Shown: positions 1 to 37,681 of the stretch, piece by piece
Layout of the letters: every line of letters starts with the position of its first letter
How positions within the stretch are numbered: the first letter of the stretch is position 1
Origin: Chloroflexota bacterium
GTDB taxonomy: Bacteria; Chloroflexota; Dehalococcoidia; Bin125
Direction: 5' to 3'
Length of the DNA stretch: 37,681 bases
NCBI GenBank assembly: GCA_009838915.1
Contig: VXQT01000021.1
Span: 1-37,681 of the forward strand
The notes under the pieces: model-generated
Seen by the model: the letters and a program-made list of their open reading frames with translations, nothing else
Told to the model about the DNA's origin: nothing
Database searches by the model: none
Translations under genes and position numbers: made by a program

Positions 1-60
1 AGTATCAGCCGAGCGTTGACTGGCAGTCGTTGGCAAGTTTACCGTATAATCCCCGTTTCG

Positions 61-540
61 ATGCTACGCTCAACCGCACTGATGGCGAGATTGATGGCGA
101 GTCCGCAGTCCAGTTCCGTGCGAATCCCCGTCGTCCGCCGCGAAGCCCGGACCGTGGCGGCAGCGATTGACTTCCTGATCATCGGACTGTTCAGCGCGCT
201 CTGCGCTGCCATCGCCCTGATCGCCATGTTGCTTCAGGTCGACCCGTTGGAGCGCGACCCCACAGCCGGCGAGTGGGCCGTGGGCTATGCAATCGGGCTG
301 TGCTGGTTCCTGGCCTCGTCGCTTTATGCCGGACTCGGCGCGCGCACCGTGGGCGCTCGACTGCTCGGCCTGCGGGAGCTGAGGAGCGGTCCGCGCACGT
401 TTGTGATCCGCGGATTCCTGTGGTGGCCGTCGCTGTTGTTGCTCGGCGTCGGCGCTTGGTGGCCCTGGGTCGATCCTCTCGGCCGCAGCATCCCCGACAT
501 GCTCTCTGGCTCGCTCCTGTATGAGCCCGAGACCGCATGA
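61..540 (+). CDS. RDD family membrane protein
   Basis: Small integral membrane protein of the RDD family; the family's role is mostly unknown (some members are proposed ion antiporters). After a short N-terminus comes Arg-Thr-Val followed by a hydrophobic segment with an early Asp (AAAIDFLIIGLF), then a second membrane segment, then the typical GARTVGARLLGLREL stretch, and a last hydrophobic segment ending in DPLGRSIPDMLSGSLLY, which matches the RDD ending (DP-x-R-x-x-HD-x-L-x-GT). The ATG at 61 was chosen; later ATGs at 82 and 94 and an earlier TTG at 16 are alternatives, and no clear ribosome site decides between them. Its last four bases overlap the next gene (ATGA), so the two are probably co-transcribed. 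Confidence 0.65.
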   Translation: MLRSTALMARLMASPQSSSVRIPVVRREARTVAAAIDFLIIGLFSALCAAIALIAMLLQVDPLERDPTAGEWAVGYAIGLCWFLASSLYAGLGARTVGARLLGLRELRSGPRTFVIRGFLWWPSLLLLGVGAWWPWVDPLGRSIPDMLSGSLLYEPETA

Positions 541-1361
541 GCAGGCCGCCGTTCCCCGGCCCGCCGCAGACCGCGAACCGGTCCACCTGGCGGCGCCCCG
601 TCCTCCTCTTCTCATTGTTCCTGACCGCGATTGCCGCCGCGCTCGCGGTGACTGCGATCTCCGCTACCCAGCTCACCGAGCGCAACACTGCCCAGCGCCT
701 GCTCGCCGCCGCGACTCGGTCGCTGCTGGAGGTCGATCGATTTGTCGAGGGCGCCTGGCCCGTGCTGGAGCGGAAGGCCCCGGAAGGCGCTCCGATCACA
801 CTGGTTGGCTTCCCGATCGGTCTGCAGATCGACCCGACGCTGGTCGAAGAAGGCCCCGAGTCCGTGTCAACGGAAGTCGTGGCGGCTACCGCCTCACTGG
901 TCTACGACGACGGCTTCGAGGTGTTGGCCGACTCGCCCCAGGCATTTCGATTCCTCTCTCGCGGCGCCGCATTCGACGGTTCGGTGGGACGCCTCACCCG
1001 CGGTGGTCACAGCATCGCCACCATTGCACTGATTGTCACCGGGATGCTCGCGATCCTGCTGGCAATGTCGGTTGCGGCTCAAGCAAGAGGGCTCTCCCGT
1101 TTCGCCGCGCCCGCGCTCGCCATTTGCGTCGGCGCCGTTGTGGTCTGGATTGCGGGATCGCTGCTTCAGTCTTCGCTATCGGGACGCGCCGAGACGACGC
1201 TGGATCCGTTCATCTCCGATCTCTGGTGGATCGCGGTGGATGCGCTGGACATCCTCCTGCGCAACTCGGCGATCGTCGCTCTGACGGCGGGCGCGTTGGT
1301 CGGCGCGTCCGGCCTGGCCTGGCTGCTGTTACGTACGTTCGACCCCGTTGAAGGGGCGTAA
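537..1361 (+). CDS. Hypothetical membrane protein with one N-terminal and three C-terminal TM segments
   Basis: I do not recognise a family. The 274-residue protein has a proline-rich start, a membrane segment at about residues 22-45, a soluble region of about 115 residues (probably outside the cytoplasm), then three hydrophobic segments in the C-terminal half (about 165-185, 195-215 and 243-266). The start ATG overlaps the stop of the RDD gene as ATGA, which indicates translational coupling, so the two membrane proteins may work together. It ends 79 bases before the tRNA gene. Confidence 0.6.
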   Translation: MSRPPFPGPPQTANRSTWRRPVLLFSLFLTAIAAALAVTAISATQLTERNTAQRLLAAATRSLLEVDRFVEGAWPVLERKAPEGAPITLVGFPIGLQIDPTLVEEGPESVSTEVVAATASLVYDDGFEVLADSPQAFRFLSRGAAFDGSVGRLTRGGHSIATIALIVTGMLAILLAMSVAAQARGLSRFAAPALAICVGAVVVWIAGSLLQSSLSGRAETTLDPFISDLWWIAVDALDILLRNSAIVALTAGALVGASGLAWLLLRTFDPVEGA

Positions 1362-1440
1362 CTCTTCACTGTGCGCAACCTCGACGGCGTGTACGATGCT
1401 AGGAAGTGACGCACAGCGTTCGACGCGCTCGTGGCTGCGT

Positions 1441-1515
1441 GCGGGAGTAGCTCAGTGGTAGAGCATCTGCTTCCCAAGCAGAGGGTCGCGGGTTCGAATC
1501 CCGTCTCCCGCTCCA
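1441..1515 (+). tRNA. tRNA-Gly (anticodon CCC)
   Basis: Complete cloverleaf: acceptor GCGGGAG pairs with CTCCCGC, the D-arm is GCTC...GAGC, anticodon stem TCTGC/GCAGA encloses the loop TTCCCAA with anticodon CCC (reads GGG), and the T-arm is GCGGG-TTCGAAT-CCCGT. The discriminator base T and CCA (1513-1515) are encoded in the genome. It stands alone between a membrane-protein pair and acyl-CoA dehydrogenase. Confidence 0.97.
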
Positions 1516-1569
1516 GCAAGTCAGGTGGTCCGAACAAGTCCCGATCGACGGGATAGCGAGGTAGACACG

Positions 1570-2751
1570 ATGGAACTGAGATTCTCCGAAGCCGAGGAAA
1601 CCCTGCGCGGCGAAGTCCGCCAATTCCTGCTCGACAACATCCCCGAGCCCACCTCGAGTGACGGTCCCGGCGGCGCCCGCGAGAACGACGAAGACTTCGA
1701 GAACGCCGTCGAGTTCAACCGCAAGCTCGGCGACCGCGGCTGGATCGCTCCGGCCTGGCCGAAGGAATACGGCGGCCTGGGCGCATCGATCTACGAGCAG
1801 ATCGTGTTCAACGAAGAGTTTGGCTACCACGGCGCGCCGGACACCGGCACGCGCGGCTTCGGCGTTGGCATGATTGGCCCGACCCTGATCATCCACGGCT
1901 CCGACGAGCAAAAGGCCGAGTACCTGCCCAAGATCACCTCCGGCGAGCACATCTGGTGTCAGGGATACTCAGAGCCCGGTTCCGGCTCCGACCTCGCCTC
2001 GTTGCAGACCCGCGCCGTCCGCGACGGCGACGACTACATCATCAATGGCCAGAAGATCTGGACTTCTGGCGGTCACCGCGCCAACCAGATGTTCTGTCTC
2101 GTCCGCACCGATCCCGACGCGCCCAAGCACCGCGGCATCTCCTTCCTCTTGATCGACGACATCAAGAACACCCCGGGCCTCTCGGTCCGACCGCTGATCA
2201 ATATGGCCGGACGCCACCACTTCAACGAGGTCTTCTTCGAGGACGTCCGCGTCCCCGCCAAGAATCGCATCGGCGAGGAGAACCGTGGCTGGTACGTCGG
2301 CATGACCCTGCTCGACTTCGAGCGCTCCGGCATCGGCACCACGGCCGGCCAGCGCAAGACGCTTGAGGGCATGACAGAGGAGTTGCAGAACGGCTCGGCC
2401 GAGGACCGCGAACGCTACCGGCTCGGCCTCTCCGACCTGGTGGTCAGCAACAACGTGGCCAAGTACCTCGGCTACCGCATCGGTCACATCCAGGCGACCG
2501 GCAACGTGCCCAACTACGAGGCTTCGGTGATCAAGATCTTCCAGTCCGAGCTGGGCCAGAAGATCTACAACTACGGGATCAAGATGTTCGGCCTCTCCGG
2601 CCAGCTGATCCCCGAGGAGCCGACCGCCCCCTGGCGCGGCGACATGCCCGAGCAGTACCTGCTCGCCGTACCCAGCACGATCTACTCCGGCACAAACGAG
2701 ATCCAGCGCAACATCATCGCCACCCGAGGTCTGGGGCTGCCGCGGTCATAG
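1570..2751 (+). CDS. Acyl-CoA dehydrogenase family protein
   Basis: FAD-dependent acyl-CoA dehydrogenase (393 aa), expected to make an alpha,beta double bond in an acyl-CoA thioester. Visible family features are the N-terminal helical domain (WIAPAWPKEYGG), the flavin-binding strand WCQGYSEPGSGSDLASLQT, GQKIWTSGGHRANQMFCLVRT in the middle domain, and the C-terminal FAD/tetramer motif YSGTNEIQRNIIATRGLGLP. In MCAD-type enzymes the catalytic Glu lies in YEGT; here that position is Ser373, so the base must come from another helix (as in isovaleryl-CoA dehydrogenase) or the subunit may differ in role. The start at 1570 is preceded by GCGAGGTAG. The stop abuts the stop of the convergent DUF3179 gene with no gap. 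Confidence 0.93.
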   Translation: MELRFSEAEETLRGEVRQFLLDNIPEPTSSDGPGGARENDEDFENAVEFNRKLGDRGWIAPAWPKEYGGLGASIYEQIVFNEEFGYHGAPDTGTRGFGVGMIGPTLIIHGSDEQKAEYLPKITSGEHIWCQGYSEPGSGSDLASLQTRAVRDGDDYIINGQKIWTSGGHRANQMFCLVRTDPDAPKHRGISFLLIDDIKNTPGLSVRPLINMAGRHHFNEVFFEDVRVPAKNRIGEENRGWYVGMTLLDFERSGIGTTAGQRKTLEGMTEELQNGSAEDRERYRLGLSDLVVSNNVAKYLGYRIGHIQATGNVPNYEASVIKIFQSELGQKIYNYGIKMFGLSGQLIPEEPTAPWRGDMPEQYLLAVPSTIYSGTNEIQRNIIATRGLGLPRS

Positions 2752-4332
2752 TCAGCCCTCCCACAGCCGACCGTTCTCGGTCTGGTTCGTGACCGCGAAC
2801 CAGTAGGCGTTGTGCCCGCCTACTCGCGGCAGCGACTGGCCATCGGGACCGACCAGTTGGTCCTCAGTGATCGCCCACTCGCCGCCCTCACTGTCGGTCA
2901 AGGTCCCGGCTTCTGGATCGGCTGAGCTGAAGGTGAAGCTACCCGACTCGTATGATCGGGCGCCGGCCCGCTCGGCTGTCGCAATCACGACGATGGGCAC
3001 ACCGCCAACGTCGTCCTGGATCAGCACCTGCCTGACCAGCGTCTTGATCGGATAGGCCGTCAGCGCCTCACCGAGCCGCACCACGTAGACATCGTCCTTC
3101 TGGGCCAGGCGTCCGTCCACGACGGGGACGTTGAACCAGGTCAATGAACTGCTGAAGTAGTCGTTGTAAGCGACACCGGAGCCGTAGTCGCGGATGAACC
3201 CGGTCTCGAGGCTCAACACGGTCGTGTCGGGATGCTGAGCGTACCAATCGGCCCAGGTCGAGACCACCACCGGAAGCACTTCGAGACGAATGTCGTCGCC
3301 CACTAACGGTCCCCAGGCCGGACGACCGGTGAACTGGTTCCAGAGCGTGCGCGTGTTCCGGTCGTACATCAGCTTGTTCGACCGGTAGAGCAGTCCGCTC
3401 GTGCCGAAGCGATACACCGTATCGCCGAATCGTCCATCAAACAGGATTGCGGAACCGCACAGGGTGCAGTACGCCAATGAGACCGGAACGCCCCCGATCG
3501 TGTCGTTCACCATCTCGTGCCAGGCGATGATCCGGATCGGATACGCTCTCGCGTCGCCGTTGATCTCCACTCCGACCACGATGTCGCTGTCGAGAATCCA
3601 CTCGGCTGCCTGAGCCGGCCGGATCTGGTTTGGATATTCCAGCGGCGGAATGCCGTCGACGACTACGCCGCCCCACATAACCTCGCGGGCGTCGATGCTG
3701 CGCGCGGCGTCCGGATCAAGAAACAGCGAAATCTCCTTCAAGCTGGCGGCAAACAAGGCCTGCTTGAATCGCAGATACGCCGGCGTGGACGTATCCGCGG
3801 GATCGAACTCGAAGAGCTCGCGGTACTCGTAAACAGTGCTGTGGGCGAAACCGAACCTAGCGGCGAGATAGGTCATTACCTGCTCGCGCATCGGATTCGG
3901 ATAGGCGGCCAGGTCGACGATGTACTTGTCCGCCGCCGACGAGCCCGACGCAAGAAGCAGGTCGAGCACATACTGCACCGTCGACGGAATCGGCAGCAGG
4001 ACTCCGAAGAATCCATCATCGGGTCCCCAGTAGATCAGTTGCGACAGGTCTTCCGCATCGGGATCAAACGGTCGCTCGGTGGTATCGCCGGACGATTGAT
4101 CTTGCCCGTCTTGCTCTTCCTGCGGCTCAACCCTCGTGACGACTTCCGCCCCGCCGTGCAATGACTGTGATTCAGCTTGCCCCGTGCGCGTGTCTTCCGC
4201 CTCTGCGACTACAGATTGCTCCTGCCCCGCCTCCTCCACCTGCTCTTGCGTCGGCAGGCGCTCCGTGTCGTCACAGGCGGTCAGGGCCAGCGCCAGGAGC
4301 AACAGCAACGTGGCTCCGATGAGCATACGCAT
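2752..4332 (-). CDS. DUF3179 domain-containing lipoprotein
   Basis: Secreted lipoprotein (526 aa) with a DUF3179 domain; the biochemical role of the family is unknown. The N-terminus MRMLIG is followed by a hydrophobic stretch and lipobox LTAC (Cys20), then an acidic, Gln-rich linker to about residue 95. The DUF3179 core contains INGDARAYPIRIIAWHE (His272), a YCTLCGSAI Cys-x-x-Cys pair (Cys289/Cys292) and SGLLYRSNKLMYDRNT; the CxxC and His suggest metal or redox chemistry, which is inference. An in-frame ATG further upstream exists, but the start at 4332 has a good ribosome site (GGGGTGGAG) and places the signal peptide at the N-terminus. A paralog lies at 32491-33948. Confidence 0.88.
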   Translation of the reverse strand: MRMLIGATLLLLLALALTACDDTERLPTQEQVEEAGQEQSVVAEAEDTRTGQAESQSLHGGAEVVTRVEPQEEQDGQDQSSGDTTERPFDPDAEDLSQLIYWGPDDGFFGVLLPIPSTVQYVLDLLLASGSSAADKYIVDLAAYPNPMREQVMTYLAARFGFAHSTVYEYRELFEFDPADTSTPAYLRFKQALFAASLKEISLFLDPDAARSIDAREVMWGGVVVDGIPPLEYPNQIRPAQAAEWILDSDIVVGVEINGDARAYPIRIIAWHEMVNDTIGGVPVSLAYCTLCGSAILFDGRFGDTVYRFGTSGLLYRSNKLMYDRNTRTLWNQFTGRPAWGPLVGDDIRLEVLPVVVSTWADWYAQHPDTTVLSLETGFIRDYGSGVAYNDYFSSSLTWFNVPVVDGRLAQKDDVYVVRLGEALTAYPIKTLVRQVLIQDDVGGVPIVVIATAERAGARSYESGSFTFSSADPEAGTLTDSEGGEWAITEDQLVGPDGQSLPRVGGHNAYWFAVTNQTENGRLWEG

Positions 4333-4460
4333 GACTCCACCCCTCACGTCCGCTACTGCAAGCCTACGGCGGTGGCGCGCCTTGGGAACGGCTCCGAAGC
4401 CCCGAAATCCATGCACGTATCTTCTCTACTAGCACCGCCCACCATGCCAGGGAGCAAGAC

Positions 4461-5249
4461 ATGCCGGATCCTCCGCTGCTGTACGAACGAGACCCCACCA
4501 ACCGCCGAGCGCTGATGACCTTCAACCGTCCCGAGCGGATGAATGCCATGAGCCCCGACCTGCAAGCGTTGATGCGTGAAGCGATCGAGGACTTCAAGAG
4601 CGATCCCGACCTCTGGGTCATGATCGTCACCGGCGCGGGTGAGCGAGCTTTCTGCGCCGGCGCTGACTTGGGCAGCACGATTCCCAACGCGACCCAGGCC
4701 ACGCGCGACGAGCCGCTCAAGGTGAACGAGACACGCAATCTCCACGACGTGCACAAACCCGTGATCGCCGCGGTCAACGGCTACTGCATCGCCGGCGGCC
4801 TCGAGTTCATGCTCGGCACCGACATTCGAGTCGCCGCTGAGCACGCCGAGTTTGGCCTCCAGGAAGTGCGCTGGGGCATAGTCCCGATCGGCGGCTCACA
4901 CATTCGCTTGCCGCGCCAGATTCCCTGGTGCTGGGCGATGGAGATCCTGCTGACCGGACGCCGACTGTCTGCTGCGGAAGCGTTGCAATGCGGCCTGATC
5001 AATCGAGTGGTCCCGGCTGACCAACTGATGGACACGGCGAATGGGATCGCCGACCTGATCTGCCGCAACGGTCCGCTGGCCGTGCGCACGGCCAAGGAGA
5101 TCGCCGTGCGAGGCGCGATGGGCATGTCCTGGGAGCAGGCCTGGAGCCTCGAGTCCCTGCTCGGCGCCCGCGCCTTCGGTAGCGAGGACGCGATCGAAGG
5201 ACCAAGAGCATTCATGGAGAAACGCGAACCTGTCTTCAAAGGCCGCTAA
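4461..5249 (+). CDS. Enoyl-CoA hydratase/isomerase family protein (copy 1)
   Basis: Crotonase-fold enzyme (262 aa), expected to hydrate or isomerise an enoyl-CoA after the dehydrogenase step. The oxyanion-hole segments ERAFCAGADLG (about 61-71) and CIAGGLEFMLGTDIR (about 109-123) are present, and Glu135 in FGLQEVRWGIVP matches the first catalytic Glu of crotonase. The second catalytic Glu region reads IGGSHIRLPRQIPW, so the exact reaction is open. A ribosome site (AGGGAGC, 4449-4455) fits the ATG at 4461. A paralog follows directly at 5348, separated by a palindromic repeat; the C-terminal 50 residues are almost identical between the two. Confidence 0.92.
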   Translation: MPDPPLLYERDPTNRRALMTFNRPERMNAMSPDLQALMREAIEDFKSDPDLWVMIVTGAGERAFCAGADLGSTIPNATQATRDEPLKVNETRNLHDVHKPVIAAVNGYCIAGGLEFMLGTDIRVAAEHAEFGLQEVRWGIVPIGGSHIRLPRQIPWCWAMEILLTGRRLSAAEALQCGLINRVVPADQLMDTANGIADLICRNGPLAVRTAKEIAVRGAMGMSWEQAWSLESLLGARAFGSEDAIEGPRAFMEKREPVFKGR

Positions 5250-5255
5250 CACGTG

Positions 5256-5308
5256 CTCCTCTCCCCCCGCTCTGTGGGGGAAGATGTCACGTAGTGACAG
5301 AGGGGGGC
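5256..5308. repeat. Palindromic intergenic repeat, divergent copy A
   Basis: Member of a dispersed repeat family (other copies at 13524, 26364, 35757). It has a C-tract (CTCTCCCCCCGC), a G-tract giving hairpin 1 with loop TCT, a second hairpin TGTCAC-GTA-GTGACA, and a final GAGGGGGG. Compared with the other copies, hairpin 2 is changed on both arms and still pairs perfectly (6 bp here, 4 bp in the others). It lies inside the gap between the two enoyl-CoA hydratase genes and may limit read-through or stabilise the upstream transcript; that role is inference. Confidence 0.8.
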
Positions 5309-5347
5309 ACAACGAGCCGCCCACCAACAAAGCGAGGGACTGAATCA

Positions 5348-6136
5348 ATGACCGACGAACCGCTGATTTACGAGAAGGATCCTGCCAACCGCCGCTGTGT
5401 GATCACATTCAACCGCCCCGAGCGGATGAATGCGATGTCACGAGACCTCCTGCAGTTGCTGCGCGACGCGACCGAGGACTTCAACAACGATCCCGATATC
5501 TGGGTCGCGATCCTCACCGGCGCCGGCGAGCGCGCATTCTGCGCAGGCGCGGACCTGGGCAGCACCATCCCGGCCAAGTCGGCCGGCGCGCGCGACAATC
5601 CGCTTCGCGTCCAGGACACGCGAAATCTGCATCATGTCTTCAAGCCGATCATCTCCGCCGTGAACGGTTACTGCATCGCCGGCGGACTCGAATACATGCT
5701 GGGCACCGACATCCGCGTGGCCGCCGAGCACGCCGAGTTCGGCCTGCAGGAGGTGCGCTGGGGCATCGTCCCGGATCAGGGCGCGCACATCCGGCTGCCG
5801 CGCCAGATTCCCTGGGCCTGGGCCATGGAGCTGATCCTCACGGGACGCCGCATCACAGCGCAGGAGGCGCTGCAGTGCGGCCTGATCAATCGCGTCGTGC
5901 CGATGGAGGAGCTGATGCCGACCGCGCACGGGATTGCCGATCTGATCTGCGCCAACGGACCGCTCGCCGTGCGCACCGCCAAGGAGATCGCCGTGCGCGG
6001 CGCGATGGGCATGTCCTGGGAGCAGGCCTGGAGCCTGGAGTCGCTGCTCGGCGCCCGAGCGTTCGGCAGCGAAGACGCCATCGAGGGCCCCAAGGCCTTC
6101 ATGGAGAAGCGAACCCCCCAGTTCAAGGGCCGGTAG
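5348..6136 (+). CDS. Enoyl-CoA hydratase/isomerase family protein (copy 2)
   Basis: Second crotonase-fold protein (262 aa) with the same length and residue numbering as its neighbour. ERAFCAGADLG and CIAGGLEYMLGTDIR form the oxyanion hole, and Glu135 in FGLQEVRWGIVP is the likely catalytic acid. Its main active-site difference is PDQGAHIRLP where copy 1 has PIGGSHIRLP, so the two may prefer different substrates. The start ATG at 5348 (MTDEPLIYEK) is chosen because it matches copy 1; an earlier in-frame start at 5294 would run into the repeat element. The downstream hydrolase begins 19 bases after the stop, suggesting an operon. Confidence 0.92.
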   Translation: MTDEPLIYEKDPANRRCVITFNRPERMNAMSRDLLQLLRDATEDFNNDPDIWVAILTGAGERAFCAGADLGSTIPAKSAGARDNPLRVQDTRNLHHVFKPIISAVNGYCIAGGLEYMLGTDIRVAAEHAEFGLQEVRWGIVPDQGAHIRLPRQIPWAWAMELILTGRRITAQEALQCGLINRVVPMEELMPTAHGIADLICANGPLAVRTAKEIAVRGAMGMSWEQAWSLESLLGARAFGSEDAIEGPKAFMEKRTPQFKGR

Positions 6137-6155
6137 GTAGACGACGGAGCATGCG

Positions 6156-7310
6156 ATGACGAACGAACCGACGGGCTACGGAGCGCACGCGCTTGACTCC
6201 ACGATCCGCTCACGATTCGTCGAGGGCGTCAACGGTCTCACGATGCACATCCTCGAGACCGGCTGGGGTGAAGATCGCCCCCGCCTGCTGATGCTGCACG
6301 GCTTCCCGGAGATTGCCTACAGCTGGCGCAAGGTCATGCCGATCCTCGCCGCAGCAGGATTCCATGTCGTCGCGCCCGATCAGCGAGGCTACGGACGCAC
6401 GACCGGTTGGACCGCCGACTACGATGACAGCCTGATCCCCTACGGCATGCTCAATCTCACCCGCGACGCAGTCGGACTCGTCAACGCGCTGGACTGGGAC
6501 ACCGTCGACGGCGTGATCGGACACGATTTCGGCTCACCGGTCGCTGCCTATTGCGCTCTGATCCGTCCCGACATCTTCCAGTCGGTCGTCACCATGAGCG
6601 GGCCATGGCAAGGACCGCCCGCGTTGGCGTCGGGCGAGGCCCGCGGCTCAGGCGCTGCGGGATCGGCGAGCATCGCCGATGACCTCGCTGCCCTCGACCG
6701 CCCGCGCAAGCACTACCAGCTCTACTACTGCACGCGACCGGCCGACGCCGATATGTCCAACGCCCCCCAGGGCGTCCACGACTTCCTGCGCGCCTACTAC
6801 CACCACAAGAGCGCCGACTGGACGCAGAATCGGCCGCACCCGCTCGCAGCTTGGACCGCAACCGAACTGGCCAAGCTGCCGACCTACTACGTCATGGACC
6901 TCGACGAAGACATGCCCACGACCGTCGCCCACCAGATGCCGTCCGAATTCGAGATCGACAACTGCTCGTGGCTCACTGACGACGAACTCGCCGTCTACGC
7001 AGGCGAGTACGAGCGCAACGGCTTCCAGGGCGGACTCAACTGGTATCGCGCCACGCGCGCTCCCGCCTGCCTGGCACAACTCCAGCTCTTCCACGGCAGG
7101 ACCATCGACGTTCCCGCCGCCTTCATCGGCGGCGCATCCGACTGGGGCGTCTACCAGTCTCCAGGAGCTCTGGATCGAATGCCCGACGCCTGCACCAATC
7201 TGCTGGGCCGCCACCTGGTCGAGGGCGCCGGCCACTGGGTCCAGCAAGAGCAACCGGAAGCGGTAGCCAACTTGCTGTTGCAGTTCCTCGATGAAGCCGC
7301 AACGTTCTGA
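6156..7310 (+). CDS. Alpha/beta hydrolase, epoxide hydrolase-like
   Basis: Alpha/beta-hydrolase of 384 residues. HGFPEIAYSWRKV (residues 48-60) is the oxyanion motif of epoxide hydrolases and haloalkane dehalogenases. The nucleophile elbow is GHDFGS with Asp124, not Ser, which points to epoxide hydrolase or dehalogenase chemistry through an alkyl-enzyme ester, not an esterase. DQRGYGRT (about 75-82) is also typical, and the C-terminal GHWVQQEQPE supplies the catalytic His. The cap domain (about 150-300) is longer than usual. The ATG at 6156 has GGAG at 6145-6148; another ATG at 6151 is out of frame. It probably acts with the enoyl-CoA hydratases. Its stop lies 3 bases from the convergent LLM gene stop. 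Confidence 0.85.
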   Translation: MTNEPTGYGAHALDSTIRSRFVEGVNGLTMHILETGWGEDRPRLLMLHGFPEIAYSWRKVMPILAAAGFHVVAPDQRGYGRTTGWTADYDDSLIPYGMLNLTRDAVGLVNALDWDTVDGVIGHDFGSPVAAYCALIRPDIFQSVVTMSGPWQGPPALASGEARGSGAAGSASIADDLAALDRPRKHYQLYYCTRPADADMSNAPQGVHDFLRAYYHHKSADWTQNRPHPLAAWTATELAKLPTYYVMDLDEDMPTTVAHQMPSEFEIDNCSWLTDDELAVYAGEYERNGFQGGLNWYRATRAPACLAQLQLFHGRTIDVPAAFIGGASDWGVYQSPGALDRMPDACTNLLGRHLVEGAGHWVQQEQPEAVANLLLQFLDEAATF

Positions 7311-7313
7311 GTC

Positions 7314-8381
7314 TCAACGTCTCAGTTGAGGAATCACCTCGCCGACGAAGCGTTCGCTGCACTCCGAGTTGGGATGGCTCGGGTTCAGCGTCGTGCCGGC
7401 GATCATGAATCGCGACACGCCCATCTCGATCAACTCGCCCAGGCGCTGCACGCAGTAGTCGGGCGGACCGAAGACGCCGAATGTGCCGGCGAACTCCTGC
7501 GTCACTTGGGCCGACTGCGGACTGCCCTCTCTCGCGTGACCGTGCATGTCGTAGCTGTCGTGGATCTTGGTTAGCACATCGCGCTGTGTCTCGGATACCG
7601 GACCGACGATTTCGCCGTACATGTTCGAGAACCGCGCGAACAGGGAAAGTCCGGCCGAGCCGATCGACAGCGCCACCTCAGGATCGTCGTGCACCACGGT
7701 CGGCAGATAGGCGGCGAATGAGATCTCAGGATCCAGTCCGGCCTCCGAACGAGCCTGGCGGGCGACGTCCATGCCCCAGGAGATCCGCTGCGGATCGCCG
7801 CCCACCGCCAGACTGACCTGTTCGACATGCCGCGCGGCAGCGGCGATCACGCGCGGACCGGTGGCGGCCACGTCAACCGGTACCTTTGGATACGACGGAT
7901 TGAGCCACTCGATCTGGCTGGCATCCGGCGTGTCGGCGAGGCCGAGCACGTGCACGTCGGTCTCGCCGAAGGCCACGTCCTCTCCGCGCAGATATCCCTG
8001 GAGCTGCTCGAGATAGCGCTCGAACTTGGGCACCGCATGCGGCGCCAGACCGAGATGCGCCAGCGCCGAGTCGCCGCGTCCGATGCCGAGATAGGCGCGC
8101 CCGCCGCTTTCCGCCTGGATCGCCGCGATCGCCGAGGCGGTCACCGCAGGATGGCGGGTGAATGAGTTGGTTACGCCGGTGCCCAGCTTGAGTCGCGTGG
8201 TTGCGTGCGCGGCAACCGTCAGCGCGACGTAGCAATCGCTGGCCCGGTTCTGACTGTCGACGAACGTGATCCCGTCGAAGCCCAGTTCCTCGGCGCGCTG
8301 CGCCTGCTTGGCGGAGGTGAACGCGGACGGATCCCCGCTCGCCGCCAGGCCTCGCCCCGATGTCCAGAATTCGACCGGCAT
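7314..8381 (-). CDS. LLM class flavin-dependent oxidoreductase (a)
   Basis: TIM-barrel flavoenzyme of the luciferase-like monooxygenase superfamily (355 aa), probably using F420 or FMN; substrate unknown. Typical segments are AEELGFDGITFVDSQN, LKLGTGVTNSFTRHPAVTAS and GGRAYLGIGRGDSALAHLG, which build the flavin phosphate site. It begins 2 bases after the stop of a close paralog (8384-9454) on the same strand, so the two are co-translated and could form a hetero-oligomer. The sequences are similar over the full length, implying local duplication. Its stop faces the alpha/beta hydrolase stop at 7310 with almost no gap. Confidence 0.9.
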   Translation of the reverse strand: MPVEFWTSGRGLAASGDPSAFTSAKQAQRAEELGFDGITFVDSQNRASDCYVALTVAAHATTRLKLGTGVTNSFTRHPAVTASAIAAIQAESGGRAYLGIGRGDSALAHLGLAPHAVPKFERYLEQLQGYLRGEDVAFGETDVHVLGLADTPDASQIEWLNPSYPKVPVDVAATGPRVIAAAARHVEQVSLAVGGDPQRISWGMDVARQARSEAGLDPEISFAAYLPTVVHDDPEVALSIGSAGLSLFARFSNMYGEIVGPVSETQRDVLTKIHDSYDMHGHAREGSPQSAQVTQEFAGTFGVFGPPDYCVQRLGELIEMGVSRFMIAGTTLNPSHPNSECSERFVGEVIPQLRR

Positions 8382-8383
8382 GA

Positions 8384-9454
8384 CTAAGAGCCCTTCAGCT
8401 GTGGAATCACCTCTTGGGCGAAACGGACGCTCGATTCGGAGTCCGGGTCGCTCGGATCCAGGGGTGAACCGCGGAAGATGAAGCGGTCAACGCCGGTTTC
8501 GATCAGTTCTCCGAGTCGCTGCACGCAGTAGTCGGGCGGGCCGAACACGCCGAACGAGCGCTCGAATTCGGTCGGGATCACACCGGCCTGGGCGCTGCCC
8601 GGCCGGCCGTGGCCGTGCATGTCGTAGTGGTCGTGGATGTCAGTGAGGACTCGTGCCTGCTGGTCGGATGCGGGACCGATCACCGTTCCGTACATGCTTG
8701 AGAACCGAGCAAACAGCGACACCTGTCCGGCGCCGATTCGCATCGCCTGCTCCGGATCGTCATGCACGGCCAGCGGGATGTACGCGGCGAACGGAATCTC
8801 CGGATCGAGCCCGGCCTCCTCGCGCGCCTCCCGCGCTACCTCCATGCCCCACCGCGTGCGGTCAACATCCGCTCCGAGGTTGAAGCTGACTCGGTCGGCG
8901 TGGCGGGCCGCGGCCTGGATCACACGCGGTCCGGTGGCGGCCACGTCGACCGGCACTTTCGGCCCCATCTGCGCCATGTAGTAGATGCGGCTGGCCTGAG
9001 GCGTGTCGGCCAAACCAAGGGCCTCGACGTCGGTCTCCCCGAACTGCACCTCGTCTCCGCGCAGATAGGCCTGCAGTTGGATCAGGTACTGCTCAAACTC
9101 ACCCACGCCGTGCGGCGCGAGTCCGAGGTGGGCCAGCGCCGAATCGCCGCGGCCGATACCCATGTGCGCCCGCCCGCGACTCTCGGCCTGGATGCTGGCG
9201 ATCGCCGAGGCCGTGATCGCCGGATGCCGCGTGTAGGAGTTGGTCACACCCGTGCCGAGCTGGATTCGCGATGTCGCGTGCGCCGCGAGGGCCATCGACA
9301 CATAGCAATCGGCGGCCAGGTTCTGGCTGTCCACCCAGACGATCCCGTCGTATCCCAGTTGCTCCGCCTGCACGGCCATCTGCACGCCGTCGAATACGGA
9401 TGGATCGTCGCTGGTCGGCCGGCCGCCGCCCATCGTCCAGAACTCGGTAGTCAT
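8384..9454 (-). CDS. LLM class flavin-dependent oxidoreductase (b)
   Basis: Paralog of the downstream gene (356 aa). Shared blocks include the AxQLGYDGIVWVDSQN region, IQLGTGVTNSYTRHPAITAS and IGRGDSALAHLGLAPHG; again a flavin/F420-dependent oxidoreductase with unknown substrate. The open frame extends far upstream over the divergent dehydrogenase, but the start at 9454 has a strong ribosome site (GCGAGGAGCG) and aligns with the paralog's first residue (MTTEFWTMGG vs MPVEFWTSGR). It is transcribed divergently from the D-2-hydroxyacid dehydrogenase with 117 bases between, which must carry both promoters. Confidence 0.9.
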   Translation of the reverse strand: MTTEFWTMGGGRPTSDDPSVFDGVQMAVQAEQLGYDGIVWVDSQNLAADCYVSMALAAHATSRIQLGTGVTNSYTRHPAITASAIASIQAESRGRAHMGIGRGDSALAHLGLAPHGVGEFEQYLIQLQAYLRGDEVQFGETDVEALGLADTPQASRIYYMAQMGPKVPVDVAATGPRVIQAAARHADRVSFNLGADVDRTRWGMEVAREAREEAGLDPEIPFAAYIPLAVHDDPEQAMRIGAGQVSLFARFSSMYGTVIGPASDQQARVLTDIHDHYDMHGHGRPGSAQAGVIPTEFERSFGVFGPPDYCVQRLGELIETGVDRFIFRGSPLDPSDPDSESSVRFAQEVIPQLKGS

Positions 9455-9571
9455 GGCCCGCGCTCCTCGCATTGCCCATCGATGCCCGTCAATACCCGTC
9501 GATAGTAACCGCTGACGGCGTGCCGTCGGGCTAGTCTGAGACTCGTCACGGTCAGGAATTGAGGTGCCGGA

Positions 9572-10534
9572 GTGCCGAAGTACGTGATGCTGCCGCCGAT
9601 TGACGATGACATCCGCGAGTGGGTCGTGCGCATGCGCGAAGAACTTCCCGAGCTGAACGTAGTCGTGGTCGAGGACGAAGCCGACGCGCCGAGGGCGTTG
9701 GCCGACGCCGACGCCGCCTACGGCTGGGTGCCGCCCGAAGTCCTGCCCAGCGTCGAACGCCTGCGGCTGCTGCAGAATCCCTATGCCGGGCCGTTCGTCG
9801 GCTGGTACTATCCGGAGCTTGCCCAGCATCCCGTGACGGTCAGCAATCCGCGCGGCATCTACTCCGATCACATCGCGCAGCACATCCTCATGTACATGCT
9901 CGCGCTCTCGCGAGGACTGACCTACTACATGAGCGCGCAGGCGGATGGCCGCTGGGACCGCCTCGCCCGCAAACACGGCTATGTCGATCTCTCCACCGCA
10001 ACTGTGCTGATCAATGGAGTCGGCGGCATCGGCGCCGAGACCGCACGCCTCTGCGCCCCCTTCGGCTGCGGCGTGATCGGCGTCGACCCGGGCCCGTACG
10101 GCCGGTTCGACGGAGAACTCGTCCCGCCCACGGAGCTGGACAAGCGTCTGGCCGAGGCCGACTTCGTCGTCACCACCGTTCCGCACACGCCAGAGACCGA
10201 GTTCATGTGGAACGCCGAGCGCTTCGCGTCGATGAAGCCGACCGCATACTTCATCAACATTGGCCGAGGTATGACCTGCAAGCTCGACGACCTCGTGGCG
10301 GCGTTGGACGACGGCGAGATCGCCGGCGCGGGACTCGACGTGTTCGAGATCGAGCCGTTGCCGGAAGGGCATCCCCTCTGGCAAATGGAGAACGTGATCA
10401 TCACCCCGCACATCGCCGTCGCCGACGCCGCCAACATCCCCGAGCGCCGCTTCGAACTGATCCTCGAGAACGCCCGCCGCCTCGTCGACGGCCGCGAGTT
10501 CATCAACGTCGTAGACAAGCAGAAGTGGTACTGA
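9572..10534 (+). CDS. D-2-hydroxyacid dehydrogenase family protein (1)
   Basis: NAD(P)-dependent dehydrogenase of the D-isomer 2-hydroxyacid family (320 aa), reducing a 2-oxo acid or oxidising a 2-hydroxy acid. The Rossmann motif is GVGGIGAETARL (149-160); the catalytic triad is visible as Arg232 (INIGRG), Glu261 (FEIEPLPEGHPLW) and His280 (ITPHIA). The start is GTG at 9572 with GAGGTG about 6 bases before it. The N-terminal substrate domain (YGWVPPEVLPSVERLRLLQ) is divergent, so the substrate cannot be named. It is followed 83 bases later by an HpcH/HpaI aldolase, an amidohydrolase and a second dehydrogenase, a likely 2-oxo-acid pathway. Confidence 0.9.
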   Translation: MPKYVMLPPIDDDIREWVVRMREELPELNVVVVEDEADAPRALADADAAYGWVPPEVLPSVERLRLLQNPYAGPFVGWYYPELAQHPVTVSNPRGIYSDHIAQHILMYMLALSRGLTYYMSAQADGRWDRLARKHGYVDLSTATVLINGVGGIGAETARLCAPFGCGVIGVDPGPYGRFDGELVPPTELDKRLAEADFVVTTVPHTPETEFMWNAERFASMKPTAYFINIGRGMTCKLDDLVAALDDGEIAGAGLDVFEIEPLPEGHPLWQMENVIITPHIAVADAANIPERRFELILENARRLVDGREFINVVDKQKWY

Positions 10535-10617
10535 CTCGCCCGGGTACAGGCAGTACTATCGGAGCTCGCTCTACCCTGTCGGCGACGACATTGAGATCTC
10601 GATGAGGAGATGAACCT

Positions 10618-11415
10618 ATGGCGGTGCTTCCCAACACCCTGCGTGACCTGCTCAACGCCGGCAAACCGACGATCGGCACGCACTTCCTCTTCAACGACCC
10701 CGACATCGCCGAGCTGATCGGCGACACCGGACAGTTCGATTACGCCGAGTATGTGGCCGAGTACTCGACCTTCGACATGAAGACGCTCTATCACCTGGCG
10801 CGAGCGGCGCAGTGCGGCAATCTGCCGCTGATGATCAAGCTCGACCAGGCCAACCAGACGTTCTGGGCGCAGGCCGCGCTGGGCGCGGGATTCAAGGCTG
10901 TGCTCTACACCGACATCCGCACGCCCGAGGACGTCGACCTGGCGATGCAGGCGATCCGGCCGGACAAACCGAAGACGCTCGGCATCGGCGGACACATGGG
11001 CGTCAAGACGCGGCGGCCCGCGCTGGCCGGCTATGCCGACAGCTACGGTGACGACCTCTACGACATCGTCACCGTGGTCATGCTGGAGAAGCGCGTCGCC
11101 CTCGACGATATCGACGCCATTCTCGAACGATCCGCGGAACTCGGCGTCGACATGACCCAGTGGGGACCCAGCGACTACGGCTTCTCCTTCGACGAGCGGC
11201 CCGACGCCGACGAGATTCGCGCCGCCGAGGAGCAGGTGATCGCCAAGTCGCTCGAGTACGGCGTCCACCCGCGGATTGAGATCGGCGCCGTCGAGCAGGC
11301 CCAGCGCTATCTCGACCTCGGCGTCAAGCACTTCTGCATCGGCTGGGACCGATTCCTGCTCAACCAGGGCTACACCGAGCTCGGCCGCGGCCTGCGCGAA
11401 CTAATGGGGAGGTAG
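10618..11415 (+). CDS. HpcH/HpaI aldolase family protein
   Basis: Class II, metal-dependent aldolase of the HpcH/HpaI (citrate lyase beta-like) TIM-barrel family (265 aa), cleaving 4-hydroxy-2-oxo acids to pyruvate or another 2-oxo acid plus an aldehyde. It opens with LRDLLNAGKPTIGTHFLFNDPDIAELIG, the usual N-terminus, has GFKAVLYTDIRTPEDVDLAMQAIRP, and ends with LGVKHFCIGWDRFLLNQGYTELG, which matches the family's GVxxFxxGxD end. The usual VEIDxEH strand reads YAEYVAEYST, so it belongs to a divergent subgroup. GAGGAG at 10604-10609 precedes the ATG. The next gene starts 10 bases after its stop. Confidence 0.85.
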   Translation: MAVLPNTLRDLLNAGKPTIGTHFLFNDPDIAELIGDTGQFDYAEYVAEYSTFDMKTLYHLARAAQCGNLPLMIKLDQANQTFWAQAALGAGFKAVLYTDIRTPEDVDLAMQAIRPDKPKTLGIGGHMGVKTRRPALAGYADSYGDDLYDIVTVVMLEKRVALDDIDAILERSAELGVDMTQWGPSDYGFSFDERPDADEIRAAEEQVIAKSLEYGVHPRIEIGAVEQAQRYLDLGVKHFCIGWDRFLLNQGYTELGRGLRELMGR

Positions 11416-11424
11416 GAACCAACC

Positions 11425-12444
11425 GTGGTCACCAACAACATCGACTGGCTCGCCACCAACCAGGAGCCGGCATTCGACCCCGACCAGAAGATCATCGATC
11501 CCCACCACCACCTCTGGGACGCGCGCACGGATCGTCCGATGCTGCGCTACTTCCTCGACGAACTGCTCGATGACACGGCGGACCTCAACGTCCGCCAGAC
11601 CGTGTTCATCGAGTGCGGCGCGATGTACAACTCCGACGCCCCGACCGCGATGGCGCCGGTGGGCGAAACCGAGTTCGTGGCCGGCGTCTCGGCCCAGAGT
11701 GCCAGCGGACTCTACGGCGAGCTGCGCGCCTGCACCGGCATCGTCGGCCACGCGAACTTGCTGCTCGGGGCGGCCGTCGGCGACGTGCTCGACGCGCACA
11801 TGCAGATGAGCTCGCGCTTCCGCGGCATCCGCCATCACGCGAGCTGGGATCCGTCACCCGACGTGCCCAACTCGCGCATCGTCGATCGGCCGCACATCTA
11901 CCTCAACGAGGCCTACCGAGAGGGCTTCGCCGAACTGGGCAAGCGCAACCTCAGCTTCGAGGGCTGGCTCTATCATCCCCAGATTCCAGAGTTGACCGAC
12001 CTCGCCCGCGCCTTCCCCGAGACCACGATCATCCTCAACCATCTCGGCGGCCCGCTCGGCGTCGGTCCGTACGCGGGTCGGCATGACGAGATTTTCCCGG
12101 GCTGGCGGGACTCGATCACCGAGCTCGCCACCTGCGAGAACGTCGTCGCCAAGGTCGGCGGCATCCAGATGATCATCAACGGCTTCCGCTGGCACGAGCG
12201 GGAGCGCGCCCCGTCGTCGGACGAAATGCTCGAAGTCAACCGCCCCTGGTACGAGCACACGATCCAGTCATTCGGCCCCGACCGCTGCATGTTCGAGAGC
12301 AACTTCCCGGTCGACAAGGCCTCGTGCAGCTACACCAACATGTACAACCAGTTCTTCAAGCTCGTCGCCGATTACCCGCAGGACGAGAAGGATCAGATGT
12401 TCCACGACACCGCGCTGCGCGTCTATCGCCTGGACACGCACTAG
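11425..12444 (+). CDS. Amidohydrolase family protein (TIM-barrel metal-dependent hydrolase)
   Basis: Amidohydrolase-2 type metal-dependent hydrolase (339 aa) related to lactonases and decarboxylases of this fold. The metal-binding HxH lies in KIIDPHHHLWD (residues 22-32); a His-rich RGIRHHASWD strand follows, then IILNHLGGPLG with a conserved His, and the C-terminal FESNFPVDK carries the metal Asp. The GTG start at 11425 has a strong ribosome site (GGGGAGG) that overlaps the aldolase stop, so it is in the same operon. A product lactone or carboxylate of the neighbouring dehydrogenase and aldolase steps is a plausible substrate; this is inference. Confidence 0.9.
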   Translation: MVTNNIDWLATNQEPAFDPDQKIIDPHHHLWDARTDRPMLRYFLDELLDDTADLNVRQTVFIECGAMYNSDAPTAMAPVGETEFVAGVSAQSASGLYGELRACTGIVGHANLLLGAAVGDVLDAHMQMSSRFRGIRHHASWDPSPDVPNSRIVDRPHIYLNEAYREGFAELGKRNLSFEGWLYHPQIPELTDLARAFPETTIILNHLGGPLGVGPYAGRHDEIFPGWRDSITELATCENVVAKVGGIQMIINGFRWHERERAPSSDEMLEVNRPWYEHTIQSFGPDRCMFESNFPVDKASCSYTNMYNQFFKLVADYPQDEKDQMFHDTALRVYRLDTH

Positions 12445-12452
12445 CTCACGAT

Positions 12453-12487
12453 CCCCTCTCCCTCTGGGAGAGGGTTAGGGTGAGGGT
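12453..12487. repeat. Short C/G-tract hairpin repeat (second family)
   Basis: CCCCTCTCCCTCTGGGAGAGGG followed by TTAGGGTGAGGGT. A hairpin (CCTCTCC/GGGAGAGG) is followed by a second G-rich half that can pair with the same C-tract, the same logic as the larger repeats. Similar dispersed elements are widespread in GC-rich genomes. It lies 9 bases after the amidohydrolase stop and 50 before the next start. Confidence 0.7.
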
Positions 12488-12537
12488 CTGCCATCTTCAC
12501 ACTTAGCGAATGAGCCGAATCGGAGAGGAACCAATCC

Positions 12538-13497
12538 ATGCCCACCATCGTCCAGGCCGTGCCGATCGAAGACGAACTCCATGACATGCTCGCCGAGGCC
12601 GGCGATGTCCGCGTCGTCGACGGACGCGACCGCGGCGCGTTCCTCGAGGCGGTCAAGGACGCCGACGGTGTACTGCTCTCGCCGCTGGTCAAGATCGATC
12701 AGCAGGTTGTCGACCTTGCCCCCAATCTCAAAGTCGTGGCTACCACCTCGGTCGGCTTCGACGCCTTCGACGTGCCCTTTCTGACCGCCAACGGGATCGC
12801 GCTCTGCAACACGCCGGGCGTGCTCAGTGCCGCCGTCGCCGACCTGACGATGGCGTTCCTCCTGATGCTCTCGCGGCACCTGATGGAGTTCGAGGCCTAC
12901 AACCGCTCAGGCGGCTGGGGCCGGCGCGAGCCGTATCCCGCCCTCGCCAATGACCCATTGGGCAAGACGATCGGCATCGTCGGTTTCGGGCGGATCGGGC
13001 AGGAAGTCGCCCGACGAGCCAACTTCGCCGGCATGAAGGTCCTCTGGTACGACATCTACGACAACCCGCCCGCCGACGCGCCGCCTGCCGAGAAGCGCAG
13101 CCTCGACGAGCTGCTGGCCGAGTCCGACTTCGTCAGTGTCCACACGGACCTGAACCAGTCCTCGCGCCACATGATCGGCGCGCGCGAGATCGCATTGATG
13201 AAGCCGACCGCCTACCTGATCAACACGTCGCGCGGCCCGGCCGTTGACCAGAAGGCGCTGCACGACGCCCTCGTCGCGAACCAGATCGCGGGTGCCGGAC
13301 TCGACGTGCTCGAACAGGAACCGCCCGATCCCGACGAACCGATCGTCAAGCTGCCCAACGTGATCAGCTTCCCGCACATCGGCACCGCCACCGAGGAAAC
13401 CCGCTACGCCATGCGAGCCCTCGCGACCCGCAACGTGGTCAACATCATCAGCGGCAACCGCCCCGAGGCAATCGTCAACCCCGAAGTGCTGGGCTGA
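12538..13497 (+). CDS. D-2-hydroxyacid dehydrogenase family protein (2)
   Basis: Second D-isomer 2-hydroxyacid dehydrogenase (319 aa), closer to glyoxylate/hydroxypyruvate reductases. The Rossmann motif is GIVGFGRIGQEVARR (146-160); catalytic Arg232 (INTSRGP), Glu261 (LEQEPP) and His280 (FPHIGTA) fall at the same numbering as in the paralog at 9572. VVATTSVGFDAFDVPFLTANGI is the typical substrate-domain loop, with CNTPG following. The ATG at 12538 has GAGAGGAA 8 bases before it. It is separated from the amidohydrolase by a repeat and a 93-base gap, so it may have its own promoter or be the last gene of the operon. Confidence 0.92.
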   Translation: MPTIVQAVPIEDELHDMLAEAGDVRVVDGRDRGAFLEAVKDADGVLLSPLVKIDQQVVDLAPNLKVVATTSVGFDAFDVPFLTANGIALCNTPGVLSAAVADLTMAFLLMLSRHLMEFEAYNRSGGWGRREPYPALANDPLGKTIGIVGFGRIGQEVARRANFAGMKVLWYDIYDNPPADAPPAEKRSLDELLAESDFVSVHTDLNQSSRHMIGAREIALMKPTAYLINTSRGPAVDQKALHDALVANQIAGAGLDVLEQEPPDPDEPIVKLPNVISFPHIGTATEETRYAMRALATRNVVNIISGNRPEAIVNPEVLG

Positions 13498-13523
13498 CCT
13501 CTCGTCGGCGGGTTCGCCTCCGA

Positions 13524-13573
13524 TCCCCTCTCCCCCCGCGAAGCGGGGGGAGATGCCGAAGGCAGAGGGGGGC
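13524..13573. repeat. Palindromic intergenic repeat, copy B
   Basis: Full copy: CTCTCCCCCCGC-GAA-GCGGGGGGAGA (hairpin 1), TGCC-GAA-GGCA (hairpin 2), then GAGGGGGG. The first C-tract can pair with either G-tract, giving two alternative folds. It sits between two convergent genes (stops at 13497 and 13587), where it could act as a bidirectional terminator. Confidence 0.85.
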
Positions 13574-13586
13574 GCTCGGCCTGCCC

Positions 13587-14225
13587 TCAGCTTCCACGCA
13601 CGAACTCCGCGATCGCGTCCGCCGCCCGCTCGCGATTGCCCTCCTCGGTATAACCCGATCGTTTTCGTGGAATCAGCCCGTGGTTCCCGTCGGGAATCCA
13701 ACAGAGCTGGACGGCGGGTGACAGCTCGTACTCCTCGACTTCCTCGCGAGTCCCGTACTCGTCACGCTCGCCCTGGACGATTAACGTCGGCGTCGCGAGC
13801 TGCTGCAGGTGAATCGTGATCGCGGAAGCGGGATTCTTCGGAGCGTGGAACGGGTAGGAGATGCAGACCATGCCGGCCGGCTCGACCGCGTCGGCGATGT
13901 AGCTGGCGATCCGTCCGCCCATGCTGCGGCCGCCGATGAAGAGCCGGTTGGGCGGCACGCCCTGTTCGGAGAGCTGCTGGATCACCTGGATCCAGGCCGC
14001 CGCGAGCACGTCCTCCGGATCCGGAGGCCAGGGACGCCGGCCCTCCGCGTTGGCGCGCCGCATGTAGGGGAAGTCGAACCGCGCCACGCGCACGCCGCGC
14101 TCGGCGATCAGTTCGGCCAGGTTCGTGGTGTTCGGATGCGTCGACGACGCGCCGGCGCCATGCGTCAGCACCAGCGTCGGCGCGGGAGGCGAGGGCGGCA
14201 GGTTCCAGACCAGCGGCGTCTCCAT
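13587..14225 (-). CDS. Alpha/beta family hydrolase (KANL3/Tex30-like)
   Basis: Small alpha/beta-hydrolase (212 aa) of the KANL3/Tex30-like type; function not known. The oxyanion strand is LVLTHGAGASSTHP (18-31), the nucleophile elbow GGRSMGGR has Ser101, the acid is probably Asp155 (QGERDEYG) and the base His182 (DGNHGL). There is no lid domain. The ribosome site AGGAGGGG lies about 11 bases before the ATG at 14225. It is the last gene of a minus-strand run that starts at the LLM gene with start 19066. Confidence 0.85.
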   Translation of the reverse strand: METPLVWNLPPSPPAPTLVLTHGAGASSTHPNTTNLAELIAERGVRVARFDFPYMRRANAEGRRPWPPDPEDVLAAAWIQVIQQLSEQGVPPNRLFIGGRSMGGRIASYIADAVEPAGMVCISYPFHAPKNPASAITIHLQQLATPTLIVQGERDEYGTREEVEEYELSPAVQLCWIPDGNHGLIPRKRSGYTEEGNRERAADAIAEFVRGS

Positions 14226-14250
14226 CGGCAGCAGGCCCCTCCTTCACTTC

Positions 14251-14276
14251 TTGATCCCGCCCCGAGAAGGGGAGAG
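14251..14276. repeat. Degenerate C/G hairpin, possible relic of the repeat family
   Basis: Between the LLM stop (14279) and the hydrolase start. On the minus strand it reads CTCTCCCC-TTCT-CGGGG followed by CGGGATC, resembling the first half of the palindromic repeat in reverse orientation, without hairpin 2. Low certainty that it is related. Confidence 0.35.
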
Positions 14277-14278
14277 CT

Positions 14279-15367
14279 CTACAAGGTCCTTGCGATGATT
14301 GGGGCCATCTCGTCGATCAGGTCGTTGGCCGCGGCCGGATCGAGCGCGGTCAGCGCGAAGTGGCTGAGGCCTCGGGCTTCGGCCGCCTCAGCCTTCTCGA
14401 TGAACTGGTCTGGCGTGCCGATCATCATGTCTTCCAGCCGGTCGCGGGTGATGAACTCGGCCTCGCCCTCCTTGAGATAGCTGTAGTGGCCCTCGTGCAC
14501 ATCGAGGTAGAGGCGGTCGGTCGGGTGACCGCGCTCTTCGGCGTAGGCCGTGATGTACCGGTTGTACTCTGCCGCCGAGTCGGGGTCGATCCCCTTGAGG
14601 TTGCCGCCCCAGCCGCCGTACTCCGACTCCCACAGCGTGTGGTTGTAGACCGCCGCCACCGCGCCGGCGCGGTGCAGCACGCGTTCCGACATCACGTCCT
14701 CGCCCTCGTCGAGGATGCAGGCCCCGACCAAACCAACGGTGTAAGGCCGCTCACTCGAGCGTCCCGACTCCTGCGCCGCCTGACCGATGATCTCGAATCC
14801 GCTCTCCAGCCACGGTCCCGCGCCGGAGGTGACCCAGCCATCGCCGACCTGACCCACCACCGCCGTCGCGCGAGGCCCGTTGGCCGCGATGTAGATCGGA
14901 ATGTGGTCCTTGATGTTGTAGAAGTCCGGATGCTCGGGATGAATCAGACGGATCCACGTCTCGCGCCCCGTCACGTCGTCCGTGTGCAGGACGTCCTTGC
15001 CGTCCAGCAGATCGCGGACCTGCTGCGCGTACTCGCGGAACTTGCGCACCGGATAGGTCGGCAGGCCCATCGTGTTGCGGCCCGTGTAGCCGGTGCCCAG
15101 CGCGAGGATCGTGCGGCCCGGCGCCAGCTTGTTGATCGTCGCAATCGCCGACGCCGTGACCGGCGCGATCCGGTTGGAGGGAATCGAGACCAGCGTCCCT
15201 AGCTTGATCGTCGAGGTCCGCTCAGCTGCGAGCGCCATGGCCGCGTAACAGTCCGACCAGATCAGTTGCGAGTCCGGAAACCATGCGTGGGTGAACCCCG
15301 CCTCCTCGGCGCGCACGACTTCCTTCCACATGTCGATGTATGTCGGTACGAGCAGTCCGTAGTCCAT
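14279..15367 (-). CDS. LLM class flavin-dependent oxidoreductase (c)
   Basis: Luciferase-like TIM-barrel oxidoreductase (362 aa), probably F420-dependent. Key segments are EEAGFTHAWFPDSQLIWSD, IKLGTLVSIPSNRIAPVTAS, GRTILALGTGYTGRNTMG and IYIAANGPRATAVVGQVGDG, as in methylenetetrahydromethanopterin reductase-like enzymes. It is the same length as, and very similar to, the gene just upstream (15388-16476), so they are tandem duplicates. GAGGAGG lies 6 bases before the ATG. Substrate unknown; the low overall similarity to genes (a) and (b) suggests a different substrate class. Confidence 0.9.
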   Translation of the reverse strand: MDYGLLVPTYIDMWKEVVRAEEAGFTHAWFPDSQLIWSDCYAAMALAAERTSTIKLGTLVSIPSNRIAPVTASAIATINKLAPGRTILALGTGYTGRNTMGLPTYPVRKFREYAQQVRDLLDGKDVLHTDDVTGRETWIRLIHPEHPDFYNIKDHIPIYIAANGPRATAVVGQVGDGWVTSGAGPWLESGFEIIGQAAQESGRSSERPYTVGLVGACILDEGEDVMSERVLHRAGAVAAVYNHTLWESEYGGWGGNLKGIDPDSAAEYNRYITAYAEERGHPTDRLYLDVHEGHYSYLKEGEAEFITRDRLEDMMIGTPDQFIEKAEAAEARGLSHFALTALDPAAANDLIDEMAPIIARTL

Positions 15368-15387
15368 GCCAGCCTCCTCGAGACTCC

Positions 15388-16476
15388 CTAGCCGCGCTTG
15401 TGGATTACCTCGCGGGCGAAGTCGTCGATGATCTCGCGGGCGCCCTGCGGATCGTTGGCGGTCAGGGCGACGTTGTCGACGCCGATCGATTCCAGGTGTT
15501 CGAGCCGCTCGATGATCTCCGGACCCGAACCAACCAGGCTGCGTTCCAGCACCTGGGGAAAGACGAAGCGCTCTTCGCCCGGCTTGAGGTAGACCATGTG
15601 GCCCTCATGCACGTCGAGGTAGAGCCGATCCTCGGGCGTGCCCTTTTGCGCCGAGTACTCGCGGATGTAGCTGTGGTACTCGCCGGCCAGGTCGGGATTG
15701 TCCATGCCCAGGTTCGCGCCCGGACCGTAGGCCGCCTCCCACATCGCGTGTACGCCCGGCACCATGCCCGGTCCGAGAATGCGCATGATCCGATCGGAGT
15801 CGAAGTCCTCGCCGTCCTTGAGCACCAGTCCGGTGGTCAGACCGACGGTGTACGGCTTCTCGGTCGAACGCCCCGCCGCTTCAGCCGCCGCGGCAATCGT
15901 GGGAAAGCCCTGCTCGGCGTTCAGTCCCATCCCAGTCGTGACCCAGCCGTCGCCGACCTGGCCGACCACCTCCATCGCGCGCGGTCCGTTGGCGGCCACG
16001 TAGATCGGGATGTAGTCGTCGAGGTTGAGGAACTCGGAGTGCTGCCCGTGGATCAGGCGAATCCAGCGCTCCTCGCCGGTCACATCATCGGTGTAGAGCA
16101 CGTCCTCGCCATCGAGCAGTCCCCGCACCTGCCGCGCGTACTCGCGGTAGCGCTTGATCGGATACGCGGGTAGACCCATGGTGTTGCGACCCGTGTAGCC
16201 GGTACCGATGCCAAGGATGATCCGTCCCGGCGCCAGCTTGTTCAACGAGGCCACCGCCGACGCAGTCACCGGCGCGATCCGGTTGGAGGGAATCGCGACC
16301 AGCGTGCCCAGCTTGATCGTCGAGGTGTGATGCGCCGCCAGCGCCATCGCCGCGTAGACGTCCGAGTAGATCAACTGCGAGTCGTAGAACCAGGCATGCG
16401 TGAACCCAGCCGCCTCCGCTCGCTGCACCTCCTCGTAGGCGTTGATCCAACTCGGGATTCCAATGCCGTAGTCCAT
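15388..16476 (-). CDS. LLM class flavin-dependent oxidoreductase (d)
   Basis: Tandem paralog of the downstream gene (362 aa). EAAGFTHAWFYDSQLIYSD, IKLGTLVAIPSNRIAPVTAS, GRIILGIGTGYTGRNTMG and IYVAANGPRAMEVVGQVGDG show the same flavin site, with differences mainly in the C-terminal half that shapes the substrate pocket. A clear ribosome site (AGGAGAGG) precedes the ATG. A gap of 20 bases separates it from gene (c), and of 30 from the MBL gene upstream; all are on the minus strand, so an operon is likely. Confidence 0.9.
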   Translation of the reverse strand: MDYGIGIPSWINAYEEVQRAEAAGFTHAWFYDSQLIYSDVYAAMALAAHHTSTIKLGTLVAIPSNRIAPVTASAVASLNKLAPGRIILGIGTGYTGRNTMGLPAYPIKRYREYARQVRGLLDGEDVLYTDDVTGEERWIRLIHGQHSEFLNLDDYIPIYVAANGPRAMEVVGQVGDGWVTTGMGLNAEQGFPTIAAAAEAAGRSTEKPYTVGLTTGLVLKDGEDFDSDRIMRILGPGMVPGVHAMWEAAYGPGANLGMDNPDLAGEYHSYIREYSAQKGTPEDRLYLDVHEGHMVYLKPGEERFVFPQVLERSLVGSGPEIIERLEHLESIGVDNVALTANDPQGAREIIDDFAREVIHKRG

Positions 16477-16506
16477 ATCCCTCTCCTGATTCCGTGAGTC
16501 CGTCGC

Positions 16507-17505
16507 TTAACGCAACTGATAGCTCGGGGGCGTCTTCCACTGATCGGTCGGCGGGTTCTCCTGTTGCGCCAGGATCCTGTTTCGCTGCGCCTTGTCCAGC
16601 TTCTTGCCCTGCTGGATGATCTTGCGGTTGGCAGTCTCCTTGGCTTTGTTCTTGGCGACGGTCGCAGGATTGGGCCGCCTCTTAACTCCGCGCGAGGCCT
16701 TGACCACGCCCGACTTCTGCAGGCTCTTGAGGTGCGCCTGGACGTTGCCGTCGGCGGCGCGACGCAGACGCTTGTCGATCGTGTCGCCGTAGATCGCTTC
16801 CATAATCTGCCACGAAGTCTTCGGCTCGCCATCCTGCAGTTGCTCCAGGATCTGGTCTTCGCGCATCTGACGATGGGCGACGTACATTTCCAACCGATCA
16901 CGGGCTTTGGCGTCGTCGGTGTCGGTGATCAAGGGGCCATGACCGGGACAGAGCACCTTGACGTTTGGCAGCTCCAGCAGTCGCCGCAGCGATGCCATGT
17001 ATGAGTTGACATCGCCCACGACCGAGGTCGTGTTGCCCAGGATTGTGTCGCCGGTGAAGAGGATGCCCTCCTCCTCGATGTAGTAGCAAAGCGAGTCGAC
17101 CGAATGCCCGGGACTGGTCATCACCTGGACGCGGATGCCGCCGTCCAGCTCGATGGTGTCGCCGTCCGCGTACGTCTTGACCCCATCCTTGGGCAATCGG
17201 CCGCGCAGCAGCTTGACTCCGTTCTCGGGCACCGCGACCTCGGCCTTGAGATGCTCGTTGACGTGCTTGAGATTGCCGGAGTGGTCGAAGTGGTGGTGCG
17301 TGATCGCCGCCACGCCGATCTCCGAGTGATCAATCGCCGCGAGATAGCCGCGCAGCATCCAGCGGAACTTGTCGATCGCCTCGCCCGAGTCAATCGTCAG
17401 CGTCTGACCGCCGCGCTGGCCGATGATGTAGATGTTGGTCGAGGTCGGGCGCATCGGCTGGTCCTCGGGGACCGGCACCATGCGGACGTTGTCGCTGATC
17501 TTCAT
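16507..17505 (-). CDS. MBL-fold metallo-hydrolase, LACTB2-like, with basic C-terminal tail
   Basis: Metallo-beta-lactamase-fold hydrolase (332 aa). The metal motif is THHHFDHSG (69-77), followed by SPGHSVDSLCYY and GILFTGDTILGN, then VLCPGHGPLI, all as in LACTB2-like proteins; a winged-helix-like region follows at about 205-265 (SWQIMEAIYG...GNVQAHLKSLQKSGVV). Human LACTB2 is an endoribonuclease, but many bacterial relatives are thioesterase or lactonase-like, so substrate is open. Beyond the wing there is an extra Lys/Arg/Asn/Gln-rich tail of about 65 residues (KRRPNPATVAKNKAKE...), which could contact nucleic acid. GGAG lies 11 bases before the start. Confidence 0.85.
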   Translation of the reverse strand: MKISDNVRMVPVPEDQPMRPTSTNIYIIGQRGGQTLTIDSGEAIDKFRWMLRGYLAAIDHSEIGVAAITHHHFDHSGNLKHVNEHLKAEVAVPENGVKLLRGRLPKDGVKTYADGDTIELDGGIRVQVMTSPGHSVDSLCYYIEEEGILFTGDTILGNTTSVVGDVNSYMASLRRLLELPNVKVLCPGHGPLITDTDDAKARDRLEMYVAHRQMREDQILEQLQDGEPKTSWQIMEAIYGDTIDKRLRRAADGNVQAHLKSLQKSGVVKASRGVKRRPNPATVAKNKAKETANRKIIQQGKKLDKAQRNRILAQQENPPTDQWKTPPSYQLR

Positions 17506-17541
17506 CTGGTGTGCTCCGATGCGCTGATTGTTCGGCTGTAA

Positions 17542-18069
17542 CTAGAAGTCAATCCGGGCCGGGTGCCCCATCACGGTGCGGGTGTTGAGGATCTGGCCCA
17601 GGTGTCCGTTGCCGTGCGCGATGCAGGTCTGCATGATCTGCTGCGACTTGGCCTGGTGGCCGAACTGGACGACACGAACGGTCTCCGCGAGGCTGGCGTC
17701 CGTGGAGGCGTTGAGATATTCGAGCACGTCCTCGTGCACGTCGTTGAAGTAGGCGATCAACTGCGGGACCGACGGAATCAACAACTGCTGCGCCTCGTCG
17801 CGCGCCATGTCCGTGCCCTGCGCGACCTTGGGGAAGTTCCAGGACTCGTTCAGTCCCTGCCGGAGCCAGACCGGCGGCTTGCGGTCCTGGCAGACGAAGT
17901 TGACGATGTTGTCCTTGGTCCGGATGTAGTGCCAGGCGTGGAATCCGGGCGAGACCGCGTCGTCGCTGTAGCGCCAGTTGAGCTGCTCGTCGCTCAGATC
18001 GTCGAGCGCGGCGATGTAGCCGTCGTGCAGCGTCTGCATGAAGTGGATCAGCAGTTCTTGGACATTCAT
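17542..18069 (-). CDS. DinB family protein
   Basis: DinB/YfiT-like four-helix-bundle protein (175 aa), a superfamily of metal-dependent thiol transferases and related enzymes. The family metal site is visible as a His in GFHAWHYIRTKD (His44/His47) and the HxxxH pair His152/His156 in CIAHGNGHLGQI. The frame is open further upstream, but the ATG at 18069 has a strong ribosome site (GGGAGGAGCG) and gives the usual family length. It sits between an LLM gene and the MBL gene in the same minus-strand run. A role in mycothiol- or other thiol-linked detoxification is possible, not shown. Confidence 0.88.
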   Translation of the reverse strand: MNVQELLIHFMQTLHDGYIAALDDLSDEQLNWRYSDDAVSPGFHAWHYIRTKDNIVNFVCQDRKPPVWLRQGLNESWNFPKVAQGTDMARDEAQQLLIPSVPQLIAYFNDVHEDVLEYLNASTDASLAETVRVVQFGHQAKSQQIMQTCIAHGNGHLGQILNTRTVMGHPARIDF

Positions 18070-18088
18070 CGTGGGCGCTCCTCCCGCC

Positions 18089-19066
18089 TTAGCTATGGTC
18101 GCCGATCGTGATTCCGGCGACCTGCGGCGCGACGTCGCGAGCGAGGAACTCGGGCACGTCGTCGCGTTCGAACATGAAGTGCTGGAACTGCACCTCGGCA
18201 ACGCCGGCCTCGGAGAGTTTGCCCAGCGCGTCGACGGTCTCGTCGGCCCCGCCGACCAGTCTCCCGCCGGCGCGAAACACCGACAGGAACTCGTCCAATG
18301 ATTGGCCGCGTCCGCCGAACATGCCCTGCGCGAACTTGCCGCCCGCCTCGACCAGCTCCGGCGGACCGACCGCGTGGAACATCATCATCGAGTGTTCAAT
18401 CTCGTTCGGATCCCTCCCAATCGCGTCGCAGGCTCGAGCCATCACGTCTCGCTTGTGTCGGTATGCCTCCGGTGTCAGCGAGACGCAGTTCCACTCAGCC
18501 GCGTACTGGGCCGCCATGGGAATCGTCCGCTTCTCGCCGCCGCCGCCGATCAGGATTGGCGGCCGCTCAGCTTCGGGCGTCGGTAGGCAGTCCGCGCCGT
18601 CGAGTTGGTAGTAGCTGCCCTGGTAGTGCGATGGTCCCGGACTCCACAGCGCCCGCATCAACTGGATCGCCTCCTCCAAACGCTCAAAGCGCTCCCGCGT
18701 CGACGGGAAGTTGAGCCCGTAGGCATCGTGCTCCGGCTGATTCCAGCCCGCGCCCAGGCCCATCACGAAACGCCCGCCGGACAACTGGTCGATTTGCGCC
18801 GCCATCCGTCCGACATCGACCGGCCGGCGGAAGGTGACCGGCGTCACCATCGGCCCGAAGCGCAGACTCGACGTCTCCTCGGCCGCGAGGACGAAGCTGA
18901 GAAAGCACTCCAGGCTGTCCTGTTGACTGCTCTCGATCGGGCCCGTGAAGTAGTGGTCGCTGCGAAACAGCGAGGGAAAGTTGAGCCGCTCGACCAGCCG
19001 CAGAATGTGCCGCCAGCGTTCCCAGGTCAGCCCGTTCTGTCCTTCGACCATCAAGGCGACTCGCAT
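18089..19066 (-). CDS. LLM class F420-dependent oxidoreductase (e)
   Basis: Luciferase-like oxidoreductase (325 aa) of the subgroup often annotated as F420-dependent. It has a VEGQNGLTWERWRHILRLVE start, FRSDHYFTG, LRFGPMVTPVTFRRPVDVGRMA, SGGRFVMGLGAGWNQPEHDAYG and PPILIGGGGEKRT, all typical of the coenzyme-binding barrel. It is only distantly similar to the other four LLM proteins here. GAGGAGCC precedes the ATG at 19066. It is the first gene of the minus-strand run LLM(e)-DinB-MBL-LLM(d)-LLM(c)-hydrolase, so the run's promoter should lie in 19067-19150, where I see no convincing promoter. Confidence 0.92.
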   Translation of the reverse strand: MRVALMVEGQNGLTWERWRHILRLVERLNFPSLFRSDHYFTGPIESSQQDSLECFLSFVLAAEETSSLRFGPMVTPVTFRRPVDVGRMAAQIDQLSGGRFVMGLGAGWNQPEHDAYGLNFPSTRERFERLEEAIQLMRALWSPGPSHYQGSYYQLDGADCLPTPEAERPPILIGGGGEKRTIPMAAQYAAEWNCVSLTPEAYRHKRDVMARACDAIGRDPNEIEHSMMMFHAVGPPELVEAGGKFAQGMFGGRGQSLDEFLSVFRAGGRLVGGADETVDALGKLSEAGVAEVQFQHFMFERDDVPEFLARDVAPQVAGITIGDHS

Positions 19067-19150
19067 CGAGGCTCCTCACGCCGAGGCCGCACGGTTCAGC
19101 GCGGCTTGCAGGCATGGTAAGGGGCGGAGTTGCGGGGCTGGCAGCGTGGC

Positions 19151-20266
19151 TCAGCGTGCAAAGCCGATCGCGTCGTCAAGGACGACCACCTGGACCGGAT
19201 CGTCGGGTTGCCAGACGGACTCCGTGCGCAGCCGCGTCTCGACCTGGAGGCCCGACGGCAGCCGTACCCGCACAACCTGATCGTGGCCGTAGTACTCGCT
19301 GTTGATCACCCGCGCCGCCTCGGCGTCGTCCTCCTCCGCGTTCTTGAGCGCGAGCTGTTCCGGCCGCAGGAGCACGTCAAGCGGTCGCCCGTCTTCGCCC
19401 TCGCTGGGGTTGAGCAGGATGACGAAGCCCAGTTCGGTTTCGGCGCCGTGACGGAAACTCGTCGCCGGCAGGATGTTGGCGTCTCCCACGAATGAGCCGA
19501 TGAACCGCGTTTCGGGGCGGTAGTAGATGTCGTCCGGCGCGCCAATCTGTTCGATCCGACCCTCGCGCATCACGGCCACCCGGTCGGCCAACGAGAGCGC
19601 CTCCTCGCGGTGGTGGGTGACGAACACGGCGGCCGTGTCGGCTGCCTTGAGAATGCGGCGCATGGCCAGGCGCAGGCTCGCGCGCAGATTCTGATCGAGG
19701 TTGCTGAACGGCTCGTCCAGCAGCACCGCCGCCGGCTGTGGCGCGAGCGCCCGCGCCAGCGCGACCCGCTGCGCCTCGCCGCCCGACAGCTCGTGCGGAT
19801 AGCGCTCGCCGAATTCCCGAAGACCAACCAACTCCAGCATCTCCGAGACTCGCTCAGGCGGGGGCGACTGACGGAATCGCCGCCAGGGCCGCGTCCACCA
19901 GGCGCGGTGCCCGTCGGCCAGGCCGAAGGCGACGTTCTCGGCGACGCTCAGGTGCGGAAACAGGGCAAAGTCCTGCTGCACCATCCCTACCCGTCGACGC
20001 TCAGGCGGCCGCCAGATGCCGGGCCCGACCGCCGTCTCGCCGTTGATCTGAACCTGTCCCCGATCGGGCCGCTCAAATCCGGCAATCATGCGCAGCGTCG
20101 TCGACTTGCCGCATCCGCTCGGTCCCAGCAGCGCGACAATCTCGCCCCGCGTGACCTCGAACGTGGCTTCGCGCACGGCGCTCGTCTCGCCGAACGACTT
20201 GGCGAGATCGACGGCGAGCAGCGCCGGCGGTTGGTGTATTCGGTCAGGTGCGGAGTCCACGGTCAT
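19151..20266 (-). CDS. fbpC: Ferric iron ABC transporter, ATP-binding protein
   Basis: ATPase of a ferric iron importer (371 aa). Walker A GPSGCGKST (48-56), Q-loop MVQQDFALFPHLSV, signature LSGGEAQRVALARAL, Walker B AVLLDEPFSNLD and H-loop VTHHREEAL are complete; a TOBE-like C-terminal domain (LDVLLRPEQLAL...) is typical of FbpC/PotA-type subunits. A basic insert (about residues 118-140, WWTRPWRRFRQSPPPER) precedes the helical subdomain and is unusual. The start overlaps the permease gene end by 23 bases, so translation is coupled. It is the last gene of the minus-strand fbpA-fbpB-fbpC operon. Confidence 0.9.
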   Translation of the reverse strand: MTVDSAPDRIHQPPALLAVDLAKSFGETSAVREATFEVTRGEIVALLGPSGCGKSTTLRMIAGFERPDRGQVQINGETAVGPGIWRPPERRRVGMVQQDFALFPHLSVAENVAFGLADGHRAWWTRPWRRFRQSPPPERVSEMLELVGLREFGERYPHELSGGEAQRVALARALAPQPAAVLLDEPFSNLDQNLRASLRLAMRRILKAADTAAVFVTHHREEALSLADRVAVMREGRIEQIGAPDDIYYRPETRFIGSFVGDANILPATSFRHGAETELGFVILLNPSEGEDGRPLDVLLRPEQLALKNAEEDDAEAARVINSEYYGHDQVVRVRLPSGLQVETRLRTESVWQPDDPVQVVVLDDAIGFAR

Positions 20267-21851
20267 TCCCGAACAGGATGATCATCGGCAGCGCGGCGCA
20301 AACGAGCAACAAAAGTCCCGATGCCGCGGCTCGGGCGAAGAACACATCCTCCTGGTGACCCCAGAGGTTGGTCGCAAGCGTGTCGAATTCGATGGGGGCA
20401 AGCAACAGTGTGGCCGGCAGTTCTTTCATCGTGGTCAGGAAGACGAGGGCAAATCCGGCAAGGACACCGGGTGCGATTAACGGCAGGGTAACGCTGAAGA
20501 ACGTCTGCCAGGAGTTCCGATTGAGCGCACGCGACGCTTCCTCGATTCCCGGCTGCACCCGGACCAAAGAGGAGCGCAGTCCCGAGATCGCCTGGGGCAG
20601 GAAGAGCACTGCGTACGCGAAGATCAGCACTGCAATCGTCTGATACAACCCGGGCACGGCGCGGAGGCTGAAAAAGATCAGCGCGAAGGCGACTACAACG
20701 CCCGGCAACGCGTAGCCCACGTACGCAGCACGGTCGACCAGCCGGGAGAGCATGCCCGGGCGGCGGACCACCACAATGGCGATCGGTACCGAGACGGCGA
20801 CGGTCACACCTCCAGCGAGCGCGGAAGCGTAGACCGAGTTGAGCGCGGCACTCCAGACACCGGGGAACGTCTCACCCGACTGCAATCCAACCGAGAGCCA
20901 GTGAAACAGCACCGCGACTGGTACCACCAGGGCGATCGAGGTGACCAGGGCGAGACCAATCAGCGCGGGCCAGCGCAGTCTGCGCAGGCCAATCAAGCGC
21001 GGCGCGCGCGCCGTGCCGCTACCGACCCGGTGATACCGCGCGTTGCGCCGTTGCGACCAGTCGATCGCCAGGACGACGAAGACCAATGCGACCAGGACGA
21101 GACAGAGCACGGCGACGCTGGAGCGGTCGAAGGCAGAACCGAAGCGGATGTAAATCGCACGGGTGAAGGTATCGAATTGCATCATCGAGACCGCGCCAAA
21201 GTCGGATATCACATACAGCGCAACCAGCAAGCTGCCGGCCGCGAGCGGCACGCGCAGTTGGGGAACCGTTACCCGCCAGAACGCCCCCCATGCCGTCTGA
21301 CCGAGCGAGCGGGCCGACTCCTCGATCGCAGGATCCAAGTCGCGCAATCCAGCGCGAATCACCAGTAAGAGATAGGGGAACGTAAACAGCGTCAGCGTGA
21401 GCCACGCGCCGAAAAACCCGTAGATCTCGGGAATGCTCTGAACGCCAAGCGGGGCGAGCAAGCTCTGAAGTGAACCGTTGGGTCCGAGCGCGATGATGAA
21501 CGCGAACGCGCCCACATACGACGGAATCGCCAGGGGCATGATTGTGGCTGATCGCCACCATCTGGCGAAGGGCAGGTCGGTGCGTTCGGTCAGGTAGGCG
21601 ATTGGCAACGCCAGCGCCGCCGAAGCCGCCGTCACCGCGGCGGCCAGCGCGGCCGTGTTGAGCAGCAGCCGGAGCGTGCCATCCGAGAGCACTCTGGACC
21701 ATGCGTCGGCATCGGCCTCGGCTGCCCGAACCAGGAGATAGCCCAGGGGCAGACATGCCATCGCGGCCCCGGCGACGGCCAGCATCCAAATGCCCGACAA
21801 ATGCGGGCGGAATCGCAAGGGACGAGCGGCGATGCTGCCGATGACGCTCAT
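20244..21851 (-). CDS. fbpB: Ferric iron ABC transporter permease
   Basis: Double-length permease (535 aa) with about 12 membrane segments and two MetI-type domains. Two EAA loops that contact the ATPase are visible: EESARSLGQTAWGAFWRVTVP in the first half and EEASRALNRNSWQTFFSVTLP in the second. This fused architecture is characteristic of FbpB/iron(III) permeases. It lies 42 bases downstream of the binding protein and overlaps the ATPase gene. No clear ribosome site precedes the ATG at 21851, so the start is somewhat uncertain. Confidence 0.92.
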   Translation of the reverse strand: MSVIGSIAARPLRFRPHLSGIWMLAVAGAAMACLPLGYLLVRAAEADADAWSRVLSDGTLRLLLNTAALAAAVTAASAALALPIAYLTERTDLPFARWWRSATIMPLAIPSYVGAFAFIIALGPNGSLQSLLAPLGVQSIPEIYGFFGAWLTLTLFTFPYLLLVIRAGLRDLDPAIEESARSLGQTAWGAFWRVTVPQLRVPLAAGSLLVALYVISDFGAVSMMQFDTFTRAIYIRFGSAFDRSSVAVLCLVLVALVFVVLAIDWSQRRNARYHRVGSGTARAPRLIGLRRLRWPALIGLALVTSIALVVPVAVLFHWLSVGLQSGETFPGVWSAALNSVYASALAGGVTVAVSVPIAIVVVRRPGMLSRLVDRAAYVGYALPGVVVAFALIFFSLRAVPGLYQTIAVLIFAYAVLFLPQAISGLRSSLVRVQPGIEEASRALNRNSWQTFFSVTLPLIAPGVLAGFALVFLTTMKELPATLLLAPIEFDTLATNLWGHQEDVFFARAAASGLLLLVCAALPMIILFGNDRGLRT

Positions 21852-21893
21852 GAATCGAGACTATCGGAGGATCTCAGCATCGCCATGGCCTCG

Positions 21894-22928
21894 CTATGGC
21901 AGAGCGCCGACGCGTTCCAACAGTTCGAGCGTGCCCTCCAGGTCGGATAGCGACGTCAGTGCCAGTGACGGAGGATCAAGTTCGTCGAGCGGGACGAGTG
22001 TCGGCCATGCCTCGACACCGGCCGCGACCGGGTACTCGAACGTCTCCTCGCGGAAGTACGTCTGCCCTTCCTCGCTCAGCAGGAACTCGATGAAGCGAAG
22101 CGCGTTCTTATCGTTGTCGGATGCACGCAGCAACGCAACGCCGGCGATGTTGATCAGCGCGCCGGCCTCGCCGGCGTCGGTGAAGTGATTGGCTCCGTGC
22201 CAATCGTCATCGACCGAGGTTTGGCGAATCAGGTAGTAGTGGTTGACCAATCCGATATCGAGTTCGCCGTCGTGGACCGCCTGCACCTGCGGCGAGTTCT
22301 TGGGGTACACCCGCACATCGTTAGCGATCATGCCGCGCAGCCACTGTTCGGTCGTTTCTTCGCCGTGAATCTGCCGCATCGCCGTGACGAACGCCTGGAA
22401 ACTGCCGTTTGTCGGCGCCCAGCCGACCCGCCCGCGCCACTCCGGCTCGACCAGGTCGAAGACGGAACTGGGAGGATCGGGCACTCGATCCGGTGAGATG
22501 ATCAGCACGCGCGCGCGGCCCGATGTCGCCACCCAGTATCCCGACGCGTCGGCAAAGCCATCGGGCACGTTGCCGGTCAAGTCGTCAGGCAGCGGCGTCA
22601 GTGCGCCGTTCTCGGCAAGCGCTGCGAGCGCCCCGGCGTCCTGCGCGTAGTACACGTCGGCCGGTGATCGATCCCCTTCTTCGAGAATTGCGACGGCGAG
22701 CTCGGCCGTGCCGGCGTAGCGAATCCGCACGCTGATGCCGGTTAACTCCTCGAAGCGCTCGATCAGCGGGCCGACCAGCGATTCGCCGCGGCCCGAGTAG
22801 ATCGTGAGCTGTCCCGCATCCTCCTGCGCTTGCTGCGCATCGTCCCCGCAGGCACTGAGGGCGATCGCCAGGCCCGCAACCAGCACGAGACACAGGATCA
22901 GTCGGAGTCTTGCGTAGAGAGATGTCAT
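21894..22928 (-). CDS. fbpA: Iron(III) ABC transporter substrate-binding lipoprotein
   Basis: Extracellular binding protein for ferric iron (344 aa), anchored as a lipoprotein: hydrophobic signal then LSAC with Cys27. LTIYSGRGESLVGPLIERFEE is the typical N-lobe start of FbpA-like proteins, and the adjacent Tyr231-Tyr232 in VNHYYLIRQ match the iron-coordinating tyrosine pair of the family; SPADVYYAQDAGAL forms the hinge region. It heads the operon fbpA-fbpB-fbpC. A promoter is visible upstream (22992-23020). Iron control is expected for such operons, but I see no convincing Fur or DtxR box. Confidence 0.93.
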   Translation of the reverse strand: MTSLYARLRLILCLVLVAGLAIALSACGDDAQQAQEDAGQLTIYSGRGESLVGPLIERFEELTGISVRIRYAGTAELAVAILEEGDRSPADVYYAQDAGALAALAENGALTPLPDDLTGNVPDGFADASGYWVATSGRARVLIISPDRVPDPPSSVFDLVEPEWRGRVGWAPTNGSFQAFVTAMRQIHGEETTEQWLRGMIANDVRVYPKNSPQVQAVHDGELDIGLVNHYYLIRQTSVDDDWHGANHFTDAGEAGALINIAGVALLRASDNDKNALRFIEFLLSEEGQTYFREETFEYPVAAGVEAWPTLVPLDELDPPSLALTSLSDLEGTLELLERVGALP

Positions 22929-22991
22929 GAAGAAGACCAGTTCCCGTTCTGACAGGACAGCAGGTCCGCCCTGTTAATCTTCGACGGGACG

Positions 22992-23020
22992 ATTATGGGC
23001 TAACTGTGCATTTATTGCAA
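22992..23020 (-). promoter_or_regulatory. Sigma-70-type promoter for fbpABC
   Basis: On the minus strand: -35 TTGCAA (23015-23020), a 17-base spacer and -10 CATAAT (22992-22997), about 64 bases before the fbpA start. The stretch 22980-23040 is clearly AT-richer than its surroundings. An imperfect inverted repeat TTAATC...GATTAT (22974-22979/22991-22996) overlaps the -10 box and could be an operator. Confidence 0.55.
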
Positions 23021-23079
23021 GTATATGGAACAAATGCAGAAAAGGACGGTACCCAAAGTGAGCGACGGCCGTGACTCGT

Positions 23080-23382
23080 CTACCAGGAGCTCTTGCGCAC
23101 CCCGGGCAGCAGCCCCAGTGAGGCCATCTCGCGGAAGGTGATCCGGCTCAGGCCGAACTTGCGCATGTAGGCGCGCGGACGACCGGTGACGGCGCAGCGG
23201 TTCTTGAGCCGCGTCGGCGAGCTGTTGCGCGGCAGCGCCTGGAGCTGAAACTGGAGGTTCTGCTTCTCGCGCGGATTGTTCGATTCTTTGAGCTGCTGCT
23301 TCAGCGACTCGCGCCGGCTCTTGTACTTGTCGTGCATCTTGCGGCGCTTCAGGTCGCGGTGGATATTCGAGGTTCGGGCCAT
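23080..23382 (-). CDS. rpsN: 30S ribosomal protein S14, long zinc-free form
   Basis: Small-subunit ribosomal protein S14 (100 aa), assembling in the 30S head. It is the long, zinc-independent (C-minus) type: it lacks the two CxxC pairs of the 61-residue zinc form and ends [42 protein letters not shown], with the GRPR-x-Y motif intact. It stands outside a ribosomal-protein operon, downstream of the FTR gene. In many bacteria such free-standing C-minus S14 genes replace the zinc form in zinc shortage under Zur control; here that is inference, and I see no clear Zur palindrome upstream. Confidence 0.95.
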
Positions 23383-23458
23383 GCGTCGTCCAGTGAGTCC
23401 GTTTCAGTGCGTCCCTATGAGCGTAATGCCATCCGCCGCAGTCAGGCCAGTGCCTGCG

Positions 23459-23935
23459 TCACTCCCGGCGCTTGCGCTTGTCAATCTTGCGACCGCTCTG
23501 CTCCTCCAGCCGACCCAGCGCGCGGCCCTTGTCCGGTTGCGGGTCCTTGCGCACGCCGTAGATCTGGATGCCCTCGTGGTCTTCTGGCAGATACTCGGTG
23601 ATGGGAAGACCTTCCTCATCGCAGAACAGCAGTCAATGGCAGTACTTCCAGCGCTGCATCTCCTCGCAGGGGCAGATCCAGGTCGACTCCTTGACCTCCT
23701 CCGCCTTGTCCTCGTAGAAGTTGCAGGGACACAGCGGTCGGCCGTAGTCGTCAATGTGCTTGGCCAGGCCAATCACCAGGAACTCGGTGATGTCCTGTTC
23801 GGGATGCAGATACGATCCGCTCTTCTCCGCGAAGTTGCGGGCGAACTTCCACATCTTGTTCAGGTTCTTCTCCGACGCCTGCTGACGATCGTCGTCGCTG
23901 ACCTGTTCCACATCAGCCATATGGTTGCCGCCCAT
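23459..23935 (-). CDS. Ferredoxin-thioredoxin reductase catalytic subunit, probable selenoprotein (UGA at 23633-23635)
   Basis: Iron-sulfur enzyme that passes electrons from ferredoxin to a thioredoxin disulfide. The signature CPC-x16-CPC-x8-CH-x is exact: GRPLCPC, WICPC, KYCH. Translation reaches a UGA right after CH (codon 101), where the family has the second Cys of CHC, the redox-active residue beside the cluster (Cys87 in the cyanobacterial enzyme). The frame continues 57 codons with family-like sequence (LLFCDEEGLPITEYLPEDHE...) to UGA at 23459-23461 after KRKRRE. With a SECIS-like hairpin just downstream, selenocysteine insertion is the best reading; a nonsense mutation is the alternative. 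The start may be the inner ATG at 23920 (MADVEQ). It lies between PAC2 and rpsN, same strand. Confidence 0.8.
23600..23620 (-). promoter_or_regulatory. Candidate bacterial SECIS hairpin
   Basis: Beginning 12 bases after the in-frame UGA, the mRNA can fold as GAUG, a bulged A, GGAA, loop GGUC, UUCC, CAUC: eight base pairs, a single bulged base on the 5' arm and a GGU in the apical loop. The E. coli fdhF SECIS has the same plan (bulged base, GGU in the loop, about 11 bases after UGA), with the loop one codon closer. The bulge here is A, whereas fdhF has U. Confidence 0.6.
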
Positions 23936-24009
23936 CTATTGCCAACGGGTAGTTTGCTCCTGGATTCACTCTATGTCTTGCGCTGGAACGTCGCGCGCAT
24001 CGCCCGTCC

Positions 24010-24903
24010 TTATCCGTTCTCGCTGTCTCCGCCGTTACTGCCCTGCCGGAAGAAGTCCTCCAGGTCCGCGATCAGCGCATCCGCGCTGGGCAGCTCGCTC
24101 TCCTGCTGAGTTTCCGGTTCCGGCGTGCCCGCGGCCGCCTCGAGTCTGGCGACATAATCCCGAAGGTCGGTGTTCTCCCGCAGCGCCTCTTCCAGTTGCT
24201 GATGGAAGCGTTGGATACCGCGCTCCAGCGGTTCGTAGTCCATGTGCAGGCCGGTCATGTCGCTGACCACTCGCAGCAAGGCCTGCGCGCCGACCGGATT
24301 GGTAATGCCCGGCAGATAGTGCGGGACCGAGGCCCAGAGCGACACCCCGCCGACGCCTTGCCGGCGGCAGTGATCGTGAAACACGCCGACGATGCCCGAC
24401 GGCCCCTCGAACCGCGACGGATGCATGTTGTAGCGCTGGGCGAGTGCCGAGTTGTTGGCCGAGCCGCGCACGTGCACCGGCATCGTGTGCGGCGCGCCGG
24501 TCGCCACCGCGCCCAGCGAGAGAATCAGCTTGGCGCCGATCGCCTCGACCAGCTCCGACATTGCCGTCATGTACCGCTTCCAGCGGTACTGCGGCTCGAT
24601 CCCGATACCGACCACGATGTCGCGCCCGTCGCCTCGCGGTCGCAGGTGGACGAACTCAGTGGCCGGCCAGTCGATGTAGCGCTCGCCGTCGCGGTAGCGC
24701 GCCATTGGCCGGACCTCCGTGAAATCGTAGAATTCCTCCGGGTCAATCGTCGCAAACGAGCCGAGGCCGAACTGCTGGATCAGGTACTGCGCGGCGGTCG
24801 AGGCGGATTCCCCCGCATCGTTCCAGCCTTCCCAGGCCAGGATCAGGATCGGGTCCTTCAGGTCGGGCAGTTCGTTGATACTCAGGTCAGGTGAAGTGGT
24901 CAT
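24010..24903 (-). CDS. PAC2 family protein
   Basis: PAC2 (proteasome assembly chaperone 2-like) family protein, 297 aa. The start LPDLKDPILILAWEGWNDAGESASTAAQYL is the family hallmark, followed by VRPMARYRDGERYIDWPATEF and a Rossmann-like core with LILSLGAVATGAPHTMPV and GVSLWASVPHYL. The C-terminus (about 240-297) is Glu/Gln-rich and probably helical. Bacterial members are common in actinobacteria and some Chloroflexota; function is not established. Its start codon overlaps that of the divergent methyltransferase: the two ATGs share CATG at 24901-24904. FTR and rpsN follow downstream on the same strand. Confidence 0.88.
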   Translation of the reverse strand: MTTSPDLSINELPDLKDPILILAWEGWNDAGESASTAAQYLIQQFGLGSFATIDPEEFYDFTEVRPMARYRDGERYIDWPATEFVHLRPRGDGRDIVVGIGIEPQYRWKRYMTAMSELVEAIGAKLILSLGAVATGAPHTMPVHVRGSANNSALAQRYNMHPSRFEGPSGIVGVFHDHCRRQGVGGVSLWASVPHYLPGITNPVGAQALLRVVSDMTGLHMDYEPLERGIQRFHQQLEEALRENTDLRDYVARLEAAAGTPEPETQQESELPSADALIADLEDFFRQGSNGGDSENG

Positions 24904-25768
24904 GAGCGAAGTTTACTCCAGCGATGACGACTCTTCGGCGACCGCGCTGACGCGGGCCTGGGCCGAACGCGTAGCGGCGAATCGTGATCAGGCCGAACGC
25001 TTGCGCGAGGAGTCGGACGGCGGCGATCACTATCGACCGCTCGCCTCTGCGTTCCGCGCCGATCCGCGTCGCACAGGCGACTCGGCGCTCGAAGCCCTGC
25101 TCGCGATTGCCTCGCCGAACGACACATGGCTCGACATCGGCGCCGGCGCCGGCCGCTTCGCCCTACCACTGGCGCTGCACGTCAAGCGCGTCGTTGCGAT
25201 TGAGCCCTCGCCTGCCATGCGGGCTGAGCTGGCCAGTCTGCAAATCGAGCACGGGATCACCAACGTCGATCTGCGTGATCAGCGCTGGCCGTCCGACGAT
25301 CCGACGCTCTCCGACATCGCCGATGTCGCGTTGATCTCACACGTGGGCTACGACATCGAGCAGATCGGCGCATTCCTGGACACGATGCAGCGAGCGGCCA
25401 GGCGCGAATGCGTGGCGCTGCAGTTCGACCACGCGCCCGGTTCCATGTTCTGGCAGATTTGGCCCGCCATTCATGACGAGGAGCACGCGCGACTACCCGG
25501 AGCCCTGGACTTCATCGAGCTGTTGGAGGCGCGAGGCGCATCCGTTGACGCCGGCGAGCTTGAACGCCGCGGTGACCGCCAACGTTTCGTCTTCGACACC
25601 GTTGAGGACGCCATGGACTGGGCGCGCAGACGGCTATGGTTGGCGGAGGACTCGGCCAGGTTGCCGCTGTTGCGGGACGCTCTTGGCGGACTCCTGGTTG
25701 AAGTGGATGGCGGCTGGTCGCTCCTTGATCAACCGACCCAGATGCTGATTCGCTGGAGGCAATCATGA
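24902..25768 (+). CDS. Class I SAM-dependent methyltransferase
   Basis: Rossmann-fold methyltransferase (288 aa). Motif I is TWLDIGAGAGRFALPLA (75-91), followed by VVAIEPSPAMRAEL (motif II acidic residue Glu) and ADVALISHVGYDIEQIGAFL as motif IV/post-IV. The substrate is unknown. The ATG at 24902 was chosen over an in-frame TTG at 24875 because AGGTGAAG stands 5-12 bases before it. The start codon overlaps the divergent PAC2 start. Its last four bases overlap the next gene (ATGA), indicating coupled translation with the AhpD-like protein. Confidence 0.85.
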   Translation: MSEVYSSDDDSSATALTRAWAERVAANRDQAERLREESDGGDHYRPLASAFRADPRRTGDSALEALLAIASPNDTWLDIGAGAGRFALPLALHVKRVVAIEPSPAMRAELASLQIEHGITNVDLRDQRWPSDDPTLSDIADVALISHVGYDIEQIGAFLDTMQRAARRECVALQFDHAPGSMFWQIWPAIHDEEHARLPGALDFIELLEARGASVDAGELERRGDRQRFVFDTVEDAMDWARRRLWLAEDSARLPLLRDALGGLLVEVDGGWSLLDQPTQMLIRWRQS

Positions 25769-26355
25769 ACAGAGTGACACCGCTCAGTACCGACGAGCTG
25801 CTCGAGGCCGCTCCCTACCTGGCGCAACTCCGAGACGCCGGCGTAACGATCCCGACCTCATTTCACGTGTTGGGCCATCGGCCCAGGGTGCTCGAGGCAT
25901 TCCAGCCGTTCTTCGGCTCGATCATGCGAGAGGGCGACGTGCCCGCCGGCCTCAAGCAACTGATCGCGCACGTGGTCTCGCGTTCCGCCGGCTGCCTCTA
26001 CTGCCAGGCCCACACCGGACACTTCGCGCACACGCTCGCGGGCGAGACGTACGACCGCGTCGAAGCCGTCTGGGCATTCGAGACCTCGGAGCTGTTCAGC
26101 GACGCCGAACGCACAGCGCTCCGCGTCGCTCGCGACTCGGGCGTCGTGCCCAACGCCGCCTCTGATGAGCAGTTCGAGGACCTGGCCAGGTACTGGTCGG
26201 CATCGGAGATCGTGGAGATCGTCAGCGTGATCTCGATGTTCGGCTTCCTCAACCGATTCAACGACACGCTTGCCAACGAGCTCGAACCCGACGCCGTCGA
26301 ATTCTCCGACGCCCACCTCGCCCAGTCCGGCTGGACCGTCGGCAAGCACGCCTGA
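25765..26355 (+). CDS. AhpD/carboxymuconolactone decarboxylase family protein
   Basis: All-helical AhpD-like protein (196 aa). The redox motif CLYCQAHTGHFAHT gives Cys77-x-x-Cys80 and His83, as in alkylhydroperoxidase-like proteins. FKQLIAHV-type helix before it (LKQLIAHVVSRSAG) and the C-terminal SEIVEIVSVISMFGFLNRFNDTL helix are family features. It may reduce peroxides or act as a thiol-disulfide protein with a dihydrolipoyl or thioredoxin partner; the exact role is unknown. The start overlaps the methyltransferase stop as ATGA. A palindromic repeat follows 8 bases after the stop. Confidence 0.88.
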   Translation: MNRVTPLSTDELLEAAPYLAQLRDAGVTIPTSFHVLGHRPRVLEAFQPFFGSIMREGDVPAGLKQLIAHVVSRSAGCLYCQAHTGHFAHTLAGETYDRVEAVWAFETSELFSDAERTALRVARDSGVVPNAASDEQFEDLARYWSASEIVEIVSVISMFGFLNRFNDTLANELEPDAVEFSDAHLAQSGWTVGKHA

Positions 26356-26363
26356 CGGCCGTA

Positions 26364-26413
26364 TCCCTTCTCCCCCCGCGCAGCGGGGGGAGATGCCGAA
26401 GGCAGAGGGGGGC
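26364..26413. repeat. Palindromic intergenic repeat, copy C
   Basis: Full copy, nearly identical to copy B: hairpin 1 CCCCCCGC-GCA-GCGGGGGG, hairpin 2 TGCC-GAA-GGCA, then GAGGGGGG. Only the triloop of hairpin 1 differs (GCA versus GAA). It fills the gap between the convergent AhpD-like and SDR genes (stops at 26355 and 26421), suggesting a terminator-like role. Confidence 0.85.
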
Positions 26414-26420
26414 TCCGCCC

Positions 26421-27317
26421 CTACCGAGGCTTCTCCTCCAGCGGATTCTCCGTCCCCTCGAAGAACGCCCCGCGATACACGGCCGTGTCGCCCCGCACCC
26501 GCGACTCCCACTCGACGTCGGTCATCGCCTCTCGCAGACGAATGGTGTGCACGGTGTCCTCGCCGATCGGCCAGCGCATCGGCAACTGCTGCTCAAGCTC
26601 GACGATGTCGGCAACGGCCGTCGCGACCGAGCGCGAGCCTGGACGCGTCGCCGCTCGCTTGCGGAACGCGGCAAGTGCGTGCTCGGCCGACTCCTGGTAG
26701 GGCGAGCGGCCCTCGCGGATCGCCGCAGCGACATCCAGGTTTGTCGTCTGCCAGTCCGACGCGTACATGCCCGGCTCAAGGATCGTCACGTCGATGTTCC
26801 AGCGCGAGACCTCGTAGCGCAGCGCCTCCGACATCGCCTCAACCGCCCACTTCGACGCCGCGTACAACCCCATCAGCGGACCCACGATCCGTCCCGCCAG
26901 CGACGACACGTTGATGATCTTGCCGTGCTCGCGCTCGCGCATCAGTGGCAGCACCGCCTGCGCCATGCGGATCTGACCGATGAAGTTGGTGTCCATCTGC
27001 CGCGAGACTTCGTCGTCCGACAGGTCCTCGACCGGGCCGTACAGTCCATAGCCGGCGTTGTTGAACAGCGCGTCGACCCGTCCGAACCGCTGCAATCCGG
27101 CCTCGACCGCCGACTCGATTGACGCGCGGTCGGTCACGTCGCACTGCGCAATCTTGACCAACTCCGGGTTGATGTTTGCGAGGTTTGGTGTGTCGCGGCC
27201 GGGATTGCGCATCGTCGCGATCACGGGGTGCCCGCGCAGCGTCAACTCCTCCGCCGCAGCCAGCCCGAATCCCCTCGACGCCCCCGTGATCAGTGTCACT
27301 TGCCGTTCAAGTACCAT
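26421..27317 (-). CDS. SDR family NAD(P)-dependent oxidoreductase
   Basis: Classical short-chain dehydrogenase (298 aa). The cofactor motif is TGASRGFG (11-18), NNAGYG follows at 86-91, and the catalytic residues are Ser139, Tyr152 and Lys156 (YAASK). CDVTDRASI at about 59-67 with Arg38 in ATMRNPGR hints at NADP preference. The frame is open about 20 codons upstream, but the ATG at 27317 gives the family N-terminus (MVLERQVTLITGAS). The substrate is unknown. It is transcribed divergently from the metal permease, with 72 bases between. Confidence 0.9.
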   Translation of the reverse strand: MVLERQVTLITGASRGFGLAAAEELTLRGHPVIATMRNPGRDTPNLANINPELVKIAQCDVTDRASIESAVEAGLQRFGRVDALFNNAGYGLYGPVEDLSDDEVSRQMDTNFIGQIRMAQAVLPLMREREHGKIINVSSLAGRIVGPLMGLYAASKWAVEAMSEALRYEVSRWNIDVTILEPGMYASDWQTTNLDVAAAIREGRSPYQESAEHALAAFRKRAATRPGSRSVATAVADIVELEQQLPMRWPIGEDTVHTIRLREAMTDVEWESRVRGDTAVYRGAFFEGTENPLEEKPR

Positions 27318-27389
27318 GGTGCCGTCTCTACAATCCGTGCAGCTTGCGTCTGATGATGGTAGTGAGTGGCCGGCTAGCAAGAGTCATCC

Positions 27390-28418
27390 TTGGACTGGTT
27401 CACCGACCCTTGGGACTTCGAATTCATGTATCGCGCCCTGCTCGCGGGCGTCATCGTGTCGATCGCCGCCGGCATGGTCGGCGTGTTCGTCGTGCTGCGC
27501 GGACTCGCCTTCATGGGCGATGCCGTCGCCCACACGCAGCTCGCCGGAGCGGCCGTCGCCCTGGTGCTGGGCGGCGGCGCAGTGCTGATCACACTCGGCG
27601 CGGGCGTGGCCGCCGTACTCACCGCGCTCGGCGTCGCCCTGCTCACGATCCGCGGGCGCCTGCGCGAAGACACCGCTATCGGCATCATGTTCGCGGGCCT
27701 GTTTGCCCTCGGTATCGTCCTGATTTCAAGACAACGCACGCTCAATATCAGCCTGAACGATCTACTGGTCGGCGACATCCTCGGAGCGTCGTGGACCGAT
27801 CTGATGGTGATGGCGGCGCTGACAGTCGTCGTCGCACTGCTGGTGCTGTCCTTCCTGCCTGAGTTGCGGTTCACCGCCTACGACCCCGAGGTCGCCTCGG
27901 TTTCCGGGGTGCCGGTGACCTTGATGCAGATTGGCCTCCTCGTCTTGATCGCGCTGGCGACCGTCGTGGCCTTCCGGTTGGTTGGCGTAGTCCTGGCACT
28001 GGCGATGCTGGTCACTCCAGCGGCTGCAGCCGCGCTGTTGACCCGTCGGCTGACGATGATGATGCTGATCTCGACCATGGTCGGGGTCGTGTCTACGGTG
28101 GTCGGGCTGTACGCGTCGTTCTACTACGATCTGGCCGCAGGACCATCGATCGTGCTGGCGGCGGTTCTGATGATGGTGCTTGCGTTCATCCTGAGCCCGC
28201 GTGGACTGCGTTCAACCGTGCCATCGATGGACTTCCTGTTGGATGAAGGCGCGGGACCTGCGCCGACCGGCTGGCGGCGAACCGCCCGGATCTGCTGGGG
28301 CGCATGCTGCGTGGCCGGGGACGCTTCCTGGGGTGCCTGCTGCCGGGTCGGCGATGTCTGCTGGGGCGCATGCTGCCGAGTCGGCGAGCGTTTCTCGATG
28401 CGCGGCCGGACCGGCTAG
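27390..28418 (+). CDS. Zinc/manganese-type ABC transporter permease with Cys-rich tail
   Basis: ABC-3 family integral membrane protein (ZnuB/MntB/AztB type), 342 aa with about eight membrane segments. FMYRALLAGVIVSIAAGMVGVFVVLRGLAFMGDAVAHTQLAG is the family N-terminus; SVSGVPV and VGVVLALAMLVTPAAAAALLT form the later conserved part. The TTG at 27390 keeps the family WFTDPWDFEFM start; ATG at 27426 is an alternative. After LSPRGL, where most family members end, an extra tail of about 75 residues holds three repeats around WGACC with eight Cys. No ATPase gene is near, and the binding protein is on the other strand 0.6 kb away. The stop shares CTAG with the convergent orn stop. Confidence 0.88.
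   Translation: MDWFTDPWDFEFMYRALLAGVIVSIAAGMVGVFVVLRGLAFMGDAVAHTQLAGAAVALVLGGGAVLITLGAGVAAVLTALGVALLTIRGRLREDTAIGIMFAGLFALGIVLISRQRTLNISLNDLLVGDILGASWTDLMVMAALTVVVALLVLSFLPELRFTAYDPEVASVSGVPVTLMQIGLLVLIALATVVAFRLVGVVLALAMLVTPAAAAALLTRRLTMMMLISTMVGVVSTVVGLYASFYYDLAAGPSIVLAAVLMMVLAFILSPRGLRSTVPSMDFLLDEGAGPAPTGWRRTARICWGACCVAGDASWGACCRVGDVCWGACCRVGERFSMRGRTG
28293..28388 (+). repeat. Three-unit 33-base tandem repeat in the permease tail
   Basis: Units at 28293-28325, 28326-28358 and 28359-28388 (last one 30 bases) encode C/S-WGACC-x-x-G-D/E. Each unit carries the core TGGGG(C/T)GC(A/C)TGCTGC. The repeats are in frame with the permease and add eight Cys to its cytosolic end. Confidence 0.75.
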
Positions 28419-28969
28419 CCGCCAGACTTGAAGATCTGCTGCCGATACCAGCGCAGCTCGGCGATCGACTCGCGGATGTCCTCCAGCGCCCGATGCCGCT
28501 CCTGCTTAGCGAACTTCTCCAGATCGGGATACCAACGCGTGGCCAGCTCCTTGACCGTCGACACGTCGATGATTCGGTAGTGCAGCCACTCCACCAACGT
28601 CGGCATCTCGCGGTAGAGGAAGCGCTTATCCTGATGCACCGAGTTGCCGCACAGCGGTGACTTCCCCTCGACCGTCCACGCCTGGACGAACTCCAGGATC
28701 TCCGCCTCGGCTTGCTCTGCTGTCATATCCGACGCGCGCACCCGTTTGATCAACCCCGAACCGTGATGCGTCCGCCGGTTCCACTCGTTCATTACGCTCA
28801 ACTCTTCCGCCGAGCGGTGAATCGCAATCTCAGGCCCGTCGGCGACGACGTTGAGGTCGTCGTCCGTGATCAGCACTGCCGCCTCAATGATCACGTCCCG
28901 CTCCGGGTCAAGCCCGGTCATCTCCAGATCGATCCAGATCAGATGGTCCTTCGATGCAATCGGTGACAT
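28415..28969 (-). CDS. orn: Oligoribonuclease
   Basis: DEDDh 3'-5' exoribonuclease (184 aa) that finishes RNA decay by cleaving di- to short oligonucleotides, including pGpG from cyclic di-GMP. WIDLEMTGLDPERD carries Asp14 and Glu16, SPLCGNSVHQDKRFL the third acidic residue, and HRALEDIRESI the His and last Asp. Length and sequence are typical of Orn, which is widespread in proteobacteria and actinobacteria. The stop overlaps the permease stop through CTAG at 28415-28418. The ATG at 28969 is 32 bases from the terminator of the upstream znuA-like gene. Confidence 0.96.
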   Translation of the reverse strand: MSPIASKDHLIWIDLEMTGLDPERDVIIEAAVLITDDDLNVVADGPEIAIHRSAEELSVMNEWNRRTHHGSGLIKRVRASDMTAEQAEAEILEFVQAWTVEGKSPLCGNSVHQDKRFLYREMPTLVEWLHYRIIDVSTVKELATRWYPDLEKFAKQERHRALEDIRESIAELRWYRQQIFKSGG

Positions 28970-29000
28970 GCAATCAGGCTAAGGGAGGCCAAGCACGAAG

Positions 29001-29034
29001 AAGGGCGCCCACTGCGTGCACAGTGGGCGCCCTT
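29001..29034 (-). terminator. Hairpin terminator after the zinc-binding lipoprotein gene
   Basis: A perfect 14-bp inverted repeat AAGGGCGCCCACTG/CAGTGGGCGCCCTT with a 6-base loop, 22 bases past the stop at 29057. On the minus strand it is followed by CTTCGTGCTT, a modest T-rich run. It separates the lipoprotein gene from orn. Confidence 0.8.
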
Positions 29035-29056
29035 CGATTCGTTTCCAGGCAGTCGG

Positions 29057-31480
29057 TTACTGCTCGGCGATGGCTCGCGCGTTGCCGACCAGGATGCCGA
29101 TGTAGGTCGGGTTGTCCTCCGTCGGTTGCGACCAGATGATGCCGCGCTTGGCGCCGGTCTCATCGGCGACCGTGTCGAGGATCGCTGAGTCGAACTGCGG
29201 CTCGTGGAAGACCGTCTCCACGCCCTCGTGCTCGATCAGCTCAATCAACTCGGCCAACGCTTCTGCGCTGACGCCTTGCTCGGGCCCCTCGACGACGAAG
29301 CCGGCAACTTCGAGCCCGTAGCGGCGGGCGAAGTAACCGAACGCGTCGTGGAACGTGACCAACAGACGCTGGCTGTCGCTGATGCCCGCAAGCAAAGCCT
29401 GCGCCTCGGCGTCGGCCTCTGCGATCTCGGCGAGGTAGAGCTCGAGTCGGTCGCTGAAGGTGTCCGCGGCCTCAGGGCTCAGGTGGCTGAGCTCATCGGC
29501 GATTGCAACGATGGCGACGGATGTCAGGTCCACGTCGAACCAGAAGTGCGGATCCTCGTCACCGTGATGGTGGTGGTGTCCGTGGTCGTCTTCCTCGTCG
29601 CCGTGGTCGTCGTGTTCCTCGTCCTCGTCGTGGTCGTGAGCTTCGTCCTGATCGTGGTCGTCTTCGTGCATCTCGTCTTCGTCGTGACCTGCGTGTGGCG
29701 CGTCATCTCCGTCGAGAACGCCGACAAAGGCCAACGATCCCGGCGCGCCGCCCACGTGCCATTCCTCAACGACCTCAAGCGAGTGGCCGTCGACCATCAA
29801 CACATGGCCGTCACCGGGGTCGGTGATGAACAGATGCTCGCCCACGGCGATCATGCCGGGACGTCCGGATTCGCTAGCGCCGACCATCTCAGCGCTGGCG
29901 ATGACTTCGCCGTCGTGCGCGTCGAGCGCGTAGAGCACGGCGTCCGCGCCCAACAGGAACAGCGTCTCGCCGTGATTGCCAATGGCGACGGCCAGTGGTC
30001 CCTCGTCAAAGACGCGAGTCATCGTGCCGAAGGCCGCGTCGATCAACCAGATCCCGTCGGAGTTCCAGCCGGCCTCGCCACGGTAAGAAGCGCTGCCAAA
30101 GAAGTGATCGAGATGGTGGTGTCCATAGACCGAGCCGATTCGCGCCGCTTCGTGCATCTCCGGCGGATTGGGGATCCACGTGTACTCGTACTCGCCCTCG
30201 TGCGCGTGCAGGAAGAGCACACCGCCGACACAGCCAAAGGCTGCGCCGTGCGCATTGTGCGCCTCGCCGTGCATGCCGGGGCAAGCGCGGTTGCTGTCGT
30301 CATAGACGACCTCGTCGTCGAACGTCCGCACTTCAACGCCGACCGGCAGCGCGTCGTTGGGATCGTCAGGGTTCTTGGTCGTGACGATCACGTGCTCTTC
30401 AGAAATGGCGAGTGCAGCACCGTGATGCGGACCCGCTTCGAGCACGATTGGTTCGTAGTCGCCTTGAGCACTGGTCAGCGACTCTTCATGGATCAGAATC
30501 ACATGGCCGCTGGCGTCGGCGAAGATCGCGGTCCAGCCGTAGCTGTTGACGTAGTGAATCGGCGCTTCTTCAACTATTTCCAGTGAGTGGCGAGACACCG
30601 GCTCGACGAACAGGTCGTAGTGATCGCCGTGCTCCACCAGGAACACCCCGCCGTCGAAGATGTGCACGCGGTCGTCGTCGTCTTCCGGCCCGCGCGCCAG
30701 CACGATGCCGTAACGGTGTGTGGGACTGTGCTTGACGGTTGCGCCGACTGTAGCGATGGAGAACGCGCCGTAGTTGACCTCTTCGGTCATCAGGTCAACC
30801 ACCGAGAGGACAGCCTCGGCCCCGTCCGCGATCAGCAGGCGGCCGGTTGGCGCTGACGCGTGGTCATGCTCGTGTTCGTCCTGTTCGTGTTGCTGATGAT
30901 CTTCATCCTCATGCTCGTGCTCGTCTTCATCCTCGTGCGCGTGATCGTCTTCGTCCTCTTGTCCGTGCTCGGACATCATCCCTTCGAATGGCGCCAACTC
31001 GAGTCCGGCACTCTCAATCGCCTCGGCGAGGTTGAGCACGTGGTCTGAGTTCTCGAGGATCGAAGCCTCGTATGCAGACTCCAGCCCTGCTCCGTTGATG
31101 ATCACCAGGTCCGCATCGGCGACCGCGCGGATGTCCGAGACGCTCAGTTCGATCGTGTGCACGTCCGCGCCGGCCGGAACCAGCGCTTCCACCTCGACGT
31201 GGTCGCCGCCGATCTGCCGCACCCAGTCGGCAATGATCTGCGTCGAGACCACGACCTTGAGCGGATCGGCGGAGACGGCTTGCGGCTGCGCCTGTTGTTG
31301 CTGCTGTTGCTCTTGTGCAGCGCTGGACTGAGCCGGCGCTGCCGCCTCACTCTCCTGCTGCTGTTGCGGCTGCGCCTGTTGCTGCTGTGACTGGTCGTCG
31401 TCGGAACAACCGACAACGAGCACAGCCGCAAGCGACAGCGCAACTAGGGCGCCAAGCGCCAGCTTGACTAAACGGGACAT
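29057..31480 (-). CDS. ZnuA/AztC-type zinc-binding lipoprotein with inserted AztD-like beta-propeller
   Basis: Very large (807 aa) zinc ABC transporter binding protein; ordinary ZnuA is about 300 aa. Signal and lipobox (Cys25), a Gln-rich tether (about 30-68), the ZnuA N-lobe (about 72-165; His108 in AGADVHTIELS), an Asp/Glu/His-rich linker (about 170-208), an inserted domain (about 210-590), a second His-rich linker (about 593-641), then the C-lobe (about 642-807) with DPHFWFDV (His645), FHDAFGYF (His711) and EPQFDS. All ZnuA metal ligands are thus kept. The insert has repeated strands (GRLLIADGAEAVLSVVDL, HLFITDPGDGHVLMVDG) and CPGMHGEAHN...FGCVGGVLFLH, resembling the AztD zinc metallochaperone propeller. 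It follows bcp by 29 bases and is closed by a terminator. Confidence 0.88.
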   Translation of the reverse strand: MSRLVKLALGALVALSLAAVLVVGCSDDDQSQQQQAQPQQQQESEAAAPAQSSAAQEQQQQQQAQPQAVSADPLKVVVSTQIIADWVRQIGGDHVEVEALVPAGADVHTIELSVSDIRAVADADLVIINGAGLESAYEASILENSDHVLNLAEAIESAGLELAPFEGMMSEHGQEDEDDHAHEDEDEHEHEDEDHQQHEQDEHEHDHASAPTGRLLIADGAEAVLSVVDLMTEEVNYGAFSIATVGATVKHSPTHRYGIVLARGPEDDDDRVHIFDGGVFLVEHGDHYDLFVEPVSRHSLEIVEEAPIHYVNSYGWTAIFADASGHVILIHEESLTSAQGDYEPIVLEAGPHHGAALAISEEHVIVTTKNPDDPNDALPVGVEVRTFDDEVVYDDSNRACPGMHGEAHNAHGAAFGCVGGVLFLHAHEGEYEYTWIPNPPEMHEAARIGSVYGHHHLDHFFGSASYRGEAGWNSDGIWLIDAAFGTMTRVFDEGPLAVAIGNHGETLFLLGADAVLYALDAHDGEVIASAEMVGASESGRPGMIAVGEHLFITDPGDGHVLMVDGHSLEVVEEWHVGGAPGSLAFVGVLDGDDAPHAGHDEDEMHEDDHDQDEAHDHDEDEEHDDHGDEEDDHGHHHHHGDEDPHFWFDVDLTSVAIVAIADELSHLSPEAADTFSDRLELYLAEIAEADAEAQALLAGISDSQRLLVTFHDAFGYFARRYGLEVAGFVVEGPEQGVSAEALAELIELIEHEGVETVFHEPQFDSAILDTVADETGAKRGIIWSQPTEDNPTYIGILVGNARAIAEQ

Positions 31481-31509
31481 ACGGGACTCGCTCTAGGCGG
31501 ACGAATCTG

Positions 31510-31983
31510 TCAGCGGCCCGTCCGCAGGGCCTTGAGGACCGCCTGGCCGTGTTCAGCGGCCTTGGCGCGCTTCCAGACCTTAGTCAGCGCGCCATCCGGT
31601 CCGATGACGAATGTAGCACGGGTCATGCCTATGCTCTTGCGCCCGTACAACACCTTCTCGCCCCAGGCCCCGTAGCGCGTCGCCACCTCGGCCTCGGCGT
31701 CGACCAACAGCGGGAAGTTCAGCTCGTGCTTGGCGATGAAGCTCCGGTGCGACTCCGCGTCGTCCGTCGACACCCCGAGCACCACTGCGCCCTCCGCCTG
31801 GATCTCGGCCATTTCATCCCGAAGCGAGCAGGCCTGTTTCGTGCATCCCGGCGTGTCGTCGCGCGGGTAGAAGTAGAGCACGACCGTCCGTCCGGCGTAG
31901 TCGGCCAGCCTGTGAACCGCGCCGTCCTGGTCGGCGAGCTCGAAGTCCGGCGCCTGGTCGCCTTTGGCAAGCGTGACGGGCAT
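31510..31983 (-). CDS. bcp: Thioredoxin-dependent peroxiredoxin, BCP/PrxQ type
   Basis: Thiol peroxidase (157 aa) that reduces hydrogen peroxide and organic peroxides with thioredoxin. YFYPRDDTPGCTKQACSLRDE contains peroxidatic Cys47 and resolving Cys52, the CxxxxC of PrxQ/BCP. The rest (VVLGVSTDDAESHRSFIAKHELNFPLLVDAEAEVATRYGAWGEK) is typical, and length matches the family. Lies 36 bases downstream of the NTF2-like gene and 29 upstream of the zinc lipoprotein gene on the same strand. The FTR enzyme at 23459 could supply its reducing power through a thioredoxin; inference. Confidence 0.95.
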   Translation of the reverse strand: MPVTLAKGDQAPDFELADQDGAVHRLADYAGRTVVLYFYPRDDTPGCTKQACSLRDEMAEIQAEGAVVLGVSTDDAESHRSFIAKHELNFPLLVDAEAEVATRYGAWGEKVLYGRKSIGMTRATFVIGPDGALTKVWKRAKAAEHGQAVLKALRTGR

Positions 31984-32019
31984 GATCGTCGCCTTCCTCT
32001 GCGTCCGTACGTCAGTGCG

Positions 32020-32475
32020 TCAGTCAGTGTGCAGCACCGGGCTGCCGTGATGGTGAATCAGCAGCCAGGTGTCCCCGGGAGTATCCGCGTTGTCGGTCAG
32101 GTCGGCGCTGTGCGAGCGCTGATAGATGTTCGTCGCCACGATCGGCACGCCGGCCACCACCTCGCGCCCGGCGACGATCCCAATGTCGCCGACGACCCGT
32201 GCCTCTTCCGCCGCGAAGACGATCTTGGGCTGATCCGGATTGGTCAGGATCGCCCGCCAGGTGCGCTGCACGTCGGCGTGGCCGATGGTCACATTGCGGT
32301 GCGGATGAATACAGGTCACCTCGTCGCTGCGCAGCCAGAGATCTGCCATCGCTTCTACATCGCGATCGTTGAATGCCTCGTAGAACGCCCGATTCGCTTC
32401 GAGCACCGCGCGGTGATCCCGCTGCCCGTCGGCGTTCGCCTTGTCCGCCGCCTTGTCCGCCGCCTTGTCCGCCAT
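32020..32475 (-). CDS. SnoaL-like/NTF2-fold protein
   Basis: Nuclear transport factor 2-like fold protein (151 aa) of the SnoaL/ketosteroid isomerase-like superfamily, with ANRAFYEAFNDRDVEAMADLW, VTCIHPHRNVTIGHADVQRTWRAIL and a C-terminal GDTWLLIHHHGSPVLHTD. Function unknown; the IHPHR and IHHHGSP histidines are a conserved subgroup feature. The N-terminus is built from three copies of the ADKA repeat (12 bases each, 32438-32473), so its true length could vary by slippage. Its start faces the divergent second DUF3179 gene with 15 bases between. Bcp and the zinc lipoprotein follow downstream. Confidence 0.82.
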   Translation of the reverse strand: MADKAADKAADKANADGQRDHRAVLEANRAFYEAFNDRDVEAMADLWLRSDEVTCIHPHRNVTIGHADVQRTWRAILTNPDQPKIVFAAEEARVVGDIGIVAGREVVAGVPIVATNIYQRSHSADLTDNADTPGDTWLLIHHHGSPVLHTD

Positions 32476-32490
32476 GCTTCAGCTCCGCAT

Positions 32491-33948
32491 ATGCTCGACC
32501 TGATGCAGAGCATACGAAACTCCCTGCGCAAGGCGAGCCGGGCGCGACTCATTGGACTGCTCGCTCCGGCGGCGGGAGTCAGCCTCTTGCTCGGAGCCTC
32601 CGCTTGCTCCGACGACATTCAACAGGCGCAGCCTCAGCGGCAGATCCAGGTGCAGACGGCCCCCCAGCCGAACGAGTCGGAACCGCCCACGCAAGCCGCT
32701 TCGCAATCCCAACTGGAGTCGCAAGCTCAACCGGCGCAACCGACCCAACAAGAGCGGCAGACGGCCGCTGTCGGCGCGCAACACCCCACCTTCCTGCCTC
32801 GCGACGCGACGGAGACCGCGGAAGGCATACCGATCATCCGCGACGATCTGCGTCATCCCGTCTACGGCCGGGACTGGTCTACGGAGTGGGGAATCCGCAT
32901 CATTGAATTCGACGAACTCCTCCAAGGCGCCGTCCGCGACAGGATCCCCGCACTCACGGGACCGAACTACGTCACCCTCGCCGAGGCCTCGACCTACTAC
33001 AGCGAGGAAACTCCTCTCGTTCAGATCAATGTCAAGGGCGACCCGCGCGGCTACCCGCTGGAAATCCTCACCTGGCACGAAATCGTCAACGACATCGTTG
33101 GCGGAGTTCCCGTCACGGTCACCTTCTGCCCGCTCTGCAACACCGCCATCGCGTTTGAATCGCAGATTGGTGAGGAGGTCTACCAGTTCGGCGTCTCCGG
33201 ACTGCTGCGCAACTCCGACCTGGTCATGTACGACCGCAACACCGAGTCGCTCTGGCAACAATCGTCGGGCCGCGCGATCGTCGGCCGCATGGTCGGAGCG
33301 CGGCTCAGGTACGTGCCCGCTTCGATCGTGAGTTTCGGACAGCTTCGTTCCGCCTTCCCCGACGCGCTGATTCTCTCGCGAGAAACCGGCTGGCCCCGCG
33401 CCTATGGTCAGAATCCATATCGCAACTACGACAATCCCGAGACCGGCGGCCCATATGGAATCTTTTTCGATCGCGACTCCATCGATCCCCGCCTGCCGCC
33501 GGCGGAGCGCGTCGTCGCGATTGAAGGCCCGTCGGGCGCAGCCGTCGCTTATGCCTGGTCGGCGCTCGAAGCTGAGCGCGCGTTGCACGACTCATTCGAC
33601 GGCATCGACCTGGTGGTGTTCTGGACTCCGGGCGCAAGATCAGCGCTCGACGCCAGCGTGATCAGCAATGCGCGGCAGGTCGGCGCGACGGCGGTGTTCG
33701 AGACGTCACTCGACGGTCGCACGTTGTCATTCCAGCCGAACCCCGACGACGCAAGCGATCAGACCTTCGTCGACGAACAGACCGGCTCCACCTGGGACAT
33801 CTTTGGCCGCGGCCTCGCCGGGCCGCTCGAAGGCGAACAGCTCACTCGAGTGATCCACTCCGACCACTTCTGGTTCGCCTGGCAGGCATTCCACCCGACC
33901 ACGAGGCTGCTGCAACTCGTCGAACACGATCCGACCGCAGACCAGTAA
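32491..33948 (+). CDS. DUF3179 domain-containing lipoprotein (second copy)
   Basis: Paralog of the 2752-4332 gene (485 aa). Hydrophobic signal and LGASAC (Cys39), then a Gln/Ser/Pro-rich linker to about residue 95, then the DUF3179 domain with GDPRGYPLEILTWHE (His196), FCPLCNTAI (Cys213/Cys216) and SGLLRNSDLVMYDRNTESLWQQ. The C-terminal third (DSFDGIDLVVFWTPGARSALDAS) is family-like and ends with FWFAWQAFHP. The frame is open much further upstream over the divergent genes; I chose the ATG at 32491 (an ATG at 32503 is also possible) because it places the signal peptide at the N-terminus. Function unknown. Confidence 0.87.
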   Translation: MLDLMQSIRNSLRKASRARLIGLLAPAAGVSLLLGASACSDDIQQAQPQRQIQVQTAPQPNESEPPTQAASQSQLESQAQPAQPTQQERQTAAVGAQHPTFLPRDATETAEGIPIIRDDLRHPVYGRDWSTEWGIRIIEFDELLQGAVRDRIPALTGPNYVTLAEASTYYSEETPLVQINVKGDPRGYPLEILTWHEIVNDIVGGVPVTVTFCPLCNTAIAFESQIGEEVYQFGVSGLLRNSDLVMYDRNTESLWQQSSGRAIVGRMVGARLRYVPASIVSFGQLRSAFPDALILSRETGWPRAYGQNPYRNYDNPETGGPYGIFFDRDSIDPRLPPAERVVAIEGPSGAAVAYAWSALEAERALHDSFDGIDLVVFWTPGARSALDASVISNARQVGATAVFETSLDGRTLSFQPNPDDASDQTFVDEQTGSTWDIFGRGLAGPLEGEQLTRVIHSDHFWFAWQAFHPTTRLLQLVEHDPTADQ

Positions 33949-33961
33949 GCCGAAACCGTTC

Positions 33962-35269
33962 CTACGGGTTGAACACGTCCCGCTTGCCGTGGCTGCTCGA
34001 GGATGCCGCGAACGAGAAGATGCCGCGCGCCATCGACGACTCCTGCTCGTTCGCCCGAGCGTCGTAGATCTCCGAACGCAGCTCGTGGACCTCCGGGCTG
34101 TTCGGCGCAGCCAGCGCCGCACCCTCGATCAGATGACACGCCATCTGCAGATTGCCGTTCTGCATGTGCGCCCGAGCGCGGTCCAGAACCGGCTCCAACC
34201 CGCCCGCCAGCGCCACCCACTCGCCCGCCTCGGCCGAACGCGGCGCAGGCAGCAGACGATCCGGCTCACCCTCGTACCAGCCGGCAAAGTAGCGCCAGAC
34301 GCTGTGCACGATGAACTCAGGGTGGTCGTAGGCCGAAGTCAGCCACGGCTTCCCGAGCAAGTCCTCCGGCATCTCGATCTCGTGCAGGATGCGATCCAGC
34401 GTGTAGCCGAGATTCATCATCGCCAACGTCTGATTCTCGATCGACTCCAGCAGGTCGGCTGTATCGTTGAGCGCCTCCGCGACCCGGTCAGCGCCGAAGA
34501 TCGGGAACCCGTGACCCGGCGACATCACCTCCGCGCCCTTGCCCGCCATCTGCCGTAGCCCCGCCGCCCACTCGCCAACCCAGCGCTGGGCTTTCTGTGG
34601 ATTTCCCGCGTTGGGCACCGCCCAGATGAACAGGTCGCCCGGGAACAGCCACTGCTTCTCGGGAATCCAGGTCCAGGCCGCGTCCTCGGTCTCCCCACGC
34701 GTGTGCGTGACCTCGAACGTGAGCTCGCCAACCGTGAAGCGAACCTGGTCGTCGAAGGTCACGTCCGGATAGCGGAACTCGTCCGGCCAGGGCAGACGCA
34801 CCTGCATCGCGTCCATGCCGGGACGGATGAACTGCCGCGAGTTGATCGCCGTGTTGTAGCCCACCGTCCGCTTGTAGCGGTCGAAGTGCGCGGGAATGTG
34901 GCGCTGCCCGTAGACCGTCGGCCGCGCCCGACCCTGCGACTCCGCCTCCGCGTCGAACTTGTCGACGCCGAAGATGTGATCCACGTGGTGGTGCGAGAAC
35001 ACCGCTGCCCGCAGCGCCGTGTCGGGACGCCAGGCGCGCACCGAGTTGTACAAACCCTCGGCATCGCGCGCCGTGCCCGTGTCGAGCATGACCAAGCCGT
35101 CGCCCGTGTCGATCGTGTTCATCGAGGCGGCCGACTTGATGTAGAGAAAGCCGTCGTCTACCTCCTCCGCCTCGCGGTTGTTCCAGGTGGACGTCACGGG
35201 GTGCGCCTCGTGGATCACGTCGATCTCGCCCCGCCAGAGTCGGTCGCAATAGTCTCGAAGGTCGGGCAT
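33962..35269 (-). CDS. MBL-fold metallo-hydrolase, alkyl/aryl-sulfatase-like
   Basis: Metallo-beta-lactamase-fold hydrolase (435 aa) with a C-terminal helical region. SHHHVDHIFG (92-101) is the metal motif, HTRGETEDAAWTWIPEKQWLFPGDLF and MSPGHGFPIFG complete the site. This layout plus the helical dimerisation-like region (NQTLAMMNLGYTLDRILHEIEMPEDL) matches alkyl/aryl-sulfatases of the BDS1/SdsA1 group. Substrate sulfate esters are expected but unproven. The C-terminus resembles a short TPR-like helix pair (AHMQNGNLQMACHLIEGA). Convergent with the DUF3179 gene (13 bases between stops). The start at 35269 is plausible. Confidence 0.88.
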   Translation of the reverse strand: MPDLRDYCDRLWRGEIDVIHEAHPVTSTWNNREAEEVDDGFLYIKSAASMNTIDTGDGLVMLDTGTARDAEGLYNSVRAWRPDTALRAAVFSHHHVDHIFGVDKFDAEAESQGRARPTVYGQRHIPAHFDRYKRTVGYNTAINSRQFIRPGMDAMQVRLPWPDEFRYPDVTFDDQVRFTVGELTFEVTHTRGETEDAAWTWIPEKQWLFPGDLFIWAVPNAGNPQKAQRWVGEWAAGLRQMAGKGAEVMSPGHGFPIFGADRVAEALNDTADLLESIENQTLAMMNLGYTLDRILHEIEMPEDLLGKPWLTSAYDHPEFIVHSVWRYFAGWYEGEPDRLLPAPRSAEAGEWVALAGGLEPVLDRARAHMQNGNLQMACHLIEGAALAAPNSPEVHELRSEIYDARANEQESSMARGIFSFAASSSSHGKRDVFNP

Positions 35270-35395
35270 CGCTCTGCTCCTCTGTCTGCTGCTCCGCTCC
35301 AGTGCGCTGTTGGTCGCGGCGTGAGCCGGGTTTCGTCGTAAGATATGACCGACAGCACCCGCAACTCACCAGATCCTCATGGGAGGAACGATCTT

Positions 35396-35686
35396 ATGCC
35401 CATGTACGAATACAAGTGCCCCGCCTGCACCAGCGTCTTCGACGTGCTCGCCAGGATGGGACAGGCGCCTGAAGCGCCGCAGTGTCCAGATTGCGAGGAC
35501 GGCGTGGGCGCGCGCGTCTTCGGCGCAGGCGTCGCCATTCACACCGGAGCATCGTCCTCGTCCTTCGACGACTTCGACATGGGCGGTATGGGTATGCCCG
35601 ACATGGGCATGGGCGGTCACGGCCACGATCACGGCCACAGTCACGACGACTTCGGCATGGACGATTTCGGCATGGACGACTTCTAG
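35396..35686 (+). CDS. FmdB family zinc ribbon protein with His/Met-rich tail
   Basis: Small protein (96 aa) with the FmdB-type regulatory zinc ribbon: MPMYEYKCPACTSVFDVLARM with Cys8/Cys11 and CPDC with Cys30/Cys33. The second half is Gly/Met/His/Asp-rich (GHGHDHGHSHDD) and ends with a repeated DDFGM unit, a likely extra metal-binding region. GGGAGGAACG lies 7-16 bases before the ATG at 35396, so the longer open frame starting at 35345 is not needed. Followed by a small hairpin and two repeat elements. FmdB was linked to formamidase regulation in one organism; a regulatory role here is unproven. Confidence 0.85.
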   Translation: MPMYEYKCPACTSVFDVLARMGQAPEAPQCPDCEDGVGARVFGAGVAIHTGASSSSFDDFDMGGMGMPDMGMGGHGHDHGHSHDDFGMDDFGMDDF

Positions 35687-35696
35687 GGGCCCCGCA

Positions 35697-35717
35697 GTTC
35701 CTGTTTCACACAGGAAC
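35697..35717 (+). terminator. Small hairpin downstream of fmdB-like gene
   Basis: An 8-bp perfect inverted repeat GTTCCTGT/ACAGGAAC with loop TTCAC begins 11 bases after the stop. The following bases (CTGTTCCCC) are not T-rich, so an intrinsic terminator role is only possible. Confidence 0.4.
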
Positions 35718-35721
35718 CTGT

Positions 35722-35748
35722 TCCCCTCTCCCCTCGCGAAGCGGGGAT
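35722..35748. repeat. Partial palindromic repeat (hairpin 1 only)
   Basis: CCCCTCTCCCCTCGC-GAA-GCGGGGA is hairpin 1 of the repeat family without hairpin 2 and the final G-tract. It stands 9 bases before a full copy, a tandem arrangement suggesting serial insertion or partial duplication. Confidence 0.65.
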
Positions 35749-35756
35749 CCGCCCAG

Positions 35757-35808
35757 TTCCTCTCTCCCCCCGCAGAGCGGGGGGAGATGCCGAAGGCAGA
35801 GGGGGGCG
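35757..35808. repeat. Palindromic intergenic repeat, copy D
   Basis: Full copy: CCCCCCGC-AGA-GCGGGGGG, TGCC-GAA-GGCA, then GAGGGGGG. Only the triloop of hairpin 1 differs from copies B and C. It ends 14 bases before the start of the S26 peptidase gene, so it may affect that gene's translation or expression. Confidence 0.85.
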
Positions 35809-35822
35809 CTCCCACACCCGCC

Positions 35823-36116
35823 ATGCTCTACTTCCTCCGAGTCCAGGGCGACTCCATGTCCCCCACCCTGCGCGACGGCGACCGACTACTCGCTCTCACC
35901 CCCAGACTCTTCCCGATCCGCCCGGGACGCGTCATCGCCTTCCGCCGCAACGGCGAGCTCTATCTCAAGCGGGTTCTCTCGAGAGAGGGCGACGGCTGGT
36001 TCGTCGTCGGCGACAACCCCACACGCAGCACCGACAGCCGACGATTCGGCCCCGTGTCCGCATCGGCGGTCAAGGCAGTCGCGGTCTGTCGGATGATGCC
36101 GTTTCGCTGGTTGTAG
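35823..36116 (+). CDS. Small S26 family signal peptidase-like protein
   Basis: Serine peptidase of family S26 (97 aa) without a membrane segment. The catalytic Ser11 is in VQGDSMSPTLRDGDRLL, and Lys49 in LYLKRVLSRE is the general base; GDNPTRSTDSRRFGPV is the box E motif. The short, soluble form resembles maturation peptidases for nickel superoxide dismutase (SodX), though no sodN gene is in the window. The ATG at 35823 lacks a ribosome site and lies 14 bases after a palindromic repeat, so the start is a guess; the conserved GDSM supports the reading. Confidence 0.78.
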   Translation: MLYFLRVQGDSMSPTLRDGDRLLALTPRLFPIRPGRVIAFRRNGELYLKRVLSREGDGWFVVGDNPTRSTDSRRFGPVSASAVKAVAVCRMMPFRWL

Positions 36117-36125
36117 CCGACTTAA

Positions 36126-37681
<1,556 letters not shown>

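What the first reader, a model, noticed from the sequence alone, without database searches (positions are those of the whole stretch)
23459..23935. Probable selenocysteine at the redox-active Cys of ferredoxin-thioredoxin reductase
The reading frame holds the exact signature CPC-x16-CPC-x8-CH, then UGA in place of the last Cys of CHC. That Cys is one of the two active-site disulfide residues in the characterised enzyme (the other is the second Cys of the first CPC; the remaining four ligate the Fe-S cluster). After the UGA the frame stays open for 57 codons with sequence like that of the family and ends at a natural basic tail. A Cys-to-Sec swap at just the catalytic position is how known redox selenoproteins arise. 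I do not know whether a Sec form of this subunit has been reported.
Basis: partly seen in the sequence, partly recalled or inferred. Interest (0 to 1): 0.93.

Follow-up and report, generated by a model that had tools for sequence, protein, structure and literature searches.

The report
Single-selenocysteine ferredoxin-thioredoxin reductase
A bacterium related to the Dehalococcoidia has a UGA codon exactly where one of two catalytic cysteines of the enzyme ferredoxin-thioredoxin reductase belongs, and a conserved RNA hairpin plus the genes of the selenium-insertion machinery mean it is very likely read as selenocysteine; such enzymes were first predicted in 2008, and this single-selenium branch looks like a distinct, widespread variant.

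Summary
UGA 23635-23633 stands in frame at the last Cys of CPC-x16-CPC-x8-CHC; 57 family-like codons follow before the final stop. Independent lines support Sec: relatives have UGA or Cys at exactly this residue; 57 of 57 distinct UGA genes judged carry an invariant GGAAGGUCUUCC core in a covarying hairpin just downstream, against 0 of 16 Cys genes; codons after the UGA are under purifying selection; the genome has tRNA-Sec, SelA, a SelB domain and a SelD that itself has an in-frame UGA; SelA is present in 24 of 24 genomes with a single-UGA FTR. The kind is not new: Sec-FTR was predicted from ocean reads in 2008 (one with both redox Cys as Sec), and NCBIfam NF041072 models the double-Sec form. 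Ours fails that model (43.5 against 160 bits) and belongs to a separate single-Sec subfamily of Dehalococcoidia with a conserved C-terminal extension and a Cys four residues after Sec (55 of 58) that Cys forms mostly lack. A tree rejects one common Sec clade. The protein database searched lists it cut off at the UGA. Sec incorporation, the cluster and activity are unproven.

The parts
23459..23920 (-). FTR catalytic subunit gene, 153 residues with UGA read as Sec96; final stop TGA 23461-23459; alternative start ATG 23935
23633..23635 (-). In-frame UGA, codon 96, at the last Cys of CHC (Cys87 of Synechocystis FTR, numbering recalled)
23600..23620 (-). Predicted SECIS hairpin, GAUG-A-GGAA-GGUC-UUCC-CAUC, 12 bases after the UGA, one bulged base
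23604..23615 (-). Invariant hairpin core GGAAGGUCUUCC (57 of 57 Sec genes, 0 of 16 Cys genes)
23621..23623 (-). Codon of Cys100, four residues after Sec, linked to the Sec form in this clade
23723..23731 (-). First CPC: Cys64 (predicted cluster ligand) and Cys66 (predicted attacking redox Cys)
   Evidence: roles recalled from characterised FTRs
23666..23674 (-). Second CPC: Cys83 and Cys85, predicted cluster ligands
   Evidence: roles recalled
23639..23641 (-). Cys94 of CHU, predicted cluster ligand
   Evidence: role recalled

Best explanation
The window encodes a ferredoxin-thioredoxin reductase (FTR) catalytic subunit in which a UGA codon at the second redox-active Cys is very likely decoded as selenocysteine by the cell's own Sec machinery, directed by a predicted hairpin just downstream. 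By analogy with known FTRs, ferredoxin would hand electrons one at a time to a [4Fe-4S] cluster held by Cys64, 83, 85 and 94. The cluster would open a Cys66-Sec96 selenenylsulfide; Cys66 would attack the thioredoxin disulfide while Sec96, facing the cluster, would be held as a cluster-bound selenolate and then release reduced thioredoxin. Shown: the UGA, its alignment with Cys, the conserved covarying hairpin, selection after the UGA, the machinery genes, the predicted fold. Inferred: Sec incorporation in the cell, the cluster, electron donor, substrate and order of chemical steps.
For: Family and fold: PF02943 88.8 bits; model pLDDT 93.3 matching solved FTRs 7c3f, 7bzk, 7c2b and 1dj7 at 1.0-1.2 A over 88-89 columns, 41-45% identity. 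Site: 23 CHU genomes of 120, sister CHC forms at the same residue. Hairpin: core invariant in 57 of 57 Sec genes, 0 of 16 Cys genes; covariation score 0.208 against 0.087 shuffled, 0 of 500 reaching it. Selection after UGA. Machinery: tRNA-Sec, SelA, SelB winged-helix domain in a 689-residue frame, SelD with TGA. SelA in 24 of 24 single-UGA genomes against 79 of 120 overall. TGA also ends this gene, where same-genus relatives have TAG or TGA. Thioredoxin gene in the flank of 24 of 38 Sec loci outside the window's gene context.
Against: No direct proof of Sec or of activity. The hairpin folds no better than shuffles in a single sequence (z -0.47), Rfam has no matching family, and two of five covariation measures do not beat shuffles. 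No thioredoxin gene beside the window's own copy, 0 of 17 loci in that context. A TrxB-like flavoprotein, below the family cut-off, offers another route to thioredoxin.
Confidence: 0.88

Rival explanations
1. The UGA is a plain stop: the gene is a pseudogene, an assembly error, or makes a 95-residue protein ending at ...YCH.
For: Gene callers end it there: two database clusters of 95 residues, P0067 (75 member sequences) and P0098 (3).
Against: Same UGA in 58 distinct loci from many assemblies; purifying selection after it; invariant covarying hairpin; a stop there would remove an active-site residue.
Confidence: 0.02
2. UGA is read as another amino acid by a changed genetic code or a suppressor tRNA.
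For: One database protein (P0007) has Trp at this site; how it was translated was not checked.
Against: TGA ends this very gene; tRNA-Sec with anticodon TCA is found; the hairpin is present in the UGA genes only; the site is a redox Cys in Cys relatives.
Confidence: 0.01
3. Sec is inserted, but the main substrate is not a classical thioredoxin: a ferredoxin-dependent reductase of another disulfide.
For: Other FTR-fold enzymes are ferredoxin-dependent disulfide reductases of other make-up (4tpu, 7pwe); the window's neighbours are PAC2 and ribosomal S14 genes.
Against: The closest solved relatives are thioredoxin-reducing FTRs; a WCGPC thioredoxin lies in the flank of 24 of 38 Sec loci of other contexts, and this genome has a similar thioredoxin elsewhere (L145).
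Confidence: 0.15
4. The UGA is a selenium switch: without selenium a 95-residue form is made on purpose and has its own role.
For: UGA decoding competes with termination in selenoprotein genes in general (recalled).
Against: The short form lacks the second redox residue and a conserved C-terminal third; nothing found here points to a role for it.
Confidence: 0.04

Closest known systems
FTR selenoproteins of the Global Ocean Sampling study, 2008 (PMC2398784; abstract and passages seen, Figure 6A and Dataset S2 not seen)
   Same: FTR catalytic subunit with predicted Sec at redox-active Cys; two sequences were found, one with both redox Cys as Sec.
   Different: Ours has Sec at one redox position only. 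Whether the second ocean sequence is of this subfamily could not be seen.
NCBIfam NF041072, FtrB_double_U
   Same: FTR-type domain, Sec at the CxU position.
   Different: Two Sec; ours has one and scores 43.5 against a cut-off of 160, where a double-UGA relative (L065) scores 213.3.
Plant and cyanobacterial FTR (PDB 7c3f, 7bzk, 1dj7)
   Same: Fold and six-residue motif, 41-45% identity over 86-89 columns.
   Different: Two Cys at the active site; partner subunit FtrV, which this genome lacks; no C-terminal extension of this kind in the aligned part.
Methanosarcina ferredoxin-dependent disulfide reductase 4tpu and Desulfotalea glutaredoxin fusion 7pwe
   Same: FTR-type catalytic fold in non-photosynthetic microbes.
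   Different: Distant (18-26% identity in Foldseek alignments), other domain make-up.

Membership tests
FTR catalytic subunit (PF02943) | Profile match over the curated cut-off | tested here: met
   88.8 bits against 22
FTR catalytic subunit (PF02943) | CPC-x16-CPC-x8-CHC motif, with Cys or Sec at the last place | tested here: met
FTR catalytic subunit (PF02943) | FTR fold | tested here: met
   Predicted model matches solved FTRs at 1.0-1.2 A over 86-89 columns; two chains were aligned further at 9-11 A
FTR catalytic subunit (PF02943) | Partner subunit FtrV (defines the plant/cyanobacterial complex only; said to be exclusive to oxygenic phototrophs, PMC9025218 passage) | tested here: not met
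   No PF02941 match in the genome; control found it in Synechococcus
FTR catalytic subunit (PF02943) | [4Fe-4S] cluster and ferredoxin-dependent thioredoxin reduction | not testable with these tools
   Needs purified protein
NF041072 FtrB double-selenoprotein | Two Sec, at both redox positions | tested here: not met
   First redox residue is Cys, TGC
NF041072 FtrB double-selenoprotein | Score over the curated cut-off of 160 | tested here: not met
   43.4 and 43.5 bits; positive control L065 213.3
Bacterial selenoprotein | In-frame UGA aligned with Cys in homologues, conserved sequence after it | tested here: met
Bacterial selenoprotein | Hairpin just after the UGA, conserved with covariation | tested here: met
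Bacterial selenoprotein | tRNA-Sec, SelA, SelB, SelD in the genome | tested here: met
   (SelB by its winged-helix domain only)
Bacterial selenoprotein | Sec present in the protein | not testable with these tools
   Needs 75Se labelling or mass spectrometry

The most novel reading that the evidence does not exclude
Selenium has entered FTR-type enzymes on several separate occasions at the same cluster-facing residue, and the Dehalococcoidia line built its own design: a single selenolate that binds the [4Fe-4S] cluster during catalysis, paired with a new thiol four residues on that guards or resolves it, in a stand-alone enzyme whose conserved C-terminal extension stands in for FtrV. With the Cys-Cys and Sec-Sec forms it makes a natural series for testing what selenium does beside an iron-sulfur cluster.
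Probability: 0.3. Interest if true: 0.7.

Novelty: new variant of a known kind. Interest (0 to 1): 0.5.

Why it matters
FTR opens a disulfide with an iron-sulfur cluster, one electron at a time. A natural enzyme with selenium only at the cluster-side residue, with Cys-Cys relatives up to 77% identical and more distant Sec-Sec relatives, would let the role of selenium in that chemistry be measured directly. It also shows a redox gene, widespread in this bacterial class, listed in a large protein database cut short at the UGA, without its second active-site residue and its last third.

Tried and rejected
Pseudogene, sequencing error and a changed code were considered and rejected (see rivals).

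Is the extra Cys at Sec+4 forced by the RNA hairpin? Probably not: TGC (51) and TGT (4) are both used, three Sec genes with the intact hairpin core have Val (1) or Thr (2) there, and the codon lies outside the predicted stem. Is it a general partner of Sec? No: the 8 double-UGA loci and the CYU locus have Val there. On the main tree the Sec/Cys state changes only 4 times and one independent pair rests on well-supported branches, so the pair test has no power. It is reported as a clade-linked feature, not as proven coevolution. Model coordinates could not be read, so the Sec96-Cys100 distance is unknown.

A second hairpin register (columns 19-24 with 29-34) covaries less (score 0.014); by eye and by folding it suits the minority of genes with TCG or CCG before GGAA.

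The first motif scan was too loose and gave false matches; a profile search replaced it. Loci L069 and L139, cut off by a contig end before the UGA, could not be classed; the weak match in G039 (24.8 bits, 1 TGA) was not classed. In one search the pattern caught 5 of the 8 double-UGA loci and 18 of the 34 single-UGA rows it had found were used. Neighbouring genes in the window gave no clue to function. Rfam gave no SECIS match.

Full report
What is there. On the minus strand, 23920-23459 encodes a 153-residue FTR catalytic subunit if UGA at 23635-23633 is read through. The motif is CPC-x16-CPC-x8-CH-UGA; 57 codons follow and end at TGA 23461-23459. PF02943 matches at 88.8 bits. The predicted model (pLDDT 93.3) matches solved FTRs 7c3f, 7bzk, 7c2b and 1dj7 at 1.0-1.2 A over 88-89 columns with 41-45% identity; two of the chains listed were aligned further at 9-11 A, and the C-terminal part has no match.

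Why the UGA is very likely Sec. (1) Homologues: of 120 genomes searched, own included, 63 have a PF02943 match. Of these, 23 have the CHU form with one UGA, 1 (G070) has CYU in a form with a rubredoxin-like tail, and 8 have UGA at both redox positions. Related genes with Cys (CHC) exist. (2) RNA: of 58 distinct Sec genes, 57 could be judged (L141 is cut by its contig end). All 57 share GGAAGGUCUUCC at columns 21-32 counted from the U of UGA; none of 16 distinct Cys genes does. Over the 42 bases aligned, 33 of the 57 are distinct. There the named hairpin has 93.6% of cells paired against 85.7% in shuffles, 20 cells changed on both sides against 7.9, and a covariation score of 0.208 against 0.087, each reached by 0 of 500 shuffles; slid controls reach at most 62.1% and 0.057. 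Two other measures do not beat the shuffles: pairs changed on both sides, 3 against 2.4, and further pair types, 6 against 5.1. Six genes switch the pair at columns 18/34 from U-A to C-G, and three others have C-G at 19/34; these nine have Val instead of Ile in the protein, against 0 of 16 Cys genes, as if the RNA stem set the amino acid. A single-sequence fold is not unusual (z -0.47). (3) Selection: in 33 codons after the hairpin, median dN/dS is 0.082 for 14 same-genus genes (91 pairs) and 0.182 for 56 distinct genes; the 33 codons before the UGA give about 0 and 0.174, so within the genus the part before is more conserved still. (4) Machinery: tRNA-Sec with anticodon TCA, SelA (425.8 bits), a SelB winged-helix domain in a 689-residue frame, and SelD with an in-frame TGA in GG-Sec-GSK. 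Among the 120 genomes SelA is over the cut-off in 24 of 24 with a single-UGA FTR, 7 of 8 with a double-UGA FTR (the miss, G047, is 71% complete), 7 of 12 with the CHC form (one of these, G043, also has the double-UGA form), and 79 of 120 overall. Same-genus genomes are not independent.

Relatives and spread. The pattern search of 84,980 species genomes gave 61 loci, nearly all in records titled Dehalococcoidia, Chloroflexi or Chloroflexota; the nearest, L081, is 95% identical. Of these, 55 have Sec and 5 Cys, and L139 is cut off. In an even draw of 301 genomes of the phylum, 25 match the alignment and 7 score over 200 bits, all in the window's class: 4 with UGA, 3 without.

History. In a tree of 49 core domains the Sec/Cys state needs at least 3 changes, and holding all 24 Sec rows as one side of a branch is rejected (AU p 9e-33). 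The bootstrap had not settled, some long branches meet and the root is not inferred, so gains and losses cannot be told apart. In the double-UGA loci the stretches after both UGAs fold into hairpins with other sequences.

What marks the single-Sec subfamily. (a) It fails NF041072 (43.5 against 160 bits) where a double-UGA relative scores 213.3. (b) Cys stands four residues after Sec in 55 of 58 distinct genes (1 Val, 2 Thr); 16 distinct Cys genes have 15 Val and 1 Thr. Of the 120 database proteins listed (of 1613 found), 117 have CHC, and 4 of these have Cys there (some are the same genes). The number of independent events is small. (c) A conserved C-terminal extension is shared with its Cys relatives. 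(d) The genome has no FtrV; the control search found it in Synechococcus.

Partner. Of the 55 Sec loci, 17 lie in the PAC2-FTR-S14 context of the window's own family and 38 do not. A WCGPC thioredoxin gene lies in the fetched flank (3 kb or less) of 24 of these 38, of 0 of the 17, and of 0 of 5 Cys loci. The window's genome has such a thioredoxin elsewhere (L145) and a TrxB-like flavoprotein with a glutaredoxin-like front part, 285.9 bits against a cut-off of 343.45.

Mechanism. In characterised FTRs (recalled; Dai et al. 2007, cited in PMC2398784 but not read here) the second redox Cys faces the cluster and binds it in the intermediate while the first attacks thioredoxin. Sec on the cluster side would give a more easily cleaved bond and a selenolate ligand. 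PMC7684303 (passages) describes the superoxidised 3+ cluster state in FTR. PMC9025218 (passages) says that FtrV is exclusive to oxygenic phototrophs and may protect the cluster. All catalysis here is inferred.

Known or new. Searches of the open-paper library led to Sec-FTR in PMC2398784 (abstract and passages), PMC9312934 (passages; table row with motif CxU) and PMC13188914 (passages; table row NF041072, CxU, 2). In PMC12013277 a term search found no ferredoxin, FTR or Chloroflexi. None of the passages seen describes a single-Sec Dehalococcoidia subfamily, its hairpin or the extra Cys; but the 2008 figure and data set were not seen, and most subscription papers are not held. So: a known kind, with a distinct variant.

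Noticed in passing
L060, L061, L063, L065, L071, L072, L074, L075: Eight relatives' genomes carry an FTR-type gene with UGA at both redox positions (CPU...CPC...CIU), with a folded stretch after each UGA; G043 has a Cys FTR of the window's type about 300 bases away on the other strand.
   Followed up: partly
L059 (G070:C65): An FTR with a rubredoxin-like C-terminal part has UGA at the same last Cys (CYU), among Cys relatives: a further separate Sec/Cys change in the tree.
   Followed up: partly
L043 (G000:C24): SelD of this genome has an in-frame TGA in GG-Sec-GSK; Sec-containing SelD is known (recalled).
   Followed up: partly
window 23080-23382 (-) and 27390-28418 (+): Ribosomal protein S14 of 100 residues with a single Cys, hence likely zinc-free, lies downstream of the FTR; an ABC-3 (metal-type) permease gene lies 4 kb off. 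Perhaps a zinc-responsive neighbourhood.
   Followed up: no
L142 (G000:C11): TrxB-like flavoprotein with CSTC motif and a glutaredoxin-like front part in one frame.
   Followed up: no
L012 (G000:C33:21615-21860): A second, distant FTR-like gene (31.8 bits) with Cys only (CPC, CVC, CFC); a match of this weak type is listed in 14 of the 15 genomes of the genus.
   Followed up: no
P0067, P0098, P0007 (database proteins): Two clusters (75 and 3 members) end exactly before the Sec residue (...WKYCH); one protein has Trp at the Sec site, perhaps translated with a code that reads TGA as Trp.
   Followed up: no
window 1441-1512 (+): An ordinary tRNA gene, 75.5 bits.
   Followed up: no
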